Source: an uncultured Lentisphaeria bacterium (GTDB taxonomy: Bacteria; Verrucomicrobiota; Lentisphaeria; Victivallales; Victivallaceae). Taken from it: DNA of 64,000 nt. This document shows, piece after piece, positions 1-64,000 of the stretch (position 1 is its first letter; each line of letters starts with the position of its first letter). Made by a program: the position numbers and the translations under genes. Where the stretch lies: contig CASFVA010000025.1 in assembly GCA_949298075.1 (NCBI GenBank), positions 1 through 64,000 of the forward strand. The letters run 5' to 3'. Under the pieces are notes generated by a model, which ran no database searches, was not told where the DNA came from, and saw nothing but the letters and a program-made list of their open reading frames with translations.

Positions 1-629
1 CCGATTTTCTGTTTTGACGGGAAGCGGTCGTCCTGACGCATCTGGATGAAATTCCTGCCCCAGGTGAAACGTGGATCGGACATATCCGTAAACTGCCACA
101 ACACCAGCGGCCGGGCCGGAGCAAAAGATTCCCCGTCTCCCTGGCCATGCGGAACAAAAGGCTCCTGCGGAATCACCGCCCGTCCTCCCGGCGCCATCAC
201 CGAGAGTCCCCACGGGGAGAAGGTGACAGCCCATGGGTTGCGGTTGCAGATGCGGTGACAGAGATGTATTTCGGCACCACTGGGGCATATGGTGATTTCT
301 TTTTGCAGTCCGGTGGTGGTTTCGACGGCGCATTGCAGGAGCAGGCGCCGGCCATCCCACTCATAATTTACCGGAGCGGTGTCCGGATAATAGGTTCGCG
401 GCCACACCTCCGGGGCGTGCCACAAACGGTGCCCGCCGTAGCTTTGCCACTGATCCGGACGGATATCTGCCATTTGATCGTCAAAATTCTTCATGAAATT
501 GGTTCCGCCGGCGCGCCGGTAAACGAGGATGCGCGGACCGAGACCAACCGCGATCACCAGTTCGATTTCAGAATCCGACAGCCGGAGACAGTTTTCCCAG
601 CCCCTGTAATTGATTTTTTCGAGTTTCAT
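1..629 (-). CDS. Partial DUF4380-like protein (mutarotase-fold candidate), C-terminus beyond window
   Basis: An open frame starts at an ATG (complement of 627-629) and runs without a stop off the left edge, giving about 209 residues. The N-terminus reads MKLEKINYRGWENCLRLSDS, followed by a segment with GLGPRI, and later YGGHRLWHAPEVWPRTYYPD. From memory, this GPRI...GGHRLWHAPE pattern is typical of DUF4380 proteins, which resemble the galactose-mutarotase fold; the assignment is by pattern only. No signal peptide is visible, so the protein is probably cytoplasmic. A good promoter (668-696) lies just upstream on the same strand, so the gene is probably transcribed alone or leads an operon that continues out of the window. 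Its substrate is unknown; carbohydrate binding is an inference from the fold. Confidence 0.75.
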   Translation of the reverse strand, partial: MKLEKINYRGWENCLRLSDSEIELVIAVGLGPRILVYRRAGGTNFMKNFDDQMADIRPDQWQSYGGHRLWHAPEVWPRTYYPDTAPVNYEWDGRRLLLQCAVETTTGLQKEITICPSGAEIHLCHRICNRNPWAVTFSPWGLSVMAPGGRAVIPQEPFVPHGQGDGESFAPARPLVLWQFTDMSDPRFTWGRNFIQMRQDDRFPSKQKI

Positions 630-667
630 GTTAAATTACCATAAAAATCAGATGTATAGTTTTATTT

Positions 668-696
668 ATTTTACAGCCACAAACGGTGAAAGTCAA
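668..696 (-). promoter_or_regulatory. Sigma70-type promoter of the DUF4380-like gene
   Basis: Read on the minus strand: -35 TTGACT (696-691), a 17 bp spacer, and -10 TAAAAT (673-668). Transcription would start about 30 bp upstream of the ATG at 629. Confidence 0.6.
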
Positions 697-789
697 GTCA
701 TTGTGTGGGCAAGTGCAGTCCTGTTTCCCCCGTGGATCCCGATGGCAGTTGCTTATTGAGGAAAATTCCGCAATCCAGGAGATTCCGTT

Positions 790-1260
790 ATGGAGAGGAC
801 TTTAACCCGGAATACCCGGATTGGCGTGGTTCAGATTCGGGAATGTGACGGCTTTATTGTCCGACTGATCTTGCCGCCGGTAACGCCGGCCGCCGCGGAA
901 CAGGCGACTGGACTGCTGGAACGGGCCTTTGGGGAACTGGCGGAATACCTTGATGGCGGACGCCGTGAATTTGACTTGCCGCTGCGGCCGGAAGGGACCG
1001 CGTTTCAACAGCTGGTGTGGGGCGAGCTGAGGAAAATTCCATATGGAGAAACCGTCAGTTACGGTACGCTGGCCCGCCGCATCGGACGCCCCGGCGCGGC
1101 CCGGGCGGTCGGTTTGGCCAACCATAACAATCCCGTGGCGATATTCATTCCCTGTCACCGGGTGATTGGTGCCGACGGGTCCCTGGTGGGGTTCGGGGCC
1201 GGCCTGCCGCTTAAAGCGTGGCTGCTGAATCTGGAGGCGGAGACGGTCCGCCGCAGCTGA
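790..1260 (+). CDS. ogt: Methylated-DNA--[protein]-cysteine S-methyltransferase
   Basis: Direct-reversal DNA repair protein that transfers the methyl group of O6-methylguanine to its own cysteine and is then inactive. The 156-residue length fits the small Ogt class without an Ada regulatory domain. The hallmark IPCHRVIG motif places the acceptor at Cys122. The preceding PYGETVSYGTLARRIG and GAARAVGLANHNNP segments are the DNA-binding helix-turn-helix and the Asn hinge of the family. The ATG at 790 has a Shine-Dalgarno-like AGGAG about 8 bp upstream. It converges on the DUF374 acyltransferase gene with only 25 bp between the two stops, and no T-tailed hairpin is seen there. Confidence 0.93.
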   Translation: MERTLTRNTRIGVVQIRECDGFIVRLILPPVTPAAAEQATGLLERAFGELAEYLDGGRREFDLPLRPEGTAFQQLVWGELRKIPYGETVSYGTLARRIGRPGAARAVGLANHNNPVAIFIPCHRVIGADGSLVGFGAGLPLKAWLLNLEAETVRRS

Positions 1261-1285
1261 TAACCGCGCCGTGTCTTTGGCTGGC

Positions 1286-1951
1286 TCAGTTTTCCGGATC
1301 GTGCGTGATGGCCATCAGGGCCTGCTCCACCCTGAGCCGCTGCGCTTCAAGTTCCGAAGCCGAAAGATTCGGCGGGATGAAAATCGGTTCTCCCATGATC
1401 AAAGTTATTTTGGCTCCGGGACAGGGAATCTGAAAGCGATCCCAGCTGCGCAGTTGCCAGCAGCGGGAGGCATTGATGGAAACCGGCTGGATGGGCGCCC
1501 CGGTAATGGAAGCCAGATGCACCGGTCCGGATTTCATGACGTAACGGGGGCCGCGGGGGCCGTCTGGCGTAAATACCACATTTCTGCGTTCGCGGATGGC
1601 GTGGATCGCTGCCAGCTGCGCGTGTGCTCCCCGCTTGCTTGAAGATCCGCGAAGGCTGCCCAGTCCGAACTGGGCAATAAAATCCGCCACGTATTGCCCG
1701 TCCCGGGACGGACTGACCACCGCCAGGGTATTGCGGCGGATCTCCCTGGGGAAGGCCGCGGCGAAAAACAGCAGGCGGTTGTGCCAGGCAACACCCACAA
1801 CTCCAATGGATTTTGAGGCGGCGCCGTGGGGGTCGTGCATTTCAAAGCGATACAGGCTCCGGAAGATCAGACGCAGCAGGAAAGCCGGAAACCAGTAGAG
1901 CCAGTCCGGAAGTTTTTTTATGTTGCGGAATTTCTGCTTTAAGTATCCCAT
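1286..1951 (-). CDS. DUF374 / lysophospholipid acyltransferase-family protein
   Basis: About 221 residues from the ATG at 1951. Longer readings to 2014 or 2032 run into the end of nth and add an unconserved tail, so 1951 is preferred because it starts just after the nth stop and gives the usual family length. Motifs typical of DUF374 are present: a helical N-terminus near DWLYWFPAFLLRLIF, WHNRLL where the acyltransferase His box sits, SPSRDGQYVADFI, RGSSSKRGA, and FTPDGPRGPRYVMKSG. Proteins of this family are thought to acylate lipid A or other lipids at the inner membrane; the substrate cannot be read from the sequence. It is the last gene of the hisH-nth-DUF374 run, whose coding sequences overlap or nearly abut. 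Confidence 0.8.
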   Translation of the reverse strand: MGYLKQKFRNIKKLPDWLYWFPAFLLRLIFRSLYRFEMHDPHGAASKSIGVVGVAWHNRLLFFAAAFPREIRRNTLAVVSPSRDGQYVADFIAQFGLGSLRGSSSKRGAHAQLAAIHAIRERRNVVFTPDGPRGPRYVMKSGPVHLASITGAPIQPVSINASRCWQLRSWDRFQIPCPGAKITLIMGEPIFIPPNLSASELEAQRLRVEQALMAITHDPEN

Positions 1952-1962
1952 GGTCTGTTCAT

Positions 1963-2622
1963 TCAACTGTTTTTCAAAGATGAACTCGATTTGTGCCGGT
2001 TGTGAAATTTGCATAAATCCGACAGCATGCATTCATCGCATTCCGGTTTGCGGGCATGGCAGACCTCCCGGCCGTGGCGAATCAGCAGATGAGAGAAATT
2101 GGTCCACAGTTCCGGCGGCACTTTCCGGTTGTTTTCGCGCTCGATTACTTCCGGATCGTCCGACTCTACAACTCCGATCCGGTTCAACAGGCGTTTGACG
2201 TGGGTGTCAACCGGAAATCCGGGGGTACTAAACGCATTTCCCAGCAGCACATTGGCGCTTTTGCGTCCGATGCCGGGCAGACGCACGAGTTTGTCCAGCG
2301 CGGAGGGAAGCTGACCGTTAAATTCCCGAACAATCATTTCCGCTGCCGCTTTAAGATGGCGGCTTTTGTTTTGAGAGAGGCCGCAGGGGTGAATGATCAT
2401 CTCAATTTTTTCAACCGGAAGCCCGGCCATGGCGGCCGCATCCGGAGCCACGGCAAACAGATTTTCGGTTACCGCATTGACCCGGTCGTCGCGGCATTGG
2501 GCCGAAAGCATAACCGCAGCCATCAACTGGAACGGCGTCTCATGTTTCAGCGGACAGACGCAATCGCCGTATACCGTATACAGGCGGTCGTGAATCTTAC
2601 GCCAGAACTTCGGGGTTGCCAT
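1963..2622 (-). CDS. nth: Endonuclease III (DNA glycosylase/AP lyase)
   Basis: Base-excision repair enzyme that removes oxidised pyrimidines and nicks the abasic site. The 219-residue length is standard. The helix-hairpin-helix is LPGIGRKSANVLLGNAF with catalytic Lys121, and the catalytic Asp139 sits in VDTHVKRLLNRIG. A C-terminal [4Fe-4S] cluster is ligated by Cys188, 195, 198 and 204, the canonical C-x6-C-x2-C-x5-C spacing. The start codon lies 26 bp inside the 3' end of hisH, and the next gene begins 12 bp after its stop, so translation is probably coupled across the three genes. Pairing with hisH has no obvious biochemical logic. Confidence 0.95.
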   Translation of the reverse strand: MATPKFWRKIHDRLYTVYGDCVCPLKHETPFQLMAAVMLSAQCRDDRVNAVTENLFAVAPDAAAMAGLPVEKIEMIIHPCGLSQNKSRHLKAAAEMIVREFNGQLPSALDKLVRLPGIGRKSANVLLGNAFSTPGFPVDTHVKRLLNRIGVVESDDPEVIERENNRKVPPELWTNFSHLLIRHGREVCHARKPECDECMLSDLCKFHNRHKSSSSLKNS

Positions 2623-3235
2623 GAAACTCTCCGGAGGCTTTCAAAAAGTTTTTCAGCAGCTGCAATCCGGCCCGCTGGCTTTTTTCCGGGTGAAACTGCG
2701 TGGCGAAGCAGCGGCCGTTCGCCAGGGCGGCCGCAAACCGGTTCAGGTAAAAGCATTCAGCCAGTATCGCCGGATGATCCACCGGAACATAATATGAGTG
2801 AACAAAGTAAAAATAAACCGATTCCGGCAGCTCTCCGGCCAGAGGCGATCCCGGATGAAAGGTTGCGGCGTTCCAGCCTATGTGCGGAACCTTGCCCAGG
2901 TTGTCGTCGAACCTGCGGACCACTCCCGGAAAAATCCCCAGCCCCCGGACGCCGGGCGATTCATCGCTGGACTCCAGCAACATCTGCATACCAAGACAAA
3001 TGCCGAGAAACCAGCCGCCGGAAGCGATGAATCGCGGTAAAGCGGTGTGGAAACCCCGCGAGCATAGATTTTCCATCCCATCGCCGAAACTGCCGACGCC
3101 CGGCAGCAGGCAGGCCTGAAAACGGTCCAGGGCGGACGAGGAGTCGACTACTTCAACTTCGGCTCCGCAGTATTCAAGGGCTTTCAGGACAGAACCCAGG
3201 TTGCCCATGTTGTAGTCAATTAATGCAATGCTCAT
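2597..3235 (-). CDS. hisH: Imidazole glycerol phosphate synthase glutaminase subunit HisH
   Basis: Class I glutamine amidotransferase that hydrolyses glutamine and channels ammonia to HisF in histidine biosynthesis. From the ATG at 3235 the protein is 212 residues and begins MSIALIDYNMGNLGSV, the family N-terminus. The nucleophile is Cys80 in GICLGMQMLLESS, and the His/Glu pair is in QFHPEKSQ near the C-terminus; the PGVGSFGDGM loop is also present. An ATG at 3250 would add five residues and cannot be excluded. The partner hisF and the other his genes are absent from the window, so the gene is separated from any his operon. It has its own promoter at 3341-3369 and a leader of about 100 nt. 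Confidence 0.93.
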   Translation of the reverse strand: MSIALIDYNMGNLGSVLKALEYCGAEVEVVDSSSALDRFQACLLPGVGSFGDGMENLCSRGFHTALPRFIASGGWFLGICLGMQMLLESSDESPGVRGLGIFPGVVRRFDDNLGKVPHIGWNAATFHPGSPLAGELPESVYFYFVHSYYVPVDHPAILAECFYLNRFAAALANGRCFATQFHPEKSQRAGLQLLKNFLKASGEFHGNPEVLA

Positions 3236-3340
3236 GATTCGCCCGGCCATCCGGCGTCCGAAAAGTGACGGAAAGCCGTCGGGCTAAAGGAGCCTGAACA
3301 CCATTCCGAATCGGACTGTTTCTGACGTGACAATTCAATT

Positions 3341-3369
3341 AATATACGCTGCAAACAGCCCAAAGTCAA
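3341..3369 (-). promoter_or_regulatory. Sigma70-type promoter of the hisH-nth-DUF374 operon
   Basis: On the minus strand: -35 TTGACT (3369-3364), a 17 bp spacer, and -10 TATATT (3346-3341). The predicted leader to hisH is about 100 nt and contains a small GACGG/CCGTC hairpin (3267-3280) whose minus-strand 3' side is followed by ACTTTT. That hairpin is too weak to call an attenuator. Confidence 0.65.
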
Positions 3370-3445
3370 ATGAATTTCCCTGTGCTTCCCGTTCAATTGC
3401 AATGGGCGAAGTCCAAGTGCCGAAAGCCGGACCTGGGTTCTGAAA

Positions 3446-4567
3446 TCAGCCGATCAACCCGAAAAGCCTCTCATGCTCTGCGTTCCACGGTTTTGGCCAG
3501 AGTTCAGCCAGTTTTTGCCGGAGGCGTTCCGGGGAGCCGGCCAGCTCCAGGGCGGCCAGCCGGGCGCCTTCGGAAAAATGCCGCGGTTCAATGTCCTGAC
3601 TCAGCGCCAGGCGCATAGTGCCCACAACCCGGTCGTCCCATCCGAGTTTGCGTTCCGGATCACGCGTGACCCGGTCAATGGCGTCCCTGAGAAACGGATT
3701 GGTCATGCGGGTCAGCAAGCCGTCGGCATACGACTGATAGCCTGACGGTGTAAACAATTCATCATTGAGGGTTGCATATTTTCTGCAGAGCGCCGCACCG
3801 GATTCGTCGATAAAAGCCGCCCGCCCCTTGGCCAGCAGTTCCGGGTGGTCCGTCAGCTCGTTCATAAAGGCGCAACCGGCGGATTTGCCCAGCATGCCGA
3901 GCAGAAAATGAACCGCATTGTGACCGTACAATTTTGCTTCTTCAAAAGGGAGCAGGTCGGGTTTTACATACAGCGACACGGTCTTGCGCTCCTCAATGCC
4001 CGGACAGGAAGAGATGTAAATATGATTGAACTCTTCAACCAGATGCCCGACCGCAGCGGCCGGAGCCAGCGGGACACGTTCTGCGGCCGGAATTACCCCG
4101 CTCATTTTGCCGATCACAGTATTGAGATAAAACGTGGCCGGAAACTGCCGGCCGATTGCGGCGGCCAGTGCTTCCGCAGCGTGGTTGTTGTTTTCCGCCG
4201 TATAGACAAAGCGCCGCCGGTTCGGCTGTCTGGCGAATCCGGCTCGCAGCCAGTCGGCGGAAGAGGTGAAAAATTTTACGCTTGGCAGCGCGGTGGCCAC
4301 TTCATCGGCATCCGCCGCGGCGGAAATCAATTTTTCCAGTTCGACCGGGTTGGTCGGATTGAAGACTTCAACTCCTTCGTAGGTTTCCTGACGAACCCGA
4401 TCGGTCCCGGCGATATTGACGGTGACGCTGTGTACCGCGTTGACCGCTGTTTTAAGGGCATCGTTAACTTCGGCGATGACGATGCGATCAAATCCGCCCC
4501 GAGCGGCTCCGGCGAGAAAAATTCCAGTTTGAATCGGACCAAGTCCGATCCCGACAAATGTGCTCAT
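3446..4567 (-). CDS. Mannitol/polyol-type NAD-dependent dehydrogenase
   Basis: A 373-residue oxidoreductase. The N-terminal Rossmann domain starts with a modified nucleotide loop, GIGLGPIQTGIF. A YTAENNNHAAEALAAAI segment follows near the middle. The C-terminal helical domain holds EEAKLYGHNAVHFLLGMLG, which resembles the substrate-binding KLYIHNAGH element of mannitol-1-phosphate 5-dehydrogenase and related long-chain polyol dehydrogenases. Reaction type (polyol or sugar-acid oxidation with NAD) is known for the family; the substrate is unknown. It follows the PHP-domain gene by 101 bp on the same strand, so the two may act together. No sugar transporter or phosphotransferase gene is adjacent. 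Confidence 0.7.
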   Translation of the reverse strand: MSTFVGIGLGPIQTGIFLAGAARGGFDRIVIAEVNDALKTAVNAVHSVTVNIAGTDRVRQETYEGVEVFNPTNPVELEKLISAAADADEVATALPSVKFFTSSADWLRAGFARQPNRRRFVYTAENNNHAAEALAAAIGRQFPATFYLNTVIGKMSGVIPAAERVPLAPAAAVGHLVEEFNHIYISSCPGIEERKTVSLYVKPDLLPFEEAKLYGHNAVHFLLGMLGKSAGCAFMNELTDHPELLAKGRAAFIDESGAALCRKYATLNDELFTPSGYQSYADGLLTRMTNPFLRDAIDRVTRDPERKLGWDDRVVGTMRLALSQDIEPRHFSEGARLAALELAGSPERLRQKLAELWPKPWNAEHERLFGLIG

Positions 4568-4668
4568 AACATACCTCGTTTGATTGGAATTGGGGCGGAT
4601 CAGGTCGGCGCGCCGCCCGTTGAGTCAGTTGCAGGCAGCTTCGCCGCCGGAAGCTCCGGTTTCTCTCT

Positions 4669-5760
4669 TCAAGCAGTGAAAGCATCAGCCCCGGCAATAA
4701 AACACTCCAGATGCCGGCGCAACGCCGGCACGCTGAAGTCGTCTGCCAGCAACTGCCCCGGAGCATTCATTTCCGTGCCGGCCAAAAGCGGCATGCCGCG
4801 TTCCTGTGCCGCCGCGATAAAGCGGTCCAGTTCCGCACTCAGCCGGGCACTTTTAGCCGGATCGGCGGCTCTCCAGTTGCGATCCGGAATCAGGGTCGCC
4901 GCAACCGCTCCGTAAGACCGGTGCAGATCCAGCAGGCGCCCGGGATCACTTTCTCCGGCGGAGAGTCCGTTCAGCCAGGCCATAACCGGACGGGCGCCGC
5001 ATCCCAGTATAAAATCGTTCATTTCCCTGAGAGTCGGAAAACTCTGAGGATCAGGCGCCTGGTAACCGATGCCGCCTTTTTTCATGGTCTTGGCGCGGAT
5101 AAGCGCTTCGAGCTTGACCGGATCAGGATCAAAACTGCCGATTTTGTCTTGCCAGTAAGCCGCCAGCCCGGAGCCGGAAAAACGGGCTTCAGCCAGCATG
5201 CGGTAGGCCGTGCAGACATGGCGCTCGGTGACGTTGCCGGCCGGAGTGAAGCGGCTGGCGACCGCATCAAAGTCCAAACTGATCTCCGTGAGCAGTGAGT
5301 TGACCGCGTCAACAATCTGGCGGGTGCGGTGATTGGCCTTGGCCCGGAGCATGGCGGCAAAGTCTCGGCGTTCGGCGGGTACTTCGGAGGCGTTGAACCC
5401 CATGCCGAGATGGTAGGCGATGCCGGGTTCTCCCGGGGAATTGATTTCCACATCCGCCAGTTCGGGAATGAACACCCGGGTTTCCATTCCGGCAACGGCG
5501 CGGACGCCGCAGAATGCGGCGGCGGACAGAAACTCATCGACGCCGTCGAGCACATCGAAGTCCACCAGCCCGACCGCTCTCCAGTTCTGCTGTCGGGCCA
5601 GCTGGATGAGTTTGGAGGGAGAATAACCATAGCCGTTGTAGGAATAAAAACTGTGACAATGCATGTTGAAGGCGCAGCTGGACAGATAAAAATCCCTCAA
5701 CGCTTTCGTGCGTTCCGGCAGATCAAAGGAGTTCAGCCGGGTGTCCTGTTCCGAAATCAT
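4669..5760 (-). CDS. PHP-domain protein with a modified metal-binding site
   Basis: A 363-residue protein with a polymerase-and-histidinol-phosphatase (PHP) fold signature. An N-terminal HCHSFYSYNGYGYSP segment gives the first HxH metal pair. GLVDFDVLDGVDEF occupies the place of the usual ..TDHD.. motif, so the customary His is replaced by Phe. GVRAVAGMETRVF supplies the conserved Glu. Late in the protein there is GTEMNAPGQLLADDF. Family members are metal-dependent phosphoesterases; the substitution makes activity uncertain. No signal peptide is seen. A weak AAAGGG lies about 10 bp before the ATG. It sits between the der/hypothetical pair and the polyol dehydrogenase; a role in sugar-phosphate metabolism is only a guess. 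Confidence 0.65.
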   Translation of the reverse strand: MISEQDTRLNSFDLPERTKALRDFYLSSCAFNMHCHSFYSYNGYGYSPSKLIQLARQQNWRAVGLVDFDVLDGVDEFLSAAAFCGVRAVAGMETRVFIPELADVEINSPGEPGIAYHLGMGFNASEVPAERRDFAAMLRAKANHRTRQIVDAVNSLLTEISLDFDAVASRFTPAGNVTERHVCTAYRMLAEARFSGSGLAAYWQDKIGSFDPDPVKLEALIRAKTMKKGGIGYQAPDPQSFPTLREMNDFILGCGARPVMAWLNGLSAGESDPGRLLDLHRSYGAVAATLIPDRNWRAADPAKSARLSAELDRFIAAAQERGMPLLAGTEMNAPGQLLADDFSVPALRRHLECFIAGADAFTA

Positions 5761-5790
5761 GATATTAAGCCCTTTCGTGCTGCGCGGCGG

Positions 5791-6288
5791 TCAGCGGCCG
5801 CTGCGGATCACTCGCTCAAGTTCAATCTGGAAGCTTTCGATATCCTCCGGAGTCGGTTTCGAACCGCTGAGGTTTTCCAGTCCGAGCCGTCCGAGATTGT
5901 CCACATACCAGTCGGCGGTCGAACCTGAGGCGAATTTGACTGTACCGGACAGCGCCATTCCCGGCCGGGCCAGTTTGTTGAGTTCCACCACTGTGGCACC
6001 TCCGCCCGGCGCCGTGTCTTCAGCCTGGGCGCCGTCTTCTCCGGGCAGGCTTTCGCCGTTCTCTTTGGCTTTGGCCTTGGCTTCAGCTTTTGCGCGCTCG
6101 GCGGCGTGGGGATCCATGGCGTTCCAGTCGATGTTGTCCAGATCGGAGGCGAGAATGCGAATGTCCATGTAGGTGAGTTTGCAGGAGAATTGCTCATTCA
6201 CCAGGCGCTGGATTTCAGAAAGTGACAATTTTTCGGCCAGTTTTTCGGCCATGAATTTTTTAATGGCATTTTCCTGTTCACGAGTCAT
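5791..6288 (-). CDS. Conserved-type hypothetical protein coupled to der
   Basis: A 165-residue protein I do not recognise. Residues 1-60 look helical and could form a small helix-turn-helix-like domain. Residues 62-95 are a low-complexity linker rich in Ala, Lys and Glu, including AKAEAKAKAKENGE. Residues 96-165 look like a small beta-rich domain (GMALSGTVKFASGSTADWYVDNLGRLGLENL). It has no membrane segment or signal peptide. The start codon overlaps the der stop as ATGA (6285-6288), so translation is coupled to this ribosome-assembly GTPase. An RNA- or ribosome-related role is a guess from that position only. Confidence 0.75.
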   Translation of the reverse strand: MTREQENAIKKFMAEKLAEKLSLSEIQRLVNEQFSCKLTYMDIRILASDLDNIDWNAMDPHAAERAKAEAKAKAKENGESLPGEDGAQAEDTAPGGGATVVELNKLARPGMALSGTVKFASGSTADWYVDNLGRLGLENLSGSKPTPEDIESFQIELERVIRSGR

Positions 6289-7715
6289 GATCTTGCACTC
6301 CTTTTATTTGATTTGCGATGTTCCGCACCACCGGCGGTCGACCGGCGGATGCTCTCGACCTTTTTGGGCCGGGCGCAGAGTGTGAGTTCAATCGCAACTC
6401 CGCTGAGGTCGAAAGCCGATCGCAGTTGATTCTTCAGATAAGTGAGGTAATGCGGCTGGGCCGCTTCCGGACGATTGACAAACAATTTGAACCGATGCGG
6501 ATTTTTTCCGGTCATCGAGGCATAGTACATTTTGAACGCCGCGGCGCCGCGCACCGGAGGGGGGGTACGTTCAAATGCCTCGGCGAGCATCCGGTTGAGA
6601 GCTCCGGTCGGAATGTCGCGCTCAAGGCGTTCGATTATACAGACAATTTCCCGGCACAGCGCCTCCAGGTTGGACTGTTCCCGGGCACTGATGAATTCCA
6701 CCGGCGCAAAGCCAAGCCCGGGCAGTGTCCGGCGCAGCTCCCCCGTCAGCTCCCGGGCGGGGATTCCCGGGCAGAGGTCGCACTTGTTGGCGGCGATGAC
6801 GCATGCTTTGCCGGCCTTTTGAATCAGTCCGGCGATTTTTCGGTCCTGTGCCGTCATGCCGGCGGCATCGGCTTCAACGACCATCAGGACCAGATCGGCA
6901 CGTTCGATGGCACTTTTAGCCCGCATTACGCTGAACAATTCGACCACGTTGTCCACTTTTGCTGTTTTGCGCAAACCGGCGGTATCCACCAGGACGACCG
7001 GACAGGTTTTGCCGGCTCCCCGCAGGATCAATTCAATGTCAATGGCGTCACGGGTAGTCCCGGCAATCGGACTGGTGGCCACCCGTTCGGTTCCCAGCAG
7101 TGCGTTTATCAGAGAGGATTTACCCACGTTGGGGCGACCGATTACTGCGATTTTCGCCCTGGGGGGAGGGCTGACCACAAGTTCACCGGCGGGCAGACGT
7201 CGGGTGACTTCGGCCAGCAGGGTGGCCAAACCGCCGCGGCGGAGACAGTCAATCGGATAGACGTTGTCAAAGCCGAATTGCAAAAATTCCGCAGCCTGGT
7301 CCCGCAGCGTCTGATCATCGCATTTGTTTACCGCGCAAATCACCGGTTTGCCGGACGCCCGCAGACGGGAAGCGATGTCAGCATCCAGGGGAGTTGGCCC
7401 GGCCTGAGCATCTCCGACGAAAATCAGAATGTCGGCGGCGGAAACCGCTGCCTCGACCTGGGTGGTGATTACGGCATCCCAATGGTCGGTTTTGCGTGAC
7501 TCGCCGCTCAGGGTTCCGAGACCTCCTGTGTCAATCAGGGTGAACCGCCGGCCGTTTTTGCTGACGGTGGCGGCCACCCGGTCCCGGGTTACTCCGCTCA
7601 TTTCGTGGACGATGGCAAGGCGGCGGCCAACCACCGCATTGAACAGCGAGGATTTGCCGACGTTGGGACGGCCGACAATAGCGACCGTGGGAAGATGGAT
7701 TCCGGCAGTGGACAT
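6285..7715 (-). CDS. der: Ribosome biogenesis GTPase Der (EngA)
   Basis: Essential double GTPase of 50S ribosome assembly; 476 residues is a normal length. The first G domain begins with VAIVGRPNVGKSSLFNAVVG near residue 12, with DTGG and NKCD motifs; the second begins with IAVIGRPNVGKSSLINALLG near residue 190, with DTAG and NKCDL. The C-terminal KH-like domain includes FKMYYASMTGKNPHRFKLFVN. The gene starts 15 bp after the pyrF stop and ends in an ATGA overlap with the downstream hypothetical gene, so the three are probably co-transcribed. Confidence 0.96.
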   Translation of the reverse strand: MSTAGIHLPTVAIVGRPNVGKSSLFNAVVGRRLAIVHEMSGVTRDRVAATVSKNGRRFTLIDTGGLGTLSGESRKTDHWDAVITTQVEAAVSAADILIFVGDAQAGPTPLDADIASRLRASGKPVICAVNKCDDQTLRDQAAEFLQFGFDNVYPIDCLRRGGLATLLAEVTRRLPAGELVVSPPPRAKIAVIGRPNVGKSSLINALLGTERVATSPIAGTTRDAIDIELILRGAGKTCPVVLVDTAGLRKTAKVDNVVELFSVMRAKSAIERADLVLMVVEADAAGMTAQDRKIAGLIQKAGKACVIAANKCDLCPGIPARELTGELRRTLPGLGFAPVEFISAREQSNLEALCREIVCIIERLERDIPTGALNRMLAEAFERTPPPVRGAAAFKMYYASMTGKNPHRFKLFVNRPEAAQPHYLTYLKNQLRSAFDLSGVAIELTLCARPKKVESIRRSTAGGAEHRKSNKRSARS

Positions 7716-7729
7716 GATATTATGGCGGT

Positions 7730-8554
7730 TCAGGATTGTCTGAAGCGGAAGCTGTTGATTTGATCACGCAGTTTTGCGGCGGCCTCTCCGGCGGCAACCG
7801 CGAATTTTTCCGAACGGTCGGCAAAAATAATGCCGCGCGAGGAATTGACAATGATGCCGTTTCCGGCACTGTTGCAGCCGGAGATCACCACTTTTTCCAA
7901 ATCACCGCCCTGGGCCCCGACGCCGGGAACCAGAAACCACAGATCCGGACAAATGGAGCGGAGACGGCTCAGCTCTTCCGGATAGGTGGCCCCGACTACC
8001 AGCGCGGCATTGCGGTTGTAATTCCATTCATCCCGAACTCGGCGGGCTACATGCTCATAGAGTGGGACGCCGTCGGCAACCAGATTCTGAAAATCTCCGG
8101 AGTGCGGATTGGAGGTCCGGCAGAGAATGATCACTCCTTTGTCCGCATGATCCAGAAACGGTTTAACCGCGTCAAAGCCCATATAGGGATTGACCGTCAC
8201 CGCATCGGCGGCATAACGTTCGAAGGCTTCGGCTGCGTACTGCTCAGCGGTGGAACCGATGTCTCCGCGCTTGACATCCAGTATCACCGGAACTTCCGGG
8301 GCGCGTTCATGAATGTATTCAATGGTCATCTTGAGTTCATTGTCCCGGTCGGCGCCGGCGTAGTAGGCTGCCTGCGGCTTATAGCAGCATACCCAGTCGC
8401 AGGTGGCGTCAATTATCTGCCGGTTGAATTCAAAAAACGGCCGGTCGGTTTCTTTGACGCAGTCCGGCAACTTCCCCATGAAAGGATCCAGTCCCACGCA
8501 GACCAGACTGCGGTTGCGCCGGGCGGCCTGTTCCAGTTTTTCCCAAAAAGTCAT
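7730..8554 (-). CDS. pyrF: Orotidine 5'-phosphate decarboxylase
   Basis: Last step of UMP synthesis (OMP to UMP plus CO2). The active-site motif VILDVKRGDIGSTAEQYA carries the catalytic Asp-Lys-Asp network. The N-terminal RNRSLVCVGLDPFMGKLP and the length of about 274 residues mark the longer type 2 PyrF seen in many PVC bacteria and Actinobacteria, rather than the 230-residue E. coli type. I place the start at the ATG at 8554 (MTFWEKLEQAARRN); an in-frame ATG at 8587 adds 11 unconserved residues. It leads the pyrF-der-hypothetical run. Confidence 0.94.
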   Translation of the reverse strand: MTFWEKLEQAARRNRSLVCVGLDPFMGKLPDCVKETDRPFFEFNRQIIDATCDWVCCYKPQAAYYAGADRDNELKMTIEYIHERAPEVPVILDVKRGDIGSTAEQYAAEAFERYAADAVTVNPYMGFDAVKPFLDHADKGVIILCRTSNPHSGDFQNLVADGVPLYEHVARRVRDEWNYNRNAALVVGATYPEELSRLRSICPDLWFLVPGVGAQGGDLEKVVISGCNSAGNGIIVNSSRGIIFADRSEKFAVAAGEAAAKLRDQINSFRFRQS

Positions 8555-8614
8555 TTGCGGATTTTCCTTATGATCGTCAGTATTCAAGATTAACGTTTTT
8601 CCGGTTTCAAGCTG

Positions 8615-9406
8615 TCAGTCCAGGCACAGCGTTTCCCCCGGAGCAATCACATATTGGTCGTTTGCATCGAAACAGTAAACCGGAATCGCGGAGGGATTGT
8701 AAAAGAGCCGGCCATCCGTGGAGGAAACCACACTGCGCAGTGCCTGAATGTAACGGTAAATTTCAAGATTGGTTGCGTACCAGATGTTGTCGCGGCCGGC
8801 GATCATGGCAGCAAATTTTTCCATATCCTGCCAGTTGTCGTTGTTGTCAAATTCGTAGGCGTGTCCCCACACGTAAAACAAACGCATCGGATAGCGGTTG
8901 TTTTCAATGAATCCGGGAGCCAGGTCGAGCATCCTCCGGTGATGGCAGGTCGGATGCCAGGCCAGGAAATCGCCGGGCAGATCAAAGGATTCCGTCGCCC
9001 GGGTGGTCCGGCAGTAGACAATGCCGGCGGCTCGCAGAATATCAATGGATTCCCGGTTGTAGTTGCCGAAAGGGTACGACATGCCGGTTACCGGATAGCC
9101 GGCAAGCTGCTCCAAAATTTTCCGGTCCTCCCAGACCTCCCTCATTACCTCTCCGGCCGGCTGCTGGGTCGGCCAGTTGTGAGTGACGCCGTGGCAGGAG
9201 ATCTCGTGACCCTTGTACAGTGATTTGACTTCGTCCGGATTTACCCGGTTGTCCCGATCGAATAACCCCGAGTTGAGATGAAATGTGCCTTTGAGGCCGT
9301 AACGGTTAAAAATCTCAATCAGACGGCGGTCCTGAACGACGCCGTCGTCGTAGCTCATGGTCAGTGCTTTGATTTTCCAGTCGGGAAAGTTGAACAGCAC
9401 ACTCAT
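8615..9406 (-). CDS. Polysaccharide deacetylase-family (NodB-like) protein
   Basis: A 263-residue CE4/NodB-fold protein. The first motif, ALTMSYDDGVVQDRRLIEIF, contains the catalytic base and metal Asp pair. GLKGTFHLNSG follows, and ISCHGVTHNWPTQQPAG supplies the metal-binding His pair (HG..TH). GMSYPFGNYN is the family's third motif. No signal peptide is found, so it may act inside the cell on an oligosaccharide or other acetylated molecule; the substrate is not predictable. Its start overlaps the stop of the LolA-like gene by ATGA (9403-9406), placing it third in the lon-lolA-like-deacetylase chain. Confidence 0.82.
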   Translation of the reverse strand: MSVLFNFPDWKIKALTMSYDDGVVQDRRLIEIFNRYGLKGTFHLNSGLFDRDNRVNPDEVKSLYKGHEISCHGVTHNWPTQQPAGEVMREVWEDRKILEQLAGYPVTGMSYPFGNYNRESIDILRAAGIVYCRTTRATESFDLPGDFLAWHPTCHHRRMLDLAPGFIENNRYPMRLFYVWGHAYEFDNNDNWQDMEKFAAMIAGRDNIWYATNLEIYRYIQALRSVVSSTDGRLFYNPSAIPVYCFDANDQYVIAPGETLCLD

Positions 9407-10146
9407 TTTTCATCTCCCTTGACGTTTGTTCCAGCCGGACGCCTCATCACGTCAGGCGGCGGATTATCCGGGTCAAAAACCCCCAGTACGGCGGTGTCGG
9501 AATCAAAATCGACCCGTGTCGCCCATCCGGGACCCTCAACCCGGATCCGCCTGGCATAATAAAGATCGTTCTTCTTGGTGAATCCTCCGACTTCCATTGT
9601 CCGGTAAGGCTGGTTCTCTCCGGTTCGGATGAACTCGGCTTTCAGCGGAAACGCATACTCTGATGCGAGATAGGCCCGGACCTGTTCGGAATGATCCGGA
9701 GCCTCAAACAGAATTACGCGACAAGGCACCATGCCGCCAAGCGTGGTATTCTCAAGCTCTTTTACAACCGGAAAATACAGGAAATTCATGGTTAGGTCTC
9801 CGGCCTTGATTCCGGTTGCACCGAGCTTGTCGCCGCGGTTTTCCGGCGCCGGAATTACGGTGGAGCCGTTAATGTCCCGGCTCTGGCCAATGGTGTAGGA
9901 CTCGTCACGGTCGATAATCAGTCGCGCCGTGGAACGTTCCGGCTGAATGATTATTCCGAAGTAGAGCGGCATAGTTTTCACGTCGGAGCCGCGCCGGCGA
10001 TGCTGAAGCACGCCTTCCAGCTTCGCATAAGTCGAGGTCGTATTGGGATTGCGGGCCAGCTGAATGAAACGATCCAGCGGCAAATCGGCGGCTGCGAGCA
10101 GCATCGGCAACAGGAATCCCAGGCTATGAAGAATTAGAATTTTCAT
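9403..10146 (-). CDS. LolA-like outer-membrane lipoprotein-sorting protein
   Basis: A 247-residue exported protein. An N-terminal signal peptide ([20 protein letters not shown]) is followed by a region resembling the LolA/LolB-like beta-sheet fold: a segment on sugar- or lipid-sized cavities cannot be read directly, but the KAEFIRTGENQPYRTMEVGGFTKKN and YARRIRVEG pattern matches outer-membrane lipoprotein-sorting proteins. Known relatives carry lipoproteins across the periplasm. The gene starts in an ATGA overlap with the lon stop and ends in an ATGA overlap with the deacetylase start. The family call is by resemblance and moderately sure. Confidence 0.6.
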   Translation of the reverse strand: MKILILHSLGFLLPMLLAAADLPLDRFIQLARNPNTTSTYAKLEGVLQHRRRGSDVKTMPLYFGIIIQPERSTARLIIDRDESYTIGQSRDINGSTVIPAPENRGDKLGATGIKAGDLTMNFLYFPVVKELENTTLGGMVPCRVILFEAPDHSEQVRAYLASEYAFPLKAEFIRTGENQPYRTMEVGGFTKKNDLYYARRIRVEGPGWATRVDFDSDTAVLGVFDPDNPPPDVMRRPAGTNVKGDEK

Positions 10147-12578
10147 TTTTCCTGATTTTCTCCTTCGCCGTCCAGGGCAATTTTGAGGACTTCGCGCCAG
10201 TTCCGGACAAAATGAAACTCCAGACGTTCGCGCACAGCCTCCGGCAATTCACCGTAGTCTTTGCGGTTTTCCTCGGGCAGAATGACGTATTTTTCACCGG
10301 CCCGCAGCGCTGCCGTGACTTTTTCCCGGATACCGCCGACCGCGGTGACTTTGCCTTGAAGCGTAATTTCACCGGTCATTGCCAGCTTGGACCGTACCGA
10401 CCGGTTTTTCAGCAGCGAGGCCAGCGCCGTGAACATTGTGATGCCGGCCGACGGTCCGTCTTTGGGCGTAGCTCCATCAGGAACATGAAGATGGAAGTCG
10501 TGAGTGTTGAAATACTGGGGATCAATGCCCCAGTTTTCTGCATGGGCGCGCGCCAGAGTGAACGCGGCTTCCGCTGACTCCTGCATTACTTTACCCAGCG
10601 AACCGGTGAGCTTGAGTTGACCTTTTCCTCCGGGAACCGCCAGTACTTCAACCGGCAGTATGACTCCGCCGGCTCCGGTCCAGGCCATGCCGGTGGCGCA
10701 GCCCGGATTGAGTCGGGCCGCGGCAAGATCGCGGGTGAATTGACGTGCTCCCAACAGTTCCCTTACCAGGGCCGGAGTGACTTTTATGTCGCTCTCCGGC
10801 GCTATTTTGCCGGAAACCACCCGACGGGCAAGGCGACGGCAGACCCGGGCGATGGTGCGGTCAAGTGAGCGTACGCCGGCTTCCATCGTGTAATAATCAA
10901 TGATTTCATCGATGGCCGGCAGGTGGAACTTCACCTTATCCGGATTCAGTCCGCACTCGGCCAGTTCCCTGGGCACCAGGTAGCGGCGGGCAATTTCCCG
11001 CTTCTCCATGGCGGTGTATCCGGGCAGACGGATGATTTCCATCCGATCGCGCAGGGCTTCCGGAATGGTGTCGAGCAAATTGGCTGTGGCGATGAAAAAT
11101 ACCTTGGAAAGATCGTAATCCAGTTCCAGATAATTGTCGTTGAAGGTGACATTCTGCTCCGGATCGAGCACTTCCAGGAGCGCGGCAGCCGGATCGCCCC
11201 TCATATCGTGAGCCAGTTTGTCGATCTCATCGAGCATGAATACCGGATTGCAGACTCCGGCCCGTTTGAGATTCTGGATGATGCGTCCCGGCATGGCTCC
11301 GATATAAGTGCGGCGGTGCCCGCGGATTTCGGCCTCATCCCGGATCCCGCCCAGCGAGAAGCGGATGAATTTGCGCCCCATGGCCTTGGCGATGGACTGT
11401 CCCAGCGAGGTCTTGCCGACCCCGGGCGGACCGATCAGGCAGAGAATCGGGGCCCGGCGCTCCGCATCATGACGGCGCAGCTGCAGCACGGCGAGAAATT
11501 CCAGAATGCGGGCTTTGACATCTTCCAGACCGTAGTGATCGGCGTCCAGGATTTTTTCTGCCGCATTGCAGTCCAGACTGTCCCGGGAGCAGGTCAGCCA
11601 GGGCACATCCAACAGCCAGTTGATGTAGGTGTAACTGATATGATATTCCGGCGCCGACGGCGGTATCAGTTCCAGGCGGCTCAGCTCTTTTTTGACGGTT
11701 TCCAGCACCCGCTCCGGCAATTGAGCGGCGGCGATGCGTTTTTCCAGCTCCGCGATATCAGGATTGCGGGTATCCTCGCCCAAGGCTTCCTTGACTGCCC
11801 GCAGCTGTTCGCGCAGATAATATTCCCGCTGACTGGACGACATGGCTTCGTGAACGTCATTCTGAATTTTCATGCCGAGGCGCATTACTTCGATTTCCCG
11901 GTTGATCAGCACCGCCAGCACTTCCAGACGGTCACGCACCCGGGGCAGGGCGAGCAGCAGCAGTTTCTCCGCATAGCTGAAATTCAGCGAGTCCGCCAGC
12001 AGATCGGACAGGCGCCCGGGAGAAGGAGCGTTCAACACCGCCAGCTGCAGTTCGTCAGGCAGATTAGGAAGCATCGACGCCAGTTCCTGAAACGCGAGGG
12101 TTAAACTTTTCTGCCGGGCGATGTTTTCATTTTCCAGATTTTCAGAATCCGATTCAATCACATCCCGATATGAGGCCAGCAGTTCGCCGGAGCCGGCCCG
12201 GAAGAGGCGTTCGCACGCCACCCGGCGCACTCCCCGTACCACGATACGGACCGAACCATCCGGAAAGTCCAACTGTTTGATCACCCGCATCAGGATACCG
12301 ACTACCGAACGGGATTTGCCATCCAGGGAAAATCCGGAGATGGAAAGTTTGAAAGGGAGATTGGCATATTCCTTTTCATCCGGAACTTCCGGAAACGCCA
12401 CCAGCAGACGATCCTGGCCCATGGCCAGTTTGAGCGCGGCCAGATTGGCTTCGCCGTTGACAGTCAGGGGAGTGAGGCAGTGGGGGTACACCACCGGGTC
12501 ACGCAGGGCAAAATATGGCGCCCGGAGGGGGTCCGCCGGCGGCGTGGCTTCCGGGGTAATGGCATCAGGGTCTGGCAT
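10143..12578 (-). CDS. lon: ATP-dependent protease Lon
   Basis: Cytoplasmic AAA+ quality-control protease, 811 residues from the ATG at 12578. It has an N-terminal substrate-binding domain, a Walker A GPPGVGKT at 383-390, and a C-terminal Ser-Lys protease domain with Ser710 in KDGPSAGIT and Lys753 in [14 protein letters not shown]; the 43-residue spacing equals that of E. coli Lon. A longer frame starting at 12641 would be translated through the terminator hairpin of the upstream operon, so 12578 with its AGGA site about 7 bp upstream is preferred. Its promoter must lie in or very near that terminator, or lon relies on read-through. Confidence 0.96.
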
Positions 12579-12605
12579 AAATGTTCCTGTCACAAATTCC
12601 AATTG

Positions 12606-12639
12606 AAAAAACGGGGCGGCTGCATGACACAGCCGCCCC
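12606..12639 (-). terminator. Rho-independent terminator of the DeoR-led catabolic operon
   Basis: A perfect 10 bp stem (GGGGCGGCTG at 12613-12622 with CAGCCGCCCC at 12630-12639) with a 7 nt loop. On the minus strand it is followed by six T residues (12611-12606). It lies between the pfkB-like stop at 12657 and the lon start at 12578. Confidence 0.9.
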
Positions 12640-12656
12640 ATAATGTACCTTGTTTT

Positions 12657-13685
12657 TCAGTCGAATGCAACCCCGCCAAGTTCCGTGTAGCGGCAATTTT
12701 TCAAAAAATCCAGCATCGTCTCCAAAGAGACGGCGCCGTCACAGGCGGTGGCGGAACGCAGGTTGAAATTGCTGGAGGCGCCACCCAGCCGCAAGGCCTG
12801 TTCAAGCTCCCAGTCGCGGTGCAGACCGTAGATTACTCCGGCGGCGAAAGCATCTCCGGCTCCGGTGCTGCCGACAATTTCCGAACGGGCAATGTCGCAG
12901 GAGGGCACAAATACAAATCTGCCGTTGCGGGATTGCCCCACCGCCCCTTCCGGAAAATGAATTACTGCAACTTCTCCGACACCATGTTCAAACATGAATT
13001 CCAGTGCGCGGGGCAGGGCTTTCCAGCGCATTATGCCATCAGTTCCGCGCAGTTCCAGCGAACAGCAGCAGGCGGCTTCCACCTCATTGACGATCAGAAT
13101 ATCGATGGCCGGAAGCGCCGGAAGCACCACGCTGCGGAATTTTTCCGGAGCTTCCGAAACAAAATCAACCACTGTGCGGTAGCCCCGGGACTTCATGATT
13201 TCAAGCAGGCGTACAGCTTGGGTTCTGCCTTGTCCGTCCGGAGAATCAAGTTTATCCAGCAGCAGCAGGTAGCCGAGATAGAAAAATTTGGCCGGGACAT
13301 TGATGTGAGCAAGATCGTCCACCCCGAGTTCGGCATTGGCTCCCCGACAGTGGAAGAAGGTGCGGCGCCCATCCGCCCCCATCACATCAGTATAGCTGGT
13401 TGGAATTTTCGGATTTACCAGCATGTGGTCGGCGTTGACCCCGTGCCGCCGGATTTCCGATAGAATGAATTCACCTTCGCTGTCCCGGCCGACCATCCCG
13501 GCCGCGTACAGCGGCAGTGACGGATCAATCGTCGCCAGATCGAACAGCACGTTGGCCGGACCTCCGCCCGACGACCGGACTTCACTGTGTATATTGCAGA
13601 GATTGCCTTCTCCGGGCCAGCGATCAAGCTGTTTGATCTTGTCGATGATCCAGTTTCCGGCTGCAAGAACTCCGTTTCTTGTCAT
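12657..13685 (-). CDS. PfkB-family carbohydrate kinase
   Basis: A 342-residue ribokinase-fold sugar kinase from the ATG at 13685 (MTRNGVLAAGNWIID); the frame extends to 13727 but the added residues are not family-like. The first PfkB signature lies around SGGGPANVLFDLA and AAGMVGRDSEGEF. The second, GSTGAGDAFAAGVIYGLH, contains the catalytic Asp. Substrate is unknown. It is the last gene of the run E2-E3-E1-dehydrogenase-aldolase/SDR-kinase and is followed by a strong terminator. A likely role is phosphorylation of a ketose or deoxyketose that the upstream aldolase cleaves; this is inferred from the neighbours. Confidence 0.85.
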   Translation of the reverse strand: MTRNGVLAAGNWIIDKIKQLDRWPGEGNLCNIHSEVRSSGGGPANVLFDLATIDPSLPLYAAGMVGRDSEGEFILSEIRRHGVNADHMLVNPKIPTSYTDVMGADGRRTFFHCRGANAELGVDDLAHINVPAKFFYLGYLLLLDKLDSPDGQGRTQAVRLLEIMKSRGYRTVVDFVSEAPEKFRSVVLPALPAIDILIVNEVEAACCCSLELRGTDGIMRWKALPRALEFMFEHGVGEVAVIHFPEGAVGQSRNGRFVFVPSCDIARSEIVGSTGAGDAFAAGVIYGLHRDWELEQALRLGGASSNFNLRSATACDGAVSLETMLDFLKNCRYTELGGVAFD

Positions 13686-13744
13686 ATCGTTTCTCCGTAA
13701 ATGCCCGCGCGGAAAGCCCGCAGGCATGAATTGTCACCGCTGCC

Positions 13745-15631
13745 TCAATTCAGCATTACCTGGCCGCCGGTTACCGGAATGGCCTGACCGGTTTCGTACT
13801 GCTGAGTCACGGCATACACAATGGCCTTGGCCACATCCTCCGGATAACAGCCCCGCCGCATCGGCACCAGGTTTTCATAATGCGCTTTGACCTCGGCCAC
13901 GGTTTTGGCTCCGGGCACTTTGCCGGCCTTGAGGTACTGGACAAACAGTCCTTTTTCCGGATTGCTCCACAAGGGGCCGTCCAAGTAGTTGCCGGGGCAG
14001 ACGGCATTGACTTTAATGCGGTCGGCTACCAGTTCGAGCGCAAAGCTCTGAACCAGGCCGATGGAGCCGAATTTGCTGCCGGCATAGGCGGCGTTGTTGC
14101 GTGAGCCTTCAAGTCCGCTTTTGGAATTGACCTGAATGATGTCGCTCCAAAGCCCCGTAGCGGCATTCTGGACGGACATCAGCGCGGCGAAGTGCTTGAC
14201 GCAGAGGAAAAAACCGTTGTAGTTGACGTCGGTCACAAATTTCCAATCCTTGAAGTCGAACGCTTTGACGGAATTGGCGCGGACCACTCCGGCGTTGGAA
14301 ACCAAAAGGTCCACCCCTCCGTATGCAGCGGTTACCGAAGCGGTCAGAGCGGCTACGGATTCCTCATCAGCAACATTGACTGCGAAGCCGGAGGCCCCGG
14401 GACCGAGTCGCCGGGCGGCTTCGGCGGCGCCATCGGCGTTCATGTCGGCAATAACCAAATCGGCTCCCAGTCCGGCCAGGTGTTCGGCAATGCCGTATCC
14501 GAATCCCTGGGCTCCGCCGGTGACAACCGCGACCAGTCCTGACAGCGGCTTGTCCGAGCCGCCGGCAACCTTGGCCCGATAGGACTCCACTTCCCAGTTT
14601 TCGATGAAGCGGCGTTGGGCGTCATCCATGAAGCGCGGTCCGCCGAAAGCTTCGGCAAGTTGCGCGATCAGCGCTCCGTTGCGGGCCAGCGCCAGGGCGG
14701 TATCCGCCGCCTTTTTGTCCTTGCCGGCGCAGAACACCGCCCGGTCCGGTACCTCCACCATCCGCGGGACGTATCCGTGTTCGGACTTGAAGGAATCAAC
14801 CGCGGAACGATCCGGAACTGAGTTGACCAGGCCGAAGGCCTTGGCGTAAACCATGTGATCCGGGGTAAGGGGGCCCCGGGGAATCCGAAACCAGCCGCCG
14901 GCAGTTACCGTGACCGGGCGTCCTTCTCCGAGGTGTCCCCGCAGCCTGGGCGCAAACTCTGCTACTGTCGCTGAATCCGGAGTGTCCGAGGCGCTCAGCC
15001 CGGTCGAAATGCCATGCTGCGCGTAGCATTCGCGCAGGGTATTCATGATGTGACGGTAATGGCGGTCAATGGTTTCCGGATCATCGCCGGCTACAAACAC
15101 CCCGTGATTCTGTAAAAAAATCACCTGGGGTGCCTGACCTCTGGCCGCGGTCCAGGCGGCATTTTCATCATGAACCCGTTTGGATAACGTATATCCGGGA
15201 TCGCAGTAATCAATCCAGAGCGCATCGGGAAACAGCCGGGCGCATTCTTTGCGTCCGTTTCGGGAGCAGGTGAGTCCGTTGACCAGCGCCGGATGCATGT
15301 GAACGATCAGACGGTAAGGCATGACCTCGTGAACCGGTGCCTCCACGGAGGGACGTCCGCCGCTGATTACCGCGAAAGCCATGAGTTTCTTGATGCGTTC
15401 CTCGCGTTCCGTCTTGTCGGCAATGGGAGCCCAGCTGAAGCACTGCCGGATGACCGGGCGGTCCATTTTGACGAAATCCTCTGCTTTGATGGTCGCCAGC
15501 GCCACTCCGCTGGGTTTGACATAGAGAAAATGTTCATCCTTGCAGGACGTATTTCCGCCGCCGGCCAGTGTATAATCGCTGTCGGCACCGTAACGGCGTG
15601 ACAGTGCCACAATGTCGTCAAGCTGCGTCAT
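13745..15631 (-). CDS. Bifunctional class II aldolase / short-chain dehydrogenase
   Basis: A 628-residue fusion. Residues 1-350 are a class II (AraD/FucA-type) aldolase domain: GGGNTSCKDEHFLYVKPSG near the N-terminus, a Zn-binding HMHPALVNGLT, and a later FLQNHGVFVAGDD. Residues 370-628 are a short-chain dehydrogenase: AVVTGGAQGFGYGIAEHL nucleotide loop, SNAGVV, and catalytic Tyr/Lys in AAYAGSKFGSIGL. The same architecture is known for rhamnulose-1-phosphate aldolase/lactaldehyde dehydrogenase fusions such as RhaE. That reaction splits a ketose 1-phosphate to DHAP and an aldehyde that is then oxidised. Here the sugar is unknown, since rhamnose isomerase and kinase genes are not seen. It lies 3 bp from the upstream dehydrogenase gene. 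Confidence 0.88.
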   Translation of the reverse strand: MTQLDDIVALSRRYGADSDYTLAGGGNTSCKDEHFLYVKPSGVALATIKAEDFVKMDRPVIRQCFSWAPIADKTEREERIKKLMAFAVISGGRPSVEAPVHEVMPYRLIVHMHPALVNGLTCSRNGRKECARLFPDALWIDYCDPGYTLSKRVHDENAAWTAARGQAPQVIFLQNHGVFVAGDDPETIDRHYRHIMNTLRECYAQHGISTGLSASDTPDSATVAEFAPRLRGHLGEGRPVTVTAGGWFRIPRGPLTPDHMVYAKAFGLVNSVPDRSAVDSFKSEHGYVPRMVEVPDRAVFCAGKDKKAADTALALARNGALIAQLAEAFGGPRFMDDAQRRFIENWEVESYRAKVAGGSDKPLSGLVAVVTGGAQGFGYGIAEHLAGLGADLVIADMNADGAAEAARRLGPGASGFAVNVADEESVAALTASVTAAYGGVDLLVSNAGVVRANSVKAFDFKDWKFVTDVNYNGFFLCVKHFAALMSVQNAATGLWSDIIQVNSKSGLEGSRNNAAYAGSKFGSIGLVQSFALELVADRIKVNAVCPGNYLDGPLWSNPEKGLFVQYLKAGKVPGAKTVAEVKAHYENLVPMRRGCYPEDVAKAIVYAVTQQYETGQAIPVTGGQVMLN

Positions 15632-15634
15632 AAG

Positions 15635-16900
15635 TTAGTTTCCTTTGACTGAGAAGTGGCTGAGCAGCACCTGTTCGGCTTCGGCATTCCACAATTGATT
15701 GTGCTTGGCGACCAGTCGGGCCAGTTCGGCAAAGAGCGGATCGGTTTTGCCTTTTTCCGCAAACTCGCTGATGGCCGTCAGTTCCATTTCGATTCCGGTG
15801 TAGATCAACTTCTTGCCGCCGGGAATTTTGGGCAGGTTGAGCGTGGTCGGAATGACCGCGTTCAATCCGCCGATGTGGGTGACCATCGCGGCCGGATTGA
15901 TGATGCCCTGTTCCATGAGCTGCAGGGATTCGCGCATGTCGTCCGTGTTGCCTCCGGAGGTGCCCACCACATGGGTTGAGGCGTAATGAACATTGTAAAA
16001 GTTGAATTCAGCCCTGAACTCCGGATCAATCGGTCCTGCGAAGAAGTTGAGACAGCCGTCGCGGCCGAGAATCCGATCGCCGGTTTCGACCACCGGCCGC
16101 ACCGGCGCAAAACAGAATACATCGTCGTACCCTCTGCCGGCGGTTAGTTTGAGCAGTTCGGCTGCCGCATCGCATTTACCGGTGTTGAGATAGACCAGCC
16201 GGACACCATGAGCGGCGGCATCGGCGACGCTGAACAGCTGCTCAGCCCGGGCCAGCCGGGTGTCGTCGATGTCCGTCACCACCAGAAATCCGGGTCGCCG
16301 CGGACCGTGTATGGCGTAGTCAATGGCGCCGAGCCCCATCGGACCAACTCCGGCCAGAATCGCCATGTTTCCGCCCTCGACAATTCCCATTTTGTGTTCG
16401 TAGACACCGTTGGTGGTATGGTAATTGGCGTGGAAGGCACCGACAATGCAGCTCATGGGTTCCGCCAGGCTGCCGTAGAAAAAGGCCTCGCCGCTGTAAG
16501 GAAGCAGCGACCCGGTTTCCATGACTTCCTCCGGAATTATAACGCAGGTGGCATCGCCGCCGATGTACCGGTAGGAATATCCCGGAGCGGCCAGCGAACC
16601 CTTGTAATTGAGAGCCGGCTGGATTGAAAATTTCTCGCCAGCTTTGAACTGCGAACGCCACTTGGCGCCGACTTCGATGATTTCTCCGCAGAATTCATGG
16701 CCGATGATGATCGGATTTTCTGCGACATCGTCCGGAACGCGTTTGTGAGCTGCTCCCTGCTCGGCGGCTTTGAAGCTCGACATGCAGATGCTGTCCGAAA
16801 CCACCCGGGCGAGGATTTCCCCATCCCGGAGCGGCGGCAGCTCAAATGATTCGAGACGGAGATCCTCTTTGCCGTAAAGTCTGATCGCTGTGGTTTGCAT
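15635..16900 (-). CDS. Zinc-type alcohol/polyol dehydrogenase (SorE-like)
   Basis: A 421-residue medium-chain dehydrogenase. The N-terminal catalytic part has the IIGHEFCGEIIEVG metal-site motif, and Cys39 in SDSICMSSFK is the usual first Zn ligand position, although the canonical CGTD is replaced by CMSS. The nucleotide-binding loop is AILAGVGPMGLGAIDYAI. Its length and HVVGTSGGNTDDMRESLQLME tail recall L-sorbose-1-phosphate reductase proteins. Family members interconvert polyol phosphates and keto-sugar phosphates or oxidise sugar alcohols. Flanked at 3-4 bp by the fused E1 and the aldolase/SDR genes, it is certainly in the same operon. Confidence 0.82.
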   Translation of the reverse strand: MQTTAIRLYGKEDLRLESFELPPLRDGEILARVVSDSICMSSFKAAEQGAAHKRVPDDVAENPIIIGHEFCGEIIEVGAKWRSQFKAGEKFSIQPALNYKGSLAAPGYSYRYIGGDATCVIIPEEVMETGSLLPYSGEAFFYGSLAEPMSCIVGAFHANYHTTNGVYEHKMGIVEGGNMAILAGVGPMGLGAIDYAIHGPRRPGFLVVTDIDDTRLARAEQLFSVADAAAHGVRLVYLNTGKCDAAAELLKLTAGRGYDDVFCFAPVRPVVETGDRILGRDGCLNFFAGPIDPEFRAEFNFYNVHYASTHVVGTSGGNTDDMRESLQLMEQGIINPAAMVTHIGGLNAVIPTTLNLPKIPGGKKLIYTGIEMELTAISEFAEKGKTDPLFAELARLVAKHNQLWNAEAEQVLLSHFSVKGN

Positions 16901-16904
16901 TGTT

Positions 16905-19376
16905 TTAGATCCCCAGTTTTTCGCGACGGAGTTTTTCCATCTTGGTGAAGTTCATTTCGCTGCGGTAACCGGGCAGGGGCAGAATCGCCTCGTTGACTGC
17001 ATCGAGAATCCAGGACGCCTGCGGATAATAGAACTTTTCCAGCTCCGGACACGGCGATATGGAGTTGGGTGCACCAACAACAACCGGCGGCGCGTCAAGA
17101 TAATCAAAGCAGAACCGGGTTAAATTGGCCGCCAGATCATTCAGATGCGAACCGCGTTCGCAGGCATCGGATATCAGTAGCAGGCGACCGGTTTTCTTAA
17201 CCGATTCAATGACCTTTTCGTAATTGAACGGAACCAGCGTACGGGCGTCGATGATCTCCGCTTCAAGCTTGAAATCCCGGCTGAGCTGTTCAGCAGCCTT
17301 GATCGCCGGATACAGGGTGGCGCCCACGCTGAGAATGGTGAGATCGCTGCCGACCCGCTTGATATCAGGCTCGCCGATCGGAACTTCATAATATCCCTCA
17401 GGCACACCGCCTTCGTGGAAAAGCTCGCCAATGTCGTAAAGCTTCTGACTCTCGAAGAACACTACCGGATCTGTACCGCTGAGTGCAGCGTTCATCAGCC
17501 CCTTGGCATCGTATGGTGTGGCCGGGAAGCAGACTTTGAGTCCGGGGATGTGAGCGACCAGGCTGGTCCAGTCCTGGGCGTGCTGGGCACCGTATTTGGC
17601 ACCGACCGACACCCGGAGCACCACCGGCATGCGCAGTGCTCCCGCCGACATGCTCTGCCATTTAGCCAGCTGGTTGAAAACCTCGTCGCCGGCGCAGCCG
17701 AGAAAGTCGCAGTACATCAATTCCGGAATTGCCCGGCCGCCGCACATCGCGTAACCTACAGCGGCTGCAACAATGGCGCTTTCGGAAATCGGGGCATTGA
17801 AGAAGCGGTGATACGGAATGGCTTCAGTCAGACCGCCGTACACTCCGTAAGCGCCGCCCCAGTCGCGGTTGTCCTCGCCGAACGCGATCAGCGTGGGATC
17901 CGTGTAGAATTTGTTGATGATTGCTTCAAACAGCGCATCCCTGAGCGACAGCACTTTTAATTTGGAAACTTCTTTGCCGTCCTTGTCAAGCCCGAAACGG
18001 ACTTTATCCTTGAGTTTTTTGATGCGGGAGTTCTCCGCAAGCGGCATGTTGACGTCGGGCTGGCGGTCGTCAAATTTTTCGACCCTTTCATTCGAAAACA
18101 TGTATTTGCGGATGGCATCGGGATCCTGGGCCGGATTGATGCGTGGAGACAGCTTGTCGTCAATGGCCAGCTTCATAATCCGGGTAATCCGGGATTTGAT
18201 CTCTTCATTGAATGCTTCGAACACGGCGTCGTCGGCCACTTTGCCTTTGATCAGCTTCTGACGGAAGGCGGCGATGGCGTCGCAGGCTTTCCAGGCCTCG
18301 ATTTCCTCCGGAGTACGGTAGCTGGAGCTGTCGGTGGCACTGTGACCGACATAACGGTAGGTGATGGTGTCGAGGAATACCGGCCCTTTTTTCTCCTCAA
18401 TGATCGCACGCTTGCGCTTGAAGGCGTCGATCACCGCCAGCGGGTTGTAACCATCCACCCGCTCGGAATGCATCATCTCAGCGTTGACTCCGGCACCGAT
18501 TCGGGCGGCAATGCCGTAGGCCATGGTTTCACCGGCCGTCTGGCCGCCCATGCCGTATCCGTTGTTGAAGCAGTTGAAAATCAGCGGCAGACCGCCGTTG
18601 AATCCCTCTTCCCAAAGCTGGAAGAACTGGTCCTGGCTGGCGAAGTTCAGGGCTTCCCAGACCGGTCCGCGGCCAAGCGACCCGTCGCCGATGTTGCAGA
18701 CGACCAGGCCGGGTTTCCGGTTGATTTTCTTGTAAAGGGCGGCACCGACTGTGATTCCGGCTGAACCGCCGACAATGGCGTTGTTGGGATAAATTCCGAA
18801 GGGCGTGAAAAACACGTGCATGGAATTGCCGAGTCCGTGGGTGAATCCGTTTTCCCGGCCGAAGAGTTCAGCCATGAAGCCGTAAAGCAGGAAATCAACG
18901 GCGAGATCACGGATGTCACCGCTGCGGTTTTCTTTTTCAACGACTTTGAGCAGTGCGCCGTCAAAGAAGTTTTTCATTATGCTGTCCAGTTCGGCCTCGG
19001 GCAGGTTTTTAATGGCGTTGAAACCTTTCGCCAGCACTTCACCGTGGCTGCGGTGCGAACCGAAAATCTGATCGTCATGAGTCAGGGTGTAGGCCATGCC
19101 GACTGCGGCGGCCTCCTGCCCGGTGTAAAGGTGAGCCGGACCGGTGTAAAGGTAGTCGACGCCGTTGTAGTGTTTTGCGGTACGGACGCTGAACAGCATG
19201 GTTTCAAACTCGCGGATGTATTGCATGTCGCGATAGATTCCGAGCAGATCGGTGTCGCTGAAAATTTTGCGTTCCTGAGCAAAGGTTTTGTGATATTGGT
19301 TGAGCTGAATTTCTCCAAGTTTTAGCACACCGGGTTTGCGGACGACTGCCGGATCGATGAATTGACTTTTAGGCAT
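16905..19376 (-). CDS. 2-oxo acid dehydrogenase E1, alpha and beta subunits fused
   Basis: An 823-residue thiamine-diphosphate enzyme. Residues 30-420 are E1-alpha: YTGQEAAAVGMAYTL, and a TPP motif running from GDGSLGRGPVWEALNFA to FNCFNNGYGMGG. Residues 470-823 are E1-beta: ALIAFGEDNRDWGG-type start, RFFNAPISESAIVAAAVGYA and GAKYGAQHAQDWT. Separate alpha and beta chains are usual, so the fusion is notable but known in some phyla. It decarboxylates a 2-oxo acid and loads the acyl group onto the E2 lipoyl arm. E2 and E3 genes lie just upstream in the same operon, completing the complex. Acetoin, branched-chain and pyruvate forms look alike; the substrate is not decided by the sequence. Confidence 0.9.
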   Translation of the reverse strand: MPKSQFIDPAVVRKPGVLKLGEIQLNQYHKTFAQERKIFSDTDLLGIYRDMQYIREFETMLFSVRTAKHYNGVDYLYTGPAHLYTGQEAAAVGMAYTLTHDDQIFGSHRSHGEVLAKGFNAIKNLPEAELDSIMKNFFDGALLKVVEKENRSGDIRDLAVDFLLYGFMAELFGRENGFTHGLGNSMHVFFTPFGIYPNNAIVGGSAGITVGAALYKKINRKPGLVVCNIGDGSLGRGPVWEALNFASQDQFFQLWEEGFNGGLPLIFNCFNNGYGMGGQTAGETMAYGIAARIGAGVNAEMMHSERVDGYNPLAVIDAFKRKRAIIEEKKGPVFLDTITYRYVGHSATDSSSYRTPEEIEAWKACDAIAAFRQKLIKGKVADDAVFEAFNEEIKSRITRIMKLAIDDKLSPRINPAQDPDAIRKYMFSNERVEKFDDRQPDVNMPLAENSRIKKLKDKVRFGLDKDGKEVSKLKVLSLRDALFEAIINKFYTDPTLIAFGEDNRDWGGAYGVYGGLTEAIPYHRFFNAPISESAIVAAAVGYAMCGGRAIPELMYCDFLGCAGDEVFNQLAKWQSMSAGALRMPVVLRVSVGAKYGAQHAQDWTSLVAHIPGLKVCFPATPYDAKGLMNAALSGTDPVVFFESQKLYDIGELFHEGGVPEGYYEVPIGEPDIKRVGSDLTILSVGATLYPAIKAAEQLSRDFKLEAEIIDARTLVPFNYEKVIESVKKTGRLLLISDACERGSHLNDLAANLTRFCFDYLDAPPVVVGAPNSISPCPELEKFYYPQASWILDAVNEAILPLPGYRSEMNFTKMEKLRREKLGI

Positions 19377-19432
19377 GATCTGTTTCCTGAGTTTAATTGG
19401 GTTATGCGAACAACATTAAGTAATATTTCAAT

Positions 19433-20800
19433 TCAAATTTGGGCGATGGCCGCCTCGCGGAAAATTTCCCCGACCGTCGGATGGGGGAATACCACCTTGG
19501 CCAGGGCCGCACAGGTAAGGCGTCTTTCAACCGCAATGGCCAGTCCGAAGATGATTTCCGAGCTCGGGTTGCCGATCATTCCGGCACCGATCAGAATTCC
19601 GTCGGAGTCCATAATTAATTTTATGAAACCGTTGCCGCCCTCGTTTTCGGCAATGTAACGGCCGCTGAACCGCAACGGCAGCTTAACCACTTTGACTTTA
19701 AGACCTTTGGCTTTGGCGGTTTCCTCGGTTTCTCCGACGCTGGACAACTCCGGGTTGGTGTAGATCACCGCAGGAATGGCCGCGTAGCTCATGGTATCGT
19801 GTTCTCCGGCAATCACATTGACCGCGACTTCAGCCTCACGGTAGGCGGTGTGGGCCAGCATGGATTTGCCGTTGATGTCGCCGACAGCGAACACTCCGGA
19901 AACATTGGTTCGCATTTCCTCGTCAGTCGGAATGGCGCCGCGTTCGGTGTAAACCCCGATCGATTCCAGATTGAGATCGGCAGTACGGGGACGGCGCCCC
20001 ACCGCAACCAGAATTTTTTCGGCACTCAGCTCAGCTTTCCCATCGGCATTTTCAACTGCCAGCCGCTGGCCGTTGACGGCCACAGCCTTCGTCGAAAGCA
20101 TGAATTTGACTCCGCGTTGGGTGTAAAGTTCCCGCAGCATTTCGGACATTTCCAAGTCAGTCGGTCCGCCAATCCGACCGAGCATCTCAACCACGGTGAC
20201 TTCAGTCCCGATGGAATTGAAATAAGAAGCCATTTCCAGTCCGATGACTCCGCCACCCAGAACAATCAGCGATTTCGGGGCCGCTTTGAGATCCAGGATT
20301 TCCCGGTTGGTCATCGCCACGCCGGATTCCAGCGCTTCTTTCAATCCCGGAATCGGCGGCACCGCCGCACTTGAGCCGGCCGCGATTATGAGCTTACGCC
20401 CTTCATAAATTTCTCCGCCGGCCTCAACCGTGAATCCGGCGGCGCTTTTGCCGGTGATCCTGGCTGCCGCCGGCACGACTGTGACCTTGGCGCTTTTCAT
20501 TTGGGCGGCTACTCCGGCCACCAGGGTTTTTACCACTTTGTCCTTCCGGGCCACCACGGCGGCATGATCAATCACGGCTCCGGAGGCATCAACTCCATAT
20601 TTGTGTGCGCCCCCCTTTGCATAATCATAGAGTTTGGCCGAGTACAGCAGAGTCTTGGTCGGCATGCAGCCCTCGTTGAGACAGACTCCGCCCAGCGATC
20701 GTTCTTCAAAGAGAACCACGCTCATCTTCCGGTGACCGGCGCGCTCCGCCGCCCGATAGCCGGCGGGGCCGCCGCCGATGATCAGCAGATCGTAAACCAT
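19433..20800 (-). CDS. lpdA: Dihydrolipoyl dehydrogenase (E3)
   Basis: Flavoprotein disulfide reductase that reoxidises the E2 lipoyl group with NAD. The 455-residue protein begins with the FAD loop IIGGGPAGYRAAERAG. The redox disulfide is Cys40-Cys45 in GGVCLNEGCMPTKTLLY. The NAD-binding loop is VLGGGVIGLEMASYF, and the C-terminal HPTVGEIFREA provides the His-Glu pair. It lies 19 bp after E2 and 56 bp before the fused E1, an order (E2-E3-E1) that differs from the common E1-E2-E3. It probably serves this dedicated complex. Confidence 0.95.
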   Translation of the reverse strand: MVYDLLIIGGGPAGYRAAERAGHRKMSVVLFEERSLGGVCLNEGCMPTKTLLYSAKLYDYAKGGAHKYGVDASGAVIDHAAVVARKDKVVKTLVAGVAAQMKSAKVTVVPAAARITGKSAAGFTVEAGGEIYEGRKLIIAAGSSAAVPPIPGLKEALESGVAMTNREILDLKAAPKSLIVLGGGVIGLEMASYFNSIGTEVTVVEMLGRIGGPTDLEMSEMLRELYTQRGVKFMLSTKAVAVNGQRLAVENADGKAELSAEKILVAVGRRPRTADLNLESIGVYTERGAIPTDEEMRTNVSGVFAVGDINGKSMLAHTAYREAEVAVNVIAGEHDTMSYAAIPAVIYTNPELSSVGETEETAKAKGLKVKVVKLPLRFSGRYIAENEGGNGFIKLIMDSDGILIGAGMIGNPSSEIIFGLAIAVERRLTCAALAKVVFPHPTVGEIFREAAIAQI

Positions 20801-20819
20801 AGATCAAGCTCTCCTGCGA

Positions 20820-22070
20820 TTATTTAGCCAGCAGCAGCTGGATGTTTTCCAGGTTCTCAGCCACGGCCTTGAGAAATTGCGCGGCCGGAGCGCCGTCCAC
20901 CACCCGGTGGTCGAAAGTCAGCGACAGCCCCATGGCCTGATAATATTCAACTGAGCCGTCCGCTTTAAGCCTGGGACGGAGAGTGAGCCCGCAGACTCCG
21001 AGGATCGCCGTCTGAGGCGGATTGATGATCGGTGTGAAACTTTCGATGCCGAGATTGCCGAGGTTGCTGACTGTAAAACTGCCGCCGCTCAGTTCGTCAG
21101 GGGGCAGGGATCCGCTTTTGCAGAGGGCGGCTTTGGCCTTGACGGCTTCGGAAATTTCCAGCAGACTCATGGTGTCAGCATTGCGCAACACCGGTACAAG
21201 CAAGCCTTTGGGGGTATCCACAGCCACCCCCAGTTGGGCGTGAGTGAATCTCCTCATCTTGTCATCAACAAAATTGGCGTTGATATCGGGAAAATCAGGC
21301 AGAGTACGGGCTACGGCGTAAAGCACGAAGTCATTGATCGTCACTTTCTCCAGTCCGAAACCTTCCGCCGCTTTCATTTGTTTGCGCAGCGCCATAATGG
21401 CGGTGGCATCAAAGGTGCGGTTGAGGGTGAGTTGGGCCATGGTAGCGAGAGAACCGTGCATGTTCTCGGCAATCACCTTGCGCAACCGGCTGATCGGCTG
21501 CTCCTCATATTCAACCGCTGCTGCAGCGGCCGGAAGCGCCGCCTGAGCCGCCGGAGCCGCTTTGGGTGCGGAAATCGCCGCTCCGTTTGTCAGAACCGCC
21601 TTGACATCGCGTTCGATGATGCGTCCTTCCGGACCGGTCGGGGTGGCTGAGGCCAGGTCGACGCCAGCGGCGGCGGCCAGGTTGCGGGCTCGCGGCGAAG
21701 CCGCAATATGGCCATCTGCGGCCGCCGCCGGCAAGGCGGCCGCCGGAATGATTTCCGGAGCCGGAGCTGCCGCCTGAGGGGTGTCCGGAACCGGCGTCGC
21801 CGCAGTTCCGGCGGGAAGTTCAAACTTTTCTCCGGGCTGGCCGATCACGGCGACCGGAGCGCCAACGGCGACTTCTTCTCCGGCGGGCACCAGAATTTTC
21901 AGCAGGGTGCCTTCATACTTGGAAAGTTCCTCAAAGCTGGATTTGCCTGTTTCCAGAGAAAACAACGGCTGGTCGGCTTTGATGACGTCGCCTTCCTTCA
22001 CCAGCCATTCCGCCAGCAGGGCGCTTTCCTCGGAAACTCCCATTTGCGGCATCAGAATAAAATCCGCCAT
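20820..22070 (-). CDS. 2-oxo acid dehydrogenase E2 (dihydrolipoamide acyltransferase)
   Basis: A 416-residue E2 core. Residues 1-80 are one lipoyl domain with Lys43 in ETGKSSFEE as the attachment site; canonical sites read DKA, so GKS is a variant. An Ala/Pro-rich linker leads to a peripheral subunit-binding domain (SPRARNLAAAAGVDL...GPEGRIIERDV, about residues 125-160). The catalytic domain (about 190-416) ends in SLTFDHRVVDGAPAAQFL, with the active-site HxxxD. A good AGGAGT site precedes the ATG. This is the first structural gene after the DeoR regulator; a weak promoter, TTCAAC-N16-CATAAT (22162-22135), may lie between them. Confidence 0.93.
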   Translation of the reverse strand: MADFILMPQMGVSEESALLAEWLVKEGDVIKADQPLFSLETGKSSFEELSKYEGTLLKILVPAGEEVAVGAPVAVIGQPGEKFELPAGTAATPVPDTPQAAAPAPEIIPAAALPAAAADGHIAASPRARNLAAAAGVDLASATPTGPEGRIIERDVKAVLTNGAAISAPKAAPAAQAALPAAAAAVEYEEQPISRLRKVIAENMHGSLATMAQLTLNRTFDATAIMALRKQMKAAEGFGLEKVTINDFVLYAVARTLPDFPDINANFVDDKMRRFTHAQLGVAVDTPKGLLVPVLRNADTMSLLEISEAVKAKAALCKSGSLPPDELSGGSFTVSNLGNLGIESFTPIINPPQTAILGVCGLTLRPRLKADGSVEYYQAMGLSLTFDHRVVDGAPAAQFLKAVAENLENIQLLLAK

Positions 22071-22202
22071 AATTTTTTACTCCTGAGTGTTGAGTTGTGT
22101 TTTATGGTTAAATAAAAAGTTGTTTTTCCACGTAATTATGCTGGTTTTCCGGAGCAGTTGAAGATCGGAAGATTTTGCGGCATTCACTGTTTGCGTTGCC
22201 GG

Positions 22203-22958
22203 TCAAATCACGTTGGTCTGACTGCTCAGCTTGTGTTTGAGATCCTCCGGAATATCGTCATCGGTAATCAGGGTGTCCACGTTGTCGAGTCGGGCAAAGG
22301 TGAAAGGCAGAATCACTCCGATTTTGGAGGAGTCCAGCATGATCACCACTCTCCTGGCCCGTTCCAGAACGGCATGTTTTAACAGTCCGTCGAGTTGACT
22401 TCCGACGGAAAATCCCGCTGCTTCGTCATAGCCTGAGGCTCCGAGAAATGCGGTGTCAATATTGAGGTTGTCCAGCTGGCGGCTGATTTCAGGGTCGGAA
22501 ATGGCCAGACTTTTACGAGTCAGGGTGCCGCCCAGCAGGACAATTGATGGCTGCTCCTTGCGATGGGCAATTTCCAGTGCGATGTTCGGCCCGGAGGTAA
22601 CCACCACCAGATTGTAATCAGGCAGGGCCCGCGCCAGTGCCATTGCTGTCGTGCCGGAATCAATGTATATGCTCTTGCCGGGTTCTATCAGCGCGGCGGC
22701 TTTGACGGCGATGGTTTGCTTGGCGGCAAAATTGCGCTGTTCACGCTCGCTGTAAATGTCCTCGCTGACTCCGTAGCGCCCCGGCAGCAGCCGGGCGCCG
22801 CCGCGGGTCAGAATGATGAGACGCGATTTCGCCAGAAAGGCCAGGTCGCGTCGAATAGTCATTTCCGACCAGCCGGCGAATTCGGCGGCCAGCTGGCTGA
22901 TGGAAACCTCTCCTCTGGCTTCAATGAATTGACGAATGGCGTCGCGTCGTTCTTTCAC
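22203..22958 (-). CDS. DeoR-family transcriptional regulator
   Basis: A 251-residue regulator. The N-terminal winged helix-turn-helix (ERRDAIRQFIEARGEVSISQLAAEF...MTIRRDLAFLAKSRLIILTRGGARL) is typical of DeoR. The C-terminal sugar-phosphate-sensing domain includes GKSIYIDSGTTAMALARAL and VVTSGPNIALEIA, then FLGASGYDEAAGF. DeoR proteins usually repress sugar catabolic operons and are released by a phosphorylated intermediate. It lies directly upstream of E2-E3-E1-dehydrogenase-aldolase/SDR-kinase on the same strand, which it presumably controls. Its promoter (23006-23033) overlaps a perfect inverted repeat, a candidate autoregulatory operator. Confidence 0.9.
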   Translation of the reverse strand: MKERRDAIRQFIEARGEVSISQLAAEFAGWSEMTIRRDLAFLAKSRLIILTRGGARLLPGRYGVSEDIYSEREQRNFAAKQTIAVKAAALIEPGKSIYIDSGTTAMALARALPDYNLVVVTSGPNIALEIAHRKEQPSIVLLGGTLTRKSLAISDPEISRQLDNLNIDTAFLGASGYDEAAGFSVGSQLDGLLKHAVLERARRVVIMLDSSKIGVILPFTFARLDNVDTLITDDDIPEDLKHKLSSQTNVI

Positions 22959-23005
22959 GACTGTTCTTTCCCGGTTATCGCATTGGTTGGGTATCTGTGG
23001 TTATT

Positions 23006-23034
23006 AATATACTGCCGAAACGTTGCTTTGCAAC
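23006..23034 (-). promoter_or_regulatory. DeoR gene promoter with an overlapping inverted repeat
   Basis: On the minus strand: -35 TTGCAA (23033-23028), 16 bp spacer, -10 TATATT (23011-23006). A perfect GTTGC-TTT-GCAAC inverted repeat (23022-23034) covers the -35, where an autorepressor would block RNA polymerase. Confidence 0.55.
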
Positions 23035-23350
23035 AGGGCGTGTGATATTTTTTCAGAAATTTGTTAGTTTCAAACATCGTCGGTTTGCGCCTCAGTTCCG
23101 ATTACAGCGACAGTAATGCCATGCCGCCGGGGGTGAAATATAAAACCGCCGGAGCCTCCGGATTTCATGCTGAACGAACGGGAAGCAGTCCGGTGCGGGC
23201 GACTCAGGAACGTTCTGGCAGCAAATAATTAAATTATGATCCGGCTTCGATTTCTCAATGTCAGCCGGGCAGTACGGCTGGCAAAATATTCCATCCGCGA
23301 CATGTGCGTTGTCGAATGACCTTTTGCCGCAGACTTGAACAATGAACATC

Positions 23351-23379
23351 TTGAAAAATGGTCTTTTAAGAGATATTTT
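23351..23379 (+). promoter_or_regulatory. Possible promoter immediately before the sigma54-type activator
   Basis: TTGAAA (23351-23356), a 17 bp spacer and TATTTT (23374-23379). If real, transcription starts about 23386, almost at the ATG (23388), so the message would be nearly leaderless. No Shine-Dalgarno site is visible in front of that ATG. Confidence 0.35.
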
Positions 23380-23387
23380 ATATAATT

Positions 23388-24914
23388 ATGGAAGAGATGC
23401 GAAATAAAATTGCCGTTCTGCGCGAAATCAGCTCAACTGCTCTGCAAAACCGTGACGCGGCAGTTCTGATGTCCAAAGTATTGGAGATACTCCACCGGGA
23501 CATGGGCATGATTCGCGGCTATTTCACTTTGCGCAAAGGAAGTGATCTTCTCGAGATCGAAGCCTCTTTCGGCATGAGCGATGCGGAGAAAAAACGCGGA
23601 CGTTATCATTTCGGCGAAGGTATTATCGGCCGGGTGGCGGAGTCCCGCCAGGCTCTGCTGGTCCGGGATATTTCCAAGGATTCCCGTTTTCTGAACCGCA
23701 CAGGTTCGTTCAAGGCCGGCGAACACATTGCTTTTCTGTGCGTACCGGTGGTGCACCGGGAACAGGTCATCGGAACATTGAGCATAGATCGCCATGTCAC
23801 TTCTGAAGTCAATCTGGAAAATGACTTGCAGTTTCTCGAGGTGATCGGCGGCCTGACCGCCGAGGCAATTGACGCTTTGAAACTTGACCACGAGGAGCGC
23901 GAGGAGCTGATTGCGGAAAACCAGCGTCTGCGCGATGCCCTCAATGACACCGACAATCCCGGGCAGCTGGTCGGCCGTTGTCGCAGCATACGCCAGGTGT
24001 ATTCGCTGATCCGCAAAGTAGCTCCTACCGATGCCACCGTTTTGATCCGGGGCAGTTCCGGCACCGGCAAAGAGCTGGTTGCCAACGCCATTCGGCAGTT
24101 GAGCACCCGTGCCGACCGTCCTTTCGTCACGCTGAATTGTGCCGCCCTGCCGGAAAATCTGGTCGAAAGTGAATTGTTCGGACATGAAAAAGGAGCTTTT
24201 ACCGGTGCTTTGAGTCGGCGTATCGGCCGGGCAGAAGCCGCAGATGGCGGTACCTTGTTTCTTGACGAGATCGGCGACCTGTCACTTCCCAGCCAGGTCA
24301 AGCTGTTGCGGTTCATTCAGGAAAAAAGTTTTTCCCGGATTGGCAGCAACGAGGAGCTTCACTCCGATGTCAGAATCATTGCCGCGACCAGCCGCAATCT
24401 TGAACAGCTGATGGCTGAAGGCAAGTTTCGCGAAGATTTGTATTATCGACTCAACATATTTCCGATCATGCTGCCGGATTTGTGCCGGCGGCGCTGCGAT
24501 ATCCTGTTGCTGGCAGAGCATTTTATTGCCAAACACAATCTCCGGCACGGTACCAGGGTCACCCGTTTGTCGACTCCGGCCATCAATATGCTGATGGCCT
24601 ATCATTGGCCGGGCAACGTCCGGGAGTTGGAGAACTGCATCGAGAGAGCGGTGCTGACGGCCAATGGCGATTGCATTCACGGCTATGATCTGCCGCCCAC
24701 TCTGCAGACCGGCAAGGAACAGGTGTCGGAAGGGGACAAGGCGTCATTTGAAACCATGGTGAACTCCTTCGAACGCGAACTGATTGTCGAAGCGTTGAAA
24801 CGCAATAACGGCAACATGTCGGCCGCCGCTCGTGAACTGGAGCTTTCCCCTCGGGTAATCCACTATAAGATCAACCATCTCGGAATTACTCCCGAATGGT
24901 ATAAAGTTCATTAA
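23388..24914 (+). CDS. Sigma54-dependent transcriptional activator, GAF-AAA-Fis type (NifA-like)
   Basis: A 508-residue enhancer-binding protein. Residues 20-165 are a GAF sensor domain. The AAA+ domain has Walker A GSSGTGKE (223-230), the sigma54-contacting loop GAFTGA (269-274) and Walker [13 protein letters not shown] (287-298). The C-terminus (about 460-508) is a Fis-type helix-turn-helix: [23 protein letters not shown]. Such proteins remodel RNA polymerase at -24/-12 promoters. I found no clear -24/-12 element in the window, so its targets are probably elsewhere. The ligand of the GAF domain is unknown; there are no nif genes here. Acetoin (AcoR-like) control of the E1-E2-E3 cluster is conceivable but unsupported. 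Confidence 0.9.
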
Positions 24915-25060
24915 ACTGTTGCGCCTCATGACCCGGGGGGGATGGCCACCCCGGACCTCTCCGGAATGCTCCGCCGCCGTTGCGCCCCACGTCCGGGGGA
25001 AAAGAATCCCAGGTGTCGTCGCGAAAATGACTGTGAGTGCGGCGCAGAGGTCATCATTGT

Positions 25061-25867
25061 TCAAAAGAACAGCAGCTTAATAGTCGCCGCCAGGGCCAGG
25101 ATTTCCACAATTCCGTTGAACAGTTTCTGAGACAGCTTCTTGAGCAGATGGACTCCGATGATTCCAAAGACAATCAGAACCGGAAGCATCATCAGGTCAA
25201 GCTGGATCGACTGCATGGTGATGCGGCCTTCAAACACGAAAAGCGGCAGTTTGATCCAGTTGAGAATCAAGAAGAGCCAGGCCGTACAGCCCATATAGGC
25301 GTTCTTGGGCAGTTTCATGGCCAGCAGATAGATGGCGGAAACCGGGCCGGCAGCATTGGCCAGCTGGGTGCAGACGCCGAGAGCCACGCCGTAACCGGCG
25401 CTGGCAAGCGGTCCGGATGGTATGCGATCGGGGGCGATACGGGCGCGCAGGAAATTGCCGACCAGCATGAGCAGCACCAGAAAGCCGATCAGACGTCGCA
25501 TCACCAGATCTTCATCGGATAGAATCCGATGCATGGCAGACCCCTCTTCCAGACAGCCGGGTAACGCTTGCATTCCCCACAGGATCAGGGATCCCAAAGC
25601 CAGTCCGGCCACGGCGCTGGGCAACAGGCGGAGCAGAATTTTCCAGTCGGCATGGCGCCGGTAATAGATAACCGCCAGAATATCGGTCATTGCCAGCATG
25701 CCGAGCTGAAGTCCGGTTGACATCCGGCTTTCAAAACTCATGGCCAGCAGTACTACCGGCAGAATGCCGATACCCGGCAGGGCTGTTTTGTTGATGCCGA
25801 TCAAAGCGGCAGAAATCACCAGTATGGTGATCTGGTACGCGGTAAATCCGTCAAACATCGTCCACAT
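25061..25867 (-). CDS. TauE/SafE-family membrane transporter
   Basis: A 268-residue polytopic inner-membrane protein with about eight hydrophobic segments. The N-terminal half contains AALIGINKTALPGIGILPVVLLA and the C-terminal half GYGVALGVCTQLANAAGPVSAIYLLAMKLPKNAYMGCTAWLFLILN, the paired repeats of the TauE/SafE (DUF81) family. Relatives export sulfite, sulfoacetate or other small anions. An ATG at 25858 (MFDGF) is an alternative start. Downstream of purC, it is separated from it by a terminator, so it is likely a single-gene unit. No sulfonate-degradation gene is adjacent, so the substrate is unknown. Confidence 0.85.
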   Translation of the reverse strand: MWTMFDGFTAYQITILVISAALIGINKTALPGIGILPVVLLAMSFESRMSTGLQLGMLAMTDILAVIYYRRHADWKILLRLLPSAVAGLALGSLILWGMQALPGCLEEGSAMHRILSDEDLVMRRLIGFLVLLMLVGNFLRARIAPDRIPSGPLASAGYGVALGVCTQLANAAGPVSAIYLLAMKLPKNAYMGCTAWLFLILNWIKLPLFVFEGRITMQSIQLDLMMLPVLIVFGIIGVHLLKKLSQKLFNGIVEILALAATIKLLFF

Positions 25868-25940
25868 GGAATTTTATACCTTAAATATAATGTTTCCGCG
25901 TCCTGTTCTCCGTCGGCAAGCTGATCCGAGGAAAAGAAAG

Positions 25941-25958
25941 AGCGGCGAAATCGCCGCT
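25941..25958 (-). terminator. Likely rho-independent terminator after rplU-purC
   Basis: A 7 bp GC-rich stem, AGCGGCG with CGCCGCT (25941-25947 and 25952-25958), with an AAAT loop. Read on the minus strand it is followed by TCTTTCTTTTCC, a broken T-tract, 31 bp after the purC stop. Confidence 0.65.
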
Positions 25959-25988
25959 TCAATTCCAAAATCCCGGATGCCGGAATGG

Positions 25989-26885
25989 TCACAGGCTTTT
26001 ACCCGTCAGCATCCGATAGGCTTCAAGGTATTTTTCCGTGGTTTTGCGAACCACCTCAGCCGGGAGCTCCGGTCCTGGGGCCGTTTTGTCCCAATCCAGG
26101 GTTTCAAGATAATCCCGGATGTACTGTTTGTCCAGGCTGAGCGGGCTGATCCCCTCCCGATATTCGGAGGCCAGCCAGAACCGGCTGGAGTCCGGAGTCA
26201 GCACTTCATCGGCCAGAATCAGCTGCCCGTCGATTTCGCCGAATTCAAACTTGGTGTCGGCCACAATGATACCGCGTCCGGCCGCGTAATCCCGGGCCGT
26301 GGTATAGATGTGCAGTGCCAGGTCGCGCAGCGAGGCGGCCTTTTGATTCCCGATCAGAGCGGCGACACCTTCAAAACTGATGGCTTCGTCGTGTTCGCCC
26401 TGTTCTGCCTTGGTCGAGGGCGTGAACAGCGGTGTGTCAAGTTTCGAGGCCAGGCGATATCCGGCACGCAGCCGCAATCCGGAAACCATGCCGGTGGCCT
26501 GATAATCTTTCCAGCCGCTGCCGACCAGGTAGCCCCGGACTATGCATTCCACGGGAATGATTGAGGCCTTGCGGACAATCAGCGAACGCCCCTGCAAATC
26601 CGCGCAGAAAGGCGCCAGTTCCGGGCGCGACGCCATGTCGGCAGAAATCAGATGATTCGGCACATTTTTAAGCAAATCGAACCAGAACAACGAAATCTGG
26701 GTCAGGACTTCGCCCTTGCGCGGAACGCCGTTGGGCATGACCACGTCAAACGCGCTGAGCCGATCGGTGGCGACAAACAGCAATGCGTCGCCCAGATCAT
26801 AGATGTCCCTGACTTTGCCGCGATTGATCAGCCTGATCCCCGGCAGTTCCGTTTCAAGCAGTGCGCCGTTGGCGTCGTAACGCAT
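25989..26885 (-). CDS. purC: Phosphoribosylaminoimidazole-succinocarboxamide synthase
   Basis: SAICAR synthase of purine biosynthesis, joining CAIR with aspartate at the cost of ATP. At 298 residues it is the longer (yeast ADE1-like) form rather than the 237-residue E. coli one. Signatures are RGKVRDIYDLGDALLFVATDRLSAFDVV, the PVECIVRGYLVGSGWKDYQATG stretch, and IIVADTKFEFG. It begins 7 bp after the rplU stop and shares the rplU promoter, an unusual pairing of a ribosomal protein with a purine gene. Confidence 0.96.
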   Translation of the reverse strand: MRYDANGALLETELPGIRLINRGKVRDIYDLGDALLFVATDRLSAFDVVMPNGVPRKGEVLTQISLFWFDLLKNVPNHLISADMASRPELAPFCADLQGRSLIVRKASIIPVECIVRGYLVGSGWKDYQATGMVSGLRLRAGYRLASKLDTPLFTPSTKAEQGEHDEAISFEGVAALIGNQKAASLRDLALHIYTTARDYAAGRGIIVADTKFEFGEIDGQLILADEVLTPDSSRFWLASEYREGISPLSLDKQYIRDYLETLDWDKTAPGPELPAEVVRKTTEKYLEAYRMLTGKSL

Positions 26886-26892
26886 GGCTGTT

Positions 26893-27207
26893 TCAACCCT
26901 TGATTTCGCTGATTTCGACCCGGGTGATGGACTGGCGGTGTCCCTGGGTGCGGCGATAGCCTTTGCGCCGCTTCATTTTGAAGACGACCACTTTCTTGCC
27001 GCGGAACTGATCCAGCACTTTGCCGGAAACTTCGGCTCCCTCGATCCTGGGGGTTCCGACGTTGAGTTTGCCGCCTTCCTCGCCGATTGCGAGCACGTCG
27101 GCAAAGGAAATCGCATCGCCGACCTTGGCATCCATTTTTTCAATTTCGACAATGTCGCCGGGTTTGACGGTGTACTGCTTGCTGCCGGTTTGGATAATCG
27201 CGTACAT
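26893..27207 (-). CDS. rplU: 50S ribosomal protein L21
   Basis: A 104-residue ribosomal protein: MYAIIQTGSKQYTVKPGD at the N-terminus and FKMKRRKGYRRTQGHRQ at the rRNA-binding C-terminal region, with standard length. A GGGAG site precedes the ATG. In most bacteria rpmA (L27) follows directly; here purC follows and rpmA is not in the window. Transcription comes from the promoter at 27261-27289. Confidence 0.97.
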   Translation of the reverse strand: MYAIIQTGSKQYTVKPGDIVEIEKMDAKVGDAISFADVLAIGEEGGKLNVGTPRIEGAEVSGKVLDQFRGKKVVVFKMKRRKGYRRTQGHRQSITRVEISEIKG

Positions 27208-27260
27208 TTTTTGCTCCCATTATGTAAGTTGCGTTTAAACTAAGTCTGTACAAGTCAAAT

Positions 27261-27289
27261 AATATAGCACCGTGCTCCGGCTATTGCAA
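27261..27289 (-). promoter_or_regulatory. Promoter of rplU-purC
   Basis: On the minus strand: -35 TTGCAA (27289-27284), 17 bp spacer, -10 TATATT (27266-27261). The predicted leader is about 50 nt. Confidence 0.65.
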
Positions 27290-27476
27290 GTCTGAACTTT
27301 GGGGTAATTTTGAAAAAATACGATTTCACAAAGCAGTTCTCCGCCGCGCCGAAACCGGCCCGGAACTGGAAAAGCTTCCGGGAGAAATACATTTTTAAGG
27401 TGCGGCGCTCCCCGGCTCCGGAAAAAGCCCAGGGACCGGCAAAATACAAATTGTCGAACGGAGTCTGGCCGCCGGT

Positions 27477-27505
27477 TTGTACAAAAGGCTTCCAGGGTAT
27501 ATATT
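27477..27505 (+). promoter_or_regulatory. Promoter of the polytopic membrane-protein gene
   Basis: TTGTAC (27477-27482), a 17 bp spacer and TATATT (27500-27505). It lies about 160 bp upstream of the ATG at 27668. Confidence 0.5.
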
Positions 27506-27667
27506 ATCAACTAATCGCGTCCGTCAATCCAACGGGCACGAGTGTGCCAAATGTGCCATCGATTATGAAAATCAGACGGCTACTGGATTTGCCGTCAGGG
27601 ACGGGGCGATGGCCGTCGCGGAATTGTTGAGGCGGCCGGCGCTTGAATTGCTGCCCTCCGGAAAATT

Positions 27668-29191
27668 ATGAAAATATCAAAATTCCTTTTTAATACCGCC
27701 ACTGGTCCGCTGCTGAACGCGGTGGTGTCGGGATACGGCATTGGCTGTTGTCTGGCGATCGGTTATTGCCGGTTGAACACGGAGCCGGCGGCCCCGCGGG
27801 AAGCGGTTGGGGTGGTGGTGACGGCCCTGGGCGCACTGATCGGCCATTTTGCAGTTGGCCGTTTAAAGTCCGGACACCGGCGTACGGCCGGTACGGTAAT
27901 CATGCTTCTGGTGATAGGAGGGCTGCCCTGGCTCGATGGTCTGGCCTCCCTCGGAGCCGCGGTGGCGCTCGGCGCAATCTGGGCGGTGCTCCGTGGATGC
28001 CGGGCCGGACTGCGCTGGTGTTGTGTCCTGTCATTGATTGCCGGATTTACAATGGTGGGCAATGGCCTGCTGATGTCGGGGCTGCAGCGTTCGCTTTCCG
28101 AACAGAGCGAGGCGGTGGCGCTGGTGCCGCTGGCGCCGTTGCTGTCGCAGGAGGACAGCCCCAGCGTATTGTGGTTGGAAAGTTCCCCCGGTCCCGGTGC
28201 GCCGGCGTTGGCGGCGCTGCCTTACGTCGGGCGGGTTGATCAATTGTTCTGGCGCCAGTACGAGGTTATGAATCCCGGTGGATTCAGAGAAAACTACGAC
28301 TTGGTTTTACTGCGGGATTTCGGAGGGAGCTTTGGATGGCGTCGACAGCAGAAACTCGACGCCGGTTATGCTGCGCTAAAAAAGGGCGGAGTGATAATTT
28401 ATCCGGCGGAATCCGGCTGGTTGTTCCACCGTTGTATCGGACCCACCCGAACGGCTGGTGGCATGAAGATCACCGGTTATGATGGGGATTTTATTGTGGC
28501 GTCCAAAGGGTTTGAATTAATTCCTGATCCAGATGCCCTGGATGAGCGCCTGAACCGTTTGCAGCAGGCTGAGAAGTGCGAAATTATTCCGCCGGGAGTA
28601 TTGTCGGCGTATTTTTACGACCGGTTGAAAAGCGTGACTTTTCGGCTGCCGGTCAAGGTTGCGCCGGTGGTTTTGGCGGTGATTGCGGCGCTTTATCTCG
28701 GATTGAGATTTATCAGCAGCCGTGGCCGGCGTATGGCGGAGTTCCTGAGTGCGGCGGAAAATTCCGCCGTTGCAGTTCTGGCCGTATTGGCGGTTTCCGG
28801 AGAACTGCCAGTCAATGTCAATTTCCACCCCGTTCTGTTCGGGGGGATTATGTTGTCCGGGCTGGCCCTGCCGTTGCGGTCCGGTATCCGCAGGAGCCTT
28901 GGAGTAATCGGAACTGTCGTTCCGGCGGTGTGGCTGCTGCCGGCGGTTCGGGAATGTCCCGGGATCAACTGCGCTGTCGCCGCAGTGGTTCTGCTGACCG
29001 CTTCCGGGTTCAGGTTCGAACAGGAGAACCAGTCCCGGCTTAACTCCGCCGACCTGGATCTGGCTGTCTGGCTCGGCCTGATCTGGGGTGCACTGGTTTT
29101 CGGCGCCGCGTGGTGGCTTGGCAGCTGGTCGCTGCCGGCGGTTGTGGCGGCGCTGCTTCTGCTGCGCTGCACTTCTTATCTGCGGGGATGA
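27668..29191 (+). CDS. Polytopic membrane protein of unknown function with an internal soluble domain
   Basis: A 507-residue protein I do not recognise. About five hydrophobic helices cover residues 10-155, a soluble region runs from about 160 to 320, and about six more helices cover 325-505. The soluble part includes NYDLVLLRDFGGSFGWRRQQKLDAGYAALKKGGVIIYPAESGW, which reads like a decayed Rossmann/methyltransferase core; membrane-embedded spermidine-synthase-like proteins have a comparable helix-domain-helix layout. No catalytic signature can be claimed. It stands alone between divergent rplU and the nagB pair, with its own promoter. Membrane location is clear from the sequence; function is not. 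Confidence 0.8.
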   Translation: MKISKFLFNTATGPLLNAVVSGYGIGCCLAIGYCRLNTEPAAPREAVGVVVTALGALIGHFAVGRLKSGHRRTAGTVIMLLVIGGLPWLDGLASLGAAVALGAIWAVLRGCRAGLRWCCVLSLIAGFTMVGNGLLMSGLQRSLSEQSEAVALVPLAPLLSQEDSPSVLWLESSPGPGAPALAALPYVGRVDQLFWRQYEVMNPGGFRENYDLVLLRDFGGSFGWRRQQKLDAGYAALKKGGVIIYPAESGWLFHRCIGPTRTAGGMKITGYDGDFIVASKGFELIPDPDALDERLNRLQQAEKCEIIPPGVLSAYFYDRLKSVTFRLPVKVAPVVLAVIAALYLGLRFISSRGRRMAEFLSAAENSAVAVLAVLAVSGELPVNVNFHPVLFGGIMLSGLALPLRSGIRRSLGVIGTVVPAVWLLPAVRECPGINCAVAAVVLLTASGFRFEQENQSRLNSADLDLAVWLGLIWGALVFGAAWWLGSWSLPAVVAALLLLRCTSYLRG

Positions 29192-29511
29192 GCTTTTACA
29201 TAAAAGTGCATGCTTTCCCCGGCAAAGTCCATAGACGCCAGTCAATTGCCGTGTATATTGTAGCCATGAGCAACGGAACAGCAACGACCGCGGCACAGCG
29301 GCAAATCCAGCTTGACCGGTGGACCCGGTTCATTTCGTCAAGGTAAAGATGGAACATTACGCAGTTGCCGGGGAATAACGGGGGACTCCCGCTTTCGCGC
29401 AGTGCCGTGCCTCAGTTCGGAATAGTTGGCTGGGTTGTCCGGCTTTAAACCGAAAAACGGAATATTATCAGATTTGCACCGTAACATCTCTCTGCTGAAA
29501 GGAAGTACCCC
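29192..29511 (+). other. Leader/intergenic region before nagB
   Basis: 320 bp with no convincing gene. A TAGACG-N16-TATATT element (29232-29259) could be a promoter, giving a leader of about 245 nt. An inverted repeat CTTGAC/GTCAAG (29311-29316 and 29337-29342) and a 26-codon frame (29266-29346) lie in this leader; neither can be assigned. Confidence 0.4.
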
Positions 29512-30297
29512 ATGGATGTCATTATTCGTCCGGACACCGCTTCTGCGGTGAAACTCACTGCCCGTCTGATTGCTGACGCCATCAACGCCAAACCTGATTT
29601 CAAACTTGGTCTGGCCACCGGCGGAACCATGGAAGCTGTTTATGCCGAACTGGCAGCCATGAACCGGGCCGGGCAAGTGGATTTTTCGCTGGTGCGTACA
29701 TTCAACCTCGATGAATACATCGGATTGCCGGCTGACGATCCGAACTCCTACCGCTATTACATGAATCATCACCTGTTCGACCATGTGAACATCGATCCGC
29801 GCAACACCCATCTGCCCGATGGAATGGCGACCGACGAGGAAGCTGAAGCTGAAGCCTATGAAGCCGCCATGGCCGATGCCGGAGGAATTGACCTGCAGCT
29901 GCTCGGCATCGGCAATGACGGGCACATCGGTTTCAATGAGCCGCTTTCAAGTTTTTCTTCGCGGACGTCCGCCAGGTATCTTACTCCGGAAACGTACCGG
30001 CAGAATTGCGTTTATTTCAATCCGCCGGAGAGCATGCCGCGCCGGGCGTTTACCATGGGAGTCGGCACCATCCTGGATGCGCGGCGGATTGTCATGCTTA
30101 TCACCGGCTCCCGCAAGGCGGCCATTGCTGCACGGGCGATAGAGGGACCATTGACTTCGATGGTGACCGGCAGCGCGGTTCAGCTTCATCCGGATGCGGT
30201 GGTGATTCTGGATGCCGAAGCCGCCGCCGGGTTGACCTGCCGGGAGTATTGCGACGATGCGTTCAACAATGATCCGAAATGGGCAGCATACCGCTGA
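29512..30297 (+). CDS. nagB: Glucosamine-6-phosphate deaminase
   Basis: Converts glucosamine 6-phosphate to fructose 6-phosphate and ammonia, the last dedicated step of amino-sugar catabolism. The 261-residue length is normal. The N-terminal LGLATGGTMEAVYAEL is the phosphate-binding loop, followed by FNLDEYIGLPADDPNSYRYYM with the catalytic Asp, and LLGIGNDGHIGFNEP, the family signature. An AAAGGAAG ribosome site precedes the ATG. The ROK-like kinase gene follows by 27 bp, suggesting a joint role in amino-sugar use, perhaps after lyase and hexosaminidase action on glycans. Confidence 0.95.
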   Translation: MDVIIRPDTASAVKLTARLIADAINAKPDFKLGLATGGTMEAVYAELAAMNRAGQVDFSLVRTFNLDEYIGLPADDPNSYRYYMNHHLFDHVNIDPRNTHLPDGMATDEEAEAEAYEAAMADAGGIDLQLLGIGNDGHIGFNEPLSSFSSRTSARYLTPETYRQNCVYFNPPESMPRRAFTMGVGTILDARRIVMLITGSRKAAIAARAIEGPLTSMVTGSAVQLHPDAVVILDAEAAAGLTCREYCDDAFNNDPKWAAYR

Positions 30298-30324
30298 AAC
30301 GGTATGAAAGCGGAGTACAGTTTT

Positions 30325-31701
30325 ATGGGTGAAATAAGAGTGGTTCCGGGAATGATTCCCGAACTGGATCCCGGTTTTGTTCCGGCCGCATTGTGGAATC
30401 GGAGTTACCGCGCCGTTGCGGCCGCGTCCGGACGACGGGTCGCGATTGCCCTGGAGCGATCCAACGGTGCGGTGTCGCGGTTTGACACCGTGATGGGGCC
30501 GGATGATCCCGGTATGCGGGAAACCAACTTCCGTTATCTGGAGCGGCTGGTAAAATTCCTGCTGTGGTCCTGCGGCGGCTGGCACGTCACCGTCGCCGGA
30601 GCCGAAGAACTGGTTTCTCAGCTCCAAGCTGTCTATTCGTCAGGCGGAGAGCGGGCTTTTGACGCCGCAGTGATGGGACGGCGGGTCTATGATCATGATT
30701 TTACGATCACCGGATGCCCTTATGACGAGGCCCCGGCAGCCCGGCCGGTTGAACTCCGCATCGGCGGACACTGGGAGGGGTGCCGCATCGGCTTTGATCT
30801 TGGCGGATCCGACCGCAAGTGCGCCGCGGTAATTGACGGCAAGGTGGTGTTCAGTGAAGAAGTGCCCTGGGATCCTTATTTCCAGACTGACATCGCATAT
30901 CATCGCGCCGGCATTCTGGATTCTCTGAAGCGGGCGGCGGCCAAGTTGCCCCGCATTGACGCCATTGGTGGCAGCGCCGCCGGTATTTACGTCAACAGTT
31001 GTCCCCGGCTGGTCTCGTTGTTCCGGGGCATCCCCGAAGCGGAGTGGCCGGCCAAGGTGCATCCGTTGTTCGATGAAATTTCCAGAGAATTTCCCGGAGT
31101 GCCGTTTGTGGTGCTCAATGACGGTGAAGTTACTGCGCTGGCCGGAGCGATCAGCCTGAAACGCAATGCCATGCTCGGAGTTTCAATGGGAACCAGCGAA
31201 GCCGTGGGTTATGTGACTCCCGACGGTGTTCTGACCGATTATCTTAACGAATTGGCTTTCGCACCGATTGATTACCGTATCGGAGCGGCGCCGCGGGACG
31301 AGTGGTCCGGAGATGTCGGCGTCGGAGCCGGTTATCTTTCCCAGCAGGCGGTGGCACGTCTGGCCGCGCCGGCCGGTTTTGACTTCAAGCCGGGCATGTC
31401 GTTTCCGGAAATCCTGAAATTGGTGCAGCAGGCCATGGCGGCGGGGGACCGGCGGGCGGAGGCGATTTATCGGACTGTCGGTTGTTATCTCGGTTATGCC
31501 GTCGCGCATTATGCGGTTTTTTATGAATTGAAAAATCTGCTGCTGCTGGGAAGGGTTTCCTCCGGACTTGGCGGCGAAGTGATTATTGAGACGGCCCGCC
31601 GGGTGCTGGCCGCGGATTTCCCCGAACTGGATATGGAATTCCATATCCCGGATGAAACTTTCAAACGCCATGGACAGGCGGTCATTGCCGCGACTTTGTA
31701 A
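30325..31701 (+). CDS. ROK-like sugar kinase (atypical)
   Basis: About 458 residues. The ATG at 30325 is chosen because GGAG lies 9 bp upstream; an ATG at 30304 has no such site. The first 140 residues match no domain I know. Then an actin-like ATPase fold begins with RIGFDLGGSDRKCAAVIDGKVVFSEEVPWDP (the phosphate-1 loop), IDAIGGSAAGIYVN, FVVLNDGEVTALAGA, and MLGVSMGTSEAVGYV. These fit ROK kinases but the Cys-rich zinc motif of classical ROK proteins is missing. Its substrate is probably an amino sugar, judged from nagB upstream. A strong terminator follows 17 bp after the stop. Confidence 0.7.
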   Translation: MGEIRVVPGMIPELDPGFVPAALWNRSYRAVAAASGRRVAIALERSNGAVSRFDTVMGPDDPGMRETNFRYLERLVKFLLWSCGGWHVTVAGAEELVSQLQAVYSSGGERAFDAAVMGRRVYDHDFTITGCPYDEAPAARPVELRIGGHWEGCRIGFDLGGSDRKCAAVIDGKVVFSEEVPWDPYFQTDIAYHRAGILDSLKRAAAKLPRIDAIGGSAAGIYVNSCPRLVSLFRGIPEAEWPAKVHPLFDEISREFPGVPFVVLNDGEVTALAGAISLKRNAMLGVSMGTSEAVGYVTPDGVLTDYLNELAFAPIDYRIGAAPRDEWSGDVGVGAGYLSQQAVARLAAPAGFDFKPGMSFPEILKLVQQAMAAGDRRAEAIYRTVGCYLGYAVAHYAVFYELKNLLLLGRVSSGLGGEVIIETARRVLAADFPELDMEFHIPDETFKRHGQAVIAATL

Positions 31702-31718
31702 GACGAGGCGGACGAATG

Positions 31719-31755
31719 CGGCTTTTCCCGGTATCGGAAAAAGCCGTTTTTTTTT
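31719..31755 (+). terminator. Rho-independent terminator of nagB and the ROK-like kinase
   Basis: A 12 bp stem with one C/A mismatch (CGGCTTTTCCCG at 31719-31730 with CGGAAAAAGCCG at 31735-31746) closes a GTAT loop and is followed by nine T residues (31747-31755). Confidence 0.92.
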
Positions 31756-31761
31756 GCATTA

Positions 31762-31794
31762 CGCATTGCAATGCGCCGGGGAGGGGATTATATT
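31762..31794 (+). promoter_or_regulatory. Promoter and 14 bp palindrome upstream of the ABC exporter
   Basis: -35 TTGCAA (31767-31772), 16 bp spacer, -10 TATATT (31789-31794). The perfect palindrome CGCATTGCAATGCG (31762-31775) covers the -35 and is a candidate operator. Transcription would begin near 31801. Confidence 0.6.
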
Positions 31795-31802
31795 TAGCCA
31801 AA

Positions 31803-31860
31803 ATCAGATGAAAATATGCGGAACGGTTGCTGAAACTGGCCCGCATATTTGCTATCTGAT
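31803..31860 (+). promoter_or_regulatory. Large 5' leader hairpin of the ABC exporter mRNA
   Basis: Two nested stems: ATCAGAT (31803-31809) with ATCTGAT (31854-31860), and AAATATGCGG (31812-31821) with CCGCATATTT (31841-31850), separated by a 2/3 nt internal loop and closing a 19 nt loop. No T-tract follows, so it is not an intrinsic terminator. It would sit at the extreme 5' end of the predicted transcript. Confidence 0.6.
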
Positions 31861-31908
31861 GACTGATGCGATACGGGTAAACTCATTGCAAAAAAGGGAG
31901 TAATGCAA

Positions 31909-33696
31909 ATGAGAAAGCGGGTTGCGGAACCCACGCGGGAGGAGTTGTTCAAACGTTATGAACATCAGCCGCTGAATAAAATCATTCCGTTGATCAAACC
32001 GTACCGTTATCTGATGCTGGGATCGCTGACCACACTGGTGATGCTTAACCTGATCGGCATCACCATGCCGTGGATGCTGAAAATTTCCATTGACCGGGTG
32101 ATCCCCAACGCCGATTACGTCCTTTTCGGTGTGCTCTGCGGCGCAATGATCATTATTTATCTGTCGCGCTGTCTTTTGCGGTATATTGCGGTTTACCTTA
32201 CTGATTATACTGGCATCCGGACCATGGTGGATCTGCGCCAGAAAGTGTTTCGCCATCTGCAGAGCCTTTCGCTGCGTTTTTATGAGGAATACCGGACCGG
32301 TAAACTGATTTCCAACGTTATCAGCGACGTGGCATTGCTCCAAATGCTGATGCGCAGCATCACTCAGCTGGGAGAACAGGTATTCCAGCTGATGGTCATT
32401 GCCATACTGTTGCTGGTCATCAATTGGAGAATGGGACTGGTTGTGTTTCTGTCTTTGCCGTTGCATTACATCAACTTCTACTTCTTCCGGCGTGCCATGC
32501 GCAAGGATTCATTGATGATGCAGGAAAAGATGTCGGAGGTTTCTGCCAACCTGTCCGAGACGCTCAGCGGGGTCAAGGTTGTCAAGTCCTTTGCCAAGGA
32601 GCGGTCGGAGTGTTTGAATTTCTTTCAGAATTTGCGGCCGGTGGTTGACATCCAGATGCGCATCAGCGTGGACAGTGTCGGTTTGTGGTCAATTTTTGAC
32701 ATCCTGTCGCTCTGCACATATCTGGCGACGATCGGCATGGGGATTGTTTTCGTCAAAGACGGATCGATTTCAATTGGAGAATTTGTCGCTTTTTACACTT
32801 ATGTCGGTATGATGATCAACCCGATCAACATTCTCTCCAACCTCAGTGTAACTTTCGCCCAGGGCATGGTGGGGGCCAGTCGCATTGTCCGGCTGTTGAA
32901 CACAATCCCCGAAATCAAGGAAGCTCCCAATCCGATTCACATCGACCGGTTGGATGGACTGGTGGAGTTTAAAAACGTTGTATTCAGCTATGATGCCGAA
33001 AAAGAGCCGACCATAAAAAACTTCTCCCTGACCATCCGGCCCGGCAAAAAGGTTGCGCTGGTAGGACCGAGCGGTTCCGGAAAATCGACGATCAGCAATT
33101 TGCTGCTGCGCTTTTATGACATTGACTCCGGAACCATCAAGGTGGATAATATTGATATCCGGAAGATGGGCCTTGAGAGTTACCGCAATCATGTCGGCGT
33201 GGTTCTTCAGGAACCGTTTCTGTTCTCCGGAACCATCCGGGACAACATCGCCTATGCCAAGCGGGATGCCACCGAGGCCGAAATCGAAAACGCCGCCCGC
33301 ATGGCCAATGTCATGGAATTTGTGGAGCAGCTTCCGGATGGATTTGAAACCATCATAGGTGAAAACGGCGCCAGCCTGTCCGGTGGTCAGAAACAGCGCC
33401 TGGCCATTGCCCGGGCAGTGTTGAAAAATCCGGAAATTCTCATTCTGGATGAGGCCACCAGTGCGCTGGACACCGTGTCGGAATTTCTGGTTCAGGAGGC
33501 CTTGGACCGTTTGATGGAGGATAAAACCACCATCATTATTGCCCATCGGCTTTCCACCGTCAAAAACGCCGATCTGATTGTGGTGCTGGATTCCGGGCGC
33601 ATTGTCCAGCAGGGCACCCATGACGATTTGATGGCCCAGCCGGGAACCTATCGCGAACTTTATCAAACTCAGCGCAAAATGGCGCGGCAGAATTAA
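31909..33696 (+). CDS. MsbA-like ABC exporter (fused permease and ATPase)
   Basis: A 595-residue half-transporter. Six transmembrane helices lie in residues 25-310. The ATPase follows with Walker A GPSGSGKST, signature LSGGQKQRLAIARAVL and Walker B ILILDEATSALD, then the H-loop IIAHRLSTV. The ATG at 31909 is chosen over 31903 because AAGGGAG lies 8 bp upstream of the former and only 2 bp before the latter. It probably works as a homodimer exporting a lipid or other hydrophobic molecule; MsbA-type lipid A flipping cannot be told apart from other exports. A HlyD-like gene follows 15 bp downstream, suggesting a cross-envelope export pair. Confidence 0.93.
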   Translation: MRKRVAEPTREELFKRYEHQPLNKIIPLIKPYRYLMLGSLTTLVMLNLIGITMPWMLKISIDRVIPNADYVLFGVLCGAMIIIYLSRCLLRYIAVYLTDYTGIRTMVDLRQKVFRHLQSLSLRFYEEYRTGKLISNVISDVALLQMLMRSITQLGEQVFQLMVIAILLLVINWRMGLVVFLSLPLHYINFYFFRRAMRKDSLMMQEKMSEVSANLSETLSGVKVVKSFAKERSECLNFFQNLRPVVDIQMRISVDSVGLWSIFDILSLCTYLATIGMGIVFVKDGSISIGEFVAFYTYVGMMINPINILSNLSVTFAQGMVGASRIVRLLNTIPEIKEAPNPIHIDRLDGLVEFKNVVFSYDAEKEPTIKNFSLTIRPGKKVALVGPSGSGKSTISNLLLRFYDIDSGTIKVDNIDIRKMGLESYRNHVGVVLQEPFLFSGTIRDNIAYAKRDATEAEIENAARMANVMEFVEQLPDGFETIIGENGASLSGGQKQRLAIARAVLKNPEILILDEATSALDTVSEFLVQEALDRLMEDKTTIIIAHRLSTVKNADLIVVLDSGRIVQQGTHDDLMAQPGTYRELYQTQRKMARQN

Positions 33697-33711
33697 GCGG
33701 GAGGACAGACC

Positions 33712-34920
33712 ATGTCTTATTCATTCAAACGTCCTGCTCATGCCAGCATATTGCGTCAGTTCCGGCTTTTCAAACGCCTGCTGCTGCTGATCGGATTTCT
33801 GTTTCTGGTCATTTTTGGCGTGATGATTTTTGGAACCATGGAGGATCAGGTACGCGGTTTAGGCACCGTGGCCGGTATTCGCGAATATGATCTCAAGGCG
33901 CTGGTCAGCGCCCGCACCTTTCGGATTCTGCATTACGAAGGCGAATTTGTGCAGCGCGGGGAGGCGCTTTTGGAGTTTGAAGCTGAAAAACAGCACGACC
34001 AGATCAAAATGATCCGCAATGAGATCAAAGAACTTGAACTGGAAATTTCCGTCAAGGAAAAAGCGTTGAAAATTCTGCGTAAGGACCCGCTTCCGGCCTA
34101 CTACCGGCACACGGAGCTGGAATTGGCAACCGCCCGGGAGCGTTTTGTCCGCACTGAGCGTGAAGTGGAAGTCTATAAGCGGCTCTTTGAGCAGAGGGTC
34201 ATTACCAGGAGAGAGTTTCTTCGGGTTGAAATGGATCACCTGGCCAACCGCATGGCGGTACAGCGCCTTGAGGACGATCTCAAGAAGCTGAAGGACGGCA
34301 TGGCTACCGATATTATTGACAAGGCCGAGGAAGAGCTGCGACTTCTGCGCCAGAAGCTCAAGACCAAACAGGATGAGTTGGATATGGAAGTCCGGCGTCT
34401 GGAGGACTACATCATCCGGGCTCCGGATGCCGGAATCATCACCGATATTCCGCCGCGCCCGGGGGGGTATTATGAACGGGGCGAGGTCGTGGTGAAATTT
34501 GCCGCCAACCAGAACAAAAAGGTAATCGGGCTCATCGACGAAAAGCAGGTGTACAAAGTCGAGCCCGGACAACCGGTCCGGATTTACAGTAACCAGTACA
34601 ATTACTGGGATTACGGTTATTTTGAGGGTGAGGTTGATATTGTTTATCAGTTGCCCATAGAAATCAAGGGAGTTTACTACTATCCGGTCAAAATTCTGCT
34701 GACCCGGGAGCAGCAACCGCTGCGGTTCGGATCCAGCTGTGAGGTGACGATTGTGGCCGGGAGGGAACGGATCATTTTCGCGCTGATGGGAATCCGCAGT
34801 AAGGATTATCTGGTGCGGCGCGGACTGATTAAACCTAAAACTTCGGACAGCCTTGATTCGGCCCTGTCCGAGTTGTCCCAGGACGCTGGTGTTGTCGACT
34901 CCGGCATGACCGACCGGTAG
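33712..34920 (+). CDS. HlyD-like membrane fusion protein
   Basis: A 402-residue periplasmic adaptor anchored by an N-terminal helix (about residues 22-42, LLLLIGFLFLVIFGVMIFG). A split lipoyl-like barrel flanks a long coiled coil (residues about 90-225, rich in EIKELELEISVKEKALKILRK-type heptads). The second half-motif is APDAGIITDIPPRPGGYYERGEVV. It follows the ABC exporter by 15 bp with a GGGAGG site, so the two form an exporter-adaptor unit. An outer-membrane TolC-like partner is not in the window. The cargo is unknown. Confidence 0.85.
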   Translation: MSYSFKRPAHASILRQFRLFKRLLLLIGFLFLVIFGVMIFGTMEDQVRGLGTVAGIREYDLKALVSARTFRILHYEGEFVQRGEALLEFEAEKQHDQIKMIRNEIKELELEISVKEKALKILRKDPLPAYYRHTELELATARERFVRTEREVEVYKRLFEQRVITRREFLRVEMDHLANRMAVQRLEDDLKKLKDGMATDIIDKAEEELRLLRQKLKTKQDELDMEVRRLEDYIIRAPDAGIITDIPPRPGGYYERGEVVVKFAANQNKKVIGLIDEKQVYKVEPGQPVRIYSNQYNYWDYGYFEGEVDIVYQLPIEIKGVYYYPVKILLTREQQPLRFGSSCEVTIVAGRERIIFALMGIRSKDYLVRRGLIKPKTSDSLDSALSELSQDAGVVDSGMTDR

Positions 34921-34937
34921 AATTGTCGCCTGACTCC

Positions 34938-34983
34938 GGCGGATGAGGCGTATGTCCCTGATGCGCGACCGCATCCGCCTTTT
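34938..34983 (+). terminator. Weak terminator candidate between convergent HlyD-like and hydF genes
   Basis: Stem GGCGGATG (34938-34945) with CATCCGCC (34972-34979) followed by four T residues. The 26 nt loop and short T-tract keep confidence low. Confidence 0.4.
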
Positions 34984-35026
34984 ACTGTGTTGCCTTCAGC
35001 TGATTGACGGCTTGTCTGGAAGCCGC

Positions 35027-36283
35027 TTAAGGCTGTTGACGGCTAAGCTCCGCGCGGAATGCGGCGAGGGCTGCGGGGAATGGACTCATGACCCGCTCCA
35101 ATACTCCGTGAACAAACGAGATGCACATGCCGTAATTGGTGATGGGCACTCCGGCCTGTTCGGCCAGCTGTATGCGCGAGAGGATTTCCCGACGATTGAA
35201 CATACAGCCGCCGCAGTGAATTATCAGCCGGTAATCTGAGAGATTTTCCGGATAATCACGGCCCGCATATACTTGAACATTCAAGTCGGCGCCGGCGTAA
35301 TTGCGCAGCCAGCCGGGAATCTTTACGCGTCCAATGTCATCCTGGGTGGCATGATGCGAACAGGCTTCGGCGATCAGCACCCGGTCGCCGTTTTTGAGTG
35401 CGGAGATGGCAGCGGCTCCCCTCGCCATGGCGGTCATATCGCCTTTCAGACGGGAGAGCAGAATGGAAAAGGTGGTGCAGGGAATTTCCGGCGGCGTTTC
35501 CGCCACCATGCGATCCACCACCTGCGAGTCGCAGATTACCAGTGCCGGCGGGGTCCCCAGTTGCCGCAGCAGCGCCTGGTAACCGGTTTCCTTGACTGTA
35601 ATCACCGGGCAGTCATGATCGAGCGCGTCCCTGATGGTCTGCACCTGAGGCAGAATCAGCCTTCCTTTGGGAGCCTGAAGATCAATCGGCACAATCAGCA
35701 CGACGGCATCGCCTGGTTTGACCAGATCACCGATCAACGGAGGAGAGTTGATGAATTCGTCAGGCGATCCGGCGATGATGGCTTGCTTGAATGCGCCGAG
35801 AAACTCGTCTCTTCTGTTAAAATCAACTCCGGATACCGGCAGCACCGCTGAAACTCCGGCTTTTTTTACCCGTTCAATGAATTCCGGGGATGGAGCGTGA
35901 AGATCAATTTTGCTGATGACAGCGATAACGGCAATATTTGCGGCCTTGGCCGCCGCCACCGCTTCTTCTTCCCATGTTCCCCAGCGGTCGGCTTCACAGA
36001 CGATCACTGCGACATCCGCGCGCTGGAATACCTGTTTGCTCCGGGCCACCCGGCGGGCGCCCAGTTCCGAAGAGTCATCAAGTCCGGCTGTGTCGTGGAA
36101 CACCACCGGTCCTATTGGCAGCAGCTCCATGGATTTTTCCACGACGTCGGTGGTGGTGCCGGCTACCGGGGAAGTGATCGAAACATCCTGGTTGGCTATC
36201 AGATTGAGCAGACTGGATTTCCCGACATTGGCGCGGCCGAACAGAGCGATATGCAGACGCATGGATTTGGGAACCGTTTCCAT
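35027..36283 (-). CDS. hydF: [FeFe]-hydrogenase H-cluster maturation GTPase HydF
   Basis: A 418-residue scaffold protein on which the two-iron part of the H-cluster is built before transfer to the hydrogenase. The N-terminal GTPase domain has Walker A ALFGRANVGKSSLLNLI, a DTAGLDD motif and VISKIDL. The C-terminal cluster domain has the ligand-bearing EACSHHATQDDIG and HCGGCMFNRREI. An AAAGGAG site lies 8 bp before the ATG. The usual partners hydE and hydG (radical SAM) and any hydrogenase gene are absent from the window. This implies an anaerobic hydrogen metabolism encoded elsewhere in the genome. Confidence 0.93.
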   Translation of the reverse strand: METVPKSMRLHIALFGRANVGKSSLLNLIANQDVSITSPVAGTTTDVVEKSMELLPIGPVVFHDTAGLDDSSELGARRVARSKQVFQRADVAVIVCEADRWGTWEEEAVAAAKAANIAVIAVISKIDLHAPSPEFIERVKKAGVSAVLPVSGVDFNRRDEFLGAFKQAIIAGSPDEFINSPPLIGDLVKPGDAVVLIVPIDLQAPKGRLILPQVQTIRDALDHDCPVITVKETGYQALLRQLGTPPALVICDSQVVDRMVAETPPEIPCTTFSILLSRLKGDMTAMARGAAAISALKNGDRVLIAEACSHHATQDDIGRVKIPGWLRNYAGADLNVQVYAGRDYPENLSDYRLIIHCGGCMFNRREILSRIQLAEQAGVPITNYGMCISFVHGVLERVMSPFPAALAAFRAELSRQQP

Positions 36284-36392
36284 GAGCGGGACTCCTTTGA
36301 TTCAGAATGACGGCGTTGGGCAAGTATAACATAATCCCCCGTTGTTTTTCAAGCGGTCAGGGCTTGATTCCCGGGGGCGCCGGGCGCCATCG

Positions 36393-37622
36393 TCAGTCAC
36401 AGGCGCTGATGACGATGGCGGCGTTGGATCCTCCGAATGCGAAACTGTTGGACAGAGCATGGCGGATCGTCGTACCGGTGCGGCATTCTCGCACGAGGTC
36501 GGCCCACCCGAATTCCGGATCCGGATTCTCCAGGTTGATGGATGGAGAAATAAAATGGCGTTCAAGCATGAGCGAGGAGAATATCACTTCCGCCGCGCCG
36601 GTGGCCCCGACCATGTGCCCGGTTTGGGATTTGGTACTGTTGATCGCCGGATTGGAACCCATTACTGAACGGATGGCCTCAAGTTCGATGGGATCGCCGA
36701 CCGGAGTCCCGGTGCCATGGGTATTGACGTACCCGATGTTTTCCGGCTTCAGTCCGGCATCGGCGATGGCCTCCGCCATGACCGCTGCGCTGGCGGCGGT
36801 ATCAGGCACCACCATGTCGCGGGCGTTGCTGTTGGAGGCAATTCCGCTGATCAGACTGATAGGACGGACGCCGCGGGCTTTGACACTGCGCTCTGACTCC
36901 AGCAGTACATAAGCCGCTCCGCCGGCCAGGACGAAGCCGTCACGATCCCGGTCAAAAGGCCGGCTGGCCCGCTGCGGTTCGTCGTTGAAGCGTTTGGACA
37001 GCGCACGGCAGGCGCAGAATCCCAGTGCTTCAACCCAATCGAGCTGTTCGGCTCCTCCGGCTATGACCATGTCGTACTGGCCGGAGCGGATCAGCCGGGT
37101 GCCGACCATGATGGCGATGGCGCTGCTGGCGCAGGCCGCTGAGACATCGTAAGATTCTCCGGTGATTCCGAAAATCAGTGAGATATTGGAAATTGCGCTG
37201 GATGGCATCACACGCGGTACTGCGTAGGGAGTGACGCTGCGCAGCCGGAAGTCGCTGTGGACGTAACCGTCGGCGGCCTGATAAAGTTCAAGATAATTGC
37301 CGCCGGCCACTCCGCCGATAATGGCAATGCGGTGACGAGGTACCTCTTCAAGCGGAATTCCAGCCTCGGCGAAAACTTCACTTACCGCCACCACCGACAT
37401 AACGCCGACCGGCGGACAGAAACGCAGCTTTTTCCGGTCAATGAGCGGGCATTCCGGAGAAATGTTCGGCTGCCCGCCCACCAGACTGTCCAGACGGTGT
37501 TCAACAAAATCCGGCACTCTGGATATTCCACTGACGCCGGCGCGCAGGGCCACTTCATTGGCATTCAGGTTGTCGCCCAAAGGGGAAATCAGGCCGCGGC
37601 CGGTTATGAATACTCGTTCCAT
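36393..37622 (-). CDS. Beta-ketoacyl-[ACP] synthase (FabB/FabF-type)
   Basis: A 409-residue condensing enzyme that extends acyl chains on acyl carrier protein. The nucleophile is in YDVSAACASSAIAIM, and the two catalytic histidines are in NTHGTGTPVGDP and KSQTGHMVGATGAAE; FAFGGSNAA is the usual C-terminal signature. The ATG at 37622 is chosen because GGGAG lies 8 bp upstream; a GTG at 37631 abuts that site. It stands apart from fab genes, so it may serve a special lipid or secondary pathway. Its putative -10 lies inside an inverted repeat. Confidence 0.9.
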   Translation of the reverse strand: MERVFITGRGLISPLGDNLNANEVALRAGVSGISRVPDFVEHRLDSLVGGQPNISPECPLIDRKKLRFCPPVGVMSVVAVSEVFAEAGIPLEEVPRHRIAIIGGVAGGNYLELYQAADGYVHSDFRLRSVTPYAVPRVMPSSAISNISLIFGITGESYDVSAACASSAIAIMVGTRLIRSGQYDMVIAGGAEQLDWVEALGFCACRALSKRFNDEPQRASRPFDRDRDGFVLAGGAAYVLLESERSVKARGVRPISLISGIASNSNARDMVVPDTAASAAVMAEAIADAGLKPENIGYVNTHGTGTPVGDPIELEAIRSVMGSNPAINSTKSQTGHMVGATGAAEVIFSSLMLERHFISPSINLENPDPEFGWADLVRECRTGTTIRHALSNSFAFGGSNAAIVISACD

Positions 37623-37670
37623 GCAAAACACTCCCGTCTTAGCTCAAGGAAAACAGGACCGCAACCGCAG

Positions 37671-37708
37671 TCCACCCTATAATATATCGCAAGGGTGGAA
37701 TTTTTCTA
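37671..37708 (-). promoter_or_regulatory. Possible ketosynthase promoter bracketed by an inverted repeat
   Basis: A 7 bp inverted repeat, TCCACCC (37671-37677) and GGGTGGA (37693-37699), flanks a minus-strand -10 TATATT (37686-37681). A poor -35 (TAGAAA, 37708-37703) lies 16 bp away. The arms would suit an operator. Confidence 0.4.
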
Positions 37709-37851
37709 CTGTCAGGAATTAAAAAGTTGTGGAATATTGTTAAGGCTTGTGCTATATTTCGCTGCATGCAGCTGGGGACGGTGGAGCAGTGATCTGATCC
37801 GGAGTCCGGCGGCATGACGGAAAACTAAAAGTCGCAGACCAACATAATCAT

Positions 37852-38859
37852 ATGGCGTTGCTGAGCGTAAAAAATCTCTCTGTTGATTTCTTCAACGGCC
37901 GGGACCGGTTGCCGGTTGTGGACCGTCTTTCTTTTGAGCTTGAAAGGGGAGAAGTACTGGCTCTTGTCGGCGAATCCGGTTGCGGTAAAAGCGCCAGCTG
38001 CCTGGCCCTGGCCGGATTGCTGCCGGGCGGCATTTCCGTCCGGAGGGCGGATTCGGCGGCATTTGAGCTGCGTTCCGGAGAAACGGTCGATTTATTTCGG
38101 ATTGACTCCCGGCATTTGCGGAAGATCCGGGGACGGGAGATCGCATATATCTTTCAGGAACCCTCCGCTTCACTTAATCCGGTTTTCCGTATCGGTGATC
38201 AGATTGCCGAAGTTCTGGAGTTGCACCGTCCGGACATCGCCGCTCCGAAAGCCGAAGTGATCCGGCTGCTGGAAGCGGTGGGCATTCCGGATCCGGCGGC
38301 GCGTCTGCGGGCTTTTCCGCATGAACTGTCCGGAGGCATGCAGCAACGGGTCATGATTGCCATGGCTCTGGCCGGCGACCCCGCTCTGCTGGTAGCCGAT
38401 GAACCGACCACCGCACTTGACGTCACCATTCAGGCTCAGATCCTGGAGCTGCTGGAGCGGCTGCGGCGTGAACGCAATATGGCTGTGATTCTGGTTACTC
38501 ACAATCTCGGTATTGTCGCGGGAGTCGCGGATCGGGTCGGCGTGATGTATGCCGGGCAACTGGTGGAGTATGCTCCGGTACGGACGCTTTTTGCCCATCC
38601 GGTCCATCCTTATACCCGGGCTCTGCTGCGGGCGGTGCCGCACCTGGGGAGAGCAGCCGAACGTTTGGAGACCATTCCCGGCGTGGTGCCGTCTCCGGCG
38701 GATTTTCCATCCGGATGCCGCTTTGTCAGCCGTTGTGCCGTGGCAGAGGCCGGAGCGGAAGCGCTGCGGCGGCATTGTGCTGAATGCCGCCCCGAGGCAA
38801 AACCGGTAAGCGGAGAGGAGAATCACTGGTGCGCCTGCCATTGTCAATCCGGGGAGTGA
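37852..38859 (+). CDS. Oligopeptide/dipeptide-type ABC transporter ATPase (OppD/DppD-like), orphan
   Basis: A 335-residue nucleotide-binding protein. Walker A is [18 protein letters not shown], the signature is [15 protein letters not shown], and Walker B is [20 protein letters not shown]. The C-terminal oligopeptide-type extension has [14 protein letters not shown] and [13 protein letters not shown] plus CAECRP, the Cys-bearing tail of this subfamily. In such transporters it powers uptake of peptides, nickel or sugars with two permeases and a binding protein; none is adjacent. No Shine-Dalgarno site is clear before the ATG. The TPR gene starts inside its 3' end. Confidence 0.9.
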
Positions 38860-39488
38860 CGGCGGTCAAACTGGCGCCGGCCGTTCTGATTGTCCTTATT
38901 GCCGCGACATTGGGGGGAACGGTCTGGCTGACGGCGAAATACCGACGTCCGGTGGATTCCGGACCGGACGAGGGATCCGGCTGGTCAGGCGTGGTGAATG
39001 GCTGGTTCCGCCTGAGTGTGAAACTGACCGGAGAGGGGAGGTTTGACGAGGCTGAACGGCTGTTGCGGCACCTGGTCGGGTTGGAACCGGACAACGTCAG
39101 CATGTTGCGTTTGCTGGTCCGGGTGCTCTATGAACGTGGCGAGTATGCTGAATCAGGCCAGTTATGCCGCGATCTGCTGGTGATGGCTCCGGGCGATGCA
39201 ATATTGCTTAATAACCTCGGAATGAATTTGCTGGCCGGAGGGGATTTCGAAACCGGATTGGCTTGCCTGAGACGGGCGTTTGATCTCAATTCACACCGGG
39301 TGCTGGTGGCCCGAAACCTGTCGGCGGTTCATTTCAAACGCCAGGAGGCGGAACTGGCGGAGTTTTACAGAAAAGCGGCCGTTTCCGGAACTGGTGAAAT
39401 CCCCCTCCGCACGGTGGATTTCATTGTGTTTCAGGAGCCGGCCGCCACCGGTGGAAACATCGATACAGGGAGCAGTGGAACCAAATGA
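38829..39488 (+). CDS. Membrane-anchored TPR protein
   Basis: About 219 residues from a GTG at 38829, chosen because GAGAGGAG lies about 9 bp upstream; the frame opens further back at 38784 inside the ABC gene without such a site. Residues 8-32 form a transmembrane anchor (AVKLAPAVLIVLIAATLGGTVWL). The rest contains about three tetratricopeptide repeats (FDEAERLLRHLVGLEPDNVSMLRLL, YAESGQLCRDLLVMAPGDAILLNNLG, FETGLACLRRAFDLNSHRVLV). It probably acts as a periplasm-facing protein-interaction module. It overlaps the ABC ATPase by 31 bp and mutL by ATGA (39485-39488). Confidence 0.75.
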   Translation: MRLPLSIRGVTAVKLAPAVLIVLIAATLGGTVWLTAKYRRPVDSGPDEGSGWSGVVNGWFRLSVKLTGEGRFDEAERLLRHLVGLEPDNVSMLRLLVRVLYERGEYAESGQLCRDLLVMAPGDAILLNNLGMNLLAGGDFETGLACLRRAFDLNSHRVLVARNLSAVHFKRQEAELAEFYRKAAVSGTGEIPLRTVDFIVFQEPAATGGNIDTGSSGTK

Positions 39489-41443
39489 GCCGAATACGCA
39501 TAATGAGCGAAGACCTCAGCAACCGGATTGCCGCCGGAGAGGTCATCGAGCGGCCGGCCTCGGTAGTCAAAGAACTCGTCGAGAATGCCGTAGATGCCGG
39601 TGCCAGGCATATTACCGTTACCGCAGAGCGTTCCGGAATCCGCCGGATTGTCGTCGCCGATGACGGCTGCGGCATGGATGCCGATGATGCCCTGCTTTGC
39701 ATTGAGCCTCACGGCACCAGCAAACTTCGCACTGTTGAGGATATCGACAGCATAGTAACCCTGGGGTTCCGGGGAGAGGCCCTGCCGTCAATAGCGGCGG
39801 TCAGCAGATTCACGCTGCTGACCCGGACGGCAGATTCCGGAGAAGCCACTCGGGTGCGTCTTGAGGGCGGCCGTTTGTTGGAGACCGCTCCGGGGGCCGG
39901 TCCGGTGGGTACCACGGTTGAGGTGCGTGATCTCTTTTTCAACACTCCTGCCAGGCGCAAATTTCTGAAGTCTCCGGCTACGGAAGCCCATCATATTGAA
40001 GAAGCGGTCATGGCGTTGGCAATCGGTTATCGTGAAATCGGCTTTGAGCTGAAAATTGATGGCAGAATGGTGTTCAACTGTCCGGCCGGTGGTACGTTGG
40101 AATACCGGTTGCGTGAGCTCTTCGGCGGTGGTTATGCGGGAAATCTGATTCCGGTGGAACACCGGGAGGGATCCCTCCGGATCACTGGATTGATTGCCGG
40201 TCCCGGTTTTACCCGGATCGGACGTCGCGAACAGCGGGTATTCATCAACCGGAGAGCCGTGGAGGCTCCGGCAATCTACCGTGGAATCCGGGAGGGCTAT
40301 GGCACTCTGGAGTCCGAGAGCGGTCGTTTTCCGCCGGTTGTTCTGTTTCTGGAACTGCCGCCTGAAGAGGTGGATGTCAATGTTCATCCGGCGAAACGCG
40401 AGGTGCGTTTTAAATCGGAGTTCGCGATAACCCGTTGTGTATCAGCGGCCGTCGCCGCGGCGCTGAAAGGTGGGGGCCGCCTGGACTCCGCCGCGGCCGG
40501 GGGCCCGGCGAACGGATTGCCGTTGTCTGGCAAAGTCCCGATTGCCCGGGTGCTGGAAGGGGTGGAAATCACCTACCGGCCGAAGAATGCTCTGCAGCCT
40601 GACTTGGCAAACTGGCATTGTGTTGATGAAGACAGTGAGGAGAAAAACCCTCCGACGGCGAAGGTGTCGGAAGCCGTCGGCCGGAGTATTCCCGGCGATG
40701 CAGATATTCCGGAGTTTTCATCGTCAGATCCGGCTCCGGAGATGCTGACTGACCGTGACGACGGGGCGACTGGATTTCCGGCGGGTACGGGGGCAAGTAT
40801 TTCTCCTGAACCGGCAAAGCCCTGTCCGGAGCCGGAGCCTGAGCCGGTTTCCATCGCATTCGCCGGTGATTGGCCGGAAGAGGTGCTTGGAATTTTTGAT
40901 GCCACGTACATACTGGCTTCCGGGCGGGAGGGGCTGGTGCTGATTGACCAGCATGCCGCCCACGAACGAGTTATGTTTGAACGCCTCCTGGCTGAAGCAA
41001 GGCATACCGGTGCCGCTTCCCAGCGGCTGCTGCTGCCGCAAACGGTGGAACTTTCCCGCCCTCAGGCCGGTTTGCTGTTGCGCAACAGCAAGGTTTTTGA
41101 GAAACTGGGATTTGATGTCGAACCGGCCGGCGGCGCCACCATTATTATCAATGCAGTTCCCAACTCCCTCGGCACCAGGCGTGCTTTGGATGAGGTTTTG
41201 CCTGATATGTTGGACGAGCTGGTGGAAAACGCCTCGGCACGGCTGCCGGTGGAACCCGAGTATGTGGCCCGGGCGGCCTGCCATGCCGCAGTCAAAGCCC
41301 ATGACGAATTAACATTGGAGGCAGCCCGGGAGCTGCTGCGGCAGCTGCGGCGCTGCCGGCAGGGCACCCTGTGCCCGCATGGACGACCCACCATGGTGAC
41401 TATTACCCGCAAAGAGCTGGAAAAACGTTTTGCAAGACGCTGA
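39485..41443 (+). CDS. mutL: DNA mismatch repair protein MutL (endonuclease-type)
   Basis: A 652-residue GHKL ATPase that couples mismatch recognition by MutS to strand removal. N-terminal ATPase motifs are ELVENAVDAGA, DDGCGMDADD, and TLGFRGEALPSIAAV. A Pro/Glu-rich linker (about residues 390-450) leads to the C-terminal dimerisation domain. That domain has DQHAAHERVMFE, which matches the DQHA-x2-E-x4-E endonuclease motif, so this MutL probably nicks DNA itself instead of relying on MutH. It starts by ATGA overlap with the TPR gene. MutS is not in the window. Confidence 0.95.
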   Translation: MSRIRIMSEDLSNRIAAGEVIERPASVVKELVENAVDAGARHITVTAERSGIRRIVVADDGCGMDADDALLCIEPHGTSKLRTVEDIDSIVTLGFRGEALPSIAAVSRFTLLTRTADSGEATRVRLEGGRLLETAPGAGPVGTTVEVRDLFFNTPARRKFLKSPATEAHHIEEAVMALAIGYREIGFELKIDGRMVFNCPAGGTLEYRLRELFGGGYAGNLIPVEHREGSLRITGLIAGPGFTRIGRREQRVFINRRAVEAPAIYRGIREGYGTLESESGRFPPVVLFLELPPEEVDVNVHPAKREVRFKSEFAITRCVSAAVAAALKGGGRLDSAAAGGPANGLPLSGKVPIARVLEGVEITYRPKNALQPDLANWHCVDEDSEEKNPPTAKVSEAVGRSIPGDADIPEFSSSDPAPEMLTDRDDGATGFPAGTGASISPEPAKPCPEPEPEPVSIAFAGDWPEEVLGIFDATYILASGREGLVLIDQHAAHERVMFERLLAEARHTGAASQRLLLPQTVELSRPQAGLLLRNSKVFEKLGFDVEPAGGATIIINAVPNSLGTRRALDEVLPDMLDELVENASARLPVEPEYVARAACHAAVKAHDELTLEAARELLRQLRRCRQGTLCPHGRPTMVTITRKELEKRFARR

Positions 41444-41614
41444 AAAACAGGTTGTCGCTCAGCGTTGTACATCAAAGTTACGTTTTGTGCTAATCAAAAT
41501 ATATTTTGTGCGGTTTGACCGCATTGCAAACTTGTTTTCTGTAATTATTTTATAATTGAATTGGAAAACATCGGATTCTGTTGCAGTTTCCGATTAAAAC
41601 AAGGAGATTATAAA
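41444..41614 (+). promoter_or_regulatory. Regulatory region of the nucleoside hydrolase-ribokinase operon
   Basis: An AT-rich 171 bp gap. A promoter TTGCAA-N16-TATTTT (41524-41551) is plausible. Upstream, the 8-mer TTTTGTGC occurs twice, at 41483-41490 and 41504-41511, exactly 21 bp apart (two helix turns), a candidate activator or repressor site. An inverted repeat ACGCTGA/TCAGCGT (41437-41443 and 41459-41465) spans the mutL stop but lacks a T-tract. Confidence 0.45.
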
Positions 41615-42541
41615 ATGATTCGTCTCGACCCTGCCAAGTTTACCTTGATCGCCGATCGACCGGTACCGGTTATTATTGACACCGATGCCGGATGCGAAAT
41701 TGATGATCAGTTTGCCATTGTGTATGCTTTGCTGTCCTCTGAAAATATTGAAATACGCGGTATTACTGCTGCTCCGTTTTTCAATCCCAGTTTAAATGCC
41801 CCCCGAGAGGGCATGGAGAGAAGTTATCAGGAGGTTTCCACCATCCTTGAACTGATGCAAATGCAGGCCCGTGTCCGACTTTTCAAAGGAGCGCCTGCTT
41901 TTATGTCCGGAAAAAATCAGCCGGTGGATTCCCCGGCTGTTCAGTTCATCATAAGCGAAGCCCGGGCGGCCAAAGCGCACAATGAGCAGCTCTTCATATG
42001 TGCCATCGGGGCTATTACCAATGTAGCCTCCGTATTGTTGCTGGCGCCTGAATTGGCTGAAAACATTGTCGTGATCTGGCTGGGCGGACATGCGCTTAAT
42101 TGGATAGGAACGCCCAGAGAATTCAATTTGGCCGGAGATGTTGCGGCGGCCCAGACTGTTTTTGAATCACCGTGCGTGTTGCTGCAATATCCCTGCAACG
42201 GGGTGGTCAGCAATTTGGAAACCTGTAGCGCGGAAGTCGCACGGCGGCTGGAAGGCACCGGAGCGATCGGCACGTATTTGCGGGACATCTTCCTGAAGCA
42301 TCAGAATACCTTTGGCGAGCCGCGCAAGGTTATCTGGGATATTGCGACTATTTCATTTTTCAACCTGCCCGCCGCCACTCGGTGGCACATTGGTCCCCGC
42401 CCGCGGCTGTCAGACGACTGCACCTGGAGCGTGGATGAGAACAATCCATTGATTATGGCTGCTGCGACCTGGATTGACCGCGATTCAGTGTTTGATGACA
42501 TGTACGCAAGAATTGACCGCTTCGCCGGCAAAAAGGCGTGA
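41615..42541 (+). CDS. Inosine/uridine-preferring nucleoside hydrolase family protein
   Basis: A 308-residue enzyme from the ATG at 41615, chosen for its AAGGAG site 8 bp upstream. The N-terminal VIIDTDAGCEIDDQFAIVYAL is a variant of the calcium-binding DTDPGxDD motif, with extra residues between the two acidic clusters. Later, LFICAIGAITNVASVLLL is the conserved NTNxA-like turn. Such enzymes release ribose from nucleosides. The ribokinase gene overlaps its 3' end or begins directly after it, which suggests that the freed ribose is phosphorylated. An ATP-binding or transport gene is not adjacent. Confidence 0.85.
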   Translation: MIRLDPAKFTLIADRPVPVIIDTDAGCEIDDQFAIVYALLSSENIEIRGITAAPFFNPSLNAPREGMERSYQEVSTILELMQMQARVRLFKGAPAFMSGKNQPVDSPAVQFIISEARAAKAHNEQLFICAIGAITNVASVLLLAPELAENIVVIWLGGHALNWIGTPREFNLAGDVAAAQTVFESPCVLLQYPCNGVVSNLETCSAEVARRLEGTGAIGTYLRDIFLKHQNTFGEPRKVIWDIATISFFNLPAATRWHIGPRPRLSDDCTWSVDENNPLIMAAATWIDRDSVFDDMYARIDRFAGKKA

Positions 42542-42543
42542 AA

Positions 42544-43431
42544 ATGACTTGCGACGTACTGAATTTCGGCTCGCTGAATCTTGATCGGATATTCAAGGTC
42601 GATCATCTGGTGCGGGCGGGCGAAACGCTGAGCTGCACCGGCTCGGACGCGGTTCCGGGCGGCAAGGGACTCAATCAGTCGATTGCCCTGAGCCGTGCCG
42701 GCCTTAAAGTAGCTCATGCCGGAAAGATCGGCCGGGGCGGAGATGTGCTGCGGCAGTACCTGCAAAAGAATGGAGTGAATGTTGAACTGGTTGTGCAGGA
42801 TGAGTCTCTGCCGGGTGGTGAAGCTTTCATTCAGGTTGACTCCGAGGGGCGCAACTCGATTGTGCTGGAACCGGGAGCAAATTTTGAGATTACTTCAACG
42901 GAAATTGCGGCAGTGGTGGCGGAGATTCCCCGGGATGGCTGGCTGCTGCTGCAGAATGAGATCAATTCCATTCCGGAAATCATGCGGGCGGCGGCCGGAC
43001 GTGGCGCACGCATCGCCATCAATCCGGCGCCATGCAGGGAAAATGTACGCAACTATCCGTTGGAGTTGGCAGAATTTATATTTGTCAATGAAATTGAAGC
43101 TTTCGTACTGACCGGGTGCGATAATCCCGAAACGGCGGCGCAATGCCTGGCTGAACGCTATCCTCACGTTGGCATCATTGTCACGCTTGGATCGGCTGGT
43201 GCTCTTTTCAAGCGTGGCCGAGAGCGGATTTTCCAGCCGGCTCAGAAGGTTAAGGTGGTTGACACAACGGGAGCCGGAGACACTTTCACCGGCTATTTTC
43301 TGGCTGGTATTCACCGTAAACTCACTGTCGAGGGTGCGATGAACGCCGCTGCCCGTGCCGCTGATCTGGCCGTTTCTGAGGCCGGAGCCGCGAATTCAAT
43401 TCCCACCGCGGACCGGGTATTCGGAAAATGA
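42544..43431 (+). CDS. rbsK: Ribokinase (PfkB family)
   Basis: Phosphorylates D-ribose to ribose 5-phosphate; 295 residues, usual for RbsK. The N-terminal FGSLNLDRIFKVDHLVRAGETL and the GGKGLNQSIALSRAG stretch match ribokinase closely, and DTTGAGDTFTGYFLAG holds the catalytic Asp. The ATG at 42544 is preferred because AAAAAGG lies 7 bp upstream; a GTG at 42538 overlaps the hydrolase stop. Context with the nucleoside hydrolase supports ribose salvage from nucleosides. The frameshifted pseudopilin lies 45 bp downstream. Confidence 0.92.
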   Translation: MTCDVLNFGSLNLDRIFKVDHLVRAGETLSCTGSDAVPGGKGLNQSIALSRAGLKVAHAGKIGRGGDVLRQYLQKNGVNVELVVQDESLPGGEAFIQVDSEGRNSIVLEPGANFEITSTEIAAVVAEIPRDGWLLLQNEINSIPEIMRAAAGRGARIAINPAPCRENVRNYPLELAEFIFVNEIEAFVLTGCDNPETAAQCLAERYPHVGIIVTLGSAGALFKRGRERIFQPAQKVKVVDTTGAGDTFTGYFLAGIHRKLTVEGAMNAAARAADLAVSEAGAANSIPTADRVFGK

Positions 43432-43475
43432 TTGACAGAAGTACGAAACTTGTTCAACTGAAAAGGGGGTCTATT

Positions 43476-44200
43476 ATGATAAACAAGCGTTTGTTTACGT
43501 TAATTGAGCTGCTGGTAGTGATTGCGATCATCGCCATCTTGGCGGGAATATTTTGCCGGCGTTGAACAAGGCGCGTGCCCGGGCCCAAACCGCATCCTGC
43601 CTGAATAACATGAAGCAGAACGGATTGGGTTTTGCCCAATATGGTGATGACAATCAGAGTATAGTGCCGTTGGCCTATTATCGGGATTCCGGTTCCGGCC
43701 GTACTTGGCTGAGATTTCTTCGCGGTGAAATCGACAATCATGACTGGAAGCATAAAACCCCGAGTTATATTCAGGGGACGGGGACCGGGGTTTGTCCGTC
43801 AATTCATCCATTCAAATATGGTGAAGATTCCACTGCTGTATACGGAGTGGTATCCACGTCTCCGGGGAATCTGCATGCCGATTATCGCAATACAGCGTAT
43901 TGCAACACCGATTATCTGACTTACCTTTTGCCGGCCAAGGCGAAGGGTCCGTCCCAATGGGTTGTGCTGAGCGACAGTCTCCGCCATTACAACAACTTGT
44001 GGACGATGGGGTGGGTTATGGCGCATAAACCCTCCGGGTCGACAGCTGGAATGTACTTTGTGCACAATGAACGCGCCAATTGGCTTTTTCTCGACGGCCA
44101 TGCCGAATCCTGCGCCGTGACGGATACGAAGCCTATGGAAATTTACCGGATTCAGCAGGTTTTTCTCGGCGAAGATTTGCTGTATGATGTCAATTATTAA
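43476..44200 (+). pseudogene. Pseudopilin (H-x9-DG type) interrupted by a one-base frameshift
   Basis: An ATG at 43476 with AAAGGGGG upstream begins [24 protein letters not shown], the prepilin leader and hydrophobic helix, but the frame ends at a TGA (43563-43565) after 29 codons. The rest of a normal pseudopilin (LPALNKARARAQTASCLNNMKQ through to DVNY, ending 44200) continues in another frame. The two frames join in a run of four T residues (43551-43554); one more T would restore a 242-residue protein. The C-terminal HNERANWLFLDGHAES contains the H-x9-DG box. Either the gene is dead, or this is a sequencing error, or the T run is slipped over by polymerase. The intact homologue is at 51815. 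Confidence 0.8.
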
Positions 44201-44512
44201 TTCGTTCAAATTCTTGTCCGCGACAAAATTGGAATTGCCGGATTTTGTTCTATATACCGCCAGGTTGCCGGGCGGCATCCGGACGTAATGCAATGCCTTT
44301 CACCTGTTGCTCCATTTGTGTGGGCACCAGCCTGGTTTAACTTGCAGGGGCGGCAACTGACGGTTAATCCCAGGCTTTGTGATTTATGACAATTAAAGGC
44401 ATATAGTCTGTGCGCGCCCCGGGGCAGGGGGAATGCGCTGTTCTGTTTCCCGGCAACTGAAGGCTGGTAGCAGCTCCGCCAGTGGTGAAACCTCATGCGA
44501 ATTTCAGCGCAA
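44201..44512. other. Intergenic region between the frameshifted pseudopilin and the RND permease gene
   Basis: 312 bp between convergent genes. I see no gene. A 7 bp stem AGCCTGG (44329-44335) with CCAGGCT (44370-44376) is followed by TTGTGATTT, a poor terminator. The 10-mer CGGCAACTGA occurs at 44351-44360 and 44451-44460, exactly 100 bp apart. Confidence 0.4.
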
Positions 44513-47500
44513 TCAGCCTTTACACTTTGCCGGCCACAATGGCTTCAACCACCTCCGCCAGTGTCTGCGGCGGCGCGGTTTGGCGGTGTCGTGTACAAAG
44601 ATGAAATATAGCGCCGGAATCACATACAGGGTCAGCAGCGAGGCTATCGACAGGCCGCCGACCACGCCCATGCCGCAGCTTGAACGCAACTCCGAACCCA
44701 GACCGGTTCCGAAAGCCATCGGCAGCATACCGGCCACCGAAGCGATGCTGGTCATCACGATGGGACGGAATTTCGATTCCGTGGCCAACAGCATGGCCCG
44801 GTGGGTGGTTTCGCCTTTTCTGACCAGGGCGGCACATTCGTCCATGATCAGAATCGCGTTGTTGACGACAATACCAATCATCATAACTCCGCCCAGCAAT
44901 CCCATCATGGACATGGACATCCCGGCCAGCCACAAGGTGGCGTACATGCCGAGAAAGCCCAGCGGAACCGTAAACATAATCAAAAACGGTCGGGTCCAGG
45001 ATTCCATGATGGCCGCAATCAGCAGGTAGGTGAGCAGGGTGGCCAAAATAATGACATGCACGAATTCTTCGGCGGTTTCATTCATGAATTCCACGTTGCC
45101 GCTCATTCTGACGCCGTACCCCGGCGGCAGCGCATCCTGCGCCATTCTGCCGATGGTGTTTGATACCGTTCCGAGAGCCATTCCCGGCGCGGTATTGGCG
45201 TAAAGCCACATGGTGCGGGCCTTGTCGTAACGATTGATCACCACCGGACGGGAGTCTTCGCGGATTTCAGCGAGTGCTTCCGCACTGAGCGGATTGTTGT
45301 CCTTGATTGCCGGTGCCGCCTGTCGGAGCTGCTCCTCGCCGTATTCCTTGCGGTTTTTCACCCGGATGTCAAAGGTCCGGGCTCCGGTCCGGTAGTCCCC
45401 GACTTCAATCCCATCCAGCGAACCGAGCAGATATTCGTAAAGTTCATTGGCGGAAATACCGAGATTCTGCAGAACCGTCCGGCGGGGGGTGATGTTGATG
45501 TTGGGTTTGCGTTCACGGCGGCTGGAATCGACGTCGCGGGTTATTCCCAGCGTCGGCAGTTTTTCCATGACCTCCATTTCCGCCTGCTCAAGGATGTCGA
45601 GGTCGGGGCCGTTCATCACGCAGCGGATTTCCGCCCCGCTGCCGCCGAACGTGGGCGGAATCGACAGGGTTATACGGCAGTTGTCGAGATAGGAGAGTTC
45701 TTCACGCAACATCGCCTGAAGGTCATCGATGGATTCCTTGCGCTCAAATTTGTCAGTGGTCCTCAGATTGATCTGGCCCAGATAGACCGCTGAACCGACC
45801 TGGCCGCGGGTACTGTCAGAGTCGCCGACTGAAATGGACATGCCGCGGATGAAATCAAATTTTTTGAGGTGATCGGCGGCTTCCTGCATCAATCTGGTAG
45901 TGGTGTCGAGGTTGTAGTTGGTCGGAAATTCAAATTTAATCCGAATCTCGCCCTGATCACAGAACGGCAGAAATGAAAGTCCCACCTGCGGAACAATCCA
46001 CAACGTGGTGGCAATGGCAGCTGCCAGAACCGCGATAATCAGGGAACGGGGATGACGGGCCGTCCACTCAATACTCCGGTTGAATTTCCGGCAAAGCCAG
46101 TCGTAGCCGCGATCCCACGGTACGAACATTTTCTGCAGCAAAGTCTGATTTTTCGCGTTCTCTCCAGTCGCTTTCCGCTTTTTCAGCAATACGCAGACCA
46201 GAATCGGAGTCAGAGTAAAGCTGATGAACAGCGACACCATGGTCGCCCCCACCATAACACCGGCGAACGGAACCATCATGCTGCCGATCCGGGTGGTCAT
46301 CATCATCACCGGCACGAATACCACCACATTGGTCAGAGCGCTCGCCGACACCGCCGCAATTACCTCGCCGGTGCCGCGTTCCGCCGCGGTTTTGATGTTT
46401 TCGCCGCGGTCGATGTGCTTGAAAATGTTTTCAATCACCACAATCGAGTTGGTAACCAGCACCCCCACTGAACACCCCAGCGAGAGCAGCGTCATGATGT
46501 TGAATGAATAATTGAAGTAGGCCATAACGGCAAAAGTCACGATCACCGAGATCGGCATGGAGACCATGACAATGAAAGTTGATCTCGGCTCGTGCAGAAA
46601 CAGAAACAGCAGCACTGCGGTCAGAATAATGCCGGTCATAATGCTGCTCCAGGCGTCGTCGACTGATGCCTGAATGAACGCGCCGGAGTCGGTGAACCAG
46701 ACCAGTTCCATACCGGTCGGCAGTTCGCCGTTGCGCTTCATGGATTCAAAGCGGTCCCGGATGCCGTTGATGACGGCGATGGCGTTTGCTTCGCCTTTCT
46801 TGATGATGCGGAACCTGGCGGCAGGCTGTCCGTTGACGTAGGCTTTGCTGCGGACCTCGCGGCTCATGAACTTAACGTCCGCCACATCGCGCAGGTAGAC
46901 CCGTTTATTCTGGAATTTTCCGATTTCCAGTGCCTTGATTTGTTCAAAATCCTTGAAATCTCCGTCAAACGTGACGTTTTTTTCACCCTTGTCAAACTGG
47001 ATGCGTCCCAAAGGTTCACGCACGTTGTTTTCCCGGAGTTTGCCGACCACGTCGGCAATGGAAAGATTCATGGCCGTGAGCTTTTCCCGGTCGATCAGCA
47101 CATGAATCTGCATTTCATTGGCACCGTAGACCCGGACTTCTCCCACGCCGGGAACCGAAGAAAAGCGGTCGGCAATGACGTCGTCCGCGTAGTCATAAAG
47201 ATCATCCTGGGTACGGTCACCGACCAGAAACGCCTGAACGACGGTGGTGGCGTTGGTGTCGATTTTGCGGATAGTGGGTTCATCGGCTCCATCGGGAAGA
47301 TCCTGGCGGATCCGGTTGATGGCTTCGCGGATGTCTGTTGCCGCAATGTCCACATCGGTGCCCATATTGAATTCCAGCTGGATACGGGCTTCATCCTCCA
47401 TGGATACGCTGGTGATATGTTTGATGCCGTCGAGCGAAGAAACCGCGTCCTCAATCCGCTTGACGACTTCGACTTCAATTTCCGTCGGACTGGCACCGTC

Positions 47501-47653
47501 GTATTCGCAGCGCACCAGCACCGTGGGAATTTCCATTTGCGGAAGCAGGTCGATGCTGATGTCCGGGTAGAGACTTGCCCCGATCATAACCAGCACGATG
47601 ATGAATGCCGTCATGGCAATCGGCCGTTGAACGGACCATTTGCTCAGAAACAT
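44513..47653 (-). CDS. RND efflux permease with altered proton-relay residues
   Basis: A 1046-residue AcrB-type inner-membrane transporter with 12 transmembrane helices and two large periplasmic loops. It follows its adaptor gene by 14 bp in an operon. In AcrB, TM4 carries Asp407-Asp408 in VDDAIVVVEN; here the aligned stretch is VLVTNSIVVIENI with Thr401-Asn402. In TM10 the AcrB Lys940 region KNAILIVEF reads NNAILIMDE here. Therefore both classical proton-relay positions are uncharged. It is probably still an efflux or export pump (antibiotics, lipids or other toxic molecules) but energised differently or by other residues. A TolC-like channel is not present in the window. Confidence 0.93.
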   Translation of the reverse strand: MFLSKWSVQRPIAMTAFIIVLVMIGASLYPDISIDLLPQMEIPTVLVRCEYDGASPTEIEVEVVKRIEDAVSSLDGIKHITSVSMEDEARIQLEFNMGTDVDIAATDIREAINRIRQDLPDGADEPTIRKIDTNATTVVQAFLVGDRTQDDLYDYADDVIADRFSSVPGVGEVRVYGANEMQIHVLIDREKLTAMNLSIADVVGKLRENNVREPLGRIQFDKGEKNVTFDGDFKDFEQIKALEIGKFQNKRVYLRDVADVKFMSREVRSKAYVNGQPAARFRIIKKGEANAIAVINGIRDRFESMKRNGELPTGMELVWFTDSGAFIQASVDDAWSSIMTGIILTAVLLFLFLHEPRSTFIVMVSMPISVIVTFAVMAYFNYSFNIMTLLSLGCSVGVLVTNSIVVIENIFKHIDRGENIKTAAERGTGEVIAAVSASALTNVVVFVPVMMMTTRIGSMMVPFAGVMVGATMVSLFISFTLTPILVCVLLKKRKATGENAKNQTLLQKMFVPWDRGYDWLCRKFNRSIEWTARHPRSLIIAVLAAAIATTLWIVPQVGLSFLPFCDQGEIRIKFEFPTNYNLDTTTRLMQEAADHLKKFDFIRGMSISVGDSDSTRGQVGSAVYLGQINLRTTDKFERKESIDDLQAMLREELSYLDNCRITLSIPPTFGGSGAEIRCVMNGPDLDILEQAEMEVMEKLPTLGITRDVDSSRRERKPNINITPRRTVLQNLGISANELYEYLLGSLDGIEVGDYRTGARTFDIRVKNRKEYGEEQLRQAAPAIKDNNPLSAEALAEIREDSRPVVINRYDKARTMWLYANTAPGMALGTVSNTIGRMAQDALPPGYGVRMSGNVEFMNETAEEFVHVIILATLLTYLLIAAIMESWTRPFLIMFTVPLGFLGMYATLWLAGMSMSMMGLLGGVMMIGIVVNNAILIMDECAALVRKGETTHRAMLLATESKFRPIVMTSIASVAGMLPMAFGTGLGSELRSSCGMGVVGGLSIASLLTLYVIPALYFIFVHDTAKPRRRRHWRRWLKPLWPAKCKG

Positions 47654-47667
47654 GAACTGCCCCTCCG

Positions 47668-48837
47668 TTAATTCTGGGGGTTCGGCCGGAGCAGCGACCC
47701 GTTGTTGACAAAGGTTTGCCCGGTGACGACGAAGCGTTCGGTCAGGATGTCCTGCGCGTTGACGATTTCGCAGTATTTGCCGTCAATGATCCCCCGCTCG
47801 ACGTCGTGGCTTTGGGCCCGCTTCTCCGGAGTAATCGCGTAGACGATGTACCGGTCGTTGGCCCGCAGCAGCAAGGCGTCAGCCGGCAGCCCGTAGGCTT
47901 CCTTTTCTTCGAGAATGAGGTTGAGATCGCACAGGGTTCCGCTGACCAGCGGGATGGATTCCGGAACCAGCACTTTGAGTTTGAAGGTCCGGCTTTCGGG
48001 GTCGATATTCGGAGCCTTATAGGTTACGACTCCTTCACCTTTGACTTCGCCGTCCAGCGCGAATTCAGCCGGGGTCCTGCCCGGTTCGATCAGTCCGTAG
48101 TAGATGGCGCTGATGTAGCAGATTACTTCAAGGGTTTTCTGGTTTTCCAGCTTGAGAATGTTCTGGCCTGTGCTGACGTATTCGTTCTCCTCCACGTATT
48201 TATCCGTAACAATGCAGTCAAAGGGCGCCTTAACCACGGAATCGTCGAGGTTTTTTCTGGCAATCGTCAGATTATCCTCCGCCTGCTTGAGCTGAGCTTC
48301 GGCATTGGCGATGGCGGCCCGGGCGTTTCTGACGTCGGTCTGAGCCTTTTTGTAATTGGTTTCATAAGTTTCAAAATCAGTCCGGCTGGTGGCTTTGGAC
48401 TGCCACAGGGTCAGAAAGCGCTCATAATCCTGGCGGGCCTTGCGTTCGGATATTTCCGCGTTTTCCAGTACAAATCCGGCGCTTTCCAGTTCAGCCTGTT
48501 TGACTTTGATTTCATTTTCCTGAACGGTGACCTGGTTTTTGAGAATCTGCCGGTCGATTCCGAACAGCACGTCCCCTTTTTTACGGGAATCACCCTCGTC
48601 CACCTTCAGCAGCTCAAGCGTTCCGCTGATTTTGGCGGAAATGGTTGCGTACTCCACCGGCCAGACAGTTCCCTGAACAGGTATCTGGCGGCGGAAAGTG
48701 CGTTTTTCCAACGGTGCCAGTGTGACTCGGATTTCCCGTTCCGCAGCCTTATTGCCGTTATCATCCTTGCAGCCGCAAACTCCACAGACCATTCCAGCCA
48801 ACACACAACAGGCCGGCAGCCACCTTGCAAAATTCAT
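47668..48837 (-). CDS. RND efflux periplasmic adaptor, probable lipoprotein
   Basis: A 389-residue membrane fusion protein. The signal peptide ends VCGVCGC with a likely lipidated Cys23. The split lipoyl motif is formed by VWPVEYATISAKISGTLELLKVDEGD and the later DSVVKAPFDCIVTDKYVEENEYVSTGQ; between them is a coiled coil (about residues 105-190). It links the RND permease to an outer-membrane channel. It heads the two-gene pump operon. The tandem TTTTGAC repeats at 48950-48968 lie about 115-130 bp upstream, after the histidine kinase gene. Confidence 0.9.
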   Translation of the reverse strand: MNFARWLPACCVLAGMVCGVCGCKDDNGNKAAEREIRVTLAPLEKRTFRRQIPVQGTVWPVEYATISAKISGTLELLKVDEGDSRKKGDVLFGIDRQILKNQVTVQENEIKVKQAELESAGFVLENAEISERKARQDYERFLTLWQSKATSRTDFETYETNYKKAQTDVRNARAAIANAEAQLKQAEDNLTIARKNLDDSVVKAPFDCIVTDKYVEENEYVSTGQNILKLENQKTLEVICYISAIYYGLIEPGRTPAEFALDGEVKGEGVVTYKAPNIDPESRTFKLKVLVPESIPLVSGTLCDLNLILEEKEAYGLPADALLLRANDRYIVYAITPEKRAQSHDVERGIIDGKYCEIVNAQDILTERFVVTGQTFVNNGSLLRPNPQN

Positions 48838-48949
48838 TAAAATTTGTCCCCGCGTTTTTCAATGATTATCTGATTTTTGAATCGCATCTTCATTCGCCGC
48901 CCAAGCGGCTACATTTTATAAATTAGCATTGAAAAGCCCGGTTACAACG

Positions 48950-48968
48950 ATTTTGACGGAATTTTGAC
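48950..48968 (-). promoter_or_regulatory. Tandem PhoB/OmpR-type box upstream of the efflux operon
   Basis: ATTTTGAC occurs at 48950-48957 and again at 48961-48968, an exact 11 bp period, the spacing at which OmpR/PhoB-family response regulators bind. On the minus strand it reads GTCAAAAT-TCC-GTCAAAAT, similar to half of a PHO box. A TATAAA (48920-48915) lies 30 bp downstream. Confidence 0.5.
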
Positions 48969-48988
48969 AAAATACTGATTTTTGCCCG

Positions 48989-50755
48989 TCAAAGCGGCAG
49001 CCTGAGATGAAACTCCGAACCACGCCCCGCCTCGGAATTGAGTATGACCGTTCCGCGGTGGTACAGCGCAACCCGCTTGACAATGGTCAGTCCGATGCCG
49101 CTGCCGTTTTTTCGGCGATTGCCGGTGGGAACCCGGTAAAAACGGTTAAACACCCGGTCCTGATGTTCAGGCGGAATGCCGCAACCGTAATCTTTGACAA
49201 TCAGATCAATACAATTGAGTTGCAAATTCCGGACCGCCGCCAGTTCTATGCGTTGAGTTCCGCTGTGAATAACCGCGTTGATCACCAGGTTGTCCAGCGC
49301 CTGCTGCAAAAGCTGGACATCACCCCGGAATTCTGCCGAGTCACATTCGGTTATGGCGATTTCAATGCCGGCGGCTTCGGCCGAACTCCGGCAGACCTCC
49401 TCGACGGCACGGAGCAGCGAAAGGGGAAAGACCGGCATGAAATTGTGCAGCTTTACCGGATTTTCCTCATCCAGTGAGGCCAAGGTTAAGAAATTCAGCA
49501 GCAGTGTGTTGAGTCGCTCGGATTGCGAAGCGAGTGTGGCGATGCACCGCTCTTTGTATTCGGCGTTGTCCAGGGCGCCACCGCGTATGGCGTCCACAGC
49601 TCCGACAATGCCGGTCAGAGGAGTTTTCATTTCGTGGGAAATGGCGGCGATGAATTCGCGGTGCGACGCCTCCAGCCGGCTGATTTCTGTGATGTCCGTA
49701 GCTGAGATCAGCAGAAAGCGGTGACCATCCCGCATGAAAGTCGCCGCATTGACCAGCAGAATATATTCCCGGCGGCCGCGCTGGAAATGGATTTTTTCCG
49801 CATGAATGCCTGGATTGTCCGTTCTGACAATGTATTCCCGGAGCTGGGGCGGGCAGTCCGGCGGATTAGTTTCGTCAGCTGTTTTACCCGGAAAAAACAA
49901 TGTTTCAGCGGAGTGGTTCCAGCGTACCACCCGGCCGTCAGCGTCAAGCAGAAGAATAGCTTCGCTCAAAGCGTTCAGCATGGTTTCACGCTCGTTGGTT
50001 CCGTCCCGCAGTGATATGATCTGTTTTTTCAGCTGCTCGGTCAGAGATTGCAGGCAGAGGGCGATTTCCCGGATCAACCCGTGTCTGGGAATATAAACTG
50101 GATTGTCCAGTTCGCCGGCCGCAATCCGGGAGGTGCTGGCAAACAAACGGTTCAACGGCAGTCTGATGCGCTGGAAAAAATAGGCAGTCAGCAATAGTGT
50201 CGCAACAATTCCGATCGCCGCCAGGCTCCAGACCATCCGGCGGGTTTGGCGCATGAGCAGTGTCATGCTGTTGCATTTGGAAGCCATCACCAGCACATAG
50301 TCCTGATTGTTGGCCTTGAAACGTATGGAGTGGTAGATCATGTAGGATTCCAGCGAGCGGTCAAACTTGATCAATACGTTTTCATCATGGTTTTGTTTGA
50401 AAAAACCTTTGATTTCGGGTTCCCGGATGTGTTCGGACAAGTATTGCGGCGCCCCCGGGGTTTCCATTACCGCCCCCCGTCCTCGTGCGATAATTTTGAC
50501 AATCATTGGATTGGAGCCTTTCCCCGAAGCGAGCAGCCGATGCATTTTATCCAGCTGTTTGGACTCCAGAATATCCTGCAGGGCCCGCATCAGCATGGCA
50601 TTATTCTGCCGGGTCTCCTTTTCGACTTCTCCGGCATAGGCATTTTGAAAATCGGAAAATTGGATGTTGAGCAGAATGATTGCCAAAACGATGACTACCA
50701 CGATAATTGCCGGAACAATCAACAGTGAGACATCCCGAAGATCAATGCGATTCAT
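48989..50755 (-). CDS. Membrane sensor histidine kinase (PhoR-like)
   Basis: A 588-residue sensor. TM1 spans residues 10-31 and TM2 about 174-194, enclosing a 140-residue periplasmic sensing domain of no recognised type. A HAMP-like segment (195-245) leads to a PAS domain (about 258-360, LNALSEAILLLDADGRVVRWNHSAE). The dimerisation domain carries His374 in FIAAISHEMKTPLTGIVGA. The ATPase has NLVINAVIHS, KDYGCGIPPEHQDRVFNRFYR and GSGIGLTIVKR. It lies 6 bp downstream of its regulator gene. The PAS-containing layout is that of PhoR, but phosphate sensing cannot be assumed. Confidence 0.93.
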   Translation of the reverse strand: MNRIDLRDVSLLIVPAIIVVVIVLAIILLNIQFSDFQNAYAGEVEKETRQNNAMLMRALQDILESKQLDKMHRLLASGKGSNPMIVKIIARGRGAVMETPGAPQYLSEHIREPEIKGFFKQNHDENVLIKFDRSLESYMIYHSIRFKANNQDYVLVMASKCNSMTLLMRQTRRMVWSLAAIGIVATLLLTAYFFQRIRLPLNRLFASTSRIAAGELDNPVYIPRHGLIREIALCLQSLTEQLKKQIISLRDGTNERETMLNALSEAILLLDADGRVVRWNHSAETLFFPGKTADETNPPDCPPQLREYIVRTDNPGIHAEKIHFQRGRREYILLVNAATFMRDGHRFLLISATDITEISRLEASHREFIAAISHEMKTPLTGIVGAVDAIRGGALDNAEYKERCIATLASQSERLNTLLLNFLTLASLDEENPVKLHNFMPVFPLSLLRAVEEVCRSSAEAAGIEIAITECDSAEFRGDVQLLQQALDNLVINAVIHSGTQRIELAAVRNLQLNCIDLIVKDYGCGIPPEHQDRVFNRFYRVPTGNRRKNGSGIGLTIVKRVALYHRGTVILNSEAGRGSEFHLRLPL

Positions 50756-50761
50756 ACGGTT

Positions 50762-51445
50762 TTACTCTCCTGCGATGCGGTAGCCGACTCCGCGCACGGT
50801 TTCAATGCGGTTGGCCCACTTGCCGAGCTTGCGGCGCAAATTGACCATGTGCATGTCAATGGCCCGTGCCGTGACAGTGTAATTGCCGCCTTTAACTTCG
50901 CGGATAATCTGGTTGCGGGTGAACACCCGACCGGGGTTGGAGGCCAGCAGGGTCAGGGTCTTAAACTCATCCGCCGTTAGCACCAGCGGCAGGTTGTCAA
51001 GCAGGGCACGGTGGGAATCGGTATTTATGGTCAGCTCGCCGAGACGGATTTCCGTCGGCCCCGCCATGGCGGTTTTACGGCGCAGTTGAACGGCAATCCG
51101 GGCAGCCAGGACTTTGCTGCTGTAAGGTTTGGTAATATAATCGTCAGCTCCGATTTCCAACCCCAGAACAATGTCGTTTTCCTCCCCTTTGGCCGTAAGA
51201 ATAATAATTGGAATGTCTGAGAGGGAGGGAGTGTTTTTCAGATTTCGGCAGACGGTCAGACCGTCAATGCCGGGCAACATGATATCGAGCAGAATTAAAT
51301 CAGGATGCAAGCGGGCCGCCAGTTCGAGTCCCTCTTCTCCGCTGGTGGCGCAAAATACCTGCGAGTAGCCATTCATGTTGAGATTCATTTTCGTCATGTC
51401 GCAGATCGAGGCATCGTCTTCGATCATCAGAATTTTCTGGCTCAT
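50762..51445 (-). CDS. Response regulator, OmpR/PhoB family
   Basis: A 227-residue regulator. The receiver domain has the acidic EDD pocket near residues 9-11, phospho-acceptor Asp54 in LILLDIMLPGIDGL, and KPYSSKVLAARI with the conserved Lys. The C-terminal winged helix (about 130-227) includes GRVFTRNQIIREVKGGNYTVTARAIDMHMVNLRRKLG, the recognition helix and wing. A promoter (51531-51559) serves this gene and the kinase gene. A tandem repeat of the right spacing in front of the efflux operon makes that operon a likely target. Confidence 0.95.
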   Translation of the reverse strand: MSQKILMIEDDASICDMTKMNLNMNGYSQVFCATSGEEGLELAARLHPDLILLDIMLPGIDGLTVCRNLKNTPSLSDIPIIILTAKGEENDIVLGLEIGADDYITKPYSSKVLAARIAVQLRRKTAMAGPTEIRLGELTINTDSHRALLDNLPLVLTADEFKTLTLLASNPGRVFTRNQIIREVKGGNYTVTARAIDMHMVNLRRKLGKWANRIETVRGVGYRIAGE

Positions 51446-51530
51446 GATTCGCCGTTTCCCTGTCAGTTGCTGCCGGCAGGCCGGTTTTGCCTGGGGGCGG
51501 AAGCGGGGTTTTTGTTGATTGCTTGTTACA

Positions 51531-51559
51531 AGAATACCGCTTTAAAGCAGATTTGTCAA
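51531..51559 (-). promoter_or_regulatory. Promoter of the two-component operon
   Basis: On the minus strand: -35 TTGACA (51559-51554), 17 bp spacer, -10 TATTCT (51536-51531). The leader to the ATG at 51445 is about 80 nt. Confidence 0.7.
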
Positions 51560-51731
51560 GTCGATGGCTCAATTATTGTACAGAAGATCAGTTTACGAAA
51601 AACGGTGTCCCTCAAATCTGAAATTTCGGGATTAAAGAAGATCACTTGCAGGGGCGCGGTCGGAATTTTCTTGCCGATTCCGGGTGGGGAGCGCATAAAT
51701 TCAGGATGGAACTCTTTTTCAATTTCATTTG

Positions 51732-51760
51732 TTGACATCACATAATCAGAGTGATACATT
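51732..51760 (+). promoter_or_regulatory. Promoter of the intact pseudopilin gene
   Basis: TTGACA (51732-51737), a 17 bp spacer, TACATT (51755-51760). Transcription would start near 51767, about 48 bp before the ATG. Confidence 0.7.
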
Positions 51761-51814
51761 ATTCATGTACCTTATGCAATAAAAACATAACATTCAACCC
51801 TTTCGGTGCTGATT

Positions 51815-52573
51815 ATGCAGAAAAAGACAAAGCATTTCACTTTGATTGAACTTCTGGTGGTTATTGCGATCATCGCCATCCTGGCCGGCATGCTTTTGCC
51901 GGCGCTGCAGAAGGCCAGGTCGCGTTCATTGTCGACCAAATGTATCGGCAATCTAAAACAGATCGGGATGGCATTCAATATGTATGCCGATGCCAACAAC
52001 GGGACGATTCCAGTGGTTTACAATCTCAATGGCGGAGGCACCAAAATTGTATACGCCATGTATTTTCTGACTGGATACAATTACGGCGGCTATGATTTTC
52101 AGAATGTCAGATACATCCCGACGACGGTGGTTGAATGTCCCGTTGAAAATTCGGAAAATTCACGTTCCAAACTGCAAACTCAGGGCAAATGCGATAACGG
52201 CACCTATGGATTGCGGGCGAACAATCTGCCGTCCAGTTTTTACGGCCGGAAGATTACTGAATGGTTTGACACGTCATCAGTTGATGGAGTCAACAGCTAC
52301 ATGATCCGGACCGGGAAGATATATCGGCCTGCGGACTGGTATGTTTCGGCTGACTCCTGGAGCATTAATATGAAACGGCAGGCCTGTGCACTGAAACTTA
52401 AAGACTCTTCCAGCAGCGGTTCGGACGGGGCGTTGTGGATGGTACATGGCAACCGGGCCAATATGCAGTTCGGTGACGGTCACGTCGAAAGCGTGGCCCC
52501 CGGAGATTCCAAACTTGAAGAAAATGGTTTTCAGGTATATTACGATGAGTCCAAGAACGTGGTTCTGATCTGA
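51815..52573 (+). CDS. Pseudopilin with H-x9-DG C-terminus
   Basis: A 252-residue type II secretion-like pseudopilin. The ATG at 51815 starts [20 protein letters not shown], a prepilin peptidase site and hydrophobic helix, then [30 protein letters not shown]. The C-terminal [16 protein letters not shown] is the H-x9-DG box. In Lentisphaerota and Planctomycetota such proteins are numerous and thought to build envelope fibres tied to macromolecule uptake. No Shine-Dalgarno site precedes the ATG. The lyase gene lies 54 bp downstream, in the same transcription direction, so the two may act together. Confidence 0.92.
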
Positions 52574-52627
52574 TTGAAATTCAGTGGGGGCTAAAGCGCG
52601 GATGAAGAGAAAATCTGAGGTGACTGC

Positions 52628-54463
52628 ATGAGGTTTTGGATTGGATTGGCGGTCGGATTTATGGCCGTGACCGTTTTTGCGGCGGAAGTTCAGAGGTCGG
52701 TGAGCGAGGCGATGATCAATGCTGTGGCGGCTTCTCCCCATCCGCGGCTGATGCCCAAGGACGGACCGGCGCTGATTCGCACCAACGCTGTCGACACCCC
52801 GGCCGGCCGATTGCTGGCTCCGGGCATCATTCGGAGGGCAAACTGTTTTGTCAACACCCCGGTCGCCAAACGGGTTCCGAAATGGGGAGGGCGGCTGCTT
52901 CATTTTTCCCGGGAAGTCCTCGGCCGGATTACCGCTCTGGCGACGGCCTATTACATAACCGGAAACGAGGATTACGCAAGGCAGGCGGTTAAGGAGACTT
53001 TGGCTGCCTGCCGTTATCCGGAGTGGCAGTTGCGTTTTTTCCTCGATACCGCTGAAATGGCTTTGGCCTGCTCCATTGCCTACGACTGGCTGTATGATTT
53101 CTTCACTCCCGATGAACGGCGTCTTGTTGCGGAAACCATTTTGGAGCGCGCTCTGCGGCGTTCGTTTCGGGAACGGCAATGGTGGGCCTCCGGAACCACC
53201 AATATCTGCCAGGTTTGCCACAGCTCACTTACCGCTGCTGCGATTGCGGTGGCGGATTATGATCCCCGGCTGGCCCGCGACACCATCAACCGTGCAATTA
53301 AGAATCTGCCCCGGGTGATGAAACACTCGTATTCTCCGTCGGGAGCTTATCCTGAAGGCCCCGGATACTGGAGCTACGGCACCATGTTCAACTGCGTGTT
53401 TTTTGCAGTTACCGATGCGGCATTCGGAACCAATTTCGGTTTGGACCGGATTCCCGGAGTGGATAAAACCATTGACTTCATCGAAGCCGGCACCGGAAAC
53501 GTCGGCTTGGTTTTCTCTTATTCCGACTGCGGAATCCGGGGATTCGTGGATTTTGCCCGATATTATCTGATTGAAAAATACAAACGCTATGACAGCTATA
53601 ATGCGCAAATAGTCAATCTGACCAAGTCGCCAAGAGCGGAACGGGACCGTCTGCTGCCGCTGGCGATGTTGTACGTCAAAAATTTCCCTGAACCGGCGGC
53701 AACCGCAGCTCCCAAGGCTTATTTCAGCGGCGAAAATGCCACCAACCCCATTGTGATTCTACGCAGCGGTTTCGGGACGGACGACTTTTATCTCGGTGTC
53801 AAAGGCGGTTCGCCAGGCGCCTCCCACGGGCACATGGATGCCGGTTCCTATGTCCTGGAAAACGGCGGCGTCCGGTGGATCCACGATCTTGGCGCCAGCG
53901 ACTATGTTAAAATGGAAAAGGCCGGAATTGATCGTCACAACCGGCAGGACAGCAATGCCTGGACCGTTTTTCACGTCGGTCCCGGGTCTCATGGCATTTT
54001 GCGCATTGATGATGCCCTTCAGCTGGTGAAGGGACGGGGAGAAATAACTTCGTTTTCCGATCGCGAAGTGGTTATGGAACTCTCTTCTTTATACACGGGA
54101 CAGCTGGAGAGCTATACCCGCACCTGGCAGGTCGGCCCTGACCGCGGACTTGTGGTCACGGATCAGCTGAGCGGTGTCAAGCCGGGAGCCTCTGTCGGAG
54201 TTCAGTTCTGCACACCGGCCAAGGTGGCCGCCATTGATGGGAACCGCGTGACGTTGACTGCCAAAGGGCGCACCATGACGGTGTCGGCGGCCGGCAGTTC
54301 TCCCTCCGGAACCTGGCGCAGCCGCCCCGCGCACGAAATGGCCTTGCCGTGCGAGCCGCCATACCGCGAATATACAATGGTTTATTATGAGGTCAAGGCC
54401 CCTGAAAACGGGAGGCTGACACTGATCAATAAGTTTGATCTGGCTGCATCCTCCGGTAAATAA
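52628..54463 (+). CDS. Heparinase II/III-family polysaccharide lyase-like protein
   Basis: A 611-residue exported protein with signal peptide MRFWIGLAVGFMAVTVFAA. Residues about 60-330 are an alpha/alpha toroid typical of lyases (ACSIAYDWLYDFFTPDERRLV, TNICQVCHSSLTAAA, GAYPEGPGYWSYGT with the catalytic-region Tyr). The C-terminal heparinase II/III beta domain starts near residue 375, with KGGSPGASHGHMDAGSYVLENGGVRWIHDLGASDY. Family members cleave uronate-containing glycans by beta-elimination; which glycan (heparan, alginate or other) is not decided here. A GAGGTGA site precedes the ATG. It follows the pseudopilin gene and is probably periplasmic or outer-surface. Confidence 0.9.
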   Translation: MRFWIGLAVGFMAVTVFAAEVQRSVSEAMINAVAASPHPRLMPKDGPALIRTNAVDTPAGRLLAPGIIRRANCFVNTPVAKRVPKWGGRLLHFSREVLGRITALATAYYITGNEDYARQAVKETLAACRYPEWQLRFFLDTAEMALACSIAYDWLYDFFTPDERRLVAETILERALRRSFRERQWWASGTTNICQVCHSSLTAAAIAVADYDPRLARDTINRAIKNLPRVMKHSYSPSGAYPEGPGYWSYGTMFNCVFFAVTDAAFGTNFGLDRIPGVDKTIDFIEAGTGNVGLVFSYSDCGIRGFVDFARYYLIEKYKRYDSYNAQIVNLTKSPRAERDRLLPLAMLYVKNFPEPAATAAPKAYFSGENATNPIVILRSGFGTDDFYLGVKGGSPGASHGHMDAGSYVLENGGVRWIHDLGASDYVKMEKAGIDRHNRQDSNAWTVFHVGPGSHGILRIDDALQLVKGRGEITSFSDREVVMELSSLYTGQLESYTRTWQVGPDRGLVVTDQLSGVKPGASVGVQFCTPAKVAAIDGNRVTLTAKGRTMTVSAAGSSPSGTWRSRPAHEMALPCEPPYREYTMVYYEVKAPENGRLTLINKFDLAASSGK

Positions 54464-54658
54464 TGGTCTCAGGCATTCGGGATCTCACTCACTGCGGATT
54501 GCGGTTTGTTGATCGGTGGACCGTTCTTTGGGGCGGTCCGGGGCGCATCCGGTAAAAAAATGCAAAAATTTTTCCGTAGAGGTTGGGAATTTCACCTAAT
54601 TTGAGCTACATTATATAGACTTCGTCAAAATTGAGAAGTAACCAAAAGAGAGATTATC

Positions 54659-54748
54659 ATGGGCAACCTCAAGAAGAAACGGCGTAAAAAGATCGCCAAG
54701 CACAAGCGCAAGAAGCAGCTGAAGCTGTTGCGGCACAAGAAGAAATAA
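54659..54748 (+). CDS. bS22/mS38-like ribosomal miniprotein (AURKAIP1/COX24 domain)
   Basis: A 29-codon gene: MGNLKKKRRKKIAKHKRKK at the start and RHKKK at the end, with 17 Lys/Arg residues. It matches the tiny basic proteins related to mitochondrial mS38 (AURKAIP1/Cox24) and actinobacterial bS22, which sit on the small ribosomal subunit near the decoding centre. A purine-rich AAAAGAGAG lies 5-10 bp upstream of the ATG. A promoter like TTGGGA-N18-TACATT (54583-54612) is possible. A strong terminator (54773-54835) directly follows, so this very short gene forms its own unit. The match is to the composition and N-terminal pattern and was not tested by search. Confidence 0.78.
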   Translation: MGNLKKKRRKKIAKHKRKKQLKLLRHKKK

Positions 54749-54772
54749 CCGGCTGGTCCGGTAAGTGTCGTA

Positions 54773-54835
54773 AGGTCCGCCCCAGTGTGGTTCCGCCGGT
54801 TGCGGAGCGCTTTGGGGCGGACTTGTGCTTTTTTT
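54773..54835 (+). terminator. Rho-independent terminator after the bS22-like gene
   Basis: A perfect 10 bp stem GTCCGCCCCA (54775-54784) with TGGGGCGGAC (54813-54822), extendable by two pairs, is followed by a run of seven T residues (54829-54835). The loop contains a smaller CCGC/GCGG stem. Confidence 0.88.
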
Positions 54836-54923
54836 ATGAACTCTCTCTGATTCCGGCTGCATTGACAGAAGGATGGAATTTCGGGATCCGGCCGGAAGGA
54901 TCCGACCGGAGCAATGGTGAAAC

Positions 54924-56462
54924 ATGGGTGCATTACGCGGTTTCCTGTTTGCGGCGATTTTGGCGGGCGTGACGTCGGGGACGGCGAATTGCGCAGAGCA
55001 GGGGGTGCCGGCCGATGACGCCAGGAGAATTGAACGCCTAGACGCATTGGTGTTCGGGCTCTGGTGCGCGGCTCCGGTGATGAAGGCAGTCGCATTCGGT
55101 GAGGCAATCCAAGGCGGGGATTCCGATTCCGCTGCGGTTGCACTCAACTGGCTGGATCAGCTGGAATGGTCGCCGGCGGAGCAGAAGGAGTTCGCTGATC
55201 TGGCCTGGGAGCGCTTTGGCAAAACTCCCGACGCGGTTTGGGCTTGGGCATCACTCCAGTTTTTGCCATCAGAAGAACTGCCCCAGCAGCTTGAGCGGGG
55301 CAACGCGATTGCCGGATCCGGCGGGCTGGCGGGCAGCCGGGAAGTGCTGCGCCGCTTTTGGGAAAAATATTTGGAGTGCTCCCTGACCGGCGGAAATTAT
55401 GAGCCGGTTGTAAAGAAACTGGAGTTGCTTTATCAGAGGGACTCCGCCGCTGAAATGTGGCGCCTGGAATTGGCGCTTGCCGCAGTGGATTTTCTGCGTA
55501 CGGCTCAGCTGCGTTATGCCGTCAAGGGCCGGATTTGCGAATCAGTCGAACGCCTGCTGCCCCGCCTGGAACGCTTTCTCCTGGCACATGGACACCGTTT
55601 GCCGGAGGCGCCGATTGAATTTTTCAGTGATTTGATATGGCGGTACGCCAGAAATAATCCGGAGTCCGGAGCGGAAGTGGAACGTCTGACCGGTAAATTT
55701 CCTGCCCCGACCTGCGATAAATTGCGTCTTGAACTTGTGGTCAGGAGCGGTAATATGGCGCGACTGGAAGAATTTTTGCGCGATCATGATTACGCTCCGG
55801 TTTTTGCCGAGTGGCTTCGGTTCAGAACATTGTCTGAAAGCGGTGATTTCGCTGCAGCCGAAAAACAGCTGGATAAGATCGCTGCTCAGGAAGCGGTGCA
55901 AGGGGCGGCGGCGTGGGGGATGGCCATGCGGCGGCAGGACTGGGCTGAGCTTTCCAAACAAGCCAATGCTTTGGCTGATCGGGGAGGGGATGCCGTTTTA
56001 CCTCTTTTGATCAGTGCTGAAAAATACGGTCGTCCGGCTGATCTGCACCGGGCGGAAGCCTTGGCCGGGGAAGCGGCGGACCGGGATCCGGAAATGGCCA
56101 ATGCATTCGGTTATGTCGCCGTCGTGCTTGGAGTGGACGGTGACAAAGCGGAACGCCGGCTGAAATTTGCGTTGTCCCGCCAGCCGCACTCCAGTGCGGT
56201 CCTGGACAGCATGGCCTGGCTGGAGTTCAAACGCGGTAAGTTGGACGAAGCGGAAAAATACATTCTCAGATCGTTGGAGCAGGTCAATCCCGACAGCGGC
56301 ATTGGAGTTATTCTCGAACATGCCGGCGACATTGCCGCCGCCCGCGGAAAAACGGCGGAGGCAGAACTGTTTTACCGGCGCTCTCTGCGCTTGGGTAAAG
56401 ATGACCCCGGTTTTGAACCCGAGGCGGTTGAGAAAAAACTGGAGCTTCTGAAGCAGCCATGA
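54924..56462 (+). CDS. Exported TPR-rich protein
   Basis: A 512-residue protein with a signal peptide (MGALRGFLFAAILAGVTSGTANCA) and helical repeats through most of its length; the clearest tetratricopeptide units are near the C-terminus (FALSRQPHSSAVLDSMAWLEFKRGKLDEAEKYIL and GDIAAARGKTAEAELFYRRSL). It probably acts as an envelope scaffold; no enzyme motif is seen. It starts a tight operon with the RlmN gene (ATGA-type overlap at 56459-56462) and the lipoprotein gene. A perfect TTGACA is present at 54863 but no -10 follows at proper spacing. Confidence 0.8.
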   Translation: MGALRGFLFAAILAGVTSGTANCAEQGVPADDARRIERLDALVFGLWCAAPVMKAVAFGEAIQGGDSDSAAVALNWLDQLEWSPAEQKEFADLAWERFGKTPDAVWAWASLQFLPSEELPQQLERGNAIAGSGGLAGSREVLRRFWEKYLECSLTGGNYEPVVKKLELLYQRDSAAEMWRLELALAAVDFLRTAQLRYAVKGRICESVERLLPRLERFLLAHGHRLPEAPIEFFSDLIWRYARNNPESGAEVERLTGKFPAPTCDKLRLELVVRSGNMARLEEFLRDHDYAPVFAEWLRFRTLSESGDFAAAEKQLDKIAAQEAVQGAAAWGMAMRRQDWAELSKQANALADRGGDAVLPLLISAEKYGRPADLHRAEALAGEAADRDPEMANAFGYVAVVLGVDGDKAERRLKFALSRQPHSSAVLDSMAWLEFKRGKLDEAEKYILRSLEQVNPDSGIGVILEHAGDIAAARGKTAEAELFYRRSLRLGKDDPGFEPEAVEKKLELLKQP

Positions 56463-57505
56463 GATCGTTTTTGATCGGAACCGGGCGAAGTGACTTGGAA
56501 AGTCTGGCCTTGCAATGCGGGGAAAAGTCCTTTCGCGGCCGTCAGCTCGCCCAATGGATTTACGAGCGATTGGAAGCCGATCCCGGGAGAATGAGCAACT
56601 TGCCGGCGGCATTCAGGGCTCAGCTCAAGTCGATTATGCATGCTCCCGGCAGCCGGGTCGGCGAAGTGGTCACTGCGACCGATGGCGTGGAAAAGATGCT
56701 GATTGAACTTTGGGATGGCGAGGCCGTGGAAATGGTACTGATCCCGGCCGGAGACGGACGGCTGACTTTCTGTCTCAGCACTCAGGTCGGCTGTCCGGTC
56801 GGATGCTGTTTTTGCGCAAGCGGAGCATCTGGATTTACCCGCAATCTGGTCGCCGGAGAAATACTGGAGGAGTTTTTATTCGGCTGTGCCCGGGCCGGGC
56901 GGAGATGCGACAATATTGTATTCATGGGAATTGGTGAGGGATTGTTGAATTTCAGTGAATTGAGCCGGGCGCTCGACATCCTTTCCAGTGCGGATTATTT
57001 CAAATTGTCTCCCCGCCGGATAACGGTCTCAACCAGCGGGGTGGTGCCCGGGATTTTAAAGCTGGCTGAATTGCGTCGTGAGTACAATCTGGCGATCAGT
57101 TTGCATGCCCCGGATGACAAAACGCGGGCTTTGATTATTCCCGACCGGTTGCGTTATCCGATTGCCGAGGTGCTGGCAGCGGCCGACCGCTGGAGCGCAT
57201 TGTGCGGTCGGCAGTATACGCTGGAATATACACTGCTGGCCGGAATTAACGATTCCGATTCCGCCGCTGCGGCTCTGGGAGCTCTGGCCCGCCGGCATCG
57301 GGCAAAAGTCAATCTGATTGCCTGTAATCCGACCGACGGAAAATTCCGGCGGCCGGCTCCGGATCGGATCCGGGATTTCGAGGCCGCTGTGGCGGCTGCC
57401 GGCGCCCGGGTGACTTGCCGGGTGGAGCGGGGCGGCACTCAGACGGCCGCCTGCGGGCAGTTGCGGGTACACAGAAAATCTGAAGCGTCTGATGACGGGA
57501 AATAA
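56459..57505 (+). CDS. rlmN: 23S rRNA (adenine2503-C2)-methyltransferase RlmN
   Basis: Radical SAM enzyme that methylates A2503 of 23S rRNA and A37 of some tRNAs. The [4Fe-4S] motif is Cys112-x3-Cys116-x2-Cys119 in TQVGCPVGCCFCASGASGFTRNL. FMGIGEGLLNFSELSRAL follows, then VALSLHAPDD-like NLAISLHAPDDKTRALIIP. The C-terminal CRVERGGTQTAACGQLRV carries the methyl-accepting Cys. At 348 residues it is of normal size. It overlaps the TPR gene start-to-stop and the lipoprotein gene follows without a gap, so it is co-transcribed. Confidence 0.95.
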   Translation: MRSFLIGTGRSDLESLALQCGEKSFRGRQLAQWIYERLEADPGRMSNLPAAFRAQLKSIMHAPGSRVGEVVTATDGVEKMLIELWDGEAVEMVLIPAGDGRLTFCLSTQVGCPVGCCFCASGASGFTRNLVAGEILEEFLFGCARAGRRCDNIVFMGIGEGLLNFSELSRALDILSSADYFKLSPRRITVSTSGVVPGILKLAELRREYNLAISLHAPDDKTRALIIPDRLRYPIAEVLAAADRWSALCGRQYTLEYTLLAGINDSDSAAAALGALARRHRAKVNLIACNPTDGKFRRPAPDRIRDFEAAVAAAGARVTCRVERGGTQTAACGQLRVHRKSEASDDGK

Positions 57506-57891
57506 TGATGATGGACTGGTTGAAAAAAAACAGGGTTTGCTTTTGGGAGCTTCTTGTGCTGGCACTGATGTCAGGGTTGTGCGGTTGTTCAGCTTTTCGG
57601 GATTTTTTCGATGATGACCGCATTGAACGTCGGCAAGCTCCGGAAACGAAGCAAAAGACCGGGGGGAACTCTGTCGGGAGGGATCCGTTGGCGGACATAT
57701 TAAAACCGGACGACTCCAGACCATATTTGGATGGTGCCGATCTGTCTCCGGAAGAAAGACAGGTTTTGCAGGAATCCGTGTCTGGCGCTGACAATCGCCG
57801 GCTCGTGGAGTCGTTGAAAAGTGATGATGATGTGGCCCGTCAGCGTCGGCGGGAGTGGGTTTTCGGCAAAAGTCCTTTCAAGTCGGAATAG
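57505..57891 (+). CDS. Small hypothetical lipoprotein
   Basis: About 128 residues. A signal peptide ending LVLALMSGLCGCSAF has a lipobox-like LCGC with the lipidated Cys near residue 28. The mature part is charged and disordered-looking (DDDRIERRQAPETKQKTGG) with a C-terminal helix pair. Three consecutive ATG codons (57505, 57508, 57511) follow the rlmN stop; 57508 has the best spacing from GGGA, so the first residues are uncertain. I do not recognise a family. It is the third gene of the TPR-rlmN operon, 78 bp upstream of cstA. Confidence 0.7.
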   Translation: MMMDWLKKNRVCFWELLVLALMSGLCGCSAFRDFFDDDRIERRQAPETKQKTGGNSVGRDPLADILKPDDSRPYLDGADLSPEERQVLQESVSGADNRRLVESLKSDDDVARQRRREWVFGKSPFKSE

Positions 57892-57969
57892 ATGATAGGT
57901 CCCTCGTCCGAAACATCGGCGGGAGATGCGCCTTAATAGTATTCTGTTGCTGAATAAGGGAGGTTTTTC

Positions 57970-59427
57970 ATGCAATTATTTTTGTTGGGTCTGGTTTTGT
58001 TGGTTGTCGGTTATTTCTTCTACGGAAAACTGGTTGAGAAGGTACTGGGGCCGGATGATCGCGGTACTCCGGCCAGAACAATGCACGATGGCGTGGATTT
58101 TCTGGTGCTTCCGCATTGGAAGAACATGCTGATTCAGCTGCTCAATATTGCCGGAATCGGTCCGGTTATCGGTGTCATTCTCGGAATAAAGTTTGGCGTC
58201 ATCGCATTTTTGATCATTCCGATCGGTAATATCATCGGCGGCTCGGTGCATGATTTTGTCTCCGGGATGATGTCGCTGCGCCACCGCGGGGCCAACCTTC
58301 CAGCCCTGATTCGGATGACCACCGGCAATGTATTTTATACGGTGTTTTCCGTATTTATGGCCTTCCTGCTGCTGCTGGTGGTGGCGGTATTCATCAATGT
58401 TCCGGCCAACCTGATTGCCGACATGGCGTCCGCCAACATATTCTGGTATGCCGTGGCGGTGATTTTCATCTACTACATTGTGGCGACGGTTTTTCCGGTG
58501 GATAAAATCATCGGTGCCCTTTATCCGTATTTTGGCGGTCTGCTGCTGATCGGAACCGCTTTGGTTTTTGTCTTCATGATGATTGAGTGTTGCAATCGCC
58601 CCGAATTGCTGACTGAAACGGCCGGTTTCAAGGCAAATATGTTCACTGCTCAGAAGAATATGCCGATCATTCCGATGCTTTTTGTGACCATCGCCTGCGG
58701 CATTCTGTCCGGATTTCACGCCACGCAATCGCCGATTATCGCCCGGACCATGGCCAGCGAACGCCAGGCCCGTTCTTCATTTTACGGTATGATGGTGGTT
58801 GAAGGGGTCATTGCGATGATCTGGGCCGCAGCCGCATTGGTGGTCTACAACCTGCGTCCCGAATTGATGTTGCAGAATCCGACTTCCACTCTGGTGGAGA
58901 TTACCACTCATTTTCTGAACTCCAAAGTCGGTGCCGTAACGGTGGCCAGTGTGGTGATTCTTGCGATCACCTCCGGAGACACCGCCATGCGCAGTTTGCG
59001 GTTGAGCTCGGCCGAAATTTTTCACATCGATCAGAAGCCGCTGCGCAACCGGATTCTGCTGGCGCTGCCGCTGATTGTCCTGGTTGCCGCTCTCTTGTGG
59101 TGGTCGAATCAGAATGAAAAAACTTTCCAGAATCTGTGGAATTATTTTGCGTGGGGCAACCAGGTGCTGGCGGCAGCGACTCTTACCGCTGCGACAGTCT
59201 GGCTGACTGCCTGCCGCAAAACCCCACTGCTCACTTTAATTCCGGGAATTTTCATGACTTACATTGTGACAACCTACATTCTCTGGATCAGTCCGGCTCA
59301 TGGCGGTCCTGTCGGTTTTGGAATGGAGCTGGAACATGCCAGTCTGGTTGCCGGATTTTTTGCTGTGATTCTGGCGATCTGGGCATGGAATCGCGGTACG
59401 GAGCTACGCGGCCGGTTTGACCGGTAA
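57970..59427 (+). CDS. cstA: CstA-family carbon-starvation / peptide transporter
   Basis: A 485-residue membrane protein with about 13 hydrophobic segments, shorter than the 700-residue E. coli CstA but normal for the small CstA class. Signatures are PARTMHDGVDFLVLPHWKNMLIQLLNIAGIGPVIGVILGIKFG and FHATQSPIIARTMASERQARSSFYGMMVVEGVIAMIWAAAAL. Relatives take up peptides or pyruvate under carbon limitation. A GGGAGG site lies 8 bp before the ATG. A strong inverted repeat follows 19 bp after its stop, but without a T-tract. It converges with the GH35 gene. Confidence 0.92.
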   Translation: MQLFLLGLVLLVVGYFFYGKLVEKVLGPDDRGTPARTMHDGVDFLVLPHWKNMLIQLLNIAGIGPVIGVILGIKFGVIAFLIIPIGNIIGGSVHDFVSGMMSLRHRGANLPALIRMTTGNVFYTVFSVFMAFLLLLVVAVFINVPANLIADMASANIFWYAVAVIFIYYIVATVFPVDKIIGALYPYFGGLLLIGTALVFVFMMIECCNRPELLTETAGFKANMFTAQKNMPIIPMLFVTIACGILSGFHATQSPIIARTMASERQARSSFYGMMVVEGVIAMIWAAAALVVYNLRPELMLQNPTSTLVEITTHFLNSKVGAVTVASVVILAITSGDTAMRSLRLSSAEIFHIDQKPLRNRILLALPLIVLVAALLWWSNQNEKTFQNLWNYFAWGNQVLAAATLTAATVWLTACRKTPLLTLIPGIFMTYIVTTYILWISPAHGGPVGFGMELEHASLVAGFFAVILAIWAWNRGTELRGRFDR

Positions 59428-59445
59428 TACCAGTTTATCAGAGAG

Positions 59446-59477
59446 CGTCGGAACCGGGCTTTAATCCGGTTCCGGCG
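59446..59477. repeat. 12 bp inverted repeat between convergent cstA and GH35 genes
   Basis: CGTCGGAACCGG (59446-59457) pairs with CCGGTTCCGGCG (59466-59477), with one G-U pair and an 8 nt loop. No T-tract follows on either strand, so it may protect or separate the two mRNA ends rather than act as an intrinsic terminator. Confidence 0.55.
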
Positions 59478-59493
59478 GTGCCGAAAAACGGGA

Positions 59494-61278
59494 TCAGGAC
59501 TGAACCAGCCGTCCCATAGGTCCGATCAGTCGGTGATCACTGAATTCCAGACGGGTTTCCAGCAGGCCGTGGAGTTCGAAGATTACAATCTCGTTGCTGC
59601 CTTCGTGCAGCAGGGGACGCGGCACATACAAGGTGTATTGGGGGCCGATGTTCCAGTAGCGGCCGATGTTGACGCCGTTGATCCAGACATAGCCCCGGAC
59701 GCCCCGGGGGAATTTGAGATAAGTGTCCTCTGGCTTGTCCACATTGAGCCAGCCGCGGTAGAATCCCGGTTCCGAGCTGGATGGCAGCTGTCTGGTGAAA
59801 TTCAAGCCGCTGACCGAATCAAGCGGCAACGGGCGAATTTCCCAATCCTCCAGCTGCATGGTAATGCCTGCCCGGGCGCATCCGGTTAATCCTTTGCGTT
59901 CTTCGTCCATTATCGGCGCAAAGTTGATTCGGCCCATGTTTTCCACGAGAATGTCCAAACGGGAGTTGTCCTCTGCCACGGACAATTCGAATGAACAATC
60001 CGGATCGTTGCGGTACAACGTGGCGATCGGATTGCCGTTCAGCATGACAATGGCACGGTCGCGCATGCCGAACAAACGGTGCGGTCCGCTGTTGAAGCGA
60101 TGAACCGTGGTTGTATACATAATCAGCCCGAATGACTGGCCGAAGTTTTCCATCGGTTCGGGGAGGGGGCGGCGAATCGGAGCGGACAGCTGGTCCAGTG
60201 ATGCGGCCAGCGACACATATTCGGTTGCTTCGATCGGCGGATAAGCGACTCCGGCGTGCGGCGCCGGAGCCGAGGTACTGCCGGGGCAGAATTCCTCAAT
60301 CACGCTCTGAACTGCAAAATATTTAGGGGTGGCGTTGCCTCCCTCGTCCAGAATGGCATCAACCTCGTAACTGGTCAAGCGGGAAATGTATTGATTGCCG
60401 GCTGGTTCATAGTTCGCGCCGCTGGTGAAACCGAAGTTGGTGCCGCCGTGGAACATGTAACAGTTGAAGTGGTTTTTTCCGGCCATAAGGGCACGGATAT
60501 CTGAGGCGACATCATTTTCGTGGTGATGCAACGGTGTCCTTCCCCAATGCCAGCCCATTCCGACCCACAATTCCATGACCAAGTGCGGATTGGCGTATCC
60601 GGTATTGATGGAGTCAAGCCGGTCAAAGGCTGCGTCGGGGTTGTTGCGGCAATTGACGGCGGCAGGCAGCGAAGGCAGAGTGCCGCCGTACAGATATGCC
60701 GGGGTCTCTCCGTCGGAAGTGAAAAGCTGTACGTCAACTTCTTCGGCCAGCAGCATTTCCCGGATTTTTTCAAGGTGGGCGGTGCCGCCGCAAAAACTGT
60801 CGCCGTATTCATTTTCGACTTGCATAGCGATAATGGGCCCGCCGTGGGTGCATTGCAGCGGTGTCAACTGCGGCAGCAGACGGGAAAAATATTTTTTCAC
60901 CGCGTCCAGATACTGCGGATTGTTACAGCGCAGCCGCATCCCGGGTTTGCCCAGCAGCCAGCCCGGCAAGCCGCCGAGATCGCACTCGGAACAAATGTAA
61001 GGGCCGGGACGCACCATTACCATCAAACCCAGTTCGCCGGCCAGGCGGATAAAGGCGGCGACATCCAGAATTCCGGAAAAATCGAACTCTCCCTCGTATT
61101 TTTCATGAAGATGCCAGGCGCAATAGGTTTCCACCGTATTCAGACCGCATTGCCGAAGTTTGACCAGGCGGTCGCGCCATTGTTCGGGCCGGGTTCTGAA
61201 ATAGTGGATGGCTCCGGATCTGATTTGCACCGGGTGATCGTCAATTTTGATTTGCCCGTCACTGAAAACACATTTCAT
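59494..61278 (-). CDS. GH35 beta-galactosidase, cytoplasmic
   Basis: A 594-residue glycoside hydrolase family 35 enzyme that releases terminal beta-linked galactose. The N-terminal SGAIHYFRTRPEQWRDRLVKLRQCGLNTVETY and SECDLGGLPGWLL are GH35 signatures. The acid/base is Glu157 in QVENEYG and the nucleophile Glu236 in VMELWVGMGWHWG. Two beta-sandwich regions follow. No signal peptide is seen, so it works on imported disaccharides. AAGGTGA precedes the ATG. The AraC gene reads in the opposite direction from the shared 138 bp region and probably controls it. Confidence 0.94.
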   Translation of the reverse strand: MKCVFSDGQIKIDDHPVQIRSGAIHYFRTRPEQWRDRLVKLRQCGLNTVETYCAWHLHEKYEGEFDFSGILDVAAFIRLAGELGLMVMVRPGPYICSECDLGGLPGWLLGKPGMRLRCNNPQYLDAVKKYFSRLLPQLTPLQCTHGGPIIAMQVENEYGDSFCGGTAHLEKIREMLLAEEVDVQLFTSDGETPAYLYGGTLPSLPAAVNCRNNPDAAFDRLDSINTGYANPHLVMELWVGMGWHWGRTPLHHHENDVASDIRALMAGKNHFNCYMFHGGTNFGFTSGANYEPAGNQYISRLTSYEVDAILDEGGNATPKYFAVQSVIEEFCPGSTSAPAPHAGVAYPPIEATEYVSLAASLDQLSAPIRRPLPEPMENFGQSFGLIMYTTTVHRFNSGPHRLFGMRDRAIVMLNGNPIATLYRNDPDCSFELSVAEDNSRLDILVENMGRINFAPIMDEERKGLTGCARAGITMQLEDWEIRPLPLDSVSGLNFTRQLPSSSEPGFYRGWLNVDKPEDTYLKFPRGVRGYVWINGVNIGRYWNIGPQYTLYVPRPLLHEGSNEIVIFELHGLLETRLEFSDHRLIGPMGRLVQS

Positions 61279-61305
61279 GATGTCACCTTTTTATGATTTG
61301 GATCG

Positions 61306-61334
61306 TTGTATTTTCTGCTGTGAGAAATTATATT
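61306..61334 (+). promoter_or_regulatory. Promoter of the AraC-type regulator
   Basis: TTGTAT (61306-61311), 17 bp spacer, TATATT (61329-61334). A minus-strand TATAAT for the GH35 gene overlaps the same position, so divergent transcription may be mutually exclusive. Confidence 0.55.
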
Positions 61335-61416
61335 TAATCCTGAACATTAGTAATATGTGACTGTTTTTTTTATATTCAATACGGTTTTTGTTGTGAAAAC
61401 ATCTATTTTGTCGCAG

Positions 61417-62232
61417 ATGGATTTTTTTCTGGTGCGTCGGAGGGGGTTTCCGGCGATTCCGACGGTTCCGCTGCCGTTTTATCCGCGTTCAGCCGGACGC
61501 ACCCGCCTGGCGCCCGGGGGCGAGGAGCGTGCCGACGGGGTGGTCAAGCCTTTTGTCGAACTTGCCTGGATCGAGTCCGGCGGGGGCCGGATGCTGGTGG
61601 AGGAACAGGAGCGCAGGATTTCCGCCGGCGATGTTGTGATTTTTTATCCCCGGGCGCCCCGGCTGAACATTGCCGGCAAAGCCGGACTCGTGGTGCGCTG
61701 GCTGGCGTTTGACGGCGATAATGCGGAATCCTGGATGCGGTCTTACGGTTATGGTTCCCTGTTGCCGGGCGTCGGTACGCCACCGGAGTCTGCTTTCAAG
61801 CGGTATGAACGGGCGTTGGTTTCCGGTACTTCCCGTGAATTGCGCCGGGCGGTGACGACGGCAACGGAGGTGGTGGAGCAGGCTGGCGCCGGCGTGGCCG
61901 GCGAGGTTGCGGATTCGAATCTGGTCACAGAATATATCACTGCGGTCGAGCGCCTGTTTTCCGACCCCGGAGCTGATGTCAACACCATTTGCGCCGAGTT
62001 GAAAATCCATCGTGCAACTCTCAGCAGGGCATTTCGGAACGCGGGCAGGGGGACGCCCGGCGCTTATCTGCGCGAAATTCGCCTGGAACATGCTTTGGAG
62101 TTTCTGGCTGCCGGATGTCCGGTCGCCGAAGTGGCGCATCGCTGCGGCTTCTGGAATGCCTCCTATTTTTCCCAGGCCGTTAAACGGATTACCGGTTTGC
62201 CGCCAGGAAAACTCCGGTCGCTGCAACAGTGA
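61417..62232 (+). CDS. AraC-family transcriptional regulator
   Basis: A 271-residue regulator from the ATG at 61417; GTG codons at 61357 and 61393 could extend it, but that stretch is A/T-rich and not protein-like. The N-terminal part is a cupin-like sensing domain (RTRLAPGGEERADGVVKPFVELAWIESGGGRMLVEEQ). The C-terminal double helix-turn-helix includes VNTICAELKIHRATLSRAFRNA and CPVAEVAHRCGFWNASYFSQAVKRITGLPPGKLR. AraC members usually activate neighbouring sugar genes; the divergent GH35 gene is the natural target. Confidence 0.9.
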   Translation: MDFFLVRRRGFPAIPTVPLPFYPRSAGRTRLAPGGEERADGVVKPFVELAWIESGGGRMLVEEQERRISAGDVVIFYPRAPRLNIAGKAGLVVRWLAFDGDNAESWMRSYGYGSLLPGVGTPPESAFKRYERALVSGTSRELRRAVTTATEVVEQAGAGVAGEVADSNLVTEYITAVERLFSDPGADVNTICAELKIHRATLSRAFRNAGRGTPGAYLREIRLEHALEFLAAGCPVAEVAHRCGFWNASYFSQAVKRITGLPPGKLRSLQQ

Positions 62233-62266
62233 CCCGGATGGTTCCGACGGCCGGGAAATGCGCCGG

Positions 62267-63349
62267 TCAACGCAGACTCAGCCAGGCAAGGACGGCCAGC
62301 AGACCGACGGCCACTGCTGCAGCCAAAGTGACAATCGCGGCAAAAACCTGTCTGGCACCTTCCGACATGGGTTCCGGATTGTCACGTTCCGGCTTCAGAT
62401 GGTTGAGATCAAGTGCCGGTCCGGAGGAGTTGCTGCGTACTCTGAGTTTATCCAGGTAGCGGCGGGCGAACTCTTTGACTTCAATCCAATCTGCCGGGCG
62501 CTCATCCGGATTTTTTGCCAGCAGCCGGTCGACAAAGTCGGAGACCTCCCGGTCAAGGTCGGGATTCATCTCTATCAGCGGGGTCGGAACTTTTTCGACG
62601 TGACTGCGCAGCATGGTGTCAATGTCTCCGTGAAAAGGTGCCGTGCCGCCGGCCAGTTCATAAAACATCACCCCAAAGCTGTAGAGGTCACTCTTAACGC
62701 TGGGGGTGCTGTTGGCTCCGGTGATCACCTCTGGGGCAGCATACATCGGCGTGGCCATGATGGAACCGCCGCTGCCGGTTCCGCCGATATTGGCCAAGCC
62801 CAGGTCGGCCAGTTTGAGCGTGTGGTCGGAGTCTCGGATCAGAAGATTCGCCGGTTTGATGTCGCCATGAGTCATTTGAAAGTTGGTCCAGGCGTATTGC
62901 ATGGCATCCGCAAGCTGAATCGAAACCCGGAGCAGAAACTCCAGCGAAATCAACTCCGGCTGCTCCATTCTGATCTCTTCCAGTGAATGCCCCGGGACAT
63001 ATTCCATCACAAAATACAGCCAGCCTTCGGGGGCGTATCCCACGTCAAGGGCCTGAACGATGTTGCGATGGTCCAGACGGGCGGCAATCCGGGATTCGCG
63101 CATGAAGTTGGCGATATATTCAGGATCATTGGAAAACTCCGGCAGCAGGCGCTTGAAAGCCACCTCGCGCTCCATTGATTCCTGACGCGCCAGATATACC
63201 ATACCGGTGTTGCCCAGGCCGAGTTCGCGCAGCAGATGATACCCGTTGATATTCTGCCCTGAAAGATCAATAAGTTCTTCGGCCATTTTCTGCGCATGCT
63301 CCGGAATTATTTCATGCTGATTCTGAACATCGACAATATAATCTGTCAT
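62267..63349 (-). CDS. Membrane-anchored Ser/Thr protein kinase (variant HGD motif)
   Basis: A 360-residue eukaryotic-type kinase from the ATG at 63349. The glycine loop is LGLGNTGMVYLA with Lys66 in VAFKRLL. The catalytic loop reads THGDIKPANLLI (residues 160-171), where the usual HRD Arg is Gly, and the metal motif is ADLGLANIG, DLG rather than DFG. The tail has a single membrane helix near the C-terminus (about residues 335-358) preceded by DNPEPMSEGARQ. It probably phosphorylates proteins at the inner membrane. An ATG at 63376 would add nine residues. It is convergent with the AraC gene and divergent from murD. Confidence 0.9.
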   Translation of the reverse strand: MTDYIVDVQNQHEIIPEHAQKMAEELIDLSGQNINGYHLLRELGLGNTGMVYLARQESMEREVAFKRLLPEFSNDPEYIANFMRESRIAARLDHRNIVQALDVGYAPEGWLYFVMEYVPGHSLEEIRMEQPELISLEFLLRVSIQLADAMQYAWTNFQMTHGDIKPANLLIRDSDHTLKLADLGLANIGGTGSGGSIMATPMYAAPEVITGANSTPSVKSDLYSFGVMFYELAGGTAPFHGDIDTMLRSHVEKVPTPLIEMNPDLDREVSDFVDRLLAKNPDERPADWIEVKEFARRYLDKLRVRSNSSGPALDLNHLKPERDNPEPMSEGARQVFAAIVTLAAAVAVGLLAVLAWLSLR

Positions 63350-63404
63350 GAGGGGGATTTCAAGCCGGTTCGGCAAATAAGGCGGGCGTCTCCTGGGAAT
63401 CAGG

Positions 63405-63432
63405 TTGTATTCGGCGTCAGGACAAGTATATT
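63405..63432 (+). promoter_or_regulatory. Promoter of murD
   Basis: TTGTAT (63405-63410), 16 bp spacer, TATATT (63427-63432). The leader to murD would be about 107 nt. Confidence 0.5.
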
Positions 63433-63545
63433 ATCTGAATGCCGTGCCGCATTGATGTCTTTGCGACGGCAACGGAATGAGGTTCATGGTGATCCGGCGG
63501 TGCCGGAGCCGAAACCGGGGGTGGAACCGCAGGGAGCTGGATTTG

Positions 63546-64000
63546 ATGAAACTGGTTGTGTTGGGTGGGGGAATTTCCGGACGTGCGGCCGTGCGTCTTG
63601 CCGAGATCCGGGGCGATTTTGCGACAATTGTCAATGACTCTGAGACGCTGGAATTGCCTGAAGCCGATCAGTATATCGTCAGCCCTGGCGTCCATCCGCT
63701 GCGGTCAGGATTGTATAGTCAGGCCGTGGAACGGGGCAGACCCATGCTCAGCGAGCTGGAGTTCGGTTTCGAAAATCTCGGCGGAATACCGGTTTTGGCG
63801 GTGACCGGCACTAACGGCAAAACCACCACCACCGAGTTGACGACCCATTTGCTCAGACGGGCCGGGCTCCGTACGGCCTTTGCCGGAAACATTGGTGTGC
63901 CGCTGTCAGAAATTGCGGCGGCGGAAGCGTTGAAGTCCCCGTCGGAGCGGCTTGAGGCGGTTGTGGTGGAAGTCAGCAGTTTTCAGCTGGAATTGTGTCG
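63546..64000 (+). CDS. murD: UDP-N-acetylmuramoylalanine--D-glutamate ligase (5' part)
   Basis: The first 151 codons of a Mur ligase cut by the right edge. It begins MKLVVLGGGISGRAAVRL, the Rossmann-type N-terminal domain, then LAVTGTNGKTTTTELTTHLL (ATP-binding P-loop) and FAGNIGVPLSEI, and ends in VVVEVSSFQLEL, all diagnostic of MurD. It adds D-glutamate to UDP-MurNAc-L-Ala in peptidoglycan synthesis. AGGGAG lies about 10 bp upstream of the ATG. Other mur or fts genes may follow outside the window. Confidence 0.94.
   Translation, partial: MKLVVLGGGISGRAAVRLAEIRGDFATIVNDSETLELPEADQYIVSPGVHPLRSGLYSQAVERGRPMLSELEFGFENLGGIPVLAVTGTNGKTTTTELTTHLLRRAGLRTAFAGNIGVPLSEIAAAEALKSPSERLEAVVVEVSSFQLELC

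Follow-up and report, generated by a model that had tools for sequence, protein, structure and literature searches.

A conserved array of TCA half-sites, repeated every 11 bp, precedes an RND efflux pump operon in an uncultured Lentisphaeria bacterium. Comparative analysis makes it very likely that this element is the activator site of an OmpR/PhoB-family two-component system that is dedicated to the pump and encoded beside it. The predicted control circuit is of a known kind; what is new is its mapping in a group of bacteria that has received little study. No literature on such control in Victivallaceae-type Lentisphaeria was found among open-licence papers, and the analysis supplies a computed regulator-site pair for these organisms.

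The window analyzed here is the whole stretch of 64,000 nucleotides, part of contig C25 of a 2.33-Mb genome in 75 contigs. Four co-directional genes on its minus strand encode, in order, a response regulator, a sensor histidine kinase, an RND periplasmic adaptor and an RND permease, with a 151-bp gap separating kinase from adaptor (Table 1). The locus thus combines a receiver and winged-helix regulator and a HisKA kinase with adjacent genes for an RND adaptor and permease, as in AdeRS-like arrangements. The adaptor and permease share an operon, as expected for an RND tripartite pump. This operon lacks an outer-membrane factor, and TolC-type (OEP) matches are found only on contigs C69 and C36. 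The best NCBIfam match of the permease is RND_permease_2, at 657 of 1250 bits and under its cut-off. Genes at 51806-52573 and 43553-44200 flank the operon; the former encodes an N-terminal methylation (pilin-like) motif, and the latter is similar by eye. There are zero Rfam matches within the window.

An AlphaFold2 model of the kinase (mean pLDDT 75.4, pTM 0.44) has WalK as its best Foldseek match. With moderate confidence, the protein can be modelled as a PAS-like extracytoplasmic segment (approximately residues 65-160) within a general layout resembling that of WalK. Neither the structure model nor the fold search gave a clue to the sensed signal.

Table 1. Features of the pump locus and its predicted regulatory region, in window coordinates.
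Feature	Position	Strand	Details
RND permease gene (HAE-1-like multidrug type)	44513..47653	-	Pfam ACR_tran 754.6 bits
RND periplasmic adaptor (MFP) gene	47668..48837	-	Pfam HlyD_3/HlyD_D23; NCBIfam RND_mfp 151.1 bits, cut-off 94.9
Promoter-like elements	48920..48947	-	-35 TTGTAA, 16-bp spacer, extended -10
Extended -10 TGCTAATTT	48928-48920	-	G56, T58, A59 and T63 invariant in 10/10 aligned loci
-35 TTGTAA	48947-48942	-	TTG invariant in 10/10 aligned loci
Fourth, degenerate register (GTA/GCA), merging into -35	48945-48943	-	Alignment of 10 loci
TCA half-sites 1, 2, 3	48978-48976, 48967-48965, 48956-48954	-	Alignment of 10 loci
Repeat as first described (half-sites 2 and 3 of box)	48950..48968		Reads GTCAAAATTCCGTCAAAAT on minus strand
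Regulator box (predicted)	48937..48982	-	Three TCA half-sites, 11-bp spacing; alignments of 10 and 17 loci
Sensor histidine kinase gene	48989..50755	-	N-terminal membrane helix, PAS-like extracytoplasmic region, PAS, HisKA, HATPase
OmpR/PhoB-family response regulator gene, proposed box binder	50762..51445	-	Response_reg + Trans_reg_C

A sequence-only reading of the window had pointed to an exact repeat of 11-bp period between the kinase gene and the pump operon. The sequence ATTTTGACGGAATTTTGAC is indeed present at 48950-48968 with zero mismatches, and it falls within the 151-bp gap. The two copies are real, but the functional strand is the minus strand and the element is longer than was described, comprising three or four half-sites with a promoter that reaches to position ~48920. 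The bare repeat is unremarkable over 64 kb, since about 1.1 exact 8-mer tandems of period 11 are expected from composition and two are seen, the other being ACCGGCGG at 6330. Inside the gap alone, ~0.004 are expected. When three or fewer mismatches are allowed, the 19-bp pattern has four matches in place of the 0.62 expected in shuffles. Exact GTCAAAA-N4-GTCAAAA occurs once in the whole 2.33-Mb genome, and its relatives with two or fewer mismatches are not enriched genome-wide (20 matches versus 35 for a reversed control). Pattern counts over the genome are uninformative when taken alone.

The same reading saw no other PHO-box-like spacing in the window. The repeat is the window's only GTCA-N7-GTCA, and the central 18 bp of the box rank first among 127,966 window 18-mers, at 16.2 bits with the next best at 13.1, when scored with a matrix of 58 E. 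coli PhoB sites (E. coli median 16.5 bits). TGTCA direct repeats at 11-bp spacing, as in a PHO-box-type operator, are present. A sequence-only model (R1) derived from the ten family loci described below gives the box 49.2 bits and the next best site in the window 9.7. Promoter-like elements adjoin the box. The -10 hexamer TAATTT has an upstream TG, and the extended -10 ends 83 bp before the adaptor gene; the predicted transcription start is near 48913. A built-in sigma-70 scan called no promoter in 48700-49100.

The box is conserved in relatives that carry the same regulator and kinase. A scan of genome contigs with the kinase recovered only three true relatives and three remote kinases, and a search of 78 genomes of the family yielded nine orthologues besides the kinase of the window, with 54-62% identity. 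Inspection of all ten regulator-kinase pairs shows that the adaptor directly follows the kinase in nine of ten loci. The same block, TCA-N8-TCA-N8-TCA-N8-G(C/T)AA followed by an extended -10, lies upstream of the pump in all ten. These loci align with no gap over 70 bp, and 23 of 74 columns are invariant. The invariant columns include all three TCA triplets, TTG in the -35 and four positions of TGnTAnnnT (G, T, A and the final T). Eight more kinase orthologues (58-64% identity) were found in a second family when 137 genomes of the order were searched. Although this family was held out from R1, the box is found between kinase and adaptor in all seven testable loci, at 31.4-42.4 bits; the eighth kinase contig ends within the kinase gene, so its pump is not reached. 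Thus, the repeat, which the earlier reading had proposed to look for upstream of orthologous pumps, is present in all ten family loci and all seven testable loci of the second family. The pump promoter carries a direct repeat of ~11-bp period, conserved together with the pair, as looked for in AdeRS-like arrangements. The best PhoB-matrix site over the 17 loci scores 8.6-17.6 bits and, in 16 loci, coincides with the central repeat.

Core columns 3-39 of the box have 78.7% pairwise identity over 17 of the 18 loci (the box contig of G133, C260, was left out), whereas the promoter spacer has 36.1%. The permease gene, compared in 15 of the 18 genomes, has 49.6% identity at its four-fold sites, below that of the box core. 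Because it is kept almost letter for letter across relatives that have the pair, the box is very probably the docking site of the neighboring regulator, as predicted from these alignments.

The distribution of the box follows that of the pair. The orthologous kinase is present in 18 of the 137 genomes (E <= 2.3e-179), and strong R1 matches, at 31.4-55.2 bits, occur in exactly those 18, G133 included, in a scan whose strict filters can lose weak sites. One further match, in G092 (20.6 bits, E 9.7e-4 for one genome), looks like chance because ~0.13 such matches are expected over 137 genomes. Within the 78 family genomes, the tenth match scores 44.9 bits and the next ~19. In one genome (G075), the pump on contig C5 is unlinked from the pair on contig C20, and the box still precedes the pump; the pair is followed there by a rubrerythrin-like gene (by eye).

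Pumps of family genomes without the pair lack the element. Sixty such genomes have a permease match with E <= 1e-100, and 42 loci were drawn from them, the rest being fragments or more distant. The triple box is found in none of these 42 loci, and R1 has zero matches upstream of the adaptor. A single TCA-N8-TCA occurs somewhere in the ~240-260 bp examined in six of the 42. In two genomes (G046 and G051), TCA-N8-TCA precedes the adaptor gene by a similar distance and there is no R1 match; these pairs are possibly decayed boxes. A 12.9-bit R1 match in G021 was rejected as a box since it falls within the adaptor gene.

In a 58-row permease tree that left out G021 and G133, the box label needs two changes. 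A single origin of box-bearing pumps is compatible with this tree, and G008 may represent a loss inside the box-bearing clade. Since no more than one or two gains or losses have to be assumed for this tree, the split of 18 against 119 genomes reflects few independent events. The constraint on the box core and the box retained in G075 are stronger evidence than co-occurrence. The earlier proposal that the pump is controlled by the neighboring two-component system is strengthened as a prediction by conservation, by tracking with the pair over 137 genomes, and by persistence of the box when the two are unlinked. As a separate observation, the pump of the window genome clusters with pumps from another family (f8) and from g18/g3. 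Other genomes labelled with its genus have pumps on a different branch and lack an orthologous kinase pair. The grouping points to horizontal transfer, or else to a genus assignment or bin that should be checked.

The pair had been described as PhoR/PhoB-like. The likeness stands, but the phosphate PhoBR of this genome is a different pair, located beside pst. The window genome encodes four PhoB-like regulators with full-length matches, one of them in a pst-phoU-phoB-phoR cluster on contig C26. The pump-linked regulator scores 218.6 bits against NCBIfam PhoB (cut-off 296.2) and the kinase 196.3 bits against NCBIfam PhoR (cut-off 334.2), and neither passes. The PhoB cut-off discriminates weakly, because no match in this genome passes it; the pst-linked one also falls short, at 244.2. 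Regulators of the pump type and their kinases, 18 of each, form their own clades, each with 100/100 support, apart from ten others compared, by a method that carries a long-branch warning. The pump-linked pair is neither beside pst or phoU nor in the clade of the pst-linked copies. Phosphate control is unlikely because of this separation from the PhoB/PhoR of the same genome, and linkage, co-occurrence and family membership make the neighboring regulator the best candidate binder.

Three other explanations for the box can be weighed against this one. A chance repeat or neutral relic might be imagined in a gap that is AT-rich (GC 0.377 versus 0.559 for the window), given that about one exact tandem of this kind is expected per window. 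Such an origin is extremely improbable, since it is contradicted by gapless conservation over two families next to a spacer that is not conserved, and by a box identity above that of four-fold sites. Rather improbable is a classical PHO box that would place the pump in the Pho regulon of the same cell. The genome does have a pst-linked PhoB/PhoR pair, and the central 18 bp score like an average E. coli PhoB site. However, the box follows the neighboring pair, and three genomes (G008, G009 and G068) that have PhoBR-like kinases (31-33% identity) and the pump without this pair are boxless, so that the box is not associated with a phosphate-type PhoB by itself. The recognition helix also differs, reading RAIDMH in 18 of 18 pump-linked regulators and R(S/A)(I/V)DVQ in 10 of 10 other PhoB-like regulators. 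Four regions upstream of pstS (L051-L054) carry repeats that are TAACA-like, not TGTCA, with a clear 11-bp period in three (by eye). In this group, such repeats possibly serve the pst-linked PhoB as PHO boxes.

It is also unlikely, although less so, that the neighboring regulator binds the box as a repressor or at a dual site. The site touches the -35, and steric blocking would be possible. For PhoB, a dual role is described in which site position sets the effect (PMC10294691). Against this, the -35 is poor and paired with an extended -10, and the repeats lie upstream of it, as is usual where a promoter is activated. Because repression occurs in the PhoB family, activation at the pump promoter is inferred from position.

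Under activation by the neighboring regulator, the kinase would sense an envelope signal and phosphorylate the regulator. The OmpR/PhoB family binds DNA head to tail, and regulator protomers would occupy the TCA half-sites in this manner, one every 11 bp or approximately one helical turn. Bound next to the weak -35 and extended -10, the regulator would recruit RNA polymerase and thereby turn on transcription of the adaptor-permease operon. The pair itself would be transcribed from its own box-less promoter, without feedback through the box. In 18 of 18 genomes, the 144-200 bp examined before the regulator gene are without a box, and consequently there is no sign here of autoregulation, which is common among systems of this kind. 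Most genomes show TTGACA or TTGCAA at -35 distance in this region (by eye), and in G075 a single TCA-N8-TCA lies on the other strand.

The nearest known design is AdeRS-AdeABC of Acinetobacter baumannii, in which an OmpR-family regulator and a kinase are likewise encoded beside an RND pump operon (PMC10052836, PMC11892822, PMC5947904). AdeR is reported to bind an intercistronic direct repeat of 10 bp with a 1-bp gap (PMC10052836, PMC11892822), and the box shares both this 11-bp period and a location in the spacer before the adaptor gene, with binding known for AdeR and predicted here. In contrast to the divergent pair and pump of that system, the four genes described here are co-directional, with the box between kinase and adaptor, and pair and pump need not be linked. 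The half-site is AAGTGTGGAG in two copies there, and TGTCA-like in three or four copies here.

E. coli PhoB sites are described as TGTCA-N6-TGTCA direct repeats (PMC10294691). The box shares their 11-bp spacing and scores at about the E. coli median, but it adds a third and a degenerate fourth half-site followed by a recognizable -35. Its target is an efflux operon, and its proposed regulator falls under the NCBIfam PhoB cut-off and is not pst-linked. E. coli PhoB is also reported to bind a TGTCA repeat between cusR and cusC, a two-component regulator gene and an RND pump gene (PMC10294691). The DzrR-DesABC system of Dickeya provides another parallel, in that an OmpR-family regulator, as predicted here, acts directly on an RND operon; it does so via two direct repeats (PMC10052836). 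Its repeat is CTCCAT, however, and its activity is described as likely phosphorylation-independent (PMC10052836).

A more specific proposal is offered tentatively. The PhoB/PhoR-like pair could be the private switch of one pump, with one strong site per genome and an array of three to four half-sites whose last register merges into the -35. Divergence from the phosphate PhoB of the same cell in both helix (DMH versus DVQ) and half-site (TGTCA versus TAACA) would then insulate two close paralogues, and transfer of the module between families is a further possibility. With two paralogous PhoB-like regulators whose predicted sites differ, a single genome offers a ready comparison for specificity residues.

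Eight weaker R1 matches, at 13.9-19 bits, are found in the ten carriers. Five were read in context and are unproven as further targets. The match in G000 lies inside a gene, and a second match in G073, close to an end of contig C10, overlaps an open reading frame. In G075 (L171:3491-3514), an intergenic TGTCA-N6-GGTCA with two half-sites (18.1 bits) lies ~150 bp before a gene for a 224-aa secreted-looking protein and is a possible second target. In G073 (C51; L169:3884-3913) and G074 (C2; L170:3514-3543), a TGTTA-type triple repeat of 11-bp period precedes the gene for a small coiled-coil-like protein. It is followed by TTGCAT and a -10-like element, and is possibly a second promoter of the pump-box type or a phosphate-PhoB site.
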